Source: Copromyces sp. CBS 386.78
Taxonomy: Eukaryota > Ascomycota > Sordariomycetes > Sordariales > Sordariaceae
Direction of reading: 5' to 3'
Length of the DNA stretch: 64,000 nt
NCBI GenBank assembly: GCA_030685235.1
Contig: MU839089.1
Coordinates: 248,001-312,000, forward strand
A program made the translations under genes and the position numbers. Positions 1-64,000 of the stretch are shown here, piece by piece; within the stretch, counting starts at the first letter, position 1; every line of letters starts with the position of its first letter. The notes under the pieces were generated by a model. That model was not told the DNA's origin. It saw only the letters and a list, made by a program, of their open reading frames with translations, and searched no databases.

Positions 1-3000
1 TCTACTGTGCGACTTGGGGTTGCGGTAGCCGGCCGGTCTCAGCAGTCAAGGCAATCAGATCATGCCTGGTACTGAAAGAAACCCGTTTTTTGCCTCTATT
101 GCGCATCTGGCCGGCTGGGCATGTCGCGGAATCGCCAGTAATCGAGCGACTTTGAAGAAAGACCATAGGGACGCACTGATCTCCCATCAACAAAACGATG
201 GAGTGGTGCCATATGGTTGGCGGTACATATCATCTCTATGCGCAATAACTACCTCGCCTGAAACGGTTTGCGGGGTTGCTCAACGCCACCACCTCTTCAA
301 CGTCGTAGTGTACACGTACAGACTTCCGGACTACAGAGGACCGACCTCGGAGACATCACGTTGAAACGGACCGGATTGTTTCATGGTCGCCTTCTGTCGA
401 CTACATACATGAACAGCGGTCGAGATATTAACTGCAGCGCAACAGGTTTTAGTTGCCAGTCAAGGCATTCCGATGCAGGTGTAGCTAACCGGCTCTACGA
501 AAAGACCCCAATATCAACAGCGGACACCAGCAGCTGTATTCATCATTGAAGCTTTGGAGGTAACCTCGACTCCCAACAGGTGCTGAGCAATCGAGAGCAA
601 AAATACGACCTTGGAAAGCTCCCCTGGTCGCAGTCGGCCCTTGTCAAGGTAACCGTTGGCTACTATGCAGTGTACATATCTCACCGTTCCACGCGGGATC
701 ACAAGGTGAGCCTGTGAGGTGCGCGGAACCAGAGAAAGCAGTTCACAGCTCGCAGTTCGCATCTCGGCATGGAACCGTGTGCTTCCAGCAGTTCCAGCTT
801 TGTGGCAGGCAAGGGAGTTCCAGATGCGGGAGCCGGCTTACTTTGAGCCTCGGTGCCTCACCGAACCCGTCGGCATATCGGGGGCGATGGGAAATCACAA
901 ACCCATCATTTTCAACGCCCAACTATTTTGATATTGCGACCCAACTGAAGGCCACTGCAAACTGACGATGCTGGGCATCCAAAGACGGGACGCAGAACGA
1001 AACGGAACTGAACAAGTCGAACTCCGAAGCGTTCGTTGTTGGAGTCCCTCCACAGTCAACTAAATATTGTTTACTAAGCCTAAAGAGGCTAGACCCACAG
1101 TGTTCTCGCACATGATTGCCCCGTCACACCAACCAAGAGAGCAAGAGCCAACCCCTTCCATTCCACATCCACTAAACTTGGTTCTTTTTCTTCCCTTCAG
1201 TCGCAAGTTTCGCCATCGCACATTCGAATGATTGCCATGGCATACCTTAGTCCAATAATCGACAAAAATATCCAATCGAGATCATAGCACGGATCGACCA
1301 CAAATCAAAATCGGTTCATCCGCAGCGCACGCGACCCCATTATTTATTCTTTACTACACTACAAAACACCTACACCCCTCCTTCCAGACTTCCCCAGGCT
1401 ATGAATTTCTCAACGGGCGCCCCGGACGATGCCCAACGCTCCTGGAGCTTCCCCTCGTCTCATAACGGCATGGTCATGGCCAGCAAGCGGCTGTCGCTTG
1501 CCGGGATTCAACATGTGTACTATTGAGAGCCACCTACGTCACTCCTGGCTTCCATCTTTCGTGAAAGCCACCATTATATTGGGCTTGGGCCTTCAGCTCG
1601 CTCCAACATGGGCATCTCCAACCACATGGTCGTACCACTGGCGCCATTGGGACGGCACTATTTGGCGCCCAGCACGACCAAACCCTGGCCAGCAAGATAT
1701 AATTTTTCGTTCAGGTGCAATTCGCGGCGGTAAAGGCTTGAATTGACGACGTGGAAACAGAGACCACTGCAAGACATGGCAGGGCTTGCCTGTTGCAGAA
1801 ACACAAGCTTGATACGATTCAGAGAACGACAACCGCGGCAACCGTGAAACACTGACATTTTTTTCAGCTGAATTTGCCAGCATACCCGACTTCGCCGAAC
1901 GGAGCTAACCGTCCGAACGTCCGCTTGAAACTACGGAGTGTATGTCGTCAACAACACACGACTCATGTCAAGTATCAGCCGACGAGTAGACCCAAGGAGA
2001 GATATCATGACTTCGTTACAACAAGAGAAAGCGACATCGTATACGCCTCAAGTAAATCCCCCTGGAACGCCGCTGAAGATGGGCGACTATAAGGTATGTT
2101 TGCTGGTTTGGCGACCGATCTCCCAGCCTCGTGTAAGTCGAGCCGCATCAAAAATAAAGTATATGATTAACAGCTAAGCACCAAAGAGGAAAACGTGGAT
2201 TTGAGCTGATACGCACTAATGGGATCCCCCTACTTGTGCAGTTCGGAAGCCTTGGTTTTCTCTCACATGACTGCATAATCTTGTAGATTTTCATTTCGCT
2301 TCGCGTTTACCTTTTGATGCTGAAACAGCTTGATATCCGAATAGAGGCTGACATCCCAACTCCCAGAAAACGACAACATAGGCACAGTACGTATTCGCAC
2401 TTGAGGCCTTCCAGAACTCTTAGAAGTCCTGTTCTGTCTGCCATGTCAGCCTCCCATTCGCAGACCACACAATGTCCAGAACACAACATGGCAGCTCATG
2501 GCAACCATTCAAAACTCCACAGGCTGTTCCCCAAGGCCCGGTGGCCCAGGACCCTGAAAAGCAGTCAGGTGCAAGTGTCGATCACCGAATCCAGATTCGA
2601 CCTCTTTTTGCTCTTTATCCCCTTTTGTCCACCTGTCAGCCGAATAGCGCGTGGGTGAAAGGGAGCACAAGAAAAAAAATAAGGCCATATCGACAGTCGA
2701 GGATGATCGACAAAATTGCGATAAGGCCGTCCGTCTGTTTTATCTTGTGATTAAGGCACAAGAGCGACACAACTTCACATTAACCCAAGCCGACATGGCT
2801 TGCTTGTATCAAGAGACATTGTCATCCACATCAACCCATCTGTTTGATGTGTTGATTACCTCCTGAACGTCAGATCTTGTCTGTTTTTGGCACCGCCAGA
2901 AAATGCAAGAACCGAACGAGGTCGAAGGGGAAAAAAAAATACAAAATGCAGTTGGAGACAGATCCAGCATCGGGTCCGTATCACCAAGCCAAGGATGCCC

Positions 3001-6000
3001 AGATCGGGGGAACCGGAGCTGTTCATCACTTTGTCTGTGGTTTTTTCTTTGGTTTTTTTTTCCCCTTTCCGAAAGTTCTCAAAGACCCTGAAAACTAATA
3101 TCCATTCTTGTCTCTCCTCTGCCTCGCCTCGCGGCCTCGCCTACCCAAACACGCCAAGTGGGTGACTCTGAGGCAAGGGTTACGGTCGTGCTATTTTGTC
3201 AAAGGGAAGCACGAGGCTCGCAACCATTTCCGCGATTCGAGCAATTGCACCAACCGCCAACCCTTGATTTCATATTTTTTCTTTTACTTGCTCGTTTCCG
3301 CGCCGGATACCGGCAACGTTATTACATCAGGCCTGTGTTCCCAGCACAAATCCTTTCCCACTGCCTCCACATTCCACATGGTTTGCAAACTATGCAAACC
3401 GAACCAATCCGTTTCTTTAATATCTGCGCCAAATCGTAACCTTGAAGTGGCGAATTGAAGCTCGCTCTGTCCGTTAAGTGGGGGATTAAATGGAAAATCA
3501 CACATACATAACCCCATACTATCACCGTTCTAAACGTTTCTTGCAAATGCAACCACCCACTCACAGCAATCACAGGAGATAGTTCCGCCCCAGTTAGTGA
3601 AACAAACGGACTTGCGGACACTACTACTGTGTCAAACCCCTATCAAAATTCCAAGATCGTCCCAGAGAAACCAAACATTATTCGCACCTCTCGGTGAATG
3701 TTCCACCCACCCGAGCCACCCATCCTTCAACCGCAGGGACCAAGTGCCCCTCGTCCCCAAAAATTAAAAGGATCAAAGGATCAAAAGACCCAGGGGTATG
3801 CTCCTTTGCTCGGAGTCGGAGCTCAAGCCAAGATTGCGTCTAACGGGGAATCGGGATGCCGAGCGTTGCCTGCCGCGGGAGGCTCAATCCTCCAATCCAA
3901 CTACATAGTACATACACTATTCGAATTTTCTTTACGGTTTCTCCTTTTTCTTTGGTCTCTGCCTGGCCGCCCCTCCTTTTGCTTGTCAGCGCTGATCTTG
4001 ATCTGATAGAGACCAGATCATCCGGAGCCAGCGCCGGGGCTTCCCTTCCACTTCACACAAGTTTGGATGGCATGGCCTTGATTCGAATGTTTCGTGTGGT
4101 GCAAGTACCTAGTGGCATGCGGGTATAGGGAGGGGAGTAGGTTGGCGCTAAACGTAAAACCCAAAAGCTACTGTTGGGATATCTTAGACCACTTGGATTA
4201 CCAAAATCATTATCCATAACTAACCAAGAGGGAGGGTTCAAGCATGGGGTCTTGGCAACTAGTTGCTGGGACATAGTACACAGTAAGCTCAACTAAACGT
4301 GGTCTAATAAGTATCCGAGATCACAATTGCCAAGGCACATATAAACTGTGATTGAAGTTTCATAAAGAGGCGGGCCGACCAATAGGCGTCCTCCGGGGTT
4401 GTCCTCCGGGGGTTCACTGTTTGAGGAAGGGGAGGAAAAATAGGAAAGGAGGTATTGCCAAACTGCAGGATGAACAAAAAAAGGCAGCCAAAACGGTGGT
4501 GAACCCTTCTTGCATTTTGCATATCCTATCGAGCCTTATCCATTTGACTGCCAAGAGACAGAAATGTTAGCCAAGCGTAGCGAACCAGGGAAACCCCAGG
4601 TTTTTCTTGTGGTTGGAATACGAAGTTGCGGAGGCGTGGGATGGGTCTTATACGATATCAACCGAGGTATGTACATTACAATCTCTGGATCTAACAAATG
4701 ATGGGATACTACACTACCTCAACCTCCTCAGAAAACCTTGGATACCTTGTACCTGTCCTCGAAACGCAAAAATTCTAAAGAAGGGGAAAAGCACAAAAGA
4801 GAGCAAAAGTGAGGCTACTATGTATACCAGCCCATGTGATACGAACCTACTGTAGCATACGAAACTCCGTTAAGATCGTGGAGTCACTCAGGTCAGGTCA
4901 GGTTACACTACGTACAGTATGGGTGGCATTGGCGCCGCAACCGCAACCGTAATCCGTAAGCGAAACTGGCCTACAAGCTCGGAGATCCGGGATCGGGCCG
5001 AGGTGGGTTTGAAGTTGTTTTCGGTATCTTCGGTGAGTCGGTGAATTTACTTATGGAGTTGTGGTCGGTGAACTCGGTGAGCTCGGTAAATGAGAAGCGA
5101 GAACCAGGGCAAGGAGGGAGGGTCAAGGTCTTGGAAGACACTCGATCGTCAGCAACTGAGATGTTGAGAGTCCGGCGAATATGAACTTGATCTCATTTCT
5201 GCGATATTTGCACCAGTTTTTTGTGGTCAAAGGTTTGGTCACACCATTACCGTCGCTTTAGTATTTGACATCGAGTTGGCTTTTTGAAGTCGTTGGTTCA
5301 GTTTGTTGTCCTCTCACGTCCAAACTACTTAACAACGCCAGAGATATCAACCCTCGGTTCAAGTTCCACGCATGGGAAATTTCCCTTCGCAGCGTACTTC
5401 TTAGGTACCTACCTACCTTGAGCGGTTCTGTTACTGTGAGAGAATGGGACGCAAGTGGAACTGCAGTGGCTACGCATTGCGTGACACATCTGGTTGCTCG
5501 TCGTTCCTTCCCTTTTTCTTTTCTTATCTTTCGTGGAGCGTCACTGCACTTCTATGAGATAAAGAAAGAAGGGCAGGCAGGCAGGCACGACAGATACAGC
5601 GAGAAATAGGTAGCCATGAAACATGCATTTTTTTAAATTTTCTTCTTAGCATGCGTGTGTCTTCCAGGTTCTGGGCTTGGAAATGACGAAATCGCCGAGT
5701 ATCTCGTGGAATATAGTACGACGATTATTTCCATCTCAACTGGTAATATCGACCCAATGGGAGTATTTCCTTGACACACCCAAGTCCTCAGCAGAAGAGA
5801 AATTCAGAGTTTCGTGACACATTAGTATCGACGACCATGATCCAACAGGGGGAAGACAAACGGGGAATTATTATTGTCGGCATCTCAATCATGAATTCTC
5901 ATTGTACATGATGGATCAGTTTACGTACCTGATTCCGATGGATGATGCATCAAATCGTAAGGTAGACATCTACAACCATCGCAATCTCACATACTTAAGA

Positions 6001-6110
6001 GCGCCGTTTGAAACCCTCACCGTCTTCAAACCGCCCCATCCAACCCAAACCTACCCAGCTCAAACGAATATCCTCTCACAAACTAACCAACCAAGAACCA
6101 ACCAACAAAA
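1..6110. other. 6.1-kb stretch without a supported gene
   Basis: I find no coding region here. The open frames are all under about 135 codons, have no recognisable domain, and show no paired donor/branch/acceptor that would join them. The stretch has pyrimidine runs and T tracts near 3.03-3.08 kb, and short CGGTGA-type repeats near 5.03-5.09 kb. The last 100 bases are CA-rich and look like the 5' leader of the gene starting at 6111. A non-coding transcript or a small lineage-specific gene cannot be excluded. Confidence 0.5.
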
Positions 6111-6719
6111 ATGTACCGCAAACTCTGGCCAGTCTACTCCTGCGGCCACGAACAAATCCCCGCCCAATCCACCCGCACCGAGTCCTGCGGCTACCAATGC
6201 CCCGAATACTCCTGGGGTTCCGGCTACTACGAGCTGCCCTCGGACTGCGGTAACGTTCGCTGCTCGACGGCGATACGGAGCATGTTCGATAAGGGCCAGG
6301 TAAAAATTGCTGATTGGAAGTGGAATTATGGTGCTCATGCTGGTAGTACCTACGGTGGTAATGGATCGGGCACGGCTTGTGCTGGTCCAGCTTCGGTGGG
6401 TATGAGCTACGGTGGCGGTGGCTGTGGTGGTGGTGGTGATGCTGGGTATGGTGGTTACGGCCTTACTCCGATGCTTTCGGGCCCGTCGACGTCTTGTCCG
6501 GTTCATGGCGGTTATGGCTCAGGGCCTATGATGCCGCCTTTCCTTCCGCCTCATGCTCATACTGGTGGTGACTCTTACCAGGGATACGGCAACCCAATGT
6601 TGCGTCCAATGTCAGCACCTCCGACTCCCTTTTTTGTTCAACCGTTCTTCCCACCTTTCCCATCGTATGGCGGCGGTGGCCAAGGATGCCCTCCGCCTCC
6701 GCCTACACGATGGTGGTGA
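6111..6719 (+). CDS. Small Cys-rich protein with Gly/Pro/Tyr-rich tail, paralogue of the gene at 7242-7928
   Basis: This is a single exon of 202 codons that I do not recognise as a named family. The first ~70 residues carry W6-P7-V8-Y9, then Cys11-Gly12-His13-Glu14, a C-x3-C pair (26, 30) and a C-x4-C pair (46, 51), which suggests a small metal-binding or disulfide module. The rest is low complexity: glycine-rich with tyrosines, then proline- and phenylalanine-rich, ending in a run of prolines and TRWW. There is no signal peptide or membrane segment. The ATG follows an A-rich leader (CAAAAATG). The convergent gene 522 bp downstream has the same Cys pattern and a Gly/Tyr tail, so the pair probably arose by an inverted duplication and diverged. 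Function is unknown. The paralogy is what makes me believe it is a gene. Confidence 0.7.
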   Translation: MYRKLWPVYSCGHEQIPAQSTRTESCGYQCPEYSWGSGYYELPSDCGNVRCSTAIRSMFDKGQVKIADWKWNYGAHAGSTYGGNGSGTACAGPASVGMSYGGGGCGGGGDAGYGGYGLTPMLSGPSTSCPVHGGYGSGPMMPPFLPPHAHTGGDSYQGYGNPMLRPMSAPPTPFFVQPFFPPFPSYGGGGQGCPPPPPTRWW

Positions 6720-7241
6720 GATATCGCCGGTAGGTCGCTGAGATGACGGAGATCATTATTTGTGATGTTTAGCTTGGAGTTTGCAAGTCTGGAACGAGAA
6801 AAACCTGAAGTGCGACCTGGCTGTGTGGTAAGGTAATTATACGTTGCCTTGACTGCGTTTTTGCTCCGGTACAGGAGTACAATGCAAATTCAAATGCACA
6901 TGCATATGTACATGCGGACTTTGTGTCGCTGGCGCATAGAAAGGAGAGGAGAAGAAACTGATGTTGATACGAAGTTGAGCAAAGTTAACCCCGTTGACGA
7001 CACATTAGGTAGTAGCCACTCATCTCTATTTCGTTCATCTTCCATACTTTTCTCTATTCTTTGCCTTGTTCCCTTCTTTTCAGGCATTCCCTTCTGATTT
7101 TCCGCCCTGTTCCCCTTCGACGAATTCCTTCATTTACCTTTGACCTCTAGTTCACCACCCAAGTACCTCCTACCCACTTCCCCCTTTCTTGTCCATTTCC
7201 CTCCTTTCACTCCCTCCATATCCATTGCCCCAATATCCACC
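6720..7241. other. Intergenic region between convergent paralogues
   Basis: These 522 bp separate the stop codons of two convergent genes and should hold both 3' untranslated regions. The right half is a strong plus-strand pyrimidine tract (about 7030-7230). I see no further gene. Confidence 0.6.
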
Positions 7242-7928
7242 TCACCTATGCTTCCGATGACTGGACTTCTTCCCCTTACTCTTCTTGCTTCCCTTTTTTT
7301 CCTCATCCTCTCTCAAGAACGCAGGCAGAGGCGCGCCTCCAGCGAACGGGTTCTTGGGGTCGGGATTCTCGCCTCCTCCGCCGCCGCCGCCGCCGAAGCC
7401 TGCAGGAACAGGGGGAGGTATCGGGTTCTGACCTCCATATCCCGGATCAACAACTTGTCCACCACCACCACCACCGCCGTAACCACCATACGGATTAACT
7501 TGTCCACCACCACCACCGCCGTAACCTCCATACGAATCCGTCTGCCCACCGTAAGCACCATCATATGCCGAAGGATCACCGCCACCGTAGCTATTGCCGT
7601 ATCCCGGATCAGGTACCTGTCCACCAGCACCACCACCACCACCACCGCTCACAGCAGGAACAACAACCCCATACTCATCATAATAGTGTGAGTACCGCGG
7701 GTCCGTACGCTTCGAAACATTCGGATCCGTCCACGGCGCCGTGGCAATCCGTCCCTGCTGTTGCATCATCTGGATGCAAATCCCACAGTGGACATCACGG
7801 CAGTACTCGTTGGAATCGTAACGGCCGATCTGCCACTGCCCGCAGTTTCGTGCGCAGGGTGTCCTTCGGCGTTCAGAGGGGAATTTCTCCTTTCCGCAGA
7901 CGTAGATGGGCCAGTCCAGGTTACACAT
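7242..7928 (-). CDS. Small Cys-rich protein with Gly/Tyr-rich repeats and basic tail, paralogue of the gene at 6111-6719
   Basis: This is a single exon of 228 codons. The N-terminal ~70 residues match the convergent neighbour position by position: W6-P7-I8-Y9, C11-G12, E14, P17, a C-x3-C pair (25, 29), a C-x4-C pair (43, 48), then a G-(R/Q)-(I/V) motif and a Trp near 66-69. There are additional cysteines at 2 and 51. The body is built of GGYGGGGGGQ-like repeats with Tyr and Pro, and the last 30 residues are acidic then strongly basic (KKSKGKKS). The Gly/Tyr low-complexity part resembles phase-separating or RNA-associated proteins in composition only. No function can be assigned. The ATG lies 1-3 bases after an A-rich leader on the minus strand. 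Confidence 0.7.
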   Translation of the reverse strand: MCNLDWPIYVCGKEKFPSERRRTPCARNCGQWQIGRYDSNEYCRDVHCGICIQMMQQQGRIATAPWTDPNVSKRTDPRYSHYYDEYGVVVPAVSGGGGGGAGGQVPDPGYGNSYGGGDPSAYDGAYGGQTDSYGGYGGGGGGQVNPYGGYGGGGGGGQVVDPGYGGQNPIPPPVPAGFGGGGGGGGENPDPKNPFAGGAPLPAFLREDEEKKGSKKSKGKKSSHRKHR

Positions 7929-9949
7929 TTTTTTTATTGCGGCTGTTGTGAGTCAGGAGTCTAGCTAGGGGTGGCTGGATGTTGGGTGGATACTAAAGTA
8001 GGTAGGTAGGTAGGTTAAAATCTCGTTGTTTTGCTGCTTGGTTCTTCTTTGTGCTCTTAACTTCCGTGTCTTGTTGTCTTGGAAAAGGGGAAGTATAGAG
8101 GATGTCGATGTGATTGATGTTGATGCCAAACTACTTACCAAAAGCACCACCGCCAAAAGCACCGGGCCACTCCCCTTTTAATCACCCTTTCGACTCAAAG
8201 CCCCTTGCCAGCAATACATCATCAAGACCATGCCCACTGGATCTGACGCGGTCAGACCGTTGCCGACCCAGTCTCTTTCGTTTGCGGTTCATCATGAACG
8301 TTGACATTTCGTGGGTTGCCAATCTCCGATTTTCTACAAGACTGAAGTGAACGCGCCGCTGGCGGGTTGGTGGATGAGCAGCAGCGGACTGTTGGTGAGT
8401 TGATAAGGTAGCTCTAGACATTTTGAAGGGCGGAAAGCGTTATTTTCAAATAATTCTGCACTCGCCCTACTTTAGTCCGTCAAGAAACGGACCTGTTTAC
8501 CAAGTGTGGCTGTGAAATTATATCCGATCGATCAATGTTTGTTTACTTTGTCTTCGGGGAAACGGGGTCGGTGACACGTGCCAATTGGCATAGACATAAA
8601 TTGAACATGTAAATTCTAGCCATTCTAGATCTACCCTGACCACATGTATCCTCTGTTGTCCACTAATCTTCTGAGGTAGGTAGTGACGGCGGGGCGATAC
8701 TTGATAATGTGCGTAACCAACGGGGGAAAACATTGAAAGAAACTGACTGCCTTCCCAGCGGGATGCGATGACGGGATCCCCATGTTGTTATTATTAAGTT
8801 GGTGGGCTTGATGGTAAGAGAAGGAAAGTATGCTGTTGGGAATGCAACTGCCGCTGTCGATAATAGTTGGAGGAGCGAGGCTACAGGAAGATGAACACCC
8901 GGGTAAAGGCCAAAGAACAAGAAGCGAAAAGGGATGAGAAACGATGAGAAACGGAAGATTGATAAAAGTGAAATATGGAAAGAACATTGGTCCACCAGAA
9001 CACAACTCGGCCGTTTCCATGCCTGTCGATCAATGAGCAAAAGTTACCGAAGGTGCTCCTCAAATTCTTTTATGTTTCCTGGGTCGCCCTTTCCACATCG
9101 ATAATGTTACTTTTACACTCACGGTGTGGACACTATGACGAACTATCATATCTTGAGAGGCAAGTGTACAAGGCAGAGAAAAAGGGGTTCAATTCGAAAC
9201 ACGAAGAGAGACTGGAGAGAAAGAGGGAATAAAGGGGGTAACAATGACAAAACAAAAAGTGGTCCGCGTCGGAGTCCGCTTAAACCGGTCAACGGACACT
9301 CGAGTAAGAGATCACGGCCTTATTTACGTTGAGTTCCATACATTTCACGGCACGGTTACGTGATGAAGAATTCCCCATTTCCTTCTTCTCAAGTCATCTA
9401 CCTACAAGGCCCTGCTGTGAGTACCCATCATCGAAGTGAATGATGGAACGCTATCTATTGTAGGTACCTCAAAGATGCTTCACACACAAACACAATAACG
9501 TGACTTATATACCACACCACTGAATATTACCCTCGAGAACCACAAAGTCCATGCAGCACCGCTTTTTTGGTATAAAATCCCGATCCACAATCATCCAGTG
9601 AGATGACGGAAAAAGAAGCAGAAAAAAGAACAAGTATTAAAGCTCCAGTGGTATGTGACAGTTCAAATCCACTTGCTTGCTAACTTGCATGCTTTGCTTC
9701 AACAAACAAACATATGTCCTGTCCCGGCTTTGACATACCAAGCATATTTGTCTTTCCATAAACCATCACATTCATGCCATACCTCCAGCATCCATCATTG
9801 CAATATGTCCTCCTTATCCCACAGATACATCCCTGTTATATTACTCAAACAACCAAATGCAATGTTCCAAACGCCAATGCCCATATTTTCATCGCTAAGT
9901 GTTGGTGAAAGAAGGTCAGGTACGAAAGACGGAGTGATCATGAACTCTC
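7929..9949. other. 2.0-kb intergenic region between a minus-strand Cys-rich gene and the 3' end of prd-4
   Basis: No supported gene. It contains a short GGTA tetranucleotide run near 8000-8015. It should hold the promoter of the 7928 gene on its left and the 3' untranslated region of prd-4 on its right. The open frames (for example 8631-9040 minus) are overlapping low-information frames without domains. Confidence 0.5.
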
Positions 9950-12263
9950 CTATTTCTTCTTACCCTTACCCTTGCCCTTCGTCTTCGCCGCCTCGACAAT
10001 ATCCTTCGCGTCCTCGCTGGCGTTAGGGTAATTACTCTTCGGGTCCTCCGCGAAGAGGACCTCATCACCCTTACCGCCCATATTCATGAACTCATTCGGG
10101 TCTCTGTTGTCATCGGGCCTAGTCTCCTTCTGAAGGGAGGGTCCTGCTTGTGCTCCGACAAATTCGTGCTGGCTGGGCCCATCAGTCGCTACCGTGGGAT
10201 TCTTCCTGTAGATTTTCAGGTCGGACTTGTTCTCGCCAAGTGGAATCTTATCCGCGATCTGGACTGTGTTGATTGAGCTCAGGAGGGTGCGCTCGCGGAG
10301 GACGCCGCGTCTGGTGACATCGAGGCCGGCGATGCCGTTAACGAGGCCGTTGGTGCTATCGTTGACGCCAGGTTTCTTGTCCGTCATCCAGGGGTGAGAG
10401 AGGCACTCGTCGATGGTGAAGCGCTTCTCGGGGTCGACGACGAGCATGGAGTCAATCAGGTCAACTATGGTAATGTTAGTACTGGTATAGCTGTATCCGG
10501 CATAGGACTAGGCAACTTACGAGCTAGGTCATCCACAGGGTCCCAGTAAGGCGATGGATAGTCGAATTTGCCCTGCCTAATCTGATCCGAAAGAGAATAA
10601 GGGAAATCAGGGGAGGTGAGTTCATCCGAGAATGGCGGAAAGCCGCACAAGCAGATGTAGAGCACTACACCGAGAGACCAAATATCAACGGCCTTGGTGT
10701 ACTTGCGGTGGCGAGTGTCGGTGAGGATTTCGGGCGCCACATAGCTCGGTGTGCCACATAGAGTGGTGGTGAAGGATTCCTCGCCAATGATCTTGGCAAG
10801 ACCAAAATCAGCCAACTTGACATGCAGGTCATCATCGACTAGCAGAATGTTCTCGGGTTTGATGTCGCGGTGGACAATGTTGCGGTCATGCAAGTACTTG
10901 ACACCCTGGAAAAGCTGGGTAAACAACTTGCGGGCCTCGTTCTCGGAGAGCTTGGTCTTCTTCACGATGTAGTTGAAGAGCTCACCTCCTGGCGCCAGCT
11001 CAAGAACTAAGTAAACGGCGTTGGGCTCACTGAAGGTATCTTTGAGACACAAGACGTTGGGGTGACTAACCCCCATCAGCACGGCAATTTCCTGCTGAAG
11101 ACCTTCGTTCTTGGACCGCTCCTCAACGCCAGGGGTCTTGGAGAACACCTTGACGGCATACTGGCTACCCGTCGACTTCTCCACACACAAATATACCTCG
11201 GCGAAATGACCCTTGCCCAGCTTCTGAAGCATGGTGTACTGCTGCTTGAATGCGCTGGTGTGTCGACTCTTGGGGTATCGGAAGATGAAGCGGGCTTGGT
11301 CGAGAATGGCGATCTCGTCTAGCTCGTGGAGCTCTCTCTGCCGATTGCGACCCACCATTGCGTCGTTGACAAATGTGCCGTTGCTCGACAGATCCTCCAA
11401 CTTGGCGACGGTATCGTTCCCCTTGTTCTCCGTAAAGATAATGCAGTGCCGGTTCGAAACGATGGGATCCTCTATTTGGACGTCTAGTATTTCGTTAGTA
11501 CAGTGACGTATCCCTGGGATTGTACAGGTGAACCAACCGCATTCCGGGTGCCTTCCGATCAGATAGCCACCGGATGGAAGCCCTTTGACCTTGGTCTTGT
11601 CCAACGCGTGCTCCTCCTTGATCAACGCCTTCTGACCGCGCTTGCCTCTCTTAGGGCCAACCGCCTGTGAGACCGTATCTGGAAGGGGGCAAGCGGCCCT
11701 CCTCCTCAGGACGACGCAACGACCGCCGTGCCTAGGGTCCAAGGGAAATAGGTAACCCCAAACTCCCTCCTTGACTTCATCCTCAACGTCGTCTGACAAT
11801 GGCCTATCGATATCGGGTAACTGGCTGAAGGCTTGTGTGTCGTTGAGCACTTGCGACTGGGAGTATTGGGTCTCTGGGTTGCCTTGCGACAGCTGGATTG
11901 GGCGGCCAGCTGGTGGGGTAGCTGTGGGCTCTTTGGCATCTTGTGGGTAGTCATCGGTGTCGTGGGTGACTGGAGAGGGAAGCTGCTTGGCGGTGTTGAC
12001 GGGTGTCTTCTGCTTGGGTTCGGCGTCTTGGATGCGCTGGGAGGAGAGGCGCTCGGAACGACGGGGTTTCTTGAAGGAATCATTGTCGTCGGCAGAACCC
12101 TGAAGCAGAGCGCGTATTAGTCGACGGAGCATGCTTGGTGGTGACGCAATGCGCCATGGACGAACAAGAGGATGCACGACGCGAGAGTCATGACACATGG
12201 GGGAGTGGACGGACGTACGCGAGCTCTCTTAAGAGTGCTGCTGCCTTCAGCTCGGGGAGCCAT
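9950..12263 (-). CDS. prd-4: Checkpoint kinase 2 (CHK2/RAD53/Cds1-type), FHA plus Ser/Thr kinase
   Basis: This is the DNA-damage checkpoint kinase; in Neurospora it is PRD-4, which also links DNA damage to the circadian clock. I model four exons: 12263-12219, 12099-11538, 11483-10521 and 10464-9950, giving 694 residues. Exon 1 is only 15 codons (starts MAPRAEG) and ends at GTACGT; its acceptor follows a CTAAT branch site. The intron at 11537-11484 interrupts the FHA domain exactly, and removing it restores PEC-DVQIED. The intron at 10520-10465 likewise restores LALDLID. Residues ~70-105 hold a cluster of SQ/TQ sites, the usual ATM/ATR target region. The FHA domain is ~190-265 (GRHPE, SNRH, SNGTF). 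The kinase is ~285-550, with GKGHFAEVY, VK, HRDIKPENILL, DFG and APE all intact. A lysine-rich tail (KGKGKGKKK) may be a nuclear signal. It is divergent from eIF3m. Confidence 0.93.
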
Positions 12264-14053
12264 GGCTGCTGGGATTGTAGGGCAGCGAGTCGGGTGGTGT
12301 GTTGGTCAGTTAAGGCCGGAGCTGGGGATTCGATTCGAGAGAAGGATTGGCAATGATCAAGCGGAAGGACACGCGGGTGTGTTGTGTGTAAAGTGGAAAA
12401 AGTTGGGATGGTGGTGACGGTGACGGTGCCTGGGGAAAATGACTGAATGATGCTACGTATAGGTAGATGCCATTGATGGGATAGGCGGCGGGCAGTGCTA
12501 TTGGCCTCCCCCCAGAGAGTGACCATACAGCGTCAGGGATTCACGGTGTACAAGCCTCGATGACCGCCCCATCTGCTTGGACAATCACGCCGCGCCTCGA
12601 GCCAAGAAGTGACATGGGGAGCATTGGGGGGTTCATTGACTCCACTCTTTCGCGCGTCTAAGTCAACCAAATCCACCAGAAGGGAAACATTTGATGGCCT
12701 CTATGCGACTTTCTAGCAATACGCTACACGGGCATTGTTTACTGTGCTGTACACTTTACCGGGCGTTGTGCACACCCTCAGTCCCTGAATGTCACCATGT
12801 GCATTGCATAGGGCTGGTCATTTCAGCAAGTCATCACTCTTTCCCTAATTGTGGGTTCGTTGTGACTCTTCACCATCGTTCTGGGCTGTCAGGCGTGCGC
12901 GTCACTCGTCCCTCGTGAGACTCCCACGTCGGTGAGAAAGGAAGGAGCTGGTACATTATCCTCAGACTGTACTTGGCCGTTGCCCGGGTCACCACCACAC
13001 TTTGAGTGTCTGCCTGGCTCCCGTCCTGATATCGAATTCAGATGGCCCGTGACCCCCTCTTCCGCTTCCCGCTTCTATTTGTGTTTTGGGTGAGCTTACA
13101 AAGTTGACTCTTGCAATTGTGTAGAGTCGCCACTTTGTCTTGATGAAATACGATGGTGAAAGTTAAGATTCGATGATGTAGCGAGTTCGATAGTTTTGGT
13201 CCCGTTTGATACTCCCGTCGGGGATTGTCGTCATTCCCGTGGGTTATATCTCCACCACCATCAGGTGCATCATCGAGAAGGAAGCACGGACATTATACGA
13301 TCCGAGATGTTTTAAAAGTCTTGAGATGGATTTGACATGGCGAGGTTGAAACCATACAAATGTTCGTCAGGTGCGTCTCTCGATATTAATGTTTTCGTGC
13401 CCCAGAAAAAGATGGATGGGAATGTGAGATGAAGATCGGATTTGGAGAAGCTGGGGACAATGTCAAGCTCCCCCTTTGCTTGTCACCGTGCGCTTGACAT
13501 TGTCAAGACGGAACCACCTTTCTCAGGGTTATATATTACACACGGGACTTACTGCAATAACCCTGACCGTCAGCACAGCTTCTGCACGTGACTGGCTGGA
13601 GCACACAGAACAACCCTTCTCAGCACAGGGCAAAAATGGGTTGGCTTGGCATTGAATGCGGGGCATTTTTTTGCTTTGAGAAATTGGCTGTCGTGAGCGA
13701 GCGAGAGGGACAGCGACGGGAGTCGAGGCCCAGGACTGCGCAAAGAAAAAGAAGAGCGGAGCCTGCCACCAAGAAAACTTCCTTTGGGGCCCCTCCCACG
13801 TCTACAGGATATCCATATCGTTTCCGGCCACCCCCCGAAGTGTTCGACCTTAGCACCAGGACATACTATCAGATTGTCCCCGGCCACATTTTCCGGTCGC
13901 CGTGTCCCCGTCTCCGTTCTCGACCTGACTCCGTCCCGCCGTCCGAGTCCCCCCCTCCCTTCCCTACCCAGACAGACCTCTCAGCCTTAAGGTCCAACTG
14001 GGAATAGTTCGATACTCCTCAGTCAACAACCACACACAGACACATCGATCAAC
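12264..14053. other. 1.8-kb divergent promoter region between prd-4 and eIF3m
   Basis: This non-coding region should contain both promoters and leaders. Nearest eIF3m there is a CT-rich stretch (13890-14050). No recognisable gene lies inside; the frames near 13570-14007 are short and overlap each other on both strands. I see no clear named regulatory site that I would defend. Confidence 0.5.
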
Positions 14054-15427
14054 ATGGCTACCCCCCAGTTGATCTTCGTCGACGGCACCTTCGCCGAGTT
14101 GGCGCAGGAGATGGCCGACTTCGTCCAGGTCGGCGAGGAGGTCCAGCCTCTCCTCGAGCAGGACAAGCGCGAGGATGCTCTGGACGCTATCGTCAAGGCC
14201 TCCCACATCCTCAACGGCGCCCCCGAGAAGGACTTCACCCCCGCCTACAACCTCCTCATCCACCTCGTCCTCCAGTCCGAGGAGCCCAAGAAGTACCTGC
14301 CCAGCCTCTGCGGCAACCTTCTCAAGCCCATCACCGGCTCTCCCACCCACGGCTTCACCCTCGCCTCCAATGCGCTCACCACCATGTTCAACCTCCTCGA
14401 CAAGTCCAACCCCCTGCGCTTCAACGTCTTTATGCAGATCGTCCGCTTCATCAGGCAAAACAGCCAGTTCGACCTCCTCAAGCCCAGGTTAAAGAACGTC
14501 GAGGGCTGGCTCAACGAGTGGAAGTCCGACTCGGAGAGCCAGCGCAAGCTCTACGTCGAGGTTTCCGATGCCGCCAACGACGGTGGTGATCAGGAGTGAG
14601 TATAGTCTGCATTGCATCATGCATGCACCTTGAAGGCTTCATGCTAACCCATCTTTGCAAACAGGGAGTCCTACTTCTACCTCCTCAAGGCTCTTGCCAC
14701 CTTCGACCGCGACAACCAGGAAGAAGTCACCTCCGATGAGGCCCAGAAGCTCTCTCTCCGCGCCCTCCGCATGGCCATCTCGTCGCCCAGCCGCTTCGAC
14801 TTCAACGACCTGCGCTCGCTCCCCTCGGTCCATGCCCTGAGCGACTCGCACCCCGTCTACTCGCAGCTCCTCGACATCTTCACCGAGCAGGACCTCGAGG
14901 ACTACAATGACTTCAGGGACGAGCACCAGGGATGGATCGAGAACGAGAAGCTCGACCACGAGAAGCTGCAGCGCAAGATGCGCCTGCTCACCTTTGCGTC
15001 GCTCGCCGCCAGCACCCCGAACCGCGAGATCCCCTACGCCAGCATCGCCAAGGCCCTCCAGATCCCCGTCGAGGACGTCGAGATGTGGACCATTGACGTG
15101 ATCCGCTCCAAGCTGGTCGAGGGCCGCCTGTCACAGAAGCAGAAGGTTTTCCTGGTTCACCGCACCACCTACCGCGTCTTCGGCGAGAAGCAGTGGCGCG
15201 AGCTCGGCACCCGTGTCGACCAGTTCAAGACCGTCGTCGACAGGCTCGTCGGCGTCGTGCGCAAGGCCCAGACCGATGTCGAGGCCCAGCGCGAGCGTGA
15301 GCAGCAGGAGCTCGAGCGCAAGCTGGCCAACGCCGGCCTTGACGAGCCCCAGCAGCGTGGCGGTAACCGGGGAGGACGTACCGGCGGTCCCAGACAGACG
15401 AGGCCCCGTACTGATGATGATGACTGA
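14054..15427 (+). CDS. eif3m: Eukaryotic translation initiation factor 3 subunit M
   Basis: This is a PCI-domain subunit of the eIF3 complex, which acts in the cytosol in 43S pre-initiation complex assembly. There are two exons, 14054-14595 and 14665-15427, joined across a 69-bp intron (GTGAGT donor, GCTAAC branch, ACAG acceptor), giving 434 residues. The join reads DQE-ESYFYLL in frame. The N-terminal half is helical; the PCI/winged-helix region lies around residues 200-370 ([43 protein letters not shown]). The C-terminus is Arg/Gly-rich and ends in four aspartates. Codon use is strongly C-ending, typical of a highly expressed gene. It is convergent with the UMP/CMP kinase gene. Length fits the fungal family. 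Confidence 0.95.
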
Positions 15428-16121
15428 AGGGGGCAACGGGATATCACGCAATAATTGGTTGTTGTTAGTAGCATAGAGTTGGGGGATATCCAAAAAGATG
15501 TCTTTCCCCCGTATTCAGTGCTTTTTCCACTCGGTCTCATCAGTTCAGTTCATTTGAATGGGAAAAGGAATTCTACAAGGGTTGTCTATTAAGGAGTTGT
15601 GAGCCCCAAAAAACGGAACACCATATTCAAGGTAGAGCTGCTCTTTTCGACTACTTTTGGCGGGTTTGCATTTTTGTTGTATCATTCCGAGAGGAATGGG
15701 TTTAGATATCCAGCAATCATCAGGTTTTCTCTCTCGATTGTGATGATGCGCAGCTTTTAAGAAAGGGTATGGACATGGAAGGTTCACCAGACACTCAGGA
15801 TAAGTACAAAGAAAGCGTAATAGCAATGTCCATTATGACCTGAATGACCAGCAGTCAAACAACAACAAGACCTCCTTGTCAAGCTTTTAAGAGTGATTGC
15901 AAACGCAGGCAATATCGATATTTGGAAAAGCATAATAAAATCCATTTCTAACGAAGAACCATCCACCGACCGAACCGTCTCCCGACTCCATCGCTCCCTT
16001 TCTATAGTACTAAAGTGTTATCTTATGGAACGGGCGCATCCTGTCAGAATCCAAGTCAATCAAGACAACCCATATCGTCCATGTCCCTGTCCTTCTCGTC
16101 CTCGGGAACAACAACAATCAC
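15428..16121. other. Convergent 3' intergenic region
   Basis: The 694 bp between the stops of eIF3m and the UMP/CMP kinase hold the two 3' untranslated regions. Nothing else is visible. Confidence 0.6.
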
Positions 16122-16790
16122 CTAAAACTTATCCCCAAAAACCCTCCTAAACTGGCCCCTCGTCGCCTCATAAACCTTCTCCGGCCCCGGCGTCGAATCC
16201 ACCTTGACAACCTTCCCTTGCTTCTCAAAGTAATCCACAACCGGCATGCTCGTCTCCACGAACGTCCTGAACCTCTTCCTGATACTGTCAGCATTATCAT
16301 CCGCGCGTCCGCTCGTCTTCCCCCTCTCCAGCAACCGTCTCTCCATCTCCTCCTCGGGGCAATCATAAAACAGCACCATCTTGGCGGGGCAGACGACCTC
16401 CTCGAACTTCACCGCCTGGTCCATCTTGCGCGGGAAGCCATCAATCAGGAACCGGCCCTTCCTGGTGCGGGCGGCCCTCAAGGTGTCGCGCATGGCGTTC
16501 TCGAGAAGCGCAACGGTCACTTCCATGGGCACGATGGCGCCGTTCTTGATGCAGTCCTGGATGAGCTGGCCGTATTGAGAACCGGGACGGTCTTGTTCGG
16601 CGCGCAGCAAGTCGCCGGCCGAGAGGTGCGTGAAGCCGTAGTCGCGGACTAGGCGGGCGCATTGGGTGCCCTTGCCGGCGCCCGGGCCGCCCAGGACGAA
16701 GATTACTGTTACGTCGGTGGGGGAGAAGGCGGGGGTTGAGGGGGCCTCGACGGCCGCGGCCGAGGAGGTGGATTTGGGGTTGGGGGGCAT
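16122..16790 (-). CDS. UMP/CMP kinase (uridylate kinase, URA6 type)
   Basis: It transfers phosphate from ATP to UMP, CMP and often dCMP/AMP in pyrimidine nucleotide synthesis, in cytosol and nucleus. It is one exon of 222 residues, the normal length. After a ~25-residue Ser/Ala/Pro-rich leader comes the P-loop GGPGAGKGTQ (~35-44), then the NMP-binding SAGDLLRAEQ, the DGFPRKMDQA segment, and the LID region LERGKTSGRADDN (~150-162) with a short lid typical of eukaryotic UMP/CMP kinases. All catalytic arginines of the family appear present (RLV, RFRTF, GR). The minus-strand leader contains no better upstream ATG. The 3' end faces eIF3m. Confidence 0.95.
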   Translation of the reverse strand: MPPNPKSTSSAAAVEAPSTPAFSPTDVTVIFVLGGPGAGKGTQCARLVRDYGFTHLSAGDLLRAEQDRPGSQYGQLIQDCIKNGAIVPMEVTVALLENAMRDTLRAARTRKGRFLIDGFPRKMDQAVKFEEVVCPAKMVLFYDCPEEEMERRLLERGKTSGRADDNADSIRKRFRTFVETSMPVVDYFEKQGKVVKVDSTPGPEKVYEATRGQFRRVFGDKF

Positions 16791-17169
16791 GTCTGATGAT
16801 GTGGGTGGTGGTGGTTAGCTTTTTGTTGGATGTAGGACTGTAAGGGTAGGGGAAGGTTGTAGAAAGGTAGTGGTGAGTTTGTAGGGAGTTGCTGGGTTGA
16901 GCAAGAGATGGATGGTTGCGCCGGACGTCATCTTGTCTGACAGTCCAGTCCAGTCCAGTCGCAAGCAGCAAGCAGCAGCACAGCAGGTACCTTAGGTCGG
17001 TCGAGAAAGGCGCAAGAGCTCCAGGTCAACCTAACTCAAGCTTGCCTTTCCCGCCCTCCTGCCCACCGTGACTGCTCCCATGTCTCTTTCGCGCCCGCAA
17101 CCGGGCAGCCGAGCCAAACTCACCACCGCCTCTTACCCCTTCCCTCCCTTTTTCACCTCTCGCGCTACC
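16791..17169. other. Short intergenic region
   Basis: These 379 bp separate two minus-strand genes. They contain a CCAGT run (about 16942-16960) and AGC-rich repeats (about 16962-16985). Part of the right side may be a 3' exon or untranslated region of the small mitochondrial protein gene. Confidence 0.45.
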
Positions 17170-17484
17170 TTAGAAAGACAACAGAAAAGACTCACCTTTC
17201 CTCCGATCAACCAACAACATGTAACCTCCCGATGCCAACGCAAACACAGCCACAAAAGGCCAGAAAGCAATCTTGTTCGTTTCTCTAGGAGGAGGGGAGC
17301 CGCCAGGGGGCAGACTGCTGTAAGCCCGCTTTCCGCTGTTGCTGTTCCTAGGGAAGCTCCACTGGGTAGTGCGCTTGCCGGTGTTCTGGAGAGTAGATGC
17401 GCAACGACGAGAAGCGGCGGCGCGGATGGTGGTTGTGGAAGAAGAAGCCAGGCGGAGGGCCTGGCGGGGGAGGGAGGATGCCAT
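17170..17484 (-). CDS. Small mitochondrial single-span membrane protein, unknown function
   Basis: The frame encodes 104 residues. The first ~45 are rich in Arg, Ser, Ala and Thr with no acidic residues, a classical mitochondrial targeting sequence (MASSLPRQALRLAS...). After a proline-rich linker (PPGGSPPP) comes one membrane span, roughly FWPFVAVFALASGGYMLLV (75-93), followed by DRRKG. This architecture matches small inner-membrane assembly or respiratory-complex accessory proteins, but I do not recognise the family. The 3' end is uncertain: AAAG-GTGAGT right after the DRRK codons is a perfect splice donor, so the last residues (GESFLLSF) may be intronic and a short further exon may lie downstream (below 17140). 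The ATG has a good context. Confidence 0.65.
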   Translation of the reverse strand: MASSLPRQALRLASSSTTTIRAAASRRCASTLQNTGKRTTQWSFPRNSNSGKRAYSSLPPGGSPPPRETNKIAFWPFVAVFALASGGYMLLVDRRKGESFLLSF

Positions 17485-18984
17485 TGGGTCGGTTTGGTTT
17501 GCACGACAGTACGGATTATGCGTGATGCGGTCGGGTTCTGGGAAAGGGAGCGGATAGGTTGGGAAGCTTGGTTTGGGTGACGAGAAGGGTGGTGGTGGGT
17601 GGCCTGCACGATGACGCCCGTTCGTTAGTCTTAAGTCCTGGGGTTTGGAGAGCTTCCGTCTGGTGTCGTCTCGTCCCCTTTTCCTTTTTTCTTTTTGGAG
17701 AATGGGTGATGACGATCACGCCGGCCGGGAGAGAAAGCGGTCGATAGGGTCGCTCGCGGTGTATAAGTTGCGAAGCTTGCGCTCTTGCAATACAAAGGTT
17801 CATTGGACGTACCTTGACTCGACTTGTTTACTTCAACCTCACTTTGTAATACCTTCTATTTGCTGCGAAAGGAAGAGAAGGGAAAGGAGAGAGACGATAG
17901 AGTCGTGGGCTGATTCAAGAACTACGACGGGATCCGAAACCGCGAATTACATGTGGCATCCCCGAATGGGTCCAATTCCAATTCCAACAAGGAAAGGGTC
18001 CCGCCTGCGCGCCGCGTTGTCCCATAATTGTTAGCGCAGGTCCCGCTGCCAGGAGCGTCATTGCATTGCTGCAGTGAGGTGCTGGGACTCGACGGGACGA
18101 ACTGCCTGGCAGCTGCTGCAATGTGGGTCATCTCGTCTTGTTGCTGGCAGGTGACAGCTGGCGCCCCTGAATGAAGTGGAGCTTGGGATTTCCTATGTCC
18201 CCCTGAACTTTGACTTTGGTGAATATCAAAGCTTATCACGACCGAGGGAACGGGGATGATCGGTTGCTCCCCCTTGTGATTTTGCATGGCTGGGAAAGAT
18301 GTTATAGTGTGACAGTGGCTAGGTTCACCTCGGTGAGTAACATTGCTCATCACAACACCTTTGGAAACTCGGTCAGTGTTCATCAATCTCGGTGATGGCT
18401 TCGCCGAGTGGTTGGGGATGGGGAGGTTGGCGTATTATGATGCCAGTTCGTGAGTACAAGACACGGGGTTACTTTCCTAAGCTCAGCAAAACAAAACACC
18501 AACCACCTCACAATGTCGCCATGTCACAATGTCACAATGTTCAAGAAACAAACTCAGATGTCAGACAAAGATATTCAATTGAATCCACACAGAGAGAATT
18601 CCATTCTCTTGTTGTCTGTCTGTTTGATCTGTTCCATGTCTGATCTGTCTCAGAAAAGGTACCTTGACCTTCTTATCATCCATCCATCACCAGTTCATCT
18701 TTCATCTCTCACGTATCTCGACGAGTTCCCGCTCTTATTATACACTCTCCGCTCAATTTTCATCCTTCTACCCATCCAAGCTTAAGCTCCCATCGCTATC
18801 GCTATTCCAAAAAACAAAGTTGTGATCCCGCCAACGCCTTTGGTATATCCAATTTGAAACAAACAAAGTAAAAAAGTGTAAACAACAAAGGGAAAAGATG
18901 AGTTACAGAAGAGAAAGGGGGTTATTGATATATATACTTTCATCGCTCGCTTATTGACACTGCTTGCCATCACCCGACGACCAT
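17485..18984. other. 1.5-kb intergenic region
   Basis: No supported gene. It should hold the promoter of the small mitochondrial protein gene and the 3' untranslated region of the four-span membrane protein gene. Short inverted and overlapping frames exist on both strands but none has a domain or splice support. Confidence 0.5.
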
Positions 18985-20647
18985 CTAAGCATACCTCTGT
19001 GCCTGGCCGGCATAAGCACCGGGGATAGGCACCGCCTCATACTGCTGCTCGCCAGGTACCACGGGCGCATGCGTGATCTGCACCGTCGGCGGGGGAGGCT
19101 GGGGCAGGTTGAACTGGGGCATGGGATCCACGGGCGAGACGGCGTTGGAAGACGAAGGGGTCATGAACCCGCCCTTGGGAGTGACGGGAGTAGCAGGGTT
19201 AGCCTTTGAGGGAGGAGCCTGCAGCTTGAATCCCGTGTCGACCTTGGGCGAAGAAAAGGAGGACTGCGGGATGATGAGGCGTTGGCCGCCGGGGGTGAAG
19301 GGCTGTTGTTGAGTGACACCGGCACCGTTGCCCTTCTCGACGTCGTCAAAGGATTGGTACTGCGAGGGCGGGAACCGGGGAGACATGGCGTATTGCGAGA
19401 AGGCGGGCGACTTGGGGCCGAAGCCGGGGGTGTTGGGAGCGGACTGCACGCGCAGTTGGGCGAGGTAGAGGTCGGAGCGGGCCTTGTCGCGCATGTTCAT
19501 GGACTTGTGCAGCTTGCGCTTGGACCAGTAACGGTAGAAGACGATGCTGTAGAGGGTGATGCTGATGATCTCGACGATGATTTCGATGATGATGCAGATG
19601 AGAGCCCAGTTCTGAAAGAATTTGTTGTCAGTAAGACATTCCGGGTGTTGCGGTGGTACGAATTGAGGGGGGCAAGTGGAAAGCTTACCTGAAGACGGCA
19701 CACCAGCGCATAATCAACCTTGTCCTTGAAGAGCTCGGCGCGGTGGTTCTCAACGCAAGCCCAACCCCACATGTCTTGGTTCTTGCTGTTGTTCTTGGTG
19801 AATTGAAAGACACCGGCAGCCACCGCCCACATGATCATGCTGAAGATGAACCAGCCCACGGCGAAAAGCGTGTAGTACACGCCAACCTTCTCCGCCCTCT
19901 GATGACCACCACGGCAGTAACCGACAAAGACACCGATGCAGATGAGGAGCGAAACGCAGGAGCAGGCGAGAACGACGTATTGAGGCCAGGGGCTGGTGCC
20001 GTGGGCCCAGGGGGGAAGGCCGTTCATGGCCGGGAGATGTCGGGTAGCGTTGAAGATGGAAAACGAGGAGGAAAGCATGGCGAGGATGATGAGACTGCAG
20101 CTGAAGTTGACACCGCGAAGAGCGAACTTGGCCATGCGTACACGGGTTTTGACTTTCTGTCATGTTGTTAGTTATCATGGCCTGTCATCACTTTAAAAAT
20201 GATGAGACCTACCAAATCCCGAGCTTGCTCCTTCTCCGTCAACTTCTCCCTTTGCTCCAACTGCTCCTCTTCTCTGAACGTTGGGCTGAGAGGATTGGAG
20301 AGACCCCGACCCGGTGTTCCTGGAACCTTCAACGCACTCTTGAGGGGCGACCTTGGTGTCATTGGCATGGCGACTGATTCCCTGTTTCCCCCATTCCCGA
20401 TATAACCAAAGCCAACATCTCCAGGCTGAGCATGAGCAACCTCCGACTTGTCAGAGAAGGGTAGTTGTCGTCCATCGACAGGCGAGTGTACTGAGGTGGC
20501 TTCGGCAAATCGTGGTGTCCTTGGGGGCTTGGCCAGTGATGAAGCTGTTGATGATGAGTCGTTGGAGGAGACTGAGCCGGCCGACATTGTTCGTTGGGGT
20601 GTCAGGTTGAGAGCGGCTGGCCGCTTCTTCTCGTCGTTGAAGGGCAT
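18985..20647 (-). CDS. Four-span integral membrane protein, MARVEL-like topology
   Basis: Three exons (20647-20213, 20156-19689, 19611-18985) give 509 residues. Intron 1 is 56 bp (GTAGGT donor, CTAAC branch); intron 2 is 77 bp (GTAAGC donor, CTGAC branch). The first 145 residues are Ser/Thr/Pro-rich and cytosolic in character, with SP/TP sites. Four hydrophobic spans follow: ~FSCSLIILAMLSSSFSIF, YVVLACSCVSLLICIGVF, YTLFAVGWFIFSMIMWAV and ALICIIIEIIVEIISITLY. The loop between spans 3 and 4 holds one WGWACVENHR segment. The C-terminal ~170 residues are again Pro/Gln/Ser-rich with many SP and TP dipeptides. Long phosphorylatable tails around a four-helix core suggest a plasma-membrane or eisosome-type protein, but this is inference; I assign no function. 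Confidence 0.85.
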
Positions 20648-23600
20648 GTCGACGACGTATGTGTGTATATGATTTTGTTACTGTACTAGGCAAGAGTCGA
20701 AGAAGCCAGTCTTCGATGTCGATATATCAAACTAGCAAAGGGTACACAGCCTTAAACTGTGAGATGATGACGGCACACTTTGCAGGAGTGAAGCAAAAGG
20801 AAATAGAGTAAAATGGAAGGAAGACACAGATATGAGAGAGCCCAGCTACCGAAGTAGAGGAGAAGATGGAAAGCGAGGCGCCGTTGGGATCAAGGTGGTT
20901 TTGAATAGCCGCTGCCACTACCTCCGTACACCTTGATTCGGTATTTTGGTGGTGGATGGGTATGGGTGTGTTGCGCGCTCTGCATGGGACGATCAGCAAC
21001 TGGTTCCTCGGAGGGAAGCAATGGGGAAGCATACTTTGCACAGGGGTGGTGTAGTCGGCCCCGAGACACGAAGCTGATAGGACGATGGGCTAGTGTCGCC
21101 AATAAGGTCGGGCGACTGATGTCGAAAATAGACGCCCAGTGGGAGTCAGGAGTGGACACCAGACTGGCTTCGTGCTGCTGCTGGTTATCTCTAGCTGCTT
21201 TTTCGCTGTGGCCCAAGAGGGAGGCCGCAGATGTACGTCGGCAAGCGAGGAACTATGATCGGACAGTGGCAGGTTGGTCTTTTTGTTCCTGCGTCTCGTA
21301 GATGTTGGAGATGCTGCAGAGTTCTGAGAGAAAAAAACAAGGTGAGGGAAACGGGAGAAGAAGAGAAAAGTCAAATACTAGGAAGGTCTAGATAAGACTC
21401 GAACGCAATAGGGAAAGGTGTAAGACGGAAGAGGGGTTGCAACCTTTCTTCTCGATATAGCAGCGGACCAGGGGAATAACAACAGCCTGTCGACGGCATG
21501 GACGATCCCGCGGCGTCAACACCAACATGTAGATGACCCTGTGCGTGCACACATGGCCAAGAAGACCGAGATGTGCTCAAAAAAACGCAATAGTAACCGA
21601 GTCCTATATGAGTGTGGGTAAGGGACCATCACAGGCACTTGCTCATGATGAGTCCTCTTTCTCTCTCTTCGTCTCTTCTCGCCCCAACGCCAGAGAGTCC
21701 TCGGTCTCTCCCCGACTTCATCCTCTCTCTGTAGGTATTTTGCCTTCCTCATCACAGGATGACAAGCCCCAGAGAGAGTGGGAGAAAACATCGAAATGGC
21801 CCCGGGACTCAATGGGCAAGGTTGGGTAACATCGATCCATTGGCTGGGGGCGGCTGGCGGATGGGAGCACTTTTACCGGACTCGACCAAGAGGCTGGCCA
21901 ACGACATCGTCCAGATGCACCGCCAAGATCAGCAACAGCGTGAAGCTCTAGGAGACGGCGGCCCGTGGTTGGGCGGCAAGCGGTCGTCGTTGTTGCTGAG
22001 CGAAGTCTTGGAGGGCGGAGAACCACCAGAACCCCTGCCGTGCATCTCGGTCCCCTGCCGTCCAACTGCCTACCCTGGAGTGTTCCGGCGATGATGATTG
22101 GCTGTTTGTTTGGGAACTTCACATGTCCAGCCAATCAGATGGCATAACCCCGTGATAGAGCTGCCAGTCATGCATTGGTGGGCGGCAAGCGGTACCACAC
22201 AAACCTCCTCTCTTCACGCCGTTCACACACTCCATTTTGCGCAAGTCTTGGGTCAATCTGAAATATCGGGCGCTGACCCAGAAACGGCAAAATTCAAGAT
22301 TCGAGAGTGTGATGTTTGCTCAATTTAACTCTGACCATGGCCTCGCGGGAACGCGCGGGACTCACGCGCCGGGGACACAGTTAGCTTTTATACTTCCTGG
22401 GGTAAAATCGTCAGTTGAATTATGTTCACAAAATTGTCAAGGCAAATGCTGGTTGGTGAAGGCGGGGCCCTCATCAATTCGGCGGCTTCCTCAGACTTTC
22501 TCAATGTTGCACCATCACACACGTGTGTGGTCCCTGCTCCCGACCTTCCAGATATTGGATCTGTGTTCTTCACCTTTTCTCTGTCCGGGAGCGGGGTCCT
22601 CTGGAACACAGCGACGACGAACAACGACGTCGGTGTTCCGTAGCACGGCGGACAACATGGCATGGTACCAAGACATGTACACCGCTAGGACGGATGCAGT
22701 GTGCTGCTGTGTGTAAGACGAATTCTGCGAGAAGGCTTGATCCCAGGGATGGCGATGCAAGGCTGGTGGTGGTGTTTTGGGTATACCTTATAGAGGTACG
22801 TAGGTTATGGACTCACAAGGATCATCACCGTGAATTATCACGTCGGTAGTCAACCCTCGTCGATTGCCAACTGCAACAATGTCCTTGTTCTGAAATCGCA
22901 TTTGCAAGCGAAACTATTCTCCAACGCGGACAAAGGTGCGCAACTCTGCTGACGAGTTCCCGTGCATAACTTGGCGATTATATGCCGTCCTCGACTCTCA
23001 CGAGAATCTGTCTTGATACCTGGAAGCGAGGTTACCTTGTGCTGCACTTGTCAGCAGATAGATATTGTCCACCCTCCATCGGGTGTCCGTAAGCACAGAG
23101 TACGTATCATGAAAGTGTCAGTATTTAGCCCATCATGTTGTTGGTGTTGCCACCGGTTCAGTATTTTTAGCCCGACGAGCCGGAGGTGGTGGAAAGGCTT
23201 CGGTATCACCATCGTGATATAGCCATCAAAGTCATATTGGGCGGCCATTTCTGCGTCGCATCCCACCCGTCTTTTTGGGCTTTCTCGATGGCTCACTCGA
23301 AGCACGCAGTTCGGCTGCTGCAAGTCATATGCCCATTCCACCATTGATTCGGTGTTCAGACACTGCTTGATGACTTGACAAGATCCAAGCTCAGCAAGAG
23401 CCCCCAACTTGGTGAGCAGCGCCGTAGGAAGCGCTGCCCGCATCATGTCGTGGAACAGTCATTACCAAGCTCACTGCAGAGGACGAAACCTCCGCATTGC
23501 GCCTCTCGACAAGAACAGATAGCGTATTTATAGGAGTAGGCTCGGCCATGCCAGTTGCGAATCCACCTTCCGGCTCTTTTGCAGTCTTGGATAGACACTC

Positions 23601-24677
23601 CCACGCTGTTTCCCACGGCCCCAACCCAGAGATGGTCAAGTTCCAACCGTAGCTGTGGCCGTGACTGACGGCCATTCAGCGGTCAAGCGGAAATGTCTCG
23701 TGTAACCGACTGAGTCTTCTCCCCGCTCCCATGGTAATCACTGGATACCGGCTATGGCTTAAATTCTTGGTGACTGCTTCTCGAAACATCAGGGACGGTC
23801 GTACGCGCTGTTGAACAGGTCTCGCTCCCGGAATCTTCCTGATCCCGATCCAACAAGCATCAAGGCTGAAGGTGAAACAAGGCTTTGGGGGTGCTTGTCG
23901 AACCCATATTATCCGAGTCTCAACCCAGGTTGAATGCTCATGCTCGTCCACGTTGATGAACCCAATCGAAATCCAAGAATGCTATTAGTTGTGAGGTGAC
24001 AGGTTCGACTTGGAGATGGTGGAAAATCAAGCTGAATATGTGAAAGGTACCGAAAAGGGTGAGAAGTAAGAAACGTCTGGACCCGTGAGAAGATACCTTG
24101 TGCCCTAATCAGGTATTGGCAGCAGGTACACGTACACCTTTGATGACACCTCTAACAAAGCTTCATAGAGTTGAAGCTATCACTATCAACAACCATCATA
24201 GGTGCTCCTCTGTGTTGACGTTGACAGGTAGGGTTCGGCGTGATTGAGTGGTTGACTAGAGAACGCAGTAGTGTAACGTATAAACCCGAAAACGTTCGTA
24301 TGTACGTCGGAGAATGTTGGTCTCAATGGGAGAGACTGTTGCAAAATAACGATTGTTCTCGAGCGTTCAAAGAAACCTAATTCAACTGGCCAATCGAGAC
24401 AGCATATCTGTCTTTTTGACGTTCGAACGCTATAGCTTCAAGCAGGTACTTGGGCGTGCAAGCTTCGAGTGGCATGTGTATCGAGACTGGTTAAGGTGGT
24501 TGGATGAAAATGTCGAGTACCGAAACTCGTGATAAGGTGGAAGTTTAAAAGTCAACACGAGAAATGGATGAGTGATGTTGGACCGATGGCCGAGCTCTGG
24601 ACTTCAGCACTGACAGCAGGAACAAGACGGAAATCCTTATCGCACTCTTATCGGACATTGTGGGGCAAATCACGCTA
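20648..24677. other. 4.0-kb stretch without a supported gene
   Basis: No gene can be supported. The left part must contain the promoter of the membrane protein gene. Open frames such as 23051-23446 (minus) and 22237-22716 (plus) are short, overlap on both strands and show no domain. GC content is ordinary up to ~24.6 kb, so this is not RIP-affected like the adjacent transposon. A non-coding transcript or decayed gene is possible. Confidence 0.45.
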
Positions 24678-24682
24678 AACCG

Positions 24683-24837
24683 TGTTGGAGAGGCCCGTGC
24701 ACCTGGCCATGGCACAGACCAGGCAGGGCACAGCCTCCCTTCTTTTAGCCCTCCAGACCTTTCCGCACATTCTTTCCAGACTTAGCAACTCAATACGATA
24801 TATTACTGCTTCTTTCGTTGCCTTTGCTCGTTACATA
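24683..24837 (+). repeat. 5' long terminal repeat of the Copia element
   Basis: It is 155 bp, starts TGTTGG and ends TACATA, where the 3' copy has CACACA. It differs from the 3' LTR at 12 of 155 sites, all C/T or G/A transitions, 11 of them in CpA/TpG context. Confidence 0.92.
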
Positions 24838-24849
24838 GGTTATGAGCCC
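24838..24849 (+). other. Retrotransposon primer-binding site (initiator tRNA-Met half-molecule type)
   Basis: GGTTATGAGCCC lies immediately after the 5' LTR. It is complementary to the anticodon stem-loop of initiator tRNA-Met (anticodon CAU). Copia elements prime from an internal fragment of this tRNA, which is family knowledge; the sequence match is direct. Confidence 0.8.
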
Positions 24850-24965
24850 TTTGAAGCTATTATTAATCAATTAGCGATTGAGACTTACTGGATTTTAATC
24901 TGGGAGTCAATTTCGTCGTTATCTAGTATTCGCAAGCGATCTTCGTCGTCGCGCGCGATTAACAA

Positions 24966-25156
24966 TTGACCTTCGAATCGTTAACAATTAATAACCGGCC
25001 TTCGAGTTGTTAATACTATGTTCGTAGGCCTACTAGGATATATCTTGGGAGTTAACCTCGGTATATTTTACACTAACTAACTTTCGAGTCGTTAACTGAC
25101 TTTTAAGTCGTTATATTAACCGACTTTCGAGTCGCTAACCGATTACGCGTCGTTAA
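24966..25156 (+). repeat. Degenerate short repeats of a CTTTCGAGTCGTTAAC-type motif
   Basis: At least six related copies of ~17 bp lie at about 24968, 24996, 25079, 25097, 25121 and 25139, inside the transposon interior and unevenly spaced. They differ mostly by transitions. They may be decayed tandem codons of the gag region or an independent minisatellite. Confidence 0.6.
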
Positions 25157-26128
25157 TAGTTTAGTTAATCCCTATAAAGATTATCTAGGAGATCGACGAC
25201 CTTAAACCCCAAACTACTGAATCTTCTTCGAGTATTATACTTATTACTATAAATAATACCCCTATACCTCGACTCTTTGCTTATAATTTTAAGATATATA
25301 GGGGTAAGGAGGTTTCTAACGATAAATCTTATATTAAGAAAATTAATTCTTTAAATTAGATTTCGTTAAGTACCCGCCTAAATATTATATATACAGTCGG
25401 CAAATTAGTTAAAGGCAATATTAAACTAATAGATTATTATTTAATCGTTATAAAGCATCTTTAATGATATTTTACCGGCTATCCCGATTTAGGTATTATT
25501 TTAGGAGGGAAGTTCTTACCGATAAACAACTTGTAATTTAGAATATACGTAAATATTTTATATATAAATAATATATTATTAAGGCGTAATATTGTTGGGT
25601 ATACTATATTCTTTATATTAAGACTTATTTATTAGAAGTTAAAGAAGTAAAATCTTATTACAATTAGTATTATAGAGGCGGAGTTCGTTAATTTTATACC
25701 TATAATTAAATTTTTCGAATAGATTAATAGTATATTAAATGATTTGGGTATTATTAATAATAATAATAATATTAAGAAGATTTTGTATACCGATAATTCG
25801 AATGTACGAAATAGGGCCTTAAATAGGAATATTCTAGTTTATAACCGTTATATCGATATTAGGTATAAGTAGTTAATTGAGTAAGTAGAACGGGAGGCTA
25901 TTATAGTTATTTATATTTCCGGAGAGGAGATGCTTGTTAATGGATTGACGAAACCGTTAAAGGTTGATAAGTACGCGAAATTCGTGAAATTAATAGGTTT
26001 ATATTAGTAGAAGGTTCCTTGGGCTTGAAAATACTATTATTATATATATTATATAGTAAATAAGGTAGTGTAGTTTAGCCTTACTTTTCCCTTTTACGGC
26101 CATTAGGGTCTTTCAGTCTATAGGGGTG

Positions 26129-26283
26129 TATTGGAGAGGCCCGTGCACCTGGCTATGGCATAGACTAGGTAGGGCACAGCCTCCCTTCTTTTAGCCCTCC
26201 AGACCTTTCCGCACATTCTTTCCAGACTTAGCAACTCAATACGACATATCACTACTTCTTTCGTTGCCCTTACTCGTCACACA
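26129..26283 (+). repeat. 3' long terminal repeat of the Copia element
   Basis: 155 bp, paired with 24683-24837. It begins TATTGG (TG converted to TA) and ends CACACA. A short purine-rich AGGGGTG just before it (26122-26128) is in the position of a polypurine tract. Confidence 0.92.
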
Positions 26284-26288
26284 AACCG

Positions 26289-26704
26289 AAAACCGTGCTT
26301 AGTGGGGCAGCGGCAAGCAAAGGTTTGGGCGCCCAGGCGCACGCAGTTCGCAGGTTGGCTGGGCTGGAGATCGGTCGCAGCTGGCAGCAGCGACGGGCCT
26401 ATGAATGCACAAGAAAATTACTGGAGTCACAAATATCGTTCAGAGTCATTCTTGATTTGATTTGATTTCAGCCTTCCTTCGACCTTCTCTCCAACCCCAC
26501 TATTTTTGCTGTCCAACAACGCCCGCTATCAAATATCGCGAGTCCCGTTTAGGACACATACATACCCACACCAAGGAGCAGGGTCTGGAAAAGTAGCAAG
26601 CCGCAGGCCACTACCATACAGTACACAGAGCAAGAGGGGCTCACCGAAAGCGAAAAAATTACTGCCCCGCGACCGATATCGACCTAACATCCACATCCGC
26701 AATC
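26289..26704. other. Promoter and leader of the eIF2-gamma gene
   Basis: 416 bp between the transposon and the eIF2-gamma ATG. TTGATTTGATTTG repeats occur at about 26454-26468, followed by a CT-rich stretch. The transposon insertion therefore lies only ~420 bp from the start codon of an essential gene. Confidence 0.55.
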
Positions 26705-28392
26705 ATGGCTACCAACGGCGACAAGTTCGGCAACGATATCGTCGAGTCCGACTCGGGCTCCGACAACGAGTCTCACGTCGACCAGCACGAGTCCGACAAC
26801 GAGACCGAGGCCAAGCCTCTCAAGTCGGCCCTCAAGAAGGCCCCCGCCCCCGTCGTCGCGAGACCTCCTCTGCCTCCCCAGACCGACCCCAAGGACCTCG
26901 ACGTCAAGACCCTCAGCCCCCTCACCCCCGAGATCATTGCGCGACAGGCCACCATCAACATCGGCACCATCGGCCACGTCGCCCACGGCAAGTCGACAGT
27001 AGTAAAAGCCATCTCGGGCGTCCAGACGGTCCGTTTCAAGAACGAGCTTATTCGCAACATCACAATCAAGCTTGGTTACGCCAACGCAAAGATCTACAAG
27101 TGCGACAACCCAGCATGTCCTCGCCCGACATGCTACAGGAGTTACAAGTCCGAGAAGGAGGTTGATCCCCCTTGCGAGCGCGAGGGTTGCGAGGGTACCT
27201 ACCGTCTGTTGCGCCATGTCTCGTAAGTGTCTCGATATACTTTCTGTCGTCATGATGGTGACAGACACTTTGCGCCGACGAGCACATCTGGCTAACTATG
27301 CGTGCGTCTCCAGCTTCGTCGACTGCCCCGGTCACGATATTCTCATGAGCACTATGCTTTCAGGTGCCGCCGTCATGGACGCCGCTCTCCTCCTGATTGC
27401 CGGAAACGAATCCTGCCCCCAGCCCCAGACCTCGGAACATTTGGCTGCCATCGAGATCATGAAGCTCGACAAGATCATCATCCTCCAGAACAAGGTCGAT
27501 CTCATGCGCGAGGAGGCCGCCAAGCAGCACTACGAGTCCATCCTCAAGTTTATCCGTGGTACCGTTGCTGGAAAGTCGCCCATCATCCCCATCTCCGCCC
27601 AGCTCAAGTTCAACATCGACGCCATCAACGATGCTATCGTCAACACCATCCCCGTTCCTCCCAGGGACTTCTCCATGGACCCCCAGATGATCGTCATTCG
27701 TTCCTTCGATGTCAACAAGCCCGGTGCCGAGATCGACGAGCTCAAGGGTGGTGTTGCCGGTGGTTCCATTCTCCACGGTGTCCTCAAGCTCGGCGACGAG
27801 ATCGAGATCCGTCCCGGTATCGTCACCCGTGACGAGAAGGGCGACCTCAAGTGCACTCCCATCTTCAGCAGAATCGTCTCCCTCAACTCCGAGGCCAACG
27901 ACCTCAAGTACGCCGTGCCCGGTGGTCTCATCGGTGTCGGTACCCGCATCGACCCTACCCTCTGCCGTGCCGATCGTCTCGTCGGTTTCGTCCTCGGTCT
28001 CAAGGGCCGCCTCCCCGAGATCTACTCCGAGATTGAGGTCAACTTCTACCTCCTCCGCCGCCTTCTCGGTGTCCGCACCGCCGACGGCAAGCAGGCCAAG
28101 GTCGACAAGCTCGCCAAGAACGAAGTCATCATGGTCAACATTGGTTCCACCTCCACCGGTGCCAAGGTCTCCGCCATCAAGAAGGATGCCGCTAAGCTCA
28201 TCCTCACCTCCCCCGCCTGCACGAGCATCGGCGAGAAGGTTGCCCTTTCCAGACGTATCGAGAAGCACTGGCGTCTTATCGGTTGGGCCACCATTGCTGC
28301 GTAAGTTTTGTGTCTACCCCTTTTGATACTCACTCAAACATATGCTAACTGTCATGTCTAGCGGTGTTACCCTCGAGCCTTCCACCTCTTAA
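26705..28392 (+). CDS. GCD11: Translation initiation factor eIF2 subunit gamma
   Basis: This GTPase subunit of eIF2 carries initiator Met-tRNA to the 40S ribosome. Three exons (26705-27222, 27314-28300, 28362-28392) give 511 residues. The 91-bp and 61-bp introns have GTAAGT donors and CTAAC-type branches. The last exon codes only [10 protein letters not shown]. The acidic Ser/Asp-rich leader (1-40) is followed by the G1 motif GHVAHGKST (~95-103), a Zn-binding region with Cys clusters ([11 protein letters not shown] and PPCEREGC), G3 DCPGHD, G4 NKVD and G5 SAQ, then the beta-barrel domains. Exon 1 ends within the codon just before FVDCPGHD. Codon use is strongly C-ending. The 302-codon frame on the opposite strand is a shadow of this bias. 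Confidence 0.97.
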
Positions 28393-29025
28393 GCGACCAA
28401 TTTTCAAAAGTTTATATCGCTGGATTAGGAAAATGAACAAGGTGTTAATTTTTGGTTGCTCTGATGATGAATTTAAAAAAGTCGTTGGGACGTGATCAAA
28501 GAAGAATGGAACTGGGCGGACACGGCGGACGGCGTAGCGTGGGAACCGGGACCTGTGTTTCTAAAACTAGCCTTGAGATTTGTACATGGTCTTATTTTTA
28601 TCCAACACGGGCCGGAGAGCAAGAGCAACGAAAAGGAGTCGAAAGACAGGTCAGCCGTGAAAGTGAAGGTGTAAAAGAGTATGATTTTGAACCGCATTAT
28701 GAACCGTGGTGTTGGGGTTTTGTACAAAAAGTCATGTTTGGTGTTTATTTACAAGTTGAGGGTTCAAAGGTAAAGCTGAGAGTAAAGTAGGGGGGATAAA
28801 TAGAAATGGAAACGAGCAACGAGTATGGATTCCCAGTAGACACCGTTCCAACACTTTCAAACCGAACCTTGAGAAATCGTCTTTGATTACAACACTGATA
28901 TAATAAGTCTCAGTCTATCTCCTCTGGGTTAAAAACACATCCTGTGCCATCGAGTAGAACTCTTCCCACCCCCCTTCGCTCTCTCAAATCCCAATCAACC
29001 ACCCCACACACCCAATTACATACGT
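28393..29025. other. Convergent 3' intergenic region
   Basis: 633 bp between the stop of eIF2-gamma and the stop of the minus-strand LAA2-like gene. No further gene seen. Confidence 0.6.
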
Positions 29026-31483
29026 CTACTTCCTAACCTTCCTAGCATGCTTCACCAAATTCTCAATAACCCCCTCAAACGCCTCCCGGTCTCCAATCTT
29101 CTCATCCGTCCTCTTCTGCCAATACACCAACACCTCGCCAGCAACCCCTTGCATGGCCTCCAATTTGGCAACATGCTCCCTCAGTTCCTTAACCGTCATT
29201 CCGGACAACGCTTCATCCGTCGTTTCACAGAGCTGTTTGGCGGCTACCAGGTCGAATACCGGCTCGGGGGGTGGTCCTTTACGGGCGGAGGAGGAGGAGC
29301 GGTTGGCTGAACTACCGGTGCCGGTGGCGGCGAGGGATTTGTTGACTGGTTGTTTTGAGGGGGTGCGAGAGGAGGAGGGGTTGCCGCGGCTGTCTACAGA
29401 TGGTGCCTGGCTGCGGCCGAGAGCGGCGCTAGGTCTTCTTGATCTTCCGGCACGTTCATCGCTTTCGGCATCGGCGTCGCCTCGCAAAGAGGTTGACGAC
29501 GACCCTCTCCTGTGTTCCAAAGAAGGCAAGACAAGTTTCTTCTGTTTGGAAGCGGGGAGGATCTCATCCAGATCAATGGGGACGCCCAGCGAGACGAGGA
29601 AGAGACGGCGGATGCGGGAGCGGATCCAATCGGGGGGTTGGAGCGGGGGAGGGGCGACGAGTTGGGACCAGAGAGAGGCGGAGCGGGGGTGTTGGAAGAT
29701 GGGGTCCGTGACGTTGCCGTTGAAAGATTGGGAGACGTTAAGGGTGGGGATGGAGTTGGGGGAGGAGTCGGAGTCGTCGTTGTCGGGGGAGGGAGGGAAG
29801 AGGGCGTTGAGGTAGGGGGAGGTTAGGGAGAGGATTTCGGAGGGGGAGAGGTGGGTGAAGTCGGGTATTTGCTGTGGGGAGTGTTAGTTCTAGTCGTATG
29901 AAAATGCTAGAATGGGGTTTAGGAACTAAACGTACGAAGCCTAATGAAGATTCTGGTTGCCGTGGTTGCGGCTCGGGGACCGGAGCCGGTGCTGGAGCTG
30001 AGAACCCTTCGGCTTCTTGAAAGTCGTCGTCGTCAAAGTCGCCAAAATCGGCATCGTTATTGACCTCAGCTCCCTCCTCAAAGTCATCAAAGTCGTCCCC
30101 AAAGTCGTCATCACCAAACCCGTCATCGTCTGGTGCCTTGTCCCCCGCTTCAGCAAATCCGTCGTCATCGAATCCATCATTCTGGACAGGCTTCTCCTCC
30201 TTGTGGTCAAAGCTGTCAAAGCTGGCACCATCTTTCTCTTCCTCTTCTGGCTCGACCTTCTTCTCTGCTTCTTGACTGGGTTCTGGCTCGTCGAACTGGT
30301 TGTCTGAGTCGTGCTTCTTGTGATCATCATCATGGTCTGATTCAACCTTCTTCTCGGCCAGTTGATTGGGTTCTGGCTCGTCAAACTGATCCTGGGAGTC
30401 TTTTTTCTTTATGTCTTGGTTCTCAAGCTCTTCGCTGGCATCCTCAAACTCGTCCGCTTTGGCATCTTCTGTCGTGTCATGGTCGTTTGACTGCTCCTCG
30501 TCGTGCTTCTCCACTTGCACCTCTCCAGCTTCAGCCTGCTCAGTCTTGGCCACTACATCGTCCTCCTTTTTGGAATGGTCGGCGTCTTCGTCGTCGGTCT
30601 TGGCGTTGCCTGGTACGGCATCGTCACTCGCGTCATTGCTCGCCTGCTCATTAATACCCTCCTCCTTTGCTAAGAGACTGGGTCCTAAGGAGGGCAAATC
30701 AGAAGATGGCTGGTCTAGATCAGATGACGAATCTCTAGAATGGATCGACGCGGGACTCTTTAATGCAGTTTGTACTGATGTATCTACGAAAGACGTAAAA
30801 GTCAATACAAAGGAGATCTTGTATAATTTGATGCTGGCTGGCTCAGAAACAAACAGGCAATGTGCGTGTGAATGTGTGCGTGCGTGGCTAGAAAGAAGTG
30901 CTACGCATCCGTACCATTGTCACCGCCCTTCTCATTCTCGATCGTCTGTCCATCCGCCTTGACAAGCACGTCGGGAGGAGTGTCAACACTGCGCCTCGCC
31001 TCGATCTCCGGGCGGGTGATGGCACCGGCGCTATCAGGCGTCTCCTCCACTACGGTCTTGGGAATGGGACGCCCACCGGGAGTGGACGGCCGGCGCTCGT
31101 CATGCTCCTCGGCCGTGAGCTTGCTGTCCGGGTCTGGGATAATGGCAAACTCATCCGGCTTCGCATCCCCTTCCCTCAAGGCATATGCCTGTGTTCCTGG
31201 GACCTCTCCATATGCCGGCTTGTCGTCTACTCTCTCGACCCTTGTTCGTGGGATGGGCGAGGCCGGAGCCTTGGGGGAGGCTGAGCCAGAGATGGCATCG
31301 GAGTAGTGATCTTCGCTGTCGGAGCCTGTTGGCACGTAGAGACAGTTAGTTGGATATCCGTGTGCCGACTTGTTTGGAACTCGACAAGTTCCATCAGCTG
31401 TACCTACCAGGTAGCTCATGAGCGCCCGGGTCCATGGTGCCCTTCCTCTCGGGAGGCGACAAACTGTTCCTGCGCGAAGCCAT
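29026..31483 (-). CDS. Acidic LAA2/aftiphilin-like clathrin-adaptor accessory protein (gene model joins two open frames)
   Basis: I model four exons: 31483-31408, 31325-30915, 30783-29936 and 29871-29026, giving 726 residues. The N-terminus (MASRRNSLSPPERKG) leads into a DSEDHYSDA segment and a VERVDDKPAYGEVPGT motif. The middle is extremely Asp/Glu-rich with repeated DDFGD/DFDD-type acidic-phenylalanine motifs, the kind that bind AP-1 gamma ears in yeast LAA2 and animal aftiphilin. The last exon has the conserved helical block DWIRSRIRRLFLVSLGVPIDLDEIL followed by Ser-rich and coiled segments. Introns 1 and 3 are textbook. Intron 2 (30914-30784) has a weaker donor, GTACGG; if it is not spliced, translation ends at TAG 30903-30901 after 166 residues. 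No ATG exists between that stop and exon 3, which favours one gene, but two genes remain possible. Confidence 0.6.
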
Positions 31484-32591
31484 TGTGATGTTGAAACGTA
31501 GTCGCGGCGGTCTATACGATCAAAGAACAAGACGAGTTTCGACTATGGTGAGTAGCGCAGAGGTGTATATGGTAGGTAGGTAGAGAGCAGTAGGTATACG
31601 ACTAAACGTATATGTATGGGAAGATCGGGATCGGGATCGGGGATCGGAGGGGGGCAATAAGGTTCGGAGTGATGTAGTTGCTGTGGGGGGGATGTTCACT
31701 GCTGAGGGACAGGAGTCTGAGGAGTGTCTAAGACGGTGATATGGATCAACGAGGGGAAGTATGGGAGATAGGTCACTTGCAAGCAACAACAGATGGCCTG
31801 AGTAGGCAAGCTTGGGTATTCACACAGACGTTGTGTGGCATCTCAATGTCCAGACGATGGGACAATGTGTGGAGAGAGTCGAGAGAAGGAACAGCTTCCG
31901 GCTGGCCTGGAGGGGATGGCTCAGGACGGCCTAGAACATGGGGGCAACCACTACCCAAGCTTTCCAAGACCAACTGAATAGTGACCGTAGTGCTGCACGA
32001 GACGGTCCAGTCAGATGCCCAGAGCATCAAGTCAGCACGACCCCCGTCGTTGCTCTCTACTGCGTAGCTGCCGTCAAGCCACATATCGATCGCCCGTGCA
32101 CGCTTGGCACTTCATCTGGGGCTGTTGCTTCACAGCGGGAAATGCTTGGCCTTGGGCGCCCCAGAAGGGAAAAGCCCAGGCGCGCTGCAGCACCTCCAAA
32201 AAAAGGCCTGTCGCGAAAGGAACCTTGACAACCTCGCGGACCATCCAAACAGAGACACTTTCTTTTGCATTCTCCAATCCACGCCCAAACAAAGTCCACT
32301 CCACAACCGGATTTCGAACCGACGTCCAAACTCGCGATCCGATACCACGGCTGGACCATTGCATCAATCACCCAACCCGTGATCGCGCCAATCCCCATCC
32401 TCGCATTTTACCATTTGTTGCTTGGGCTGCCGCGCTCCCTGTTGTTGAGGTAACCGCAACAGCCTTGGGAAGTGGGACGCTGTTGTTGACTCTAGCATTT
32501 TTGTCGACGAACTACCTACCCAACCACCAACAACCTAACCAAACCCCCCGAAACTTCGACATATTATCGTCACCCTCACATAATCGCAGCC
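31484..32591. other. Divergent promoter region between the LAA2-like gene and NSP1
   Basis: 1.1 kb of non-coding sequence serving two divergent genes. GATCGGG-type short direct repeats occur at ~31622-31650. The leader of NSP1 is CA-rich. No gene seen. Confidence 0.55.
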
Positions 32592-34718
32592 ATGTCGTTC
32601 TTCAATACACCAAGCTCCAGCGCGGCCACGGGCCAACCAGCAACAACAGCCACATCCGGGAATCTCTTCGGAGCCTCAACCTTCGGCACCCCAGCAGCGA
32701 GCTCGACCCAGCCGGCCGGTGGCTTGTTTGGTGCTAAGCCTACAGAGGCGCCGAAACCTGGAGGAGGACTTTTCGGAAACAATACCACCTCGACCACACC
32801 TTCGCTTTTCGGCGCCGCTTCAACCACAGCTGGAGGCAGCACGACGCCTGGCGCGGGCTTGTTTGGAAACAACACTTCCAACACATCCACCACCCCCGCC
32901 GCTGGTGCTTCAAACTTGTTCGGTGGCGGAGCCAGCACCACACCCGCAACAGGAGCTCCCTCAGGAAATCTATTCGGAAACACTGCCGCTTCTTCGGCTA
33001 CCGGTAGTATTTTCGGAGGTGGCGCCAACAGTCAGGCAACGCCGGCGAAGACCACGTTCGGACTAGGATCGACTACCCCCGCCGGCGCACCGCCTGCTGC
33101 CGATGCCTCCAAGACCGCGCCCTCTCTTTTCGGTGCCAACCAGCCCGCCACCGGCAACCTATTTGGAGGAGGAGCCACGAGCACCCCGACCACAACCGCT
33201 GCCCCTACCGCGGGAACAACATCATCTCTCTTCGGAGGAGCGAAGCCAGCTGAGACCACCACCTCCGGCACCACTTCTAGTCTCTTTGGCGCCACGCCAA
33301 CTGCGACTACATCTGGCACAACTCCCGCGACAACAGCTACTTCTGGATCTACGCTCTTCGGTGCTGGTGCACAGCCTGCGACCAGCGGCGGCAACCTGTT
33401 TGGCGGAGCCTCGACAACCCCGGCTACGACATCGACCACGACCACCACAGCACCAGCAACCGCCAGTCTTTTTGGTGCCAACACAAGCAAGCCGGCCGAA
33501 GCGGCGAAGCCAGCTACGGGTAATCTGTTTGGCGGAGCTCCCACCACCTCGGCCCCTGCCACCTCTAGCACCACTGCTGCTTCCGGCAGCCTGTTCGGCG
33601 CTAAGAAGGATGATACCACTACCACTACTGCCCCGGCCTCAGGAAGCCTGTTCGGCGCAACTACGCCGGCTACCACCACAACTACGGCACCTGCTACTTC
33701 ATCTTCGACTGCTACTGGCAGTCTCTTCGGTGCGGCCGCCACCAAGCCCGCCACCACCTCAGCGGCTACCACTACTGCCGGAGGAAGCACCACCGCCACA
33801 GCCGGAACCACCAGTCTTTTCGGAGGAGCCAAGCCTGCCGACACCACCACCTCGACAACCGCCAACAACACCACTACCGCCGCTGGCACCACCAGCACCA
33901 CCGGCAACCTCGCCTCCACGACCACCGGTCCTACCTCTACTCTCCCGCGGTTGAAGAACAAGACGATGGACGAGATCATCACCCGCTGGGCCACCGACCT
34001 CTCCAAGTACCAGAAGGAATTCAAGTCGCAAGCCGCCAAGGTGGCCGAATGGGACCGCCTCCTGGTCGAGAACGGCGAGAAGATCCAGAAGCTGTACACG
34101 AGCACGTACGAGGCCGAGAAGGCCAGCAACGAGATCGAGCGTCAGCTCTCGGGCGTCGAGTCGCAGCAGGACGAGCTGACGGCGTGGCTGGACCAGTATG
34201 AGGCGCAGCTGGAGGAGCTGTTTAAGAAACAGCAGCTTGGTTCCGGCCCCAGCGGCGGCGAGCAGAAGGCTGCTGGCGGTGGCGGTACCGACGGCTTGGG
34301 CCCCGATCAGGAGCGCGAGAGGACGTATAAGCTTGCGGAGAAGCTTACCGATAGGCTGGATGAGATGGGCAAGGACTTGACCAAGATGATTAAGGAGATT
34401 AATGATATGAGTGGCTCGTTGAGCAAGGGGAGCAAGCCTGATGATCCGGTATGTTTACTTTACCCCAATTTTCCCCGGGCAATTGGTACAGTCACTAACA
34501 AACTTCTTTTACAACAATAGCTCAGCCAAATCGTCCGCGTCCTCAACGGTCACCTCACCCAGCTCCAATGGATCGACCAGAACGCCGCCGCTCTCCAAGC
34601 CAAGGTGGTCGCTGCTCAGAAGGCTACCAGCGGCATGGGTACCCACGCTGGCGTCAACGAGTCGGATGCTGCCCAGGGCTTTTACCGCTCGTACAGGGCC
34701 GGTGGCGCTTACAGGTGA
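32592..34718 (+). CDS. NSP1: Nucleoporin NSP1 (Nup62 family), FG-repeat protein of the central channel
   Basis: It lines the nuclear pore channel and binds transport receptors. Two exons, 32592-34448 and 34521-34718, across a 72-bp intron (GTATGT donor, CACTAAC branch) give 684 residues. Residues ~1-450 form the FG region: about 20 repeats, nearly all xLFG (SLFG, NLFG, GLFG, TLFG) spaced by Thr/Ala/Ser/Pro linkers with almost no charge. From ~455 (LPRLKNKTMDEIITRW) comes the Nsp1/Nup62 C-terminal coiled coil (KYQKEFKSQAAKVAEWDRLL...), interrupted by a Gly-rich linker, and exon 2 ends with LSQIVRVLNGHLTQLQWID and RSYRAGGAYR. The dominance of LFG over the FSFG repeats of yeast Nsp1 is notable. 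Divergent from the LAA2-like gene; convergent with IF1. Confidence 0.94.
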
Positions 34719-35474
34719 AGGGCTTAGTTGGCGTGGTGTACTAGAGAGTAGGGTCTTGAAGAGAAGGGGCGGCGGTGTGTTTTGATTACCAAGTTTGTTT
34801 TTGAGAAGTCTCGTGTATCAATGGGCGGGTCTATACTATGTTCGGTGGCTGAATGCTTGGGACGCAGACGGAGGCCGGGACGAAAAGGCTAGGCTAGGCT
34901 AGGCTTTGAAGCAAAAATAGTAAACAAACCATCAAGTTAACGCTCTGTCTAGAAAGGGGTTGCATCAGAAACAGATTTGCGCTTTCGGTTTGGCGTCGAG
35001 GGGCCAGGAATCATGAAATAGCATATTGAAGAGGCTCCGTAACTTTCAGGTCCTAACGGTGTTTGTACGTAGCTTATCAGAGAGGCGGAAGCAGGCTCAG
35101 AGAGACCAAAAAATCTTGTTATGAAGTTTGATTGAGGCACTGCCTTCAGAGGTTCCTTATGCCTGGTCTGCTCAGAATGAGGTTGCCGAGTCAAAATCGG
35201 TCGCCGTGGGGTATCCAAAAGGCACATAGTTATTCGATCATATGGCTCGCTGTATTGCTACAAGATGGTGTGAGGGGAGGTATACCATTTCGTGGCACGC
35301 CCGCACGCACGCGGGTGCCGCATCCATCCCATTCCCGTCCTTCCTCCCCTTATCCTCCGTTCAGTTCAGGCGTTCATACGGCAGTGATAATCTGCCTCGT
35401 GTGCGTGTGCGCGCGTTCAAGTAGGAAAAGGTGATGTTTATTATAGGTTTTGTTTCATGATCTTGATGGTTGAT
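34719..35474. other. Convergent 3' intergenic region
   Basis: 756 bp between the NSP1 and IF1 stops. It includes a TAGGC run (about 34890-34905). No gene seen. Confidence 0.6.
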
Positions 35475-36041
35475 TTAGTTCTTCTCGCCGCCCTGCTCCC
35501 TGGTGATCTCGTCACTGTTTCCCGTATTAGTAACTGCCGTCTCAATTCTCGTTTGTCAAGGGGGCTGAGGCCCGGACGTGACGTGCGTACGAGGTACGAA
35601 TGCGCCTGGTGCTCGTAACGGGTATGTATGCCTGGTGGTTGGCAGGTGGCTAGTGGGTAGTTCTTACATGTGGTCGGAAAGAGCCTGGATGTGCTTCTTC
35701 TGCTCGACGAGCTTCTTCTTGAGCTCGGCGAGCTTCTCCTTCTCGCGCTGGCGGATAGCGAAATCCTCGCTGGCCTTCTCGCGGCGCTGGAAAGCGTCAC
35801 TGGATGTTGGGAGTATGATGTCAGCGGGTTTGAATTAGTTTGAATCGCGGATCCACATGCGCGCATCATATCATGTGCGCGGGAGGACGCGGAGGGCCGA
35901 AGAGGAAACATGGAATCAGACTCACCCCTGGCCACCAGTCTTGGGGGGAGCGCCGGTCTCACCGGCGAGAGCGCGGGAGGTGGTCGCAAAGGCCCGGGAA
36001 ACGGTAGGGCGAGCGAGCTTGGAGACGGTGGTGCGGAGCAT
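35475..36041 (-). CDS. INH1: Mitochondrial ATP synthase inhibitor protein IF1
   Basis: It binds F1-ATPase at low matrix pH and blocks ATP hydrolysis. Three exons (36041-35926, 35799-35668, 35514-35475) encode 95 residues. The first ~25 residues (MLRTTVSKLARPTVSRAF) are a basic mitochondrial presequence. The inhibitory segment is GDAFQRREKASEDFAIRQ, with the family's F-x-x-R-E-x-A-x-E pattern, followed by a long charged helix (KEKLAELKKKLVEQKKHIQAL) that dimerises. The last exon encodes only 12 residues, ending GGEKN. Donors are GTGAGT and GTAAGA. No single open frame covers the gene, so it is easily missed. Intron 2 is 153 bp. Confidence 0.92.
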
Positions 36042-38627
36042 CTTGATGGTTGTTTTGGTGGTTTGGTTGGACTAGTAGTGACGTGGGTTAAGCTTTAGCG
36101 GATGGGGTCTCTTTTTCGCGTGTAAGAGAGAGAGAGAGAGAGGTTCGTCGGATGAAATGATTAAAATTTATTGATGCATGTATGGGATAAGAATGTATAA
36201 CAGCAATTGGGAGCTACGGAAGTTGGGATAAGCTACCTTTCTATAGGATTGTCAAGCTGGAGTTGGCTGTCAATACGATTACGTTGTGTAGGAAGATGGT
36301 GATCCAATTGCGTACACTTGTTTGGGATGGCCTGATCAAAACTGGAGACTGGAGTTCGGGACTGGGATGGAGCTCCTCGGGGAACATGGACGTCGAAGCT
36401 CCGTTCTCCAGCGAATGTCGTTGCGGGTTGGGGGTTCGTGGCTTGGCCTGTCCGCTGACGGCTCGGCTGTGGCAGTCGTTGACACTTCAACGGGTCCGGC
36501 TGGCAGTTGGCGGCTTAGCTGCAACCGGGTTGGATCACACAAAGTTCAGCCTGAGGCAGCAATCTTATTGCTATTCTTTGCTCAAGCTTGGCATACATAC
36601 TCGACCCCACTGCCCCGCCAAAGCTCACCCCTCTTCCCACTTTCAGCTATCCTGCTGGGAAGTAACGAATGACGCATCAGGGGGTCTGAAAGCGCAATCA
36701 TGATCTGGAGTCAATCAATCAATGGAGTCTGCCTTTCTGCTTTGAATATTCATAACCAAGACAACAACAAACGGCAACCCTCTGTCTTTTGTCAACAAAC
36801 GAACCAAGGCAACAACCCTTCTGCCTGTCTCATTTCATTGAAGCACGCAAGAAGCAGGGCAACTTTGCAATCTGAACGCCACCACCTGCCGTGAACACAC
36901 TCGGCAGCGAGATCTTGGTTGCGCGACCGGCGCAAGCGGGCGGCTCTGTGGGTTGCACAACCCAAACTCGGGGTCCCATTGAACCCTCCAGCCGTTCCAG
37001 CCCGAATTCTGTATCCTTCTGAGTGCCTCCATGGGCGGCCTGCCTTCCAGCCTTCTTGCATCATACTACCACGGCGTGGCTCTTTTGCCAAACTCCATCG
37101 AGCCGGAGATCATCGTGTTCCTGACGTGAGCAGGGCCAGACAAGGGGCCCTGGGCCGACTCCATTCTCTCAAATCATAAATGCGGGCCCCATCCCTGTCC
37201 ATCGAGGTCTGGACAGACTTCACGACGAGAGGGATGGAAGCTCAGCTGATGGTATGGGAACGGTTACATATGGACTTCTGGAGGGCGTCAAAATGTAAGG
37301 CGAGACCCGGATATTCTAGGTAAGCAACGATGAGAGGCTTCAGCGTGATGTATGTGAGAGGGAGATCTTCGGAAGATGTGGGCGGCTTTGTGATGATACC
37401 AAGACAAAAGTCGTAGACCGTGAGACCTATCCTTCCTTTATGCTGTGGCCAAGCGAGCCAGGGTCTCATTCACGCCCCCCGGAATTGAACGACATAGGGG
37501 AGGGACAGGCGGAATCCCAGCGGTTGGTTTTACTAGGGAGTTGTAGCCGTGGATCAGAGAAGCGCATAATCGAAACGTGGGCAACTTGATGCGAACATGA
37601 ATATGATGATGCCGGGCGCTTGCTGTCTCGAACAAGCACTCAATCAGTCAAGCTGGCGTATCAGACGGGTACCTCTAGGAATTCATGGAACAATCTAGGG
37701 AGCGGCAACCAAGTTCCAATCGCGTCAATCATGGCATCAGTTGCATTCATGAACCCAGGCCGACGGGATGAAAGTAGGGCTGTTTGATACCACCGGGAAG
37801 GGGCTGACGATGGTGTTTGTGACTGCCACGACAGAGCACATTCGGGTCATCACCCATCAAAGTTTTTTTTTTTCCAAGAAGCAACGTCGTGTCTCTTTTC
37901 GGCCTGGTTCCATTTGTTCGAGCCGGCCGTCGTTCGCTGGCATATCTGGCAGGGCTGCCCGGGGGCTGTTTGGGTTGGGGGTCAAACAGGGAGCGGGCTG
38001 GGCTTGCTACGCCGGGGCGGGCTCGGACTCCGTCTGTGAGAGGAGGAAGAGGGGAGCTTCAGGTTCAAGGCGTGACTGCAAGCAATCACTGTTGTGAGTG
38101 TGATAAAAGAGACGGCGATGGAATGGAAGCGACGAGCAGGTCCGGGCCCGTCCGCGATAGTGACTGAAAGGTGAGTGCCAGCCCAAGTGACGTGACGTAC
38201 TTGGCAAAGCAAAAGTGAAGCTGCAACCACAAGGCAGCAAAGGCGGCGTCACGTGTTGGTAGTACTTCCCGCCTTTACATTACTCCCTACCTCTACCTAG
38301 GGCAGAGGCGGTCCAGTGGTCCCGCGGGCCCATAGCATCGATCAGAACCCAACCTGAAAACAGGCGGAGGCGTGGCCGTGCAAGCCTCGCCCCGGCGGTT
38401 CCTCTCACTTCCACCTCCAGTGTCGCACTCACTTTCCCCTTCCCTGCCTTATTGCAACCCCCTTCCCTCATTTCCAACTTTGCATCCCAAAACCACTCTG
38501 CCAGTCCATTTCCTGCTTCTTTTTCCCAACGACCGAGCGAAATCCACTTCTTCACCACCAAAGCCTCTGCTAATTCCCCCCCGGCGAATCTACAACCGCC
38601 TTACCGTCTACTCTAATATCTAACCAG
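36042..38627. other. 2.6-kb intergenic region upstream of IF1 and 14-3-3
   Basis: A GA dinucleotide run (about 36126-36142) lies in the leader of IF1. The remainder holds short frames on both strands but no domain or splice pattern. A T9 run occurs at ~37862-37871. It should include both divergent promoters. Confidence 0.5.
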
Positions 38628-39231
38628 GTATGTACGATCATGATGGCTTCTGCCAGACAGGCAGATAGACACAACTGCTTCTCCGCTTCTCCCCTCTCCC
38701 TGCACCGTCCACCGTGGGCATGGACATCAGCTGCACACACGCACTCCCGTTATTCGCTGCTCTCTCGTCCACCACCACCTGCTGTCGTCATGGCGATGCG
38801 ACAACGCCATAACTTTGTCATCCCCGGCGCTGCCATCGACGGCGGCCGCATTCATCGCATCCGAGCCTTGACTTGACGGGAGCCGCCGACTCCTGTGTCC
38901 CTTCCAGTTCAAGACGGCCGCTCAGGAGGTGCTGCCCAGCCTGCGCATACCCCACCGTTGGCGGAAAGTCTACTTCGACATTCGATCGACACACCGCGGG
39001 ATTCATAAGTTAGAAGACAAAGCGACGTTCACTTGGGCCTCACTTTGTCTGTCGACGACCAAGGGCTTCTTTCGTCGCGGCGCGCATTGCCTGTTCTGCC
39101 TTACACCTCCTTTTCGCTGTCCCGCCTTGATATCTACCCCGCCATTTCTGTCACCCGCGCCCTCACACTGGCCCGCCCCTTAATCACACATCACGTCAAG
39201 CAATTCCACAAGCTAACACTCGACATCTCAG
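38628..39231 (+). other. Probable 5'-untranslated intron of the 14-3-3 gene
   Basis: A strong donor (AACCAG-GTATGT at 38628) and a good branch/acceptor pair (GCTAACAC ... CATCTCAG ending 39231) bracket 604 bp, 20 bp before the 14-3-3 ATG. Long leader introns are common in highly expressed fungal genes. This is inferred from splice signals alone. Confidence 0.5.
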
Positions 39232-39251
39232 AACTTCACAACACCGCCAAA

Positions 39252-40212
39252 ATGGGTCACGAGGATGCTGTTTACCTTGCCAAGCTCGCCGAGCAGGCTG
39301 AGCGCTACGAGGGTACGTTAAATCAATCAATGCCCGATGCCGACCGACGGCGACTGATAAGCTGCGCTTTACAGAGATGGTCGAGAACATGAAGATCGTC
39401 GCCTCCGAGGACCGTGATCTCACCGTTGAGGAGCGCAACCTCCTTTCGGTCGCCTACAAGAACGTTATCGGTGCCCGCCGTGCCTCGTGGAGAATCGTCA
39501 CCTCCATCGAGCAGAAGGAGGAGTCCAAGGGCAACTCTAGCCAGGTTTCCCTTATCAAGGAGTACCGCCAGAAGATTGAGAGCGAGCTTGCCAAGATCTG
39601 CGAGGACATCCTCTCCGTTCTTGATGAGCACCTCATTCCTTCCGCCACCACTGGCGAGTCCAAGGTCTTCTACCACAAGATGTAAGCATACAGCGCCCTG
39701 ATTCGCTTCTCTTGCCGCTCTCTAACCCCCGTAACAGGAAGGGTGATTACCACCGTTACCTTGCCGAGTTCGCCGTTGGTGACAAGCGCAAGGACTCTGC
39801 CGACAAGTCGCTCGACGCCTACAAGAACGCTACCGACGTTGCCCAGACCGAGCTTCCTCCCACCCACCCTATCCGCCTCGGCCTTGCCCTCAACTTCTCC
39901 GTCTTCTACTACGAGATTCTCAACGCTCCTGACCAGGCTTGCCACCTCGCCAAGCAGGCCTTCGATGATGCCATTGCTGAGCTCGACACATTGAGCGAGG
40001 AGAGCTACAAGGACTCTACCCTCATCATGCAGCTCCTCCGCGACAACCTTGTGAGTACACCCGAGGAGGTGGGGTTCGGTTGAATGACGCTAACAGTTTT
40101 GCAGACTCTCTGGACCTCTTCCGAGGCCGAGGCGCCCGCCGCTGCGGGTGAGGCCGCCCCCGAAGAGCCCAAGGCTGACGCCCCTGCGGCAGAGGAGCCT
40201 AAGGCCGAGTAA
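39252..40212 (+). CDS. 14-3-3 protein
   Basis: This is a phosphoserine/threonine-binding adaptor, a dimer in the cytosol. Four exons (39252-39312, 39375-39681, 39738-40050, 40105-40212) give 262 residues. Introns are 62, 56 and 54 bp with GTACGT, GTAAGC and GTGAGT donors. The family signatures are present: [20 protein letters not shown] (signature 1, ~40-59), the phosphate-binding Lys and Arg in that helix and the RYLAE motif, and [20 protein letters not shown] (signature 2, ~212-231). The C-terminal tail is the usual variable acidic Ala/Glu/Pro-rich region ([16 protein letters not shown]). The ATG (CCAAAATGGG) is in good context. It is equivalent to yeast BMH1/2. Convergent with DPH4. Confidence 0.97.
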
Positions 40213-40963
40213 AGAGGTGGCGGATACGTTTCCTTTTTAGTCTCATGATGTGATAATTCCCTGGTGGATATCTTGGCAAGTCCACGGTGGAAATGGTGTC
40301 TTTGGAGTGTCGGAATGGAGATCCCCCAAGTACTTTTTGCATGTTTTACGCAGATACACAACACAGCAATCCAAGAATAAGTGGTCGATTCCCCCCATAT
40401 GAAAGAGAGCTAGAAGGTGGCAGAGCAGAGCACCTTGGAGGTTTTCCTTTTGTTGTCTCAGTATCGTCGTGTCTTTTAGACTAAGTACGCTGGGAAATCG
40501 TGAACAAATCACCAAGCCAAAATCTACCCCCTTTTCTCGAGCAAGATCTCGAGCAGACCCTTTTACACTCACAGCGCCGCTGGGCGTCCCAGTCAAGAAC
40601 CAGGTTGATGATCACAGTTATAGTGCGAATATCTTTAAAACACTTACTGGAAAATCTTAACTTGAGCATTCCATCGCAGACCTTGACTTAATTCTTCCAC
40701 AGGCCGCCATTCTGCAGTCCGAACCACATCCAATGTGTGATTTTCGTCCCGTTGAATTGGAAAGTCCTGTACACGGGTACCGTTTTGAGTTATCATGCTT
40801 AAACTTCCCTGCCAAACTCTAATCCATCCCTTTCACATGTCCACATCCCTTGATACCAACACGACCCCTCTACTTTGCTGACCTCTCCCAATTCCAGCCG
40901 CATCTTCTCTCGCCTCCCAATCACCCCACCCCCCAAGTTTTCCCACCTACACGTGTCACACAA
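40213..40963. other. Convergent 3' intergenic region
   Basis: 751 bp between the 14-3-3 and DPH4 stops. No gene seen. Confidence 0.6.
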
Positions 40964-41584
40964 CTACCTCCTCTCCCCCTCCTCCTCTTGGTCCTCCCCA
41001 TCATGAATATCATTATCCTCAGCAACAACATAACAAACCCGCAACCAAATGGTACAATCCGCGCACTGAACCAATACCTCGCCCAAATCCGCATTCTCCT
41101 CCAGATCTTCCTCGGTAAGAGCAAAGCCCCGCTCGTTTCCGCACCGGCAGGAACGGTACCACGTGTCTTTCCTATCAGGAGAGGACTCGACGAACACCAT
41201 GTCGTCTAGGTCTATGGTGTCGATGCCTGTTTGGAAATCTTGTTCCACAGCAGCAGCAGCAGCACCGGAGTGGCCGGTGTGGGAACGAGAGGTGGTGAGG
41301 TTGGAGGAGCGCTGGTGGGTGCGTAGAGAGGCGTCGTATTGGGTACGCAAGGAGGGGGAGGAGAGGGTGGTGTAGGCGAGGGAGATTTGGTCTATTGTGT
41401 AGAGAGGCTTCGATTGAGTGTTGGTGGTGGAGGACTGTTTTTGGGAAGGTTGATGGTGATGTTGAGTGGACTTGTCCGGGTGGTGGGTGAGGAGGGCGCG
41501 GCGGTAGGCTTGTTTGATGAGGGCGGGCGTTAGGTCGGAGTGAGGGGAGAGGGAGAGGATTTCGTAGAGGGTTGGTTGGGACAT
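40964..41584 (-). CDS. DPH4: Diphthamide biosynthesis protein 4 (DPH4/JJJ3), J domain plus CSL zinc finger
   Basis: DPH4 helps supply iron/electrons to the Dph1-Dph2 step of diphthamide formation on elongation factor 2. One exon of 206 residues from ATG 41584. The J domain occupies ~1-75 ([33 protein letters not shown], with HPD intact, then [18 protein letters not shown]). A Ser/Thr/His/Gln-rich insertion sits inside it. The C-terminal CSL (DPH-type) zinc finger has CRCGNERGF, a gap of ~20, then [12 protein letters not shown], giving C-x-C and C-x2-C. An acidic tail ([10 protein letters not shown]) ends the protein. The open frame extends upstream of this ATG, but that sequence is TC-rich leader without similarity. 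Confidence 0.92.
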
Positions 41585-42178
41585 GTTTTTGGCCGTTTTG
41601 TTTGTTGGGTGAGGGTTGTTGGCTGAGTTGATTTGGTGATTTGGTGTATGAGGCCAGGAGGTGAGTGGTGGTGGTGGTGATAAACCGGCTCGAGTCGAGA
41701 TGTCGAGGGGTGTGTAAGTGGTGAAAAAGGTTGGTACCAGTCCCTTGGAGCCCCAAGAGAAAACTTTGTATCCCGCAATCACGTGGCTTTTGACGTGTGC
41801 TTTATAAGTGCTGGACTTTTAAAGCGAGAAAGAGACCAGAATATGCTTCATAGAAGCAGCGTGGTGTTTCGGTATCGTGTGGTGGTCGGATCCAATGCGT
41901 GCCTGATATCGTGAAGTGAGTTGTTCAGAGAAACAAATTCGGGGGAAATTTTACTGCACCGTTAAACACATTACCTCGTCCCTCCAACCACAGTGGGGAA
42001 CACCGTCTTATCAAAAAGACGGACGTTCAGTCAACAAGTGGAAAACATACCACGCGGCATCCATCCCCTTTCCAATGGCTTGAAATTTGTTGTACATTTT
42101 TGTTGGTGATGATACAGTCTATAGACATGGTAGTGACTCTCGTTGTAATCTTCCCGACAAGCGACAACGACCGATGGC
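41585..42178. other. Intergenic region between DPH4 and mL59
   Basis: 594 bp between two minus-strand genes. No gene seen. Confidence 0.55.
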
Positions 42179-42828
42179 TTATTTGGGGAACTTGGTCCAG
42201 TTCCTCTTGCCAACCTGTATTGAGTCCCAATGTTAGAAATAATCCAAGCCGCGAGAGTTTCGGTGCAATGACTGTTACCTTTTTCCATTCCCGGATAAGG
42301 TCGGGCATAGCCAACATGGCCTCTCTCCTCTTCTCCATCCTGTATGCGTAATCCCCAGTCAGCAAACCACAACTTCCTCCCAACAACCCAGCGGACCAGC
42401 AGCAGCAGCAGTAGCAGCAGAGGTTCGACGTACTTGGCAACCAGTGTCCTCTCGTGCTTGTGACCCTTGACCTTCTCCCCAACACCGGTACCCTTGACAC
42501 GGAGACCGAGCTCGACTCTCTTCCGTAGCTTCTCCTCGTTGAGCTTGCGGGTGAAGGGCAGCAGCTCCTCGACGCCGTTTTCCTGGGCCAGCTTGACGAG
42601 CTCGGCCTGTCGCCTGAGCGAGTACTTGGGGTTGTGCCACTTTCCGGTGATTGGGTGCTTGGTGGGCATGAACGGGTTCGGGCTCTCCTCCTGGTAAGGG
42701 GTCTTGTGCGTCTCGGGGTCGGCGCCGGCGGGCAGGATCGAGGCCGGGGGGTACCGGGCCAAGAAGGTGCGCAACCGCGGTGGGAGCGAAAGCGCCAGCT
42801 GGACGTGCTGCTTCACCGTGGCCGCCAT
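42179..42828 (-). CDS. MRPL25: Mitochondrial large ribosomal subunit protein mL59 (MRPL25)
   Basis: This is a fungal-type protein of the mitochondrial large ribosomal subunit. Three exons (42828-42434, 42339-42279, 42214-42179) encode 163 residues. Donors are GTACGT and GTAACA, the second weaker. Exon 1 has LPPRLRTFLARYPPASILP, NPFMPTKHPITGKWHNPKYSLRRQAELVKLA and VKGHKHERTLVAK. Exon 2 reads MEKRREAMLAMPDLIREWKK and the 12-residue exon 3 finishes VGKRNWTKFPK. Intron 1 contains a CTG/CAG-type trinucleotide run (plus strand AGC repeats ~42398-42420) that is open in the exon 1 frame and inflates the apparent open frame to 265 codons. Shares a 429-bp divergent promoter with PRP28. Confidence 0.9.
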
Positions 42829-43257
42829 GGTGAAGAAGATGTGTGAATCGATCGACCGGCCTGCTGCTGCGCGGCGGTGCTATGTCGGTCGAGGTTCGAG
42901 GTGGGTGGGTGGGTTTGTCGTAGGTGACAGGGTCCGGATTGCTCGAACCGGAACGGGAACTTTGCGATCAATCGGCCGACCCCAAACTTGCGAAAAAGTT
43001 CCAGGGCGTGAAACGGTACAGCGACGACCGAGAATGGCACGTCAAACCCTAACCCCCCGCGTAAGGCGCGGCATGGCACGACAGGGATTACCAACCGGTG
43101 ACATAACTTTTGGGCGGGTCGAGAACTGCTGCACCGCTGCACCCCAAGCAACCATTCCGGAACCCAGACCTGCTTAGAAACACCACATCACATTACTCCG
43201 TTACACGATCGCCCAGGATCAGTCTTCAATTCATCACCAACTCCAGACGTTACCACG
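42829..43257. promoter_or_regulatory. 429-bp divergent promoter between mL59 and PRP28
   Basis: The two start codons are 430 bp apart on opposite strands, so both promoters must lie here. No coding potential. I see no named site I would defend. Confidence 0.6.
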
Positions 43258-45426
43258 ATGAGCACGACATCAAGACGGGAACCCCCAGACCTGGCAGCAC
43301 TGCTGCGCCAGAAGAAGGAGCAGGAAGCCGCTGCTGCGAAACCGAGATTCATCCCCAAAATGGAACGCGAGAGGCTAGAGGCTGAAAAGAAGGCAAAGGA
43401 GGAAGAGGAACGCAAGCTCAAGGAGGAAGCGAAGTCAAAACCAAATGGAACACACAATGGCAACCGCATGGACGGCGTCCAGAGCCATCACCATCATCAC
43501 CCCCAACGAGGCATCCCAACGGGTCCTAAGGCGATGCGGTATGACGATGATCGGGGACCCAACGGCATGAGCAACGGCCGAGATTACAGAGACAACCGGG
43601 ACAACAGGAACCAACGTGGCGCAAAACGCGGCGCACCCAACGATGACGAAGACAAGCGAGTCAAGATGGAGCAGAACGACGAGGCAGAGCTGCGCGCCCG
43701 CTACATGGGGCCAGTAGTCAACCAGTCCACCTTTTCAGCCAAGAAGAAGAGGAGGAGGACGGCAGCCAACAAATTCAACTTTGACTGGGACGCCGATGAT
43801 GACACCAGCCGACCATTCGACCCCATTTACGCAGAGCGTCAAGAGCCTCTGGTCAGACTTGGTGGTTACGAGATGACGGAAGATATGGTGATGCGAAAGG
43901 CCGAAGCCATCCGCCGTGGCGATCCCGAGACGGGCGAGGAGCGCGCCAGGCAATACCTGGAACAACACAGACGGGTCAAGGAGATGGAACAGCGCAAGAA
44001 CCTGGGCAAGCACTGGTCCGAGAAAAAGCTGGAGGATATGAAGGAGCGCGACTGGCGTATCTTCAAGGAGAACTTTGGTATTGCTACCAAGGGTGGTGCC
44101 ATTCCCAACCCCATGCGCAGCTGGGAAGAGTCGACGCTGCCTAGGCGTTTACTCAACATTGTCAAGAGCGTGGGTTACGACGAGCCGACGCCTATTCAGA
44201 GAGCGGCCATTCCCATCGCCCTTCAAGCACGCGACTTGATCGGTGTGGCCGTGACGGGTTCAGGTAAAACTGCAGCCTTCTTGCTGCCTTTGCTGGTTTA
44301 CATCTCCGAATTACCACCTCTTGCCGAGTACAACAAGAACGACGGTCCATATGCCCTGATTCTGGCGCCGACAAGAGAACTGGTACAGCAGATCGAGGGT
44401 GAAGCAAGGAAGTTTGCGACACCGCTCGGGTTTACAGTCGTCAGTATTGTCGGTGGTCACTCGCTCGAAGAGCAAGCGTACGCTCTACGAAACGGCGCCG
44501 AAATCATAGTCGCCACACCCGGTCGTCTGGTGGACTGTCTCGAGAGACGCTTGCTCGTCTTCTCTCAGTGCTGCTACACGATTATGGATGAAGCCGATCG
44601 TATGATCGACCAGGGTTTCGAAGAGCCCCTTACAAAGATCCTGGATGCCATGCCGGTAACCAACGAAAAGCCAGACACAGACGACGCGGAGAACGCGCAG
44701 CTGATGAGCCGGTACGTTGACGGGAAAGATCGCTACAGACAGACCATGATGTACACGGCTACCATGCCTCCGATCGTGGAGCGCATCGCCAAGCAATACC
44801 TACGTCGTCCAGCCATCGTCACCATCGGTAACGCAGGCGAGGCCGTCGACACGGTCGAGCAGCGCGTCGAGTTCGTGGCCGGCGAAGACAAGCGCAAGAA
44901 GCGTCTGCAGGAGATTCTTAACTCTGGGCAGTTCAAGCCGCCCATTATTGTCTTTGTCAACATCAAGCGCAACTGCGACATGGTGGCGCGCGACATCAAG
45001 CACATGGGCTTTTCGGCCGTCACTTTGCACGGTTCCAAGACGCAGGAGCAGCGTGAGGCAGCGCTGGCGTCGCTGCGTAACGGGCAGACGGACATCCTGG
45101 TGGCCACGGACCTGGCGGGTCGTGGTATCGATGTCCCCGACGTCTCGCTGGTTGTCAACTTCAACATGGCTACCAACATTGAGTCGTACACGCATCGTAT
45201 CGGTCGTACGGGTCGTGCGGGCAAGAGTGGTGTGGCTATTACGTTCTTGGGCCCCGAGGATAATGATGTGTTGTATGACCTGAGGCAGATCATCTCCAAG
45301 TCGTCCATTTCCAAGGTGCCGGATGAGCTCAGGAGACATGAGGCTGCTCAGAACAAGCCGCAGAAGGGACAGAAGAAGTTGGAGGAGAGCAATGGGTATA
45401 GTGGAAAGGGCGGGTCATGGAACTAG
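43258..45426 (+). CDS. prp28: Pre-mRNA-splicing ATP-dependent RNA helicase PRP28 (DEAD box)
   Basis: PRP28 helps swap U1 for U6 at the 5' splice site during spliceosome activation. One exon, 722 residues. The N-terminal ~200 residues are charged and include the family motif KPRFIPKMERERLEAE (~28-43) and a His-rich stretch. The helicase core has the Q motif GYDEPTPIQ (~306), motif I VTGSGKT (~332), PTREL, DEAD (~444), TAT in place of SAT (~500, usual for this family), the RGID motif and HRIGRTGRAG (~646). An insertion between DEAD and TAT (NEKPDTDDAENAQLM) is typical of PRP28. The C-terminus is Lys/Gln/Gly-rich. Intact throughout. The gene is intronless, unlike most of its neighbours. Confidence 0.96.
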   Translation: MSTTSRREPPDLAALLRQKKEQEAAAAKPRFIPKMERERLEAEKKAKEEEERKLKEEAKSKPNGTHNGNRMDGVQSHHHHHPQRGIPTGPKAMRYDDDRGPNGMSNGRDYRDNRDNRNQRGAKRGAPNDDEDKRVKMEQNDEAELRARYMGPVVNQSTFSAKKKRRRTAANKFNFDWDADDDTSRPFDPIYAERQEPLVRLGGYEMTEDMVMRKAEAIRRGDPETGEERARQYLEQHRRVKEMEQRKNLGKHWSEKKLEDMKERDWRIFKENFGIATKGGAIPNPMRSWEESTLPRRLLNIVKSVGYDEPTPIQRAAIPIALQARDLIGVAVTGSGKTAAFLLPLLVYISELPPLAEYNKNDGPYALILAPTRELVQQIEGEARKFATPLGFTVVSIVGGHSLEEQAYALRNGAEIIVATPGRLVDCLERRLLVFSQCCYTIMDEADRMIDQGFEEPLTKILDAMPVTNEKPDTDDAENAQLMSRYVDGKDRYRQTMMYTATMPPIVERIAKQYLRRPAIVTIGNAGEAVDTVEQRVEFVAGEDKRKKRLQEILNSGQFKPPIIVFVNIKRNCDMVARDIKHMGFSAVTLHGSKTQEQREAALASLRNGQTDILVATDLAGRGIDVPDVSLVVNFNMATNIESYTHRIGRTGRAGKSGVAITFLGPEDNDVLYDLRQIISKSSISKVPDELRRHEAAQNKPQKGQKKLEESNGYSGKGGSWN

Positions 45427-46938
45427 TAGGTAGGCTGTATTGTAATGTTGTATGGATATTATTATCTTACTTGGCTTGTTGAGAAGACGTTGACGGCATG
45501 GGATGGGTGATGGGTAAGAATGCATCGGAGTGATTGAGGTTGCAGTGGACATGTTGATCCAACGCGAGTTTATCAGATCATCAGATAATCATCGGCGTGG
45601 GCCATGCCAGGGCACCCAAGGTTCAGCCCCGCCAGCGCCCACTTCAGCACCGAAACTGGCTGAGACTGGAGTGCTGCTGGCTTTTGTTAGGCGGGTCTTG
45701 GCGAGGCCCTGCAACCCGACGCGACTTGCTCCTGGACTCGAAACCGCGCCGGGCAGTTTGGCAGGTTCCATTCTCAGATTTTGCAAGAACCAAAAAAAAA
45801 TAAAAAATCCACAAAATCCACTCCTTCTCGACGTTCCGTCGTCTCCTGCCGTCTTCGGTTGGTCAGTCACTGTGGGACGGGTTCCTGTTCCTGTCGTTCA
45901 CTGCTGCGGGCTGTGCCCGCTGTTGTTGGTTGTTAACAGTGACACACGCACGGGGGTTCCCAATGATCGATCGAGTGCATCGATCCTGTCACCTTCCATT
46001 GCAGACAAAGTGACAATGTCTCTCTCTCTTTTTATCGAATTGAACCACCCCGGAAAATGTTTCTTTCTTTTTCAGGTACGGTTACAAGTGCATTGTGGGT
46101 GACTGCCTCGGTTTACCTACTTGGTTAAGTGAGGGTTTTTGTACCCTTGGTGATAATGGGAAAATTTGTCAACCACAAGGCGCATACTACTCCAAAAACA
46201 CTACAATGGATGAGCCATGATCTCCATCTTTCATGTCAATCGACTCACAATCTTTCACCATTTAGAGACACTTTGCTCTCAAACGGGCTCCGCTCTTGGG
46301 TCTTCCGTTCTTCGGACTCTTTACCCGTGGACCCAAATAAGGTTGACTTTACATATTCCTTATCATCGGTGTGTGATCCCTGAAATCCGCCCAAGTTCGA
46401 GAACGGTGACCCCGAGCGACTGAGGATTCACAAGAAACGGAGGTACCCTCGTTCTACACCCGGACTTCTTCTTCTTCCCCTTCAACTTCCACTTTTTGTT
46501 CCATAAACCTTTTTCTCCCTCTTGCTTCATCTTTTGAGCAAACATAGAATTTGACCGCTTCTTCTTCTTCTTTCCCTCTCTTCCCAGATTCTTGTTTTCT
46601 TCTCTGAGTCACTCAAGCCACATTCTTACCCCTCACAAGAAGAACGAAAGTGAAGGCATCTCGACATCCCTCATCACTTTCACAACCAACAAAAGTCACA
46701 AAGGCGCATCGCGCATCACACACCGTCAACGACACTCGGTGCCATCTCACGAGAGTTGATAAGATCGCAGAATCACAAAACGCCTCCTGGGGCGCAAACT
46801 GCATAACATCTTCAATACCGGCTAGCTTTCCCACGTCGTTTGCGACGACGGGGGATTGGTCAGGTCTCATCAACCCCCTCACTCTTCAACACCCACCCTC
46901 CCTAATCACAGGCTTCACAGCCCACACCATCATTCATA
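45427..46938. other. 1.5-kb intergenic region with the arg-13 promoter
   Basis: Contains the PRP28 3' untranslated region and the arg-13 promoter and leader. The leader side is CT-rich (46440-46620) and then CA-rich, typical of Neurospora leaders. No gene seen. Confidence 0.55.
46605..46615 (+). promoter_or_regulatory. Candidate CPC1/GCN4-type binding site upstream of arg-13
   Basis: The sequence TGAGTCACTCA contains TGAGTCA and, on the other strand, TGAGTGACTCA. TGASTCA is the recognition core of the bZIP regulator CPC1 (Gcn4 orthologue) that controls amino-acid biosynthetic genes. It lies ~330 bp before the arg-13 ATG. Occupancy is inference. Confidence 0.5.
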
Positions 46939-48096
46939 ATGGACTCCGTCCCGGCTCAGACGCATCAGGGCTTGGAGGAAGCCGGTGCTGCTTCTGCCTC
47001 TCACCTCACATCGACCACATCTCTACCGACCAAGGTTGAGTCACGAACAGCAGTGATGGAGGCTCTGGAGGATATCGTCTATGGATCTGTACGTTTTCAC
47101 GCACCTACTTAGACCTACAAAATTTGGCCCTCGGACTAACACCACGTACAGGTCGCCGGCATCGTAGGCAAATACATCGAATACCCCTTCGATACCGTCA
47201 AAGTCCGCCTGCAATCCCAACCCGACCACCTTCCCCTGCGGTACACCGGACCCCTCGATTGTTTCCGCCAATCCATCCGCGCCGATGGCTTCCTCGGTCT
47301 CTACCGGGGCATCACGGCCCCCCTTGTCGGCGCCGCCCTCGAGAACTCGTCCCTCTTCTTCTTCGAGCGCATTGGTCGGGGACTCATCTACTCGTCCGGT
47401 TTCGCGCCGCGCGACTCCGAGCTCTCCCTCTCCGCTTTGTGGTTCACAGGCGGTTTCGCCGGCGCCTTCACCTCTTTGATCCTGACACCCGTGGAGCTAG
47501 TCAAATGCAAGATCCAAGTCCCTGACGAACCTGGCGGAAACGGAGCAGGAGCGAGAAGAGCACCGCTAAAGCCGATTCCCGTCATCAAGGAGATCTTCCG
47601 CCACGAAGGCCTGCGCGGGTTCTGGCACGGTCAGCTCGGCACGCTCATTCGCGAAGCGGGCGGTTGCGCGGCTTGGTTCGGCTCCAAGGAGACGACCTCC
47701 AAGTGGTTCCGCGAACGAAACGAGCGGGCTTTGCTCAAGCGCGGTGGTTCGCAGGAGGATATCCTAGAAAGCAGGGAGAGGGCGCTGCCGCTTTGGCAGC
47801 AGGCGATTGCGGGCGCGTCGGCGGGTATGAGCTATAATTTTTTGTTCTTTCCGGCCGATACGGTCAAGAGCAGGATGCAGACTAGCCCGATTGGTGGTGG
47901 AGAGAATGGAGGACCAGGGGGGGAGGGCATGGCAAAGAAGAATACGTTTGGACAGGAGGCGAGGGCGTTGTGGAAGCAGGCGGGTATTAAAGGGTTTTAT
48001 AGGGGATGCGGGATCACGGTTTTGAGGAGCGCGCCGAGCTCGGCGTTCATCTTTATAGTGTATGATGGGTTGAAGAAGTATTTTCCTATGGCTTGA
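46939..48096 (+). CDS. arg-13: Mitochondrial ornithine/arginine carrier (ORT1 type)
   Basis: This exchanges ornithine made in the matrix for cytosolic basic amino acids or protons, and so links the mitochondrial and cytosolic halves of arginine synthesis. Two exons, 46939-47088 and 47152-48096, with a 63-bp intron (GTACGT donor, GACTAAC branch), give 364 residues, close to the length I recall for Neurospora ARG-13. Three mitochondrial-carrier repeats are visible with signatures starting at Pro62 ([10 protein letters not shown]), Pro163 ([10 protein letters not shown]) and Pro284 ([10 protein letters not shown]). The N-terminal ~45 residues are Ser/Thr/Ala-rich. All three signatures are intact. 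Convergent with the TspO gene 516 bp away. Confidence 0.95.
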
Positions 48097-48612
48097 GTGA
48101 GGGTCAACCTAGCGGTGAGGGAAGAAAGATAAAGAAGAGGCAAGAGAAGAGGGTCTGTCAATGTTTGCTTAGGAGGCTCTAGAGTATACGGTGAGAGAAG
48201 AAGTAAGAGGGGGAAACGGTCGGCGCAAAGTGTCATAGACGGGGGTTTGATCTGGAGCGTTTGCATCTGTTTTACATATCGTTTCTTTTCGGGAGGATTG
48301 ATACCAGATAGGAAGAGAAAAAGGACGGCTTTTAAAGAGAGATAGTGAGATATCAAAAGACGTGGGTGGGTTTTGGTAGACTAGTTTGCTTGCATATACA
48401 ACAACTGGTTTAGAGCAACTTAAGGGGCATTGTTGGTTTTCGTGCGTGCAAATGATTTGAGATTGGTATTACTCAACTACAACAGTCAAATGATGCTGCG
48501 TTTCCCATTTCCCGTTTCCCGTTTTCACACAGGGGACATGGCAAAACAGCCAAAACCAACATCTCATGCATCAACTAACAAGCCAACTCACACTCGCTTT
48601 CCTAACACCAAT
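48097..48612. other. Convergent 3' intergenic region
   Basis: 516 bp between the arg-13 and TspO stops, A/G-rich. No gene seen. Confidence 0.6.
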
Positions 48613-49296
48613 TTACAAATCCTTCCCCTGCGCCCTCTTCCTCCTCTCCTCCATCCTGATCCTCTCCTCGCTAAAATCCCAATCATTCAGATACCCGCTT
48701 CCCGCACTCAAATACGTAGCAAAGCTCAACCACGCCACATACGGCACCATCAACCATCCGGCAACCTTATCCACTTGGGTTCCCCAAGTATAGGCCAGAT
48801 AGGCATTAATCCCCACCAGCGCGGCACAGTCAATGGTAGCTTCGATGGGACGACGGATACCGAAGAAGAGGGGCATCCAGATCAAGTTCAGGCCGAGCTG
48901 GATCGTGTAGAGCGTCGAGGTGTGGTAGGTTGTGGGCACGATGGAAGGGTTGTTGAGGAGCAAGGAAGGGGACGAGGTGCCGATTCGATAGGCGCGGTAC
49001 GAGGCGTAGCCCATCATGCCGTAGAGGAGGGTCCAGACGGGGCCGAAGACGGAGGGGGGCGGGTGGAGGGGGGGTTGGTTCAGGATTTGGTATTTACGTT
49101 TTTGGTCCGAGGCTGGTTTGTTTGTAAGGTGTTAGTTAGTTTTGGTTTTGTTGGTGAGCAAAAAAGAAAGAGAGGACGTACAACGATTTGTGCCGTAGCC
49201 TACGGCTGTTCCCAATGCTATGGGGAGGAGAATCGACGCTGGTGCCGAGTTGAAGATGGAGGAGGGGAGGGTGAGCTGGGGGATGTAGCTCGTCAT
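48613..49296 (-). CDS. TspO/MBR family membrane protein (tryptophan-rich sensory protein)
   Basis: TspO proteins are five-helix membrane proteins that bind porphyrins and sterols; in eukaryotes they sit in the outer mitochondrial membrane or ER. Two exons, 49296-49182 and 49112-48613, with a 69-bp intron (GTACGT donor), give 204 residues. Helices: LLPIALGTAVGYGT near the start, then the signature PPPSVFGPVWTLLYGMMGYASYR (~60-82), LYTIQLGLNLIWMPLFFG (the conserved LN-x-x-W segment), ATIDCAALVGINAYLAYTW and a last span GWLMVPYVAWLSFATYLSAG. The end GYLNDWDF-(S)EE is followed by a basic tail. The splice join falls in the codon after THR-ASN-ARG. The family call is firm; location and ligand are inference. 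Confidence 0.92.
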
Positions 49297-50816
49297 TTTG
49301 GCGGGTTTGGTTGTGACCAGTGTTGATATGTTTGTTGGTCAAGTTGGTCAGGGTGAAGTCGACGTATCAATCTGAGGTTTGTTTTGATATATGAATGAGA
49401 GAGAAGAAATGGTGGTAGTATTTACCTCATGTATAAGTCGGACGACTGATTATGACGACATGGCCAGATTTGGAAAGTTCAGGGTCTGCACGCTAACACT
49501 GTGCTGCTCGTGAGCTGAATGTCTCCGTAGCATTGCTACTCTTGTGTTGGCATTATTTGTGCTATTTGCAGTGAGATTGTACCTTGGCGGTAGAAACGTT
49601 TGCAAGATCATTCGTCCAAAGCTCGATGTACTTGCCAAATGACTGGTCCCTGGGATCGCGGGATCGTTCTGAGATGTCACTGCCCCTCTTGTGGATATCC
49701 GTCGCTTAGAAAAGTCTCCGTGTTTTGCGTTTTAAGCTTGCCGAGGATGAATTTATAGAGCTTTCAAATGCCCCTACCAATCAATTGCTGGTGGTTTGGT
49801 GAAACATTGTCAGTGTTTTAGAGACGGGACTTTGCCGTTTGCTGCCATAACGCTCGGGCCTCCCCCCGTCCGGGTTGGACAATGGGACCAAATGGCCGAA
49901 AGTGGAGACAGCACGTGACTTGGTTGGCCGGGAGCGGGAAAGCGGATCAAAGGAGGTGTGGAAAGCACGGACCCGCGGCTGCTGAGGTAACAGCAGTGGA
50001 TCCACTTGCAGCCCGCAGCGAGCCAGGAAGGTACTCGTCCGCCTGTACCTGTCACTCTACACTATTCTAGGAATCTCCACGCGCGCCGCCACGAAATCCA
50101 ACTTGTACCCAGACAACCTCATTGCGCGACGGCGACAAGCAACGCCAGCCTGGGGCAACAGATCATCAACACTTCCATGTAATTGTTCGTTATTCCCCTT
50201 TTCCTTAATAAGCCTTCACTTGTTCAGATACCCGTCAAGCCATCGTTATTTGTTGCCTTGGTTTTACTCGATTTCCCCTTCTTCTTCTTGTACAGCGACG
50301 AGAGGTGTTGGCTCTCTCTCTCTCTCTGCTGCTGTGTTCTCGTTGATTCATTGACCGTCTCCTCCTCCACCGTCACCATCATGCTACTACCTATTACCAC
50401 CACCAGCCTACCAAGCAGCAGCACAACACAAAACATCCGGGCTGCCTCATGATTATTTAGCCACATCTTTGTCTTATTCTACAATCATATCCACTTCTCT
50501 ACATCTTTTACTCCCAAACTCAAATCAACCTCTCTCAAGAGATACCGTTCTAACCGCAATCATGTCGCCAAACAGAAGCCAATCTTCACGCGCAAGCAGC
50601 TGTCCGGCTTCCGCTACCATATTACCTGACAAGCAGCATATCACGCTTGCTGTCTTTCAGAAAACACACAACGTCCAAAATCAACACTTATACGACGCTG
50701 TGCCATAATCCGGATCCGACCATTTCCCGTCCCGCTTCTCTATACTTTCATCGACACGGTTAGAGACGGAAACAGTCTATTCCCACCCACCTTCAGATAT
50801 CAGATTACAATCAACC
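49297..50816. other. 1.5-kb divergent promoter region between TspO and ARS2
   Basis: No gene seen. A CT dinucleotide run lies at about 50312-50327. The ARS2 leader is likely long and CA/CT-rich (50400-50816) and contains short upstream ATGs (for example 50382 and 50562). Confidence 0.5.
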
Positions 50817-53669
50817 ATGGACTCGTCCTACCACCCTTACCGAGAGGGTTCCGCTCGGTCACCTGGTGATCGTGGCTGGGGCAGAGGTGACGACAGAATC
50901 AAAGACGAAAGGGACAACTTTTATCGTGGCAGATCTCCTGGTACGTCCCTAATCTCATCCTTTTCGTCTTGTACTACAGTAGACCGTCCCTCCACATCGC
51001 TCAGCCCCATGGTCATGCGCTCATTCCTTCACACCGTACTTACTCCTGCATCAGCCGACCGCAGCAGACGTCGTTCAAGATCCCCGGCCGCGCTCGACCG
51101 TTACGAGCCCAGAGCCCGCACACGAGATGATTACCCGGCCCGCGATCCTCGCGATACTCGTGACCCCCGCGACCCTCGCGATCGCGATGACCAGTCGAGA
51201 CGCATCCGATCCCCTCCGGCCAACATTGACCGCTATGTGCCTGGCCAGGACGTCGCCCCGATCCAACCTCTGACGAATCCCATTCCCGACCCCATCAAGC
51301 TCCCCTACCAGGTCGGCTTCTCATATTACGGCGAGTGGTGGAGGGCGAACGAGAAGATCAAGGAGGAAAAGGAAAGGTTGCGCACTGGCCGTCGCCGTGA
51401 GCCCGAGCGTGTCCGCGGTCCGGAGGAGCGTGAGAAGGAGAAGGCCAAGATCCAGGCCGCCTACGATTCCTACAAGGAAGAGCTTCAAGCAAAGATGGCA
51501 CAGACATTTGTCAGACAACACAAGGAGGAGCAATGGTTCAGGGAACGCTATGTCCCAGAAATCAGAGACGGTTTCAGGAAACAGCTCAACGATTTCCGCC
51601 GTGGCGCCTACACCCAGTGGGAGCAAGACCTTGAGACCGGCACTTTTGACGAGTTCTCTCTGGAGGGCATCCCCAAGAGCGAGAGCAACGGTGCTGGCGG
51701 TGTCGTGGAAAAGGAAGAAGGTGAGGCAACTGCTGCGAACGAGGTTCTCGGCGTTGGTGACTTGGTCCCAGCCAATAGTGCCGACATCAGGGACGAGAAT
51801 CTCTTCCAGCCTACTCTCCTCATCAAGACCATTGCCCCGTCTGTCAGCCGTCAGAACCTTGAGGCCTTTTGCAAGGAGCATCTTGGTGAGGAAGAGGGCG
51901 GCTTTAAGTGGCTTTCCTTGAGTGATCCGAATCCCAGTAAGCGATACCACCGCATCGGTTGGATCATGTTGCACCCTGCGCCGGAAGCTCCCATCGCCCA
52001 GGATGAAATGAAAGACGAAGATGACGAGGGCGAAGCCAAGCCTCCCGTCCCCAGCACCGCCGAGAAGGCCCTGGAGGCCATCAATGGCAAGACTGTTAAG
52101 GATGAACAGCGCGGTGATTTCACCTGCCACGTAGGAGTCCACAACCCACCCATGAACCCCAGGAAGAAGGCTCTCTGGGATCTTTTCTCTGCACCTGAAC
52201 GCATCGAGAAGGACCTCGAGCTTGTCAGACGTCTTGTCAACAAGTTCGAAGAGGACTTCGGCTCTGACTTCAACGCCACGCTCAAGATCGATGAGCGCGT
52301 AGAGGATCTGAGGGCTGCCGGTCGCCTGCAGCCTGCAGTTTCTGCTCCTGGCATCAAGAAAGAGAAGATCAACAAGGACAAGTCCATTGGTATGGATGAA
52401 GCCATGGACGAAGAGGGCGAAGAACACGAAAGTGACGATGACAATGAAGATGAGGGGACGGTTGATGACGAAGTCGATGATGAAGACTTGCTCGTCAAGA
52501 AGAAGCAGCTGGATCTCATGATTGAGTATCTTCGCCGCGTCTTCAACTTTTGCTTCTTTTGCGTCTTTGAGAGTGACTCGATCCATGAGTTGACGAGGAA
52601 GTGCCCTGGCGGCCATCTCCGCCGACCCCGTAGCACGCTCTCATCGTCAGCCAAGGCTGTCGCTCGTGCCAGCGCGCTCGGTGAACCTTTCCCTTCCAAG
52701 AAGCGTAAGGACGCCGAAGAGGTTGAGGAAGGTGAGGCGCCTGAGGGTGGTGAACGCAAGTTCCGCACGTCTTCCAAGACAGAGCAACAGCTGCAGCGTG
52801 CGTACAACTGGGTCAAGACCTTTGAGGACAAGATCATGCAGATCCTTGAGCCCGATACGGTTGACATCAGAAAGCTGGGCGGTAAGCCGGTTGAGGATGC
52901 GATTAATGATGAACTCGCCAAGTACGTCAAGCAGGAAGACGAGAACAAGTGGAGGTGCAAGGTGCCCGAGTGCGCCAAGCTCTTCAAGGAGGAGCATTTC
53001 TGGAAGAAGCACGTTGAGAAGCGACACAACGACTGGCTGGATAAGCTCAAGGAAGAGGTAAGTTATCCCTGGCTACTATTTCGAAGTGGACCGAATACTA
53101 ACTTTGAAAAGATCGCCTTGGTCAATGCCTATGTCATCGACCCTGCACACATTGCGCCGTCCAGGACCGACGCCAACTCCAATGGCCACTTCCCGCCTTC
53201 CAACGGCCAGCAACCGACTGGAACCCCACGTGGCTTCAACCTACAGAATTATGCCATGAACAGCATGCTGAACTTCCCAGGCTTCCCTATCCCGTCCATG
53301 TTCCCCAGCATGATGAACGCTGGTGCCATGGCCGGTGCAGCGCCCAACTGGCATGCCGCTGGGGGTGACGACCGCACTGGTGCAGGTGGTCCTATCCGCC
53401 GTGGCGGTCCCATGGGCGGTGCCGGAGGCAGATTCCAGAGCCGTACTGGTCCCTACGACCGTCGTCCTAACCCTCGCTACCCAGGAGGCATGGAAGGCGG
53501 AATGGCCGGTCGCGGTCGCGGCGTGGGAGGTCCTGCTAACCGCTGGGGCGATGGCGCTGCTGGTAATGCGGCCATGGGCCCACGTGAGGCGGTCCAAGGA
53601 AGGACCCTCAAGAGCTACGAAGATTTGGATGCCACGGCTGGAGGAAGCGGTGGCGAGCTCAACTACTAG
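50817..53669 (+). CDS. ARS2: ARS2/SERRATE-type zinc-finger RNA effector protein
   Basis: ARS2 bridges the nuclear cap-binding complex to RNA processing or decay machines. Three exons (50817-50940, 51055-53057, 53112-53669) give 894 residues. The 114-bp intron 1 and 54-bp intron 2 are both in-frame open and would be read through by a naive translation; removing them restores GRSPADRSRRR and KEE-IALVNAYV. The N-terminus is Arg/Ser/Asp-rich with DPRD repeats. The SERRATE/ARS2 N-terminal domain lies ~100-270 (LPYQVGFSYYGEWW...). An RRM-like region and a strongly acidic stretch follow (~510-540). The C2H2 finger is CKVPECAKLFKEEHFWKKHVEKRH, followed by the ARS2-specific helix HNDWLDKL. The tail is Met/Gly/Arg-rich with RGG-like motifs. 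Confidence 0.92.
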   Translation: MDSSYHPYREGSARSPGDRGWGRGDDRIKDERDNFYRGRSPGTSLISSFSSCTTVDRPSTSLSPMVMRSFLHTVLTPASADRSRRRSRSPAALDRYEPRARTRDDYPARDPRDTRDPRDPRDRDDQSRRIRSPPANIDRYVPGQDVAPIQPLTNPIPDPIKLPYQVGFSYYGEWWRANEKIKEEKERLRTGRRREPERVRGPEEREKEKAKIQAAYDSYKEELQAKMAQTFVRQHKEEQWFRERYVPEIRDGFRKQLNDFRRGAYTQWEQDLETGTFDEFSLEGIPKSESNGAGGVVEKEEGEATAANEVLGVGDLVPANSADIRDENLFQPTLLIKTIAPSVSRQNLEAFCKEHLGEEEGGFKWLSLSDPNPSKRYHRIGWIMLHPAPEAPIAQDEMKDEDDEGEAKPPVPSTAEKALEAINGKTVKDEQRGDFTCHVGVHNPPMNPRKKALWDLFSAPERIEKDLELVRRLVNKFEEDFGSDFNATLKIDERVEDLRAAGRLQPAVSAPGIKKEKINKDKSIGMDEAMDEEGEEHESDDDNEDEGTVDDEVDDEDLLVKKKQLDLMIEYLRRVFNFCFFCVFESDSIHELTRKCPGGHLRRPRSTLSSSAKAVARASALGEPFPSKKRKDAEEVEEGEAPEGGERKFRTSSKTEQQLQRAYNWVKTFEDKIMQILEPDTVDIRKLGGKPVEDAINDELAKYVKQEDENKWRCKVPECAKLFKEEHFWKKHVEKRHNDWLDKLKEEVSYPWLLFRSGPNTNFEKIALVNAYVIDPAHIAPSRTDANSNGHFPPSNGQQPTGTPRGFNLQNYAMNSMLNFPGFPIPSMFPSMMNAGAMAGAAPNWHAAGGDDRTGAGGPIRRGGPMGGAGGRFQSRTGPYDRRPNPRYPGGMEGGMAGRGRGVGGPANRWGDGAAGNAAMGPREAVQGRTLKSYEDLDATAGGSGGELNY

Positions 53670-55413
53670 GGGCGTTGAGCTCTCTTTAATTCGGCTGTCG
53701 TCCAGTTCAGTTCATATCCCGTCGTGGAGATTCTTGAACGGCAGGCATGACTCGTCTCATTGACAGCCCTGATAATTATTTTGCTACTTTCTCTTCTTGT
53801 TTGCTAGGGACAAGGTCTTTTTTTTTCTTCCGAACGGGATGAAGCGGAAAATGAAATGGGTGTGTGGTTACGTCTAGTCAGTCGGGTTCGAGAGTCAGGT
53901 TCGAGGAGTAGCGCGTTCGTACGTATTCGATCAGTCGGTCGATCGTGAAAGGATGGAAAGGATGGATGGGTGTATCTTATGTTGTGTATGTTCCGAGGTT
54001 CGAGGTTTTCACAGCGCCCATTCTACAAGTCATAGGGTCATGCTTGTAACGTAACTTAGTTACAGTCTTGCAGACAGATTATTCAAGCAGCGGATCTTAT
54101 AGTTCCTTTTCGTGCATCATGGACGTTGTCTGGCCGTGATTGATCCATAAAGTATACGATATGTTGATATAGATAGTAAGTTGTTGATCCCATTGTCGTC
54201 TGTTTTTATCTCAACCGAAAGAGTCGAACAGATATCTTCAGATCTGTCGAAATATGCTATAGTGTCACTACAATATGTCGACCTGTCTTGATCATCCCAT
54301 CGAGTCTCTCAAGTAACATGGTCCAGACCTCGAAAACAAACGCCTACAAACTAATTCAATGTCCCAAAAAAAAAAGGATATTGCACATTTCAGTGTCGAA
54401 GAAGTACGCATCTGGATTACCGACCTCAACGTCATGTCGAGCCACTTGGGTTTGGAGATTATTCTTTCTTGAGACGCATTGTTAATATGGGCAAGGTTGG
54501 CAAGTGGCGGCGATTCAAGTGCACGGATGAGTGTTCTGGAGGATGATGGATGTAAAGAGAATTGGAAACTGGAATACAACGAAAATGAGGCGTTCTTGAA
54601 GTTCTGGCGAAGGGGAATTGAAGTGTTGCGAAGAGTTGCTAAAAAGTTGGAGTTGCTAAACTGTTTCTGAAGTGTTGCTAAACTGGTGTTGAAGTATTTT
54701 TGAAGTGTTATTTAAGTGTTGTTAAAGTGTTGTTAAAGCATTCTTAAAGTATTGCTAAAGTGTTGCCAAAGTATTTACTAAACTACTTGCAAACAAAAAG
54801 AGTAAGTAAAAGAAAAAAAGGAACAACGGACGAAGAATAGATGGATAAAAGGGCCAAAGATAATATTGTTAATATGTAAAGCAGTCCAGCATCTTTCCGA
54901 ATAGCATCAATTCTTGAGATTTTGACTTGTTCGTCTTGTGATCTACTGGTGGTTTCCATCTTGGAGGTTCGTAGTCGATGACCAAGCTAGGTACGTTATG
55001 AATAATGAATGATACGTGTTGATAATTCAGCACGTTTTCGGTCCTTATAACCGTTACGAAGGTGTGTGTATAACCAGGACACTTAAGAGTTCAAGATGGA
55101 AAATAGTGAAAAGCATTGCGTACATTTAACCTTGAATATTCTACCATTGGATTGTAACTTCCATGACATACTCTAGCCATGTTCCGAAATTCCATTTTCT
55201 TTCCTACAGCGCTTCTACCACTCTTCACCTTCGTCAATCACTTATCATTAGTTACTTATTGTGAGACACATTGGTGCAAAGCATGGATTGGTAACGCTTC
55301 TGTTTTGGGAATTTGCCTATCCATTCAACGCAACTACCTAACTATACCTGATCGCTAGTAAATTGATTCTAACTCTATCTACGCTTCATACAACGAAATC
55401 CACATCTTCATTC
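53670..55413. other. 1.7-kb convergent intergenic region
   Basis: Between the ARS2 stop and the end of the hda-2 downstream frame. It is AT-richer than its surroundings and contains a degenerate minisatellite (54620-54790). No gene seen. Confidence 0.55.
54617..54790 (+). repeat. Degenerate minisatellite, AGTGTTGCTAA-type units
   Basis: About a dozen imperfect copies of an 11-16 bp unit (variants of GAAGTGTTGCTAA and AAAGTGTTGTTA) follow one another. Unit length and sequence both vary. It lies in untranscribed or 3' flanking sequence. Confidence 0.75.
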
Positions 55414-55944
55414 TCATTCTTGGGCAGGGCCTCGGGCAGAGTTGTGACCGCCCTGTATCAGCCTCAAGAGGGCTTGGCCCGCCTCGAGTAATTCCTGTTG
55501 AGGTTCCTGTTGAGGTTGCTGTTGAGCTTCTCCCAGCTGGGGTTGATCATCTTGGGGTTTCTCTTGAGGTTCGCCTTGAGGTTCCTCCTCTCGAGACTCA
55601 TCTTGAGGCTCTTCTTGTTGAGGTTCTTGTTGAGGTACTTCTTCTTGAGGTTGAGCTTCGCCCCCCTGAGTTCCTCCCCCTTGCCGAGTCTGTCGAGTCC
55701 CCTGAGTCCACCAGGGCATGTTTTCCGGCCAAGGATCAGGCCAAGAAGCCTCCCTTCTTTCCTCATGAAACCACGACTCAAATGACACCGGCCTTGTTCT
55801 TCTTATTCTTTGAGACAACGGCTTCTTGCCTTCTTCTTCAACATGGGTAGTTGGGAGGAGTTCAGCTTCGCCTCTTGCCCAGGCCTCGATGTTCTGCCGT
55901 TCTCCATCACTAAGTAACCTCCAATTGCTATTAACATCGAGATA
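55414..55944 (-). CDS. Segment 5 of the reading frame downstream of hda-2: Gln/Glu/Pro-rich tail
   Basis: 176 sense codons in the same frame as the segment before it, following an in-frame TAG (55947-55945) and ending at TGA (55416-55414). It begins YLDVNSNWRLLSDGERQNIEAWARGEAELL, which looks like ordinary protein, then SQRIRRTRPVSFESWF, then a run of short QQEPQQEEP-type repeats. I do not recognise it. There is no credible splice donor or acceptor that would remove the TAG. It may be a readthrough product, part of a decayed gene, or untranslated. An alternative last frame would end DVDFVV but no intron supports that. Confidence 0.45.
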   Translation of the reverse strand, partial: YLDVNSNWRLLSDGERQNIEAWARGEAELLPTTHVEEEGKKPLSQRIRRTRPVSFESWFHEERREASWPDPWPENMPWWTQGTRQTRQGGGTQGGEAQPQEEVPQQEPQQEEPQDESREEEPQGEPQEKPQDDQPQLGEAQQQPQQEPQQELLEAGQALLRLIQGGHNSARGPAQE

Positions 55945-56540
55945 CTAGCCATCGTTGCCGACGACAATGTAACCAGCGTCTTCACCCTCGTCGTCATCTG
56001 CTATATCCTCTTGATGGGCGGATTCTGGAACGGTATGTCCGTGATTATCTGGTTCAACAGCAGACTGTCCCTCACCCAGAGATGAGGGTGGGGTACTTCC
56101 TAGTGGGCCTAGGTCAAATAATCCAGTTAGCCAGCATATGAGATAGGAAGGGGAAGATATCGCATACCGGGCGGTGTTCCAAGCCCTCTGTCTACGGAGA
56201 GTGAAGGAAACGACAGGGTCCTTCGAGGATGGTTGGGCAGGTTTGTGAATTCGTCTTTAGCCTGCTCCTCACCAGGGCTTAGCTTGCCAGTGCTTAGCTC
56301 GCGTGAAAGTTCCTGCCCTTGAGGCTGTTGCAATTGGGCTTCTTCCTCTTGAGGTTCTTCCACTTGAGTCTCTTCCTCCCAAGCTTCCTCTTGATGTTCT
56401 TCCTCTTGAAGCTCTCCCTCTCGAGGTCCTTCCACTGGAGCCCGTTCCGCTTCTTCCCGGGCCACATCTTCCAGCCAAGGAATGTCGGCCGACATACTCC
56501 TTGTTCGACGTAGTTCCCCCTCGGGAGCCTGAGGCGGATC
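55945..56540 (-). CDS. Segment 4 of the reading frame downstream of hda-2, with one intron
   Basis: 178 sense codons between in-frame TAGs at 56543-56541 and 55947-55945. Exonic parts are 56540-56168 and 56108-55948; the 59-bp intron (56167-56109) has a GTATGC donor, a GCTAACTGG branch and a CCTAG acceptor, and keeps the frame (GTPP-GPLGSTPPSS). The first part is Glu/Gln-rich with EEPQEEEA-like repeats (DIPWLEDVAREEAERAP...). The end reads GEDAGYIVVGNDG before the TAG, which could also be a genuine C-terminus. A well-formed intron argues that this DNA is or recently was transcribed and spliced. No family recognised. Confidence 0.5.
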
Positions 56541-57176
56541 CTACTCGCGCTCCGGTGGTCCTTGGTTTTGTTGATGAGGATGGTTCTGGCTCAGGCCTTC
56601 CATCATCTGAACGCAATACTCTTTGACCCTGTTGATGAGCCGGTGCTTCGAATGCTGAGGGAGGCTGGCAAGGTGATAATCTTCTGAGAGGACTCTGTGC
56701 ATCCAGATACCGATCTGGATCGAGCGGTGTAGTTGTTCCGGGGTGAACTCGATTAAAGGAGGTAAAGGCTCTACCACATCCGGCGGGAGTATGAAAAACT
56801 CTGCTGGCATCTGGCTCCGCGACTGATTCTGTTGATGAGGGTGATGCCTGCCTTCCATAAGCTGAACGCAATGCTCTTTGACACTGTTCATGAGCCGGTG
56901 CTTCGAATGCTCAGGGAGGCTGGCAAGGTGATAATCTTCTGAGAGGACTCTGTGCATCCAGGTACTGATCTGGATCGAGCGGTGTAGTTGTTCCGGGGTG
57001 AACACCATTAAACGAGGTAAGGGCTCTACCACATCCGGCGGGCCTATGTATTGCGCTGCCGGCAGCTGGCTCTGCGACTGATTCTGGTGTGACATCGGAT
57101 TCTGGTATGACATTTGTGTCTGCCATGGCATTTGTCCTTGTGACGGCATCTGCCCTTGCGACGGAATCTGCCCTTG
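56541..57176 (-). CDS. Segment 3 of the reading frame downstream of hda-2: tandem 85-residue repeats
   Basis: 211 sense codons between in-frame TAGs at 57179-57177 and 56543-56541. It opens with Q-G-Q-(I/M)-P repeats that continue the pattern seen just before the TAG (…MPWQGQM…GQIP-stop-QGQIPSQGQMP…), so the stop interrupts a repeat rather than ending a protein. Two 85-residue copies of a helical module follow (57065-56811 and 56810-56556). Each has PPDVVEPLP, FTPEQLHRSIQI, WMHRVLSEDYHLASLP and HSKHRL. The copies differ by scattered substitutions and no frameshift, which implies some coding constraint after the duplication. Family unknown. Confidence 0.55.
   Translation of the reverse strand, partial: QGQIPSQGQMPSQGQMPWQTQMSYQNPMSHQNQSQSQLPAAQYIGPPDVVEPLPRLMVFTPEQLHRSIQISTWMHRVLSEDYHLASLPEHSKHRLMNSVKEHCVQLMEGRHHPHQQNQSRSQMPAEFFILPPDVVEPLPPLIEFTPEQLHRSIQIGIWMHRVLSEDYHLASLPQHSKHRLINRVKEYCVQMMEGLSQNHPHQQNQGPPERE
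56556..57065 (-). repeat. 255-bp tandem duplication (two 85-codon units)
   Basis: Unit 1 57065-56811, unit 2 56810-56556. Both start at a (L/M)PA codon triplet and contain HRVLSEDYHLASLP. The matching DNA block around GGCAAGGTGATAAT (plus strand) recurs at 56667 and 56922, exactly 255 bp apart. It is below the ~400-bp length usually needed for RIP. Confidence 0.9.
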
Positions 57177-60100
57177 CTACGGTATTTGTCCTTCGAATCG
57201 CATCTGGCCCTGCCATGGCATTGAATTCTGGAGTGCGAGCGGATTCTCGTGTGGCCTCGTCGGCTTGGGAATCTGGGCCGTGAGCGGATTCTGGTATGGC
57301 ATCGGCCGGGGTGGCATCATCGCCCGGGGAGCCTGGGGTATAAGCGGATTCTGGTGTGGTATCAGACCTGGCGGCGGTATTAGCTGAGGATCCCGGGGTG
57401 CGAGCGGATCCTGGTGTGGCATAAGTCCCGGCGGCGGTATCAGCTGAGGATCCTGGGGTGCGAGCGGATTCTGGTGTGGCATCAGACCTGGCGGCGGTAT
57501 CAGCTGAGGATCCCGGGGTGCGAGCGGATTCTGGTGTGGCATAAGTCCCGGCGGCGGTATCAGCTGAGGATCCCGGGGTATGAGCGGATTCTGGTGTGGC
57601 ATCAGACCTGGCGGCGGTATCAGCTGAGGATCCCGGGGTGCGAGCGGATTCTGGTGTGGCATCAGACCTGGCGGCGGTATCAGCTGAGGATCCTGGGGTG
57701 CGAGCGGATTCTGGTGTGGCATAAGTCCCGGCGGCGGTATCAGCTGGGGATTCCGGGGTGCGATAGGATTCTGATGGGGCATAAGTCCCGGCGGCGGTAT
57801 CAGCTGAGGATTCTGGTGTGGCATCATCGGCCGGGGAATCTGGTATGACATCGGCCGGGGAGGATTCGGCGGTGTGACGGGGTTCTGCTGTGACACCGGA
57901 TTTTGGTCAGGAATCGGATTCTCGGCCGGTGGTGGTGGTAAGAGCTGCTCCGGCGGACTTCTTGGCTGCTGCGCCTCTGCCGGCATCTCTTCCTCCGTAG
58001 GCTCTTCCGGCTCTGATATCGATGGCAACATCTTCTGCCCATCCTCTTGCACGCCCTCGTCCTTCACCTCCTCCTCTTGAGTTTGAGTGACCTCGTCTTC
58101 GGCCACCTCTTCTTCTTTTACAATTGCTTCGTCCCTCTTCTCTGTTTGTAATTCTTTTTCCACCGCCTCTTGCTTCTCCTTGTCCCTCGGCTTTTGCTTT
58201 TCTTTTGCCTCCGCATCCTGGGCCTCCTTTTTCTTCGCCGCTCTCGCCGCTTTCTCATCCTTCTCCCTGGCTTGCTTTTCCCTGTGTGCTTTTTCCCTGT
58301 CGGCTTTTTTCTTTTCTGCTTCTTCCTTGTCTGCTTTTGCCTTCGCATCATGGGCCTCCTTTTTCTTCGCCGCCCTCGCCGCTTTCTCATCCTTCTCCCT
58401 GGCTTCCTTTTCCCTGTGTGCTTTTTCCCTCTCTGCTTTTTTCCTATCTGCTTCTTCCCTGTCCGCCTTTTCCTTATCTGCTTTTTTCTTATCTGCTTTT
58501 TCCTTGTCTGCTTTTTCCCTGTCCGCTTCTTCCTTGTCTGCTTTTTCCCTCGCCTCCTTGGCCTCCCTCTCCTTCACCTCTTGTTGTTCTTGTTCCTTCT
58601 TCGCTCTCTCCTCCTTTTCCTTCTTCGCTTTCTCTTCCCTTTCTTTCTTTGCCTTATCTTCCTTCTCCCTGGCCGCCTTTTCCTCTCTTTCACTCTTTTC
58701 CTGGGCCTTCTTCTTCATCTTCTCTTTCTCTTCCTTCTCCTTCTGCACTTTCTCTTCTCTTTGCTTCTGCGCTTTCTCTTCTGTCTCCTTGGCCAATCTT
58801 TCCTCTCTCTCCCTCTGCTTCTGAGCCTCCTTCTCCCTCCTCGCTTCTTTCTCCCTGGCTTCCTGCTCCGCCTTCTCTTTCGCTTCCTGCTCCTCCTCCT
58901 GCCTCCTTTCTTTTCTCCTCTTTTTCTTGGCTCTGCTGATCTGACTCCTCGTTAACTTCTGCTGCCGTTCTTCGGTTTTGTTAGCCTTGTCGTCTTCTTC
59001 CGAGTCCGTCTCATTCTTTGCATGTTCGTCTTCATCCTTCTTGTCTTGTTCATCCTCGACATGTTCAATCTGTTCAACCTCCGTATCCTCCAGCTCAGCC
59101 TCGATATCTTCAATCTGCTCAGCCCCGGGGTCCTCCAGCGCATCCTCGACATTGTCACTCTGCTCGACGAGCTCTGGATCCTTTCGCGCATCCCCCCAGG
59201 TCGTCTTCTTCTTTTTCTTTTTCGACCTCTTTTTCGACCTTTTCTTCTGACCCTTCAGTCTCTCACCGTCCTCTTCGTCCTTCTCAGCCTTTCCCTCCTG
59301 CGACGTCACATCCACCCCCTTCTTTTGTACATCTGCCACCTCCTGCGCCGTCACTTCCACTCCCCTGATTTGGAAATCTGCCACGTCCTGTGCAGTCACA
59401 TTAAACCCCCCTTCTTGAGCCTCTCTCAGCGTACCCTCGAAATCGCTTCTCATTTTATCAAGATTCCTTTCCTTATCCACTTGGCCCTGCAACCATTCCG
59501 CTATTTTCTCGGAATTCATCTCTATAACGAATGTAACACCACCATGTATCCCTGTGATCGTCTTGATCCTTAAACTGCCACCAAGTCTCTCAACCCAAGT
59601 CTTGCGCTGGTCAATAAACTGCTGCTGGGTAAGCGCTACCATTATATTGTCGTCCTTCGACTTCAAAAACCTTTGCCTCTCCTCGGAGAAGTGTACCCCC
59701 CTCTTTTCCAGCATCGCCCCCAAAGCTCTAAACCTTCGTTTCATATTGTCGAAACCAGTATCGAGGTACACCGCTCCCATGAGCCATTTATTGAGTATCT
59801 TGGTCTCCACGTCTACAGGAAAGCTAGTCCGCTCACGTGTCGTGGCAATTCCATCAATGTACTGCAAAAATCGCTGCTGCTTCGCAACCCATGACTGATT
59901 CACTTCACCGTCCTGCTCTTCCGCTAGATAGGCCTGTTTGTTCGGTAGCTTATTTTCCGTGTTCACAAAAACACGTTCAGGCGGGCCGCTTTCAGCTGCC
60001 GCAGCCTGCGCGGCTTCTATAGCTTCCCGAATCTTTTCCAGGTCCATACCAGCTCTTCCAGGCGGGCTCTCAAGTGCCGCAACCTGGGAAGCTTCCTGAT

Positions 60101-61157
60101 TCCTTTTCTGTGCTTCCTGTAGCATCTGTATGTCCTGGTGGTTCTTTGCTAAGGTTGCCATGTTTTTCCAAAAGTCCAGAAGTGCCTGCACCTCCTTGGA
60201 CTCCTCTGCTGTCTTGGGGCCGGTCTTATTCGGAATCCGACCGATTTTTACAACAGTCCGAAGGCGTTTAAAGCTGTCGTGAAATCCGGTCAGTTGTTCT
60301 GTGGTCAACTTCCCTTGCTCTTTGAATACACGCAATTCTCCGAGGGCAGCGGCTATTACACGGTCGGGGTTCTGCTCAAAGTCTTTGGGGTCTACTCTTT
60401 CCCAAAACGAGACACGCGTCATCGGGTCTGCTGGAAGGCACGCTGTGTGTGCATCCCGCAATTCTTGCAGCCTTTTGTCGAGCTGCTGGTTCCTTGCTGC
60501 GGCTATGATATTTGAATACCCCCGTGCAAGTGCTTCCACGCATTGACGCTCTTTCGTCGTCATCGGAGCGGCCTCGACCTTTTCTTCAATCCGGCCAGTG
60601 TTCAAAACACACCGAAGGTGTATCAACTTGACGAGATCTTCGGCACCTTCTTCCGCGGTAATCAACCCCAAGTCCAGCTTTTCCTTTACTGCGTCGACGG
60701 CAACGTTTAGTGCTCGGTTGGGATGGTGTTTAAGGTCATCGACGTCCACTGTTTCCCACCATGGGACACGCAGATGCGGGGGTATTGTCGAGCCTTGGGG
60801 GGGAGCGCGAGGGGGGCGTTGTGGGCCAATCCAGGGTACTGCTGAAGCGTTGATCGGGTTGGGGGGGATCTGTGTGGCTTCTTGATGTGTAGGCGGATCA
60901 TGGGGAAACTCATTGGGGGGGTCAAGGTCGGAATCAAGGTAGGCATCAGAGTCGGAATCAGTGTAGGCGCCATAGTCGGAACCAGAATCGGAACCTGAGT
61001 CGAAATCCGATTCGGGTAAAGGGGTGGTGGTGGAGATGGATGACAAAGGGTAAAAGGGAATCGACTGTCTGTCATTATTGTTGGGCCAAGGAGGTAACGG
61101 AGGCACTTCAGCCTCGGGGCGCGAAACATGGGCGATTGCACCGCCTCGTAAATTGCA
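57177..61157 (-). CDS. Segment 2: 1,326-codon open frame directly downstream of and in frame with hda-2
   Basis: The frame starts at the codon after the hda-2 TAG and stays open to TAG 57179-57177. The first ATG is 198 codons in, at 60563; if this is a separate gene its start is there or in an unseen exon. Order of parts: a Ser/Asp-rich acidic stretch (SDSGSDYGAYTDSDSD); two diverged ~105-residue copies of a helical module (60767-60447 and 60410-60102: W-E-x-V-D, LR-x-V, GRI, N-x-Q, LQE); a globular-looking region (~59,950-59,480, NKWLMGAVYLDTGFDNMKRRF); a KKRSKKKKKK patch; ~330 residues of Lys/Glu/Arg-rich coiled coil; eight 20-residue QLIPPPGLMPHQNPLAPRDP-type repeats; and QNP/QGQ repeats. 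I recognise no family. Codons end in A/T more often than in hda-2. Confidence 0.65.
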   Translation of the reverse strand, partial: CNLRGGAIAHVSRPEAEVPPLPPWPNNNDRQSIPFYPLSSISTTTPLPESDFDSGSDSGSDYGAYTDSDSDAYLDSDLDPPNEFPHDPPTHQEATQIPPNPINASAVPWIGPQRPPRAPPQGSTIPPHLRVPWWETVDVDDLKHHPNRALNVAVDAVKEKLDLGLITAEEGAEDLVKLIHLRCVLNTGRIEEKVEAAPMTTKERQCVEALARGYSNIIAAARNQQLDKRLQELRDAHTACLPADPMTRVSFWERVDPKDFEQNPDRVIAAALGELRVFKEQGKLTTEQLTGFHDSFKRLRTVVKIGRIPNKTGPKTAEESKEVQALLDFWKNMATLAKNHQDIQMLQEAQKRNQEASQVAALESPPGRAGMDLEKIREAIEAAQAAAAESGPPERVFVNTENKLPNKQAYLAEEQDGEVNQSWVAKQQRFLQYIDGIATTRERTSFPVDVETKILNKWLMGAVYLDTGFDNMKRRFRALGAMLEKRGVHFSEERQRFLKSKDDNIMVALTQQQFIDQRKTWVERLGGSLRIKTITGIHGGVTFVIEMNSEKIAEWLQGQVDKERNLDKMRSDFEGTLREAQEGGFNVTAQDVADFQIRGVEVTAQEVADVQKKGVDVTSQEGKAEKDEEDGERLKGQKKRSKKRSKKKKKKTTWGDARKDPELVEQSDNVEDALEDPGAEQIEDIEAELEDTEVEQIEHVEDEQDKKDEDEHAKNETDSEEDDKANKTEERQQKLTRSQISRAKKKRRKERRQEEEQEAKEKAEQEAREKEARREKEAQKQREREERLAKETEEKAQKQREEKVQKEKEEKEKMKKKAQEKSEREEKAAREKEDKAKKEREEKAKKEKEERAKKEQEQQEVKEREAKEAREKADKEEADREKADKEKADKKKADKEKADREEADRKKAEREKAHREKEAREKDEKAARAAKKKEAHDAKAKADKEEAEKKKADREKAHREKQAREKDEKAARAAKKKEAQDAEAKEKQKPRDKEKQEAVEKELQTEKRDEAIVKEEEVAEDEVTQTQEEEVKDEGVQEDGQKMLPSISEPEEPTEEEMPAEAQQPRSPPEQLLPPPPAENPIPDQNPVSQQNPVTPPNPPRPMSYQIPRPMMPHQNPQLIPPPGLMPHQNPIAPRNPQLIPPPGLMPHQNPLAPQDPQLIPPPGLMPHQNPLAPRDPQLIPPPGLMPHQNPLIPRDPQLIPPPGLMPHQNPLAPRDPQLIPPPGLMPHQNPLAPQDPQLIPPPGLMPHQDPLAPRDPQLIPPPGLIPHQNPLIPQAPRAMMPPRPMPYQNPLTAQIPKPTRPHENPLALQNSMPWQGQMRFEGQIP
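57327..57806 (-). repeat. Eight tandem 60-bp repeats coding 20-residue Pro-rich units
   Basis: Eight exact-length copies, each encoding a QLIPPPGL-start unit ending with a PRDP, PQDP, PRNP or PQAP variant. The frame is preserved in all units. Further shorter HQNP/YQNP repeats flank both sides. Differences between units are few, so the array is young or homogenised. Confidence 0.93.
58100..58970 (-). repeat. Lys/Glu/Ala/Asp heptad-like coding repeats, with a ~45-residue internal duplication
   Basis: This part of segment 2 is built from KADKEKADREEADRKKAE-type units. A longer block (REKAHREK-x-AREKDEKAARAAKKKEA) occurs twice, around 58385 and 58255 on the plus coordinate. It predicts a long single helix or coiled coil. 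Confidence 0.8.
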
Positions 61158-62657
61158 CTAAAACTCGCCGCTGATACCCAAGCCTTCCTCCCTGTCCCGT
61201 CTGAGGCCTTCATCCCGTTCCTCGCTTTCCTCTTTGAGGCGGTCCTCGACATCGTCCCGGATGCCAGCCAGGTCTGGCGGAATCACCTGCTGCTGCACGC
61301 TGGGGGCGGCGTTGACGAAGCGCAACTGCTCGTGCACATGCTGAATGATCTCCTGAAGCCGCTTCTGCGAGTTCCTGTTGACACGCGGATCACCCAGAAT
61401 CTGCTCCAGCGAGGGGAACAGCTCCTCCTGGACGAAATGCTTCCGCCAGGGAGTGTGGTCGGGGATAATCTTGTTGATCTTTTCGTCAATGTCGATGGCG
61501 ACCGATGTCTCATAGGCCCATGCGCGGGCCACATTGCGGGGAGTGTAGCCACCGCCGCCAAACATGATCATGGGAATGCCAAAGGTTTTGCAAAACTTTG
61601 CGCAGGCGCCGTGGCCCTGGACTTGCAGGTTGAACCTACCCAGGCGGTCGCCGGCGAGCGAGTCGGCGCCACACTGAAGGGCGATGACCGAAGGGCGGAA
61701 CTTTTCGTTGATCTTGCCGATGATGGACTGGAAGAGGTGGCCATACTGCTCGTCGGTGATGCCGTCGTTGAGGGGTACATTGATGGCGTGGTGAGCACCC
61801 GGATTGTGCTCCGACTTGGGACCGTTGTCGTCGAGACCGCCGGTGCCAGGGAAGAAGACGTCGGGGGCGAACTTGTGGAAGGAACACGTCATGACACGGT
61901 CTGTGCTGTAGAAAGCCTCCTCGACGCCGTCACCGTGATGGACGTCGATGTCGATATAGAGCACTCGTGGATAGCAGCGCAGGAGCTGGAGAATGGCAAG
62001 GACAATGTCGTTGATGTAGCAGAAGCCCGAGGCCTCGGACTTTTTGGCATGGTGAAGACCGCCGCCCCAGGCAATGGCAATGTCGGACTGCTTGTTGCAG
62101 ATCTTGCGGGCGGCGTCCAGAGAGCTGCCGGCAGACATGGAACAGTAGTCGTACAGGCCGTGGAAGAGGGGACAGTCGGAGCCGCCGAGGTTGAACTTGA
62201 CTTCCTTGTCGGGGTTGTCGATATCCCGGGGCATCTCCTCGGGTGGTGCCATGTGCAGGTAGTCGAGATAGTCGCTGGTATGGAACGAGTTGAGCTCTTG
62301 GTACGTTGCTATCCTGGTGTTGTAGTTGTCCATGGCGAAGTTCATGCCGTAGGCGGTGACCAGACTCTTGGTGAGAGTCAGACGGAAGGGCTTCATGGGA
62401 TGTGTCAGGCCGAAGTGGTGAGGCTCCATGTCGGGGTTGAAGTGGTACGAGACCGTGTATCCCTTGGGACGGGTGATGTTGTATTCGTGGGCCATGCGCT
62501 TCATGTGGGCGTAGTACTCTGCATTTTCGCGGTCGCTGGCCTTGTCCATGGGGATCGGGGCCTTGTAGACGTCCACGGTGGGCTCATCGACGTCGACGTC
62601 GTGGGGGAGGTAGTTTGGTTTTGGCGGCCTCCATTGTAGCGACTGTAGGATGTCCAT
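61158..62657 (-). CDS. hda-2: Class I histone deacetylase, Hos2 type (Set3-complex catalytic subunit)
   Basis: It removes acetyl groups from histone tails in the nucleus; Hos2 works in the Set3 complex. One exon, 499 residues from ATG 62657 (the frame runs upstream to a TTG only). All catalytic elements are present: the His-His pair 192-193 (GGGLHHAKK), zinc ligands Asp228 and His230 (DIDVHHGDG) and Asp322 (CGADSLAGD), and the transition-state Tyr361 (GGGGYTPRN). The early motif SYHFNPDMEPHHFGLTHPMKPFRL matches Hos2 more than Rpd3. The C-terminus is helical and acidic (EERDEGLRRDREEGLGISGEF). The stop is TAG and the same frame continues without another stop for 1,326 codons. The opposite-strand 435-codon frame is a shadow. 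Confidence 0.95.
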   Translation of the reverse strand: MDILQSLQWRPPKPNYLPHDVDVDEPTVDVYKAPIPMDKASDRENAEYYAHMKRMAHEYNITRPKGYTVSYHFNPDMEPHHFGLTHPMKPFRLTLTKSLVTAYGMNFAMDNYNTRIATYQELNSFHTSDYLDYLHMAPPEEMPRDIDNPDKEVKFNLGGSDCPLFHGLYDYCSMSAGSSLDAARKICNKQSDIAIAWGGGLHHAKKSEASGFCYINDIVLAILQLLRCYPRVLYIDIDVHHGDGVEEAFYSTDRVMTCSFHKFAPDVFFPGTGGLDDNGPKSEHNPGAHHAINVPLNDGITDEQYGHLFQSIIGKINEKFRPSVIALQCGADSLAGDRLGRFNLQVQGHGACAKFCKTFGIPMIMFGGGGYTPRNVARAWAYETSVAIDIDEKINKIIPDHTPWRKHFVQEELFPSLEQILGDPRVNRNSQKRLQEIIQHVHEQLRFVNAAPSVQQQVIPPDLAGIRDDVEDRLKEESEERDEGLRRDREEGLGISGEF

Positions 62658-64000
62658 GATGCTGGTCCGATGTCCTCGGTTCAAGCCCTATGCCGCCGTC
62701 TTGGGGGAGTCTATGAATACCCTCTTGTTTTGTTGGGAATGTTGAAAAGAATGCTCGTCTTTGTGATGTCTGTCGCCTTGTAGAGTACTGTACTTGTTGT
62801 ACCTAGTGAGGGTTGGGGGTGACGCCCGTTGTGCTTCTAAATCTGCAGAGGTGTAGGTGAGATGTGATGTGGATGTGGGATGGAATGATGGATGCAGAAG
62901 CAAAGTACTACTGGCTCCAGTCAACCGCGCCGGGGGATGCGATGGTTTTGTAGCGGTTTTGTGTGTTTTGAATGTTCCTTCTTCGAGACCGTGTCGAGAT
63001 CAATAACCCGCGGTTGGGCCTGCCCGGCGTCGTGCATCTCGAATTCCATCTTGAAAGGAACCGTGGACCCCTGCTATCTAGGTATCCCCGTACCTCGAAA
63101 TTCAGTGCGTGTGAAGTGTCTGGAATCCCGAATTGTCAGCGAGCGTCAGTGCTCCCTCTCCGGCGCTTTTTGTGCATTTTGTCGCACCTCCAGCAGCTTT
63201 GCGTGGCGATCTTGTGCTTGGAAAAATGGACTAACCCAATATGGCTAGCTTATTGCGGGTTGCGTTAATGTGGGTTGCAGGATTGCAGTCATGATTGGCT
63301 GTCACAACCGCAAACTGAGGGTACGTAGTCTTACCTACCTTGGTCATTTTCCCACTGTGATCTCTCAGCAAGGCCGCCAACCGCCAGGAACTTTGAACTC
63401 GCAGCGAGGGGATGGAATTCTCCGCGGCGGGAGCCGACCACGCATACCGCATCTACTCATTCATAGCAGATATGCTCTGTGGGTCATGATGGGTTATAGG
63501 TGAATCCTATTGGAGAGATGCTGCATATGCAGCTAAGAGGGAGCTAAAATCGCCCGCATAAGCTGTGACTTTCCCCAAAAGAGGAGATCTGCTATGAATG
63601 AGTAGATGCGGTAGAGGTACGCATTGAACTTGCACCACTCTAACCACCCAGACTGGCTGGTGTGTAGTGCCCTTTCAGTTTCTGGAGCTGAGGAATGCAG
63701 TGTCGTGTCGTGCCTGTGAAAGTGCCACCACCGCCTCGCTGTCTCTGCACATCCAACGGCGGTCCGACGCGGCTACGGTACAAAGAAAAAGCCCGAGTCC
63801 ATTCATTGCCTTGCCTTGCCTTGCCTCGCCTCGCCTCGTGTGTGCCAACACCATCAACCTCATCACCACTATCCTCGCTTTCTCCCTCTCATTCAACTAC
63901 TTGCTACTCGGTTGCTTCCTGTCTTTTGCTTTCTGACTTGGCTCGTCACCACTATATCTACCTTACCCTCTCCCCATCTCCCCCACTGTCCGGCATCGCG
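62658..64000. other. hda-2 promoter region to window edge
   Basis: No supported gene in 1.3 kb. It contains a long inverted repeat (63445-63613). Toward the right edge there are CCTTG/CCTCG runs (about 63810-63838) and CT-rich sequence that could be the leader of a plus-strand gene beyond the window. Confidence 0.5.
63445..63613. repeat. 27-bp perfect inverted repeat with a central palindrome
   Basis: Left arm 63445-63471 and right arm 63587-63613 are exact reverse complements, separated by 115 bp. A 14-bp perfect palindrome, GCTGCATATGCAGC, sits at 63520-63533, almost at the centre. No transposase and no obvious target duplication. It could be a MITE-like foldback remnant or a structured RNA/regulatory site. 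Confidence 0.85.

Follow-up and report, generated by a model that had tools for sequence, protein, structure and literature searches.

The hda-2 gene and the frame downstream of it

The stretch of DNA analysed here (the window, 64,000 nucleotides) lies wholly within contig C11 of Copromyces sp. CBS 386.78 (Sordariaceae), a contig of 608,095 bases in a 49.8-Mb genome, and its minus strand holds hda-2 together with a long downstream frame at positions 55414..62657. The hda-2 gene (61158..62657, minus strand) is a single exon that encodes a Hos2-type histone deacetylase (HDAC) of 499 aa (PF00850, E 5.4e-82), and its product is 96% identical to a Neurospora tetraspora HDAC, also of 499 aa. Because the N. 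tetraspora protein terminates at the identical residue, the TAG at 61158..61160 (minus strand; UAG 1) is, by this comparison, the genuine terminus of hda-2. It is also a possible site of stop-loss editing, and hda-2 displays one feature of that class, a canonical UAG at a conserved protein end.

Beyond UAG 1 the same frame runs on, as the initial annotation had stated, for about 1,890 codons with zero TAA or TGA inside and with one intron of 59 bp, and the positions it gave are exact: TAG at 61160-61158, 57179-57177, 56543-56541 and 55947-55945, and TGA at 55416-55414. This tail begins with an open segment of 1,326 codons (57180..61157, minus strand), containing an acidic S/D run, a duplicated domain, a K/E-rich stretch and a P/Q repeat array, which leads to UAG 2 (57177..57179, minus strand). 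There follow 211 codons to UAG 3 (56541..56543, minus strand), the intron (56167-56109, minus strand; GTATGC...CTAAC...CTAG), which is matched by an intron-like stretch at a comparable place in the paralogue described below, UAG 4 (55945..55947, minus strand) and a last open segment of 176 codons that is closed by the TGA (55414..55944, minus strand). With the intron removed, the stops internal to the tail, after that of the HDAC, are indeed TAG in all three cases; in the other two forward frames across the tail 20 of 138 stops are TAG (0.145), and the chance of obtaining three out of three is about 0.003. For UAG 1 to UAG 3 no simple intron was found that would excise them in frame; a single alternative intron of 258 nt could excise UAG 4, entering a frame that soon stops.

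Coding content of the tail and its paralogue

The tail most likely codes for protein and belongs to a Sordariaceae gene that evolves fast. The 1,326-codon run exceeds chance: between 60563 and 59301 its own frame (frame 0) has no stops, compared with 28 in frame 1 and 19 in frame 2. The duplicated domain is present as copy 1 (60770-60480, minus strand) and copy 2 (60416-60126, minus strand), whose local alignment scores 121, the best of 5,000 shuffles reaching 54; the first 69 residues of copy 1 lie 5' of the first in-frame ATG (60563), and this part by itself scores 88 as against 47 for the best shuffle. Within the 60-bp P/Q-rich tandem array, read in frame 0 (57303..57824, minus strand), the non-synonymous fraction is 0.60 (expected 0.73) in frame 0, whereas the two remaining frames give 0.79 (0.74) and 0.69 (0.69), a synonymous excess being found in frame 0 only. 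UAG 2 does sit, as first noted, within a Q-G-Q-x-P repeat, in a slot that other units fill with TGG, TTC, TCG, TCA and TGG.

UAG 2 is followed by a second domain in two 76-codon copies (57083-56856 and 56828-56601, minus strand) that differ at 22 of 228 nt, 19.2 of the differences being non-synonymous and 2.8 synonymous; between these copies there is no synonymous excess and no sign of purifying selection. Codon bias of the tail is weak, the K/E-rich stretch excepted, and in codon usage frame 1 outscores frame 0 in 56540-56168 and 55944-55417, both of which come after the TAG at 56543. Past this TAG the case for the frame proposed in the initial annotation is therefore weaker than was implied, its support there coming from the lack of other stops and from the paralogue. 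A second frame is also open across 56269-57906 (minus strand), apart from one TGA (56913), and over part of this stretch it beats frame 0 in codon usage. No homologues of the tail were found among 7,991 scored database candidates of about 730-2,320 aa, Pfam returned nothing significant for it (best E 0.077), and in searches of the genome neither the first 619 aa of the tail nor the 211 aa that follow UAG 2 matched anything but themselves.

One sequence in the genome is related to the last segment of the tail; it lies at C11:118453-118683, some 185 kb away, and is 69% identical. Each aligned copy contains one TAG, at the same codon (UAG 4 in the window, G000:C11:118569 in the paralogue) and with similarity on both sides; in the window the aligned block across UAG 4 spans 55837..56025 (minus strand). 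In stretches aligned by hand, with gaps of three bases, there are seven non-synonymous and seven synonymous differences after UAG 4 (P 0.017 in frame 0) and nine and five, respectively, before it (P 0.17). Since another frame gives P 0.002 after UAG 4, these substitutions do not set frame 0 apart.

Neighbouring genes and predicted hairpin loops

The minus strand of C11:72000-123400 carries a cluster of genes with in-frame TAG. Five of these, when read as one frame through TAG (the frames being cut at TAA and TGA by construction), contain a small unnamed domain twice, and in five out of five a single TAG lies between the copies; four of the five align to the first at only 24-29% identity. A search with four of the two-domain genes returned ten proteins, eight of which are from Copromyces, five Neurospora, Sordaria brevicollis and Pseudoneurospora. 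At the TAG of the gene at C11:80933, where the comparison across species rests on protein models, none of the ten reads through: six are without the domain that precedes the TAG, one keeps this domain and skips the TAG, the Pseudoneurospora model terminates exactly at the TAG, and two are downstream pieces. The deposited Copromyces model deletes a domain copy by way of a 138-nt pseudo-intron with the donor GTGCTC and with the TAG itself as 3' splice site. Pfam gave nothing significant for the neighbouring genes, and the predicted structure of one neighbouring protein (mean pLDDT 42) comprises a pair of small, strand-rich units that each include a helix, with no fold match at E 0.001.

An apparent placement of UAG 4 on a conserved Trp of the two-domain profile was discarded, the first profile having included the window and its paralogue; rebuilt without them, it failed. 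The independent profile (of the 'WY' genes) misses both the window (E 280) and the paralogue (E 3) when Trp is set at the TAG, although Trp is the best-scoring of the 20 residues at that position, and a profile-profile comparison with X at the TAG gave P 0.0046 with a probability of only 3%. Because of these two results, the link of the window to the two-domain genes, with UAG 4 at their conserved Trp, is suggestive only.

Merged frames of at least 400 codons numbered 6 for TAA, 13 for TAG and 23 for TGA in C11:1-200000 and 2, 3 and 15, respectively, in the window, and there is no general excess of TAG-interrupted merged frames in either. A scan for frames interrupted by a single stop, covering C11:1-200000, the window and a short flank, gave TAG 9, TGA 3 and TAA 2 with at least 160 codons on each side and TAG 25, TGA 35 and TAA 16 at 100 codons, several of these being by eye mirror or alternative frames and not genes. 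Two further frames were observed on this contig. One, of 836 codons at C11:123363-120856 (minus strand), occurs just once in the genome, has an ATG close to its beginning and carries a single in-frame TAG, for which a strong hairpin is predicted; the other, at C11:114-116 kb (plus strand), is long and of low complexity, and the assembly has a run of N there.

The probability that the A of a TAG lies in a hairpin loop was computed with flanks of 15, 25 and 40 nt, for which values are given in this order. For 14 in-frame TAGs, the four in the window and ten others on C11 (including 112734 and 119297, which belong to less certain genes), the means are 0.94/0.79/0.69, whereas 1,200 controls sampled from 4,787 other TAGs give 0.52/0.35/0.22 (P at most 5e-5 at each flank); an earlier control of 48 out-of-frame TAGs of the same genes gave 0.48/0.32/0.27. 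The ten C11 sites alone reach 0.93/0.90/0.82 and supply most of the pooled signal, and the four window sites alone give 0.97 (P 0.0044), 0.52 (P 0.17) and 0.36 (P 0.19). UAG 2 is high at every flank (0.97/0.99/0.98), with a local energy of only -3.1 kcal/mol; UAG 1 has 0.94/0.84/0.45 and a weak local energy of -1.8 kcal/mol; UAG 3 loses its predicted loop with longer flanks (0.99/0.24/0.00); and UAG 4 has 0.96/0.01/0.00 in the window and 0.95/0.97/0.97 in the paralogue. From the window by itself, these models lend mixed support to editing.

Interpretation of the in-frame UAG codons

We consider it probable that the tail is part of a gene of the type whose UAG codons A-to-I editing converts to UGG (tryptophan), a reading favoured by the TAG-only stops, the conserved UAG 4, the neighbouring genes and the pooled hairpin predictions. 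Fungal A-to-I editing favours an A that follows U and adenosines in hairpin loops (PMC11156358, PMC9600606), and the tail shares with premature-stop-correction genes in-frame stops that are UAG only, three out of three. The A of each UAG, lying in a hairpin loop, would be deaminated to inosine and the codon read as UGG, the likeliest agent being the Tad2-Tad3-Ame1 machinery, at work in sexual development; translation would halt at UAG in hyphae, and longer forms would be made in fruiting bodies. UAG 1 would stay the ordinary stop of hda-2 or, were it edited too, would give rise to an HDAC-tail fusion. We infer the editing itself, its stage, its enzyme and this fusion. The nearby two-domain genes seem to undergo UAG-to-Trp editing likewise. 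Recoding or readthrough of UAG, one of the options raised in the initial annotation, fits best, in a form that it did not name, mRNA editing to UGG. Against editing count the report that individual sites are rarely common to Sordaria and Fusarium (PMC5381528), the mixed hairpin signal of the window's own four TAGs, the lack of any general excess of TAG-interrupted frames, the second domain with its missing purifying signal, the preference of codon usage for frame 1 in two late pieces, the alternative intron at UAG 4, and the fact that the search found no database homologue by which conservation of the tail across species could be judged.

No in-frame ATG is present between the HDAC stop and 60563, and because coding sequence precedes any in-frame ATG, the tail may come, where UAG 1 is edited as well, as an HDAC-tail fusion; it is possible that the HDAC itself bears the tail, despite its conserved stop, and access from hda-2 is plausible from the arrangement of the DNA. 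The 123 codons preceding domain copy 1 are open (chance 0.02 by shuffling), a fact that says little since a second frame is open there too. A more specific proposal, that hda-2 is switched in development, with UAG 1 edited in fruiting bodies and then up to three more UAGs, turning the 499-residue HDAC into a series of tailed forms, the longest with about 2,390 residues, we put forward tentatively and regard as rather doubtful.

The idea that a separate gene abuts hda-2, with its own start, and either ends at the TAG at 57177 or edits its UAGs, so that hda-2 is never extended, has a chance that we place only a little short of even. It agrees with the conserved HDAC terminus and with the apparent ATG of the paralogous gene, and a chance sharing of the hda-2 frame would be expected one time in three. 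A start is harder to place, with domain copy 1 beginning ahead of the first in-frame ATG and scant space for a 3' UTR and a promoter. A scan that recovers the introns of the tail gene and its paralogue found nowhere in 62657-60294 a canonical branch point paired with an acceptor; allowing any GT and any YAG yields 153 two-exon models, but the best donor among them scores 1.5, as against 2.5, 2.5 and 3.5 for the three introns of the tail gene and paralogue. Near-cognate starts with a purine at -3 are present, for example GTG 61106, and a non-AUG start of the tail is the main alternative to access from hda-2. The abutting gene suggested in the initial annotation is possible as regards the start of the tail and is opposed by the domain 5' of the ATG and the want of a good intron or start; such a start is also compatible with editing of the inner UAGs.

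Decay of a former gene that gathered TGG- or CAG-to-TAG changes, some of them RIP-type, is unlikely. A single G-to-A change does turn TGG into TAG, the second domain after UAG 2 has no purifying signal and codon bias is weak outside the K/E-rich stretch; yet across some 1,890 codons frame 0 has accumulated no TAA, TGA or frameshift, UAG 4 is kept in a paralogue at 69% identity, and the neighbouring two-domain genes each retain one inter-domain TAG, which for one of these genes models from several species avoid. This explanation, also listed at the outset, is disfavoured on these grounds, the conserved TAG of the paralogue, the TAG-only stops and the similar neighbouring genes. Ribosomal readthrough of UAG with no RNA editing is improbable, to judge by the codons after the TAGs and by the hairpin predictions: the codon after UAG 2 is CAA, which fits UAG-CAR-YYA in part, but the ten C11 TAGs are followed by GAA, GAT or GAC in six cases and by CAA in none, and their position in predicted hairpin loops is the preference of editing. 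Genome-wide reassignment of UAG would account for the in-frame TAGs alone and is scarcely credible, given that hda-2 itself ends with TAG at a conserved terminus.

Among the papers searched, none joined stop-loss, histone deacetylase, A-to-I and perithecia, none matched for Copromyces CBS 386.78, and none came up under the presumed locus number NCU02796. The closest known systems resemble the edited reading in part. Premature-stop-correction (PUK1-like) genes of Fusarium and Neurospora have in-frame UAG, a hairpin-loop preference and, in automated gene models, pseudo-introns, and occur in Sordariomycetes (PMC4817773, PMC11156358), the pseudo-intron artefact being described for 69 edited Fusarium genes (Liu et al. 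2016, PMC4817773); the present case differs in that three UAGs are scattered along a single orphan frame of great length, that paralogues have a UAG in common, that genes close by carry theirs between two domains, and that editing is predicted from sequence. Stop-loss editing of canonical UAG, known for 323 genes in F. graminearum, likewise involves a canonical UAG beyond which the frame stays open (PMC4817773), whereas here the extension, predicted from DNA, contains domains, could reach about 1,890 codons and follows a histone deacetylase. The OLD-ZAO module of N. crassa also has a UAG corrected by A-to-I editing with a hairpin-loop preference, but differs in its antiviral transcription-factor targets (PMC12754623).

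Restorative UAG editing is known gene by gene; here a set of strongly diverged neighbours each keep an inter-domain UAG. The two-domain proteins are probably mis-described in databases, because the models of the C11:80933 gene, in several genera, avoid the UAG site, that of Copromyces by means of a pseudo-intron. Were the HDAC stop edited as well, fruiting bodies alone would possess a chromatin enzyme with a giant tail. For stop-loss editing no function in sexual reproduction has been reported (PMC11156358), and the HDAC-tail fusion, if true, would offer a case open to direct test.
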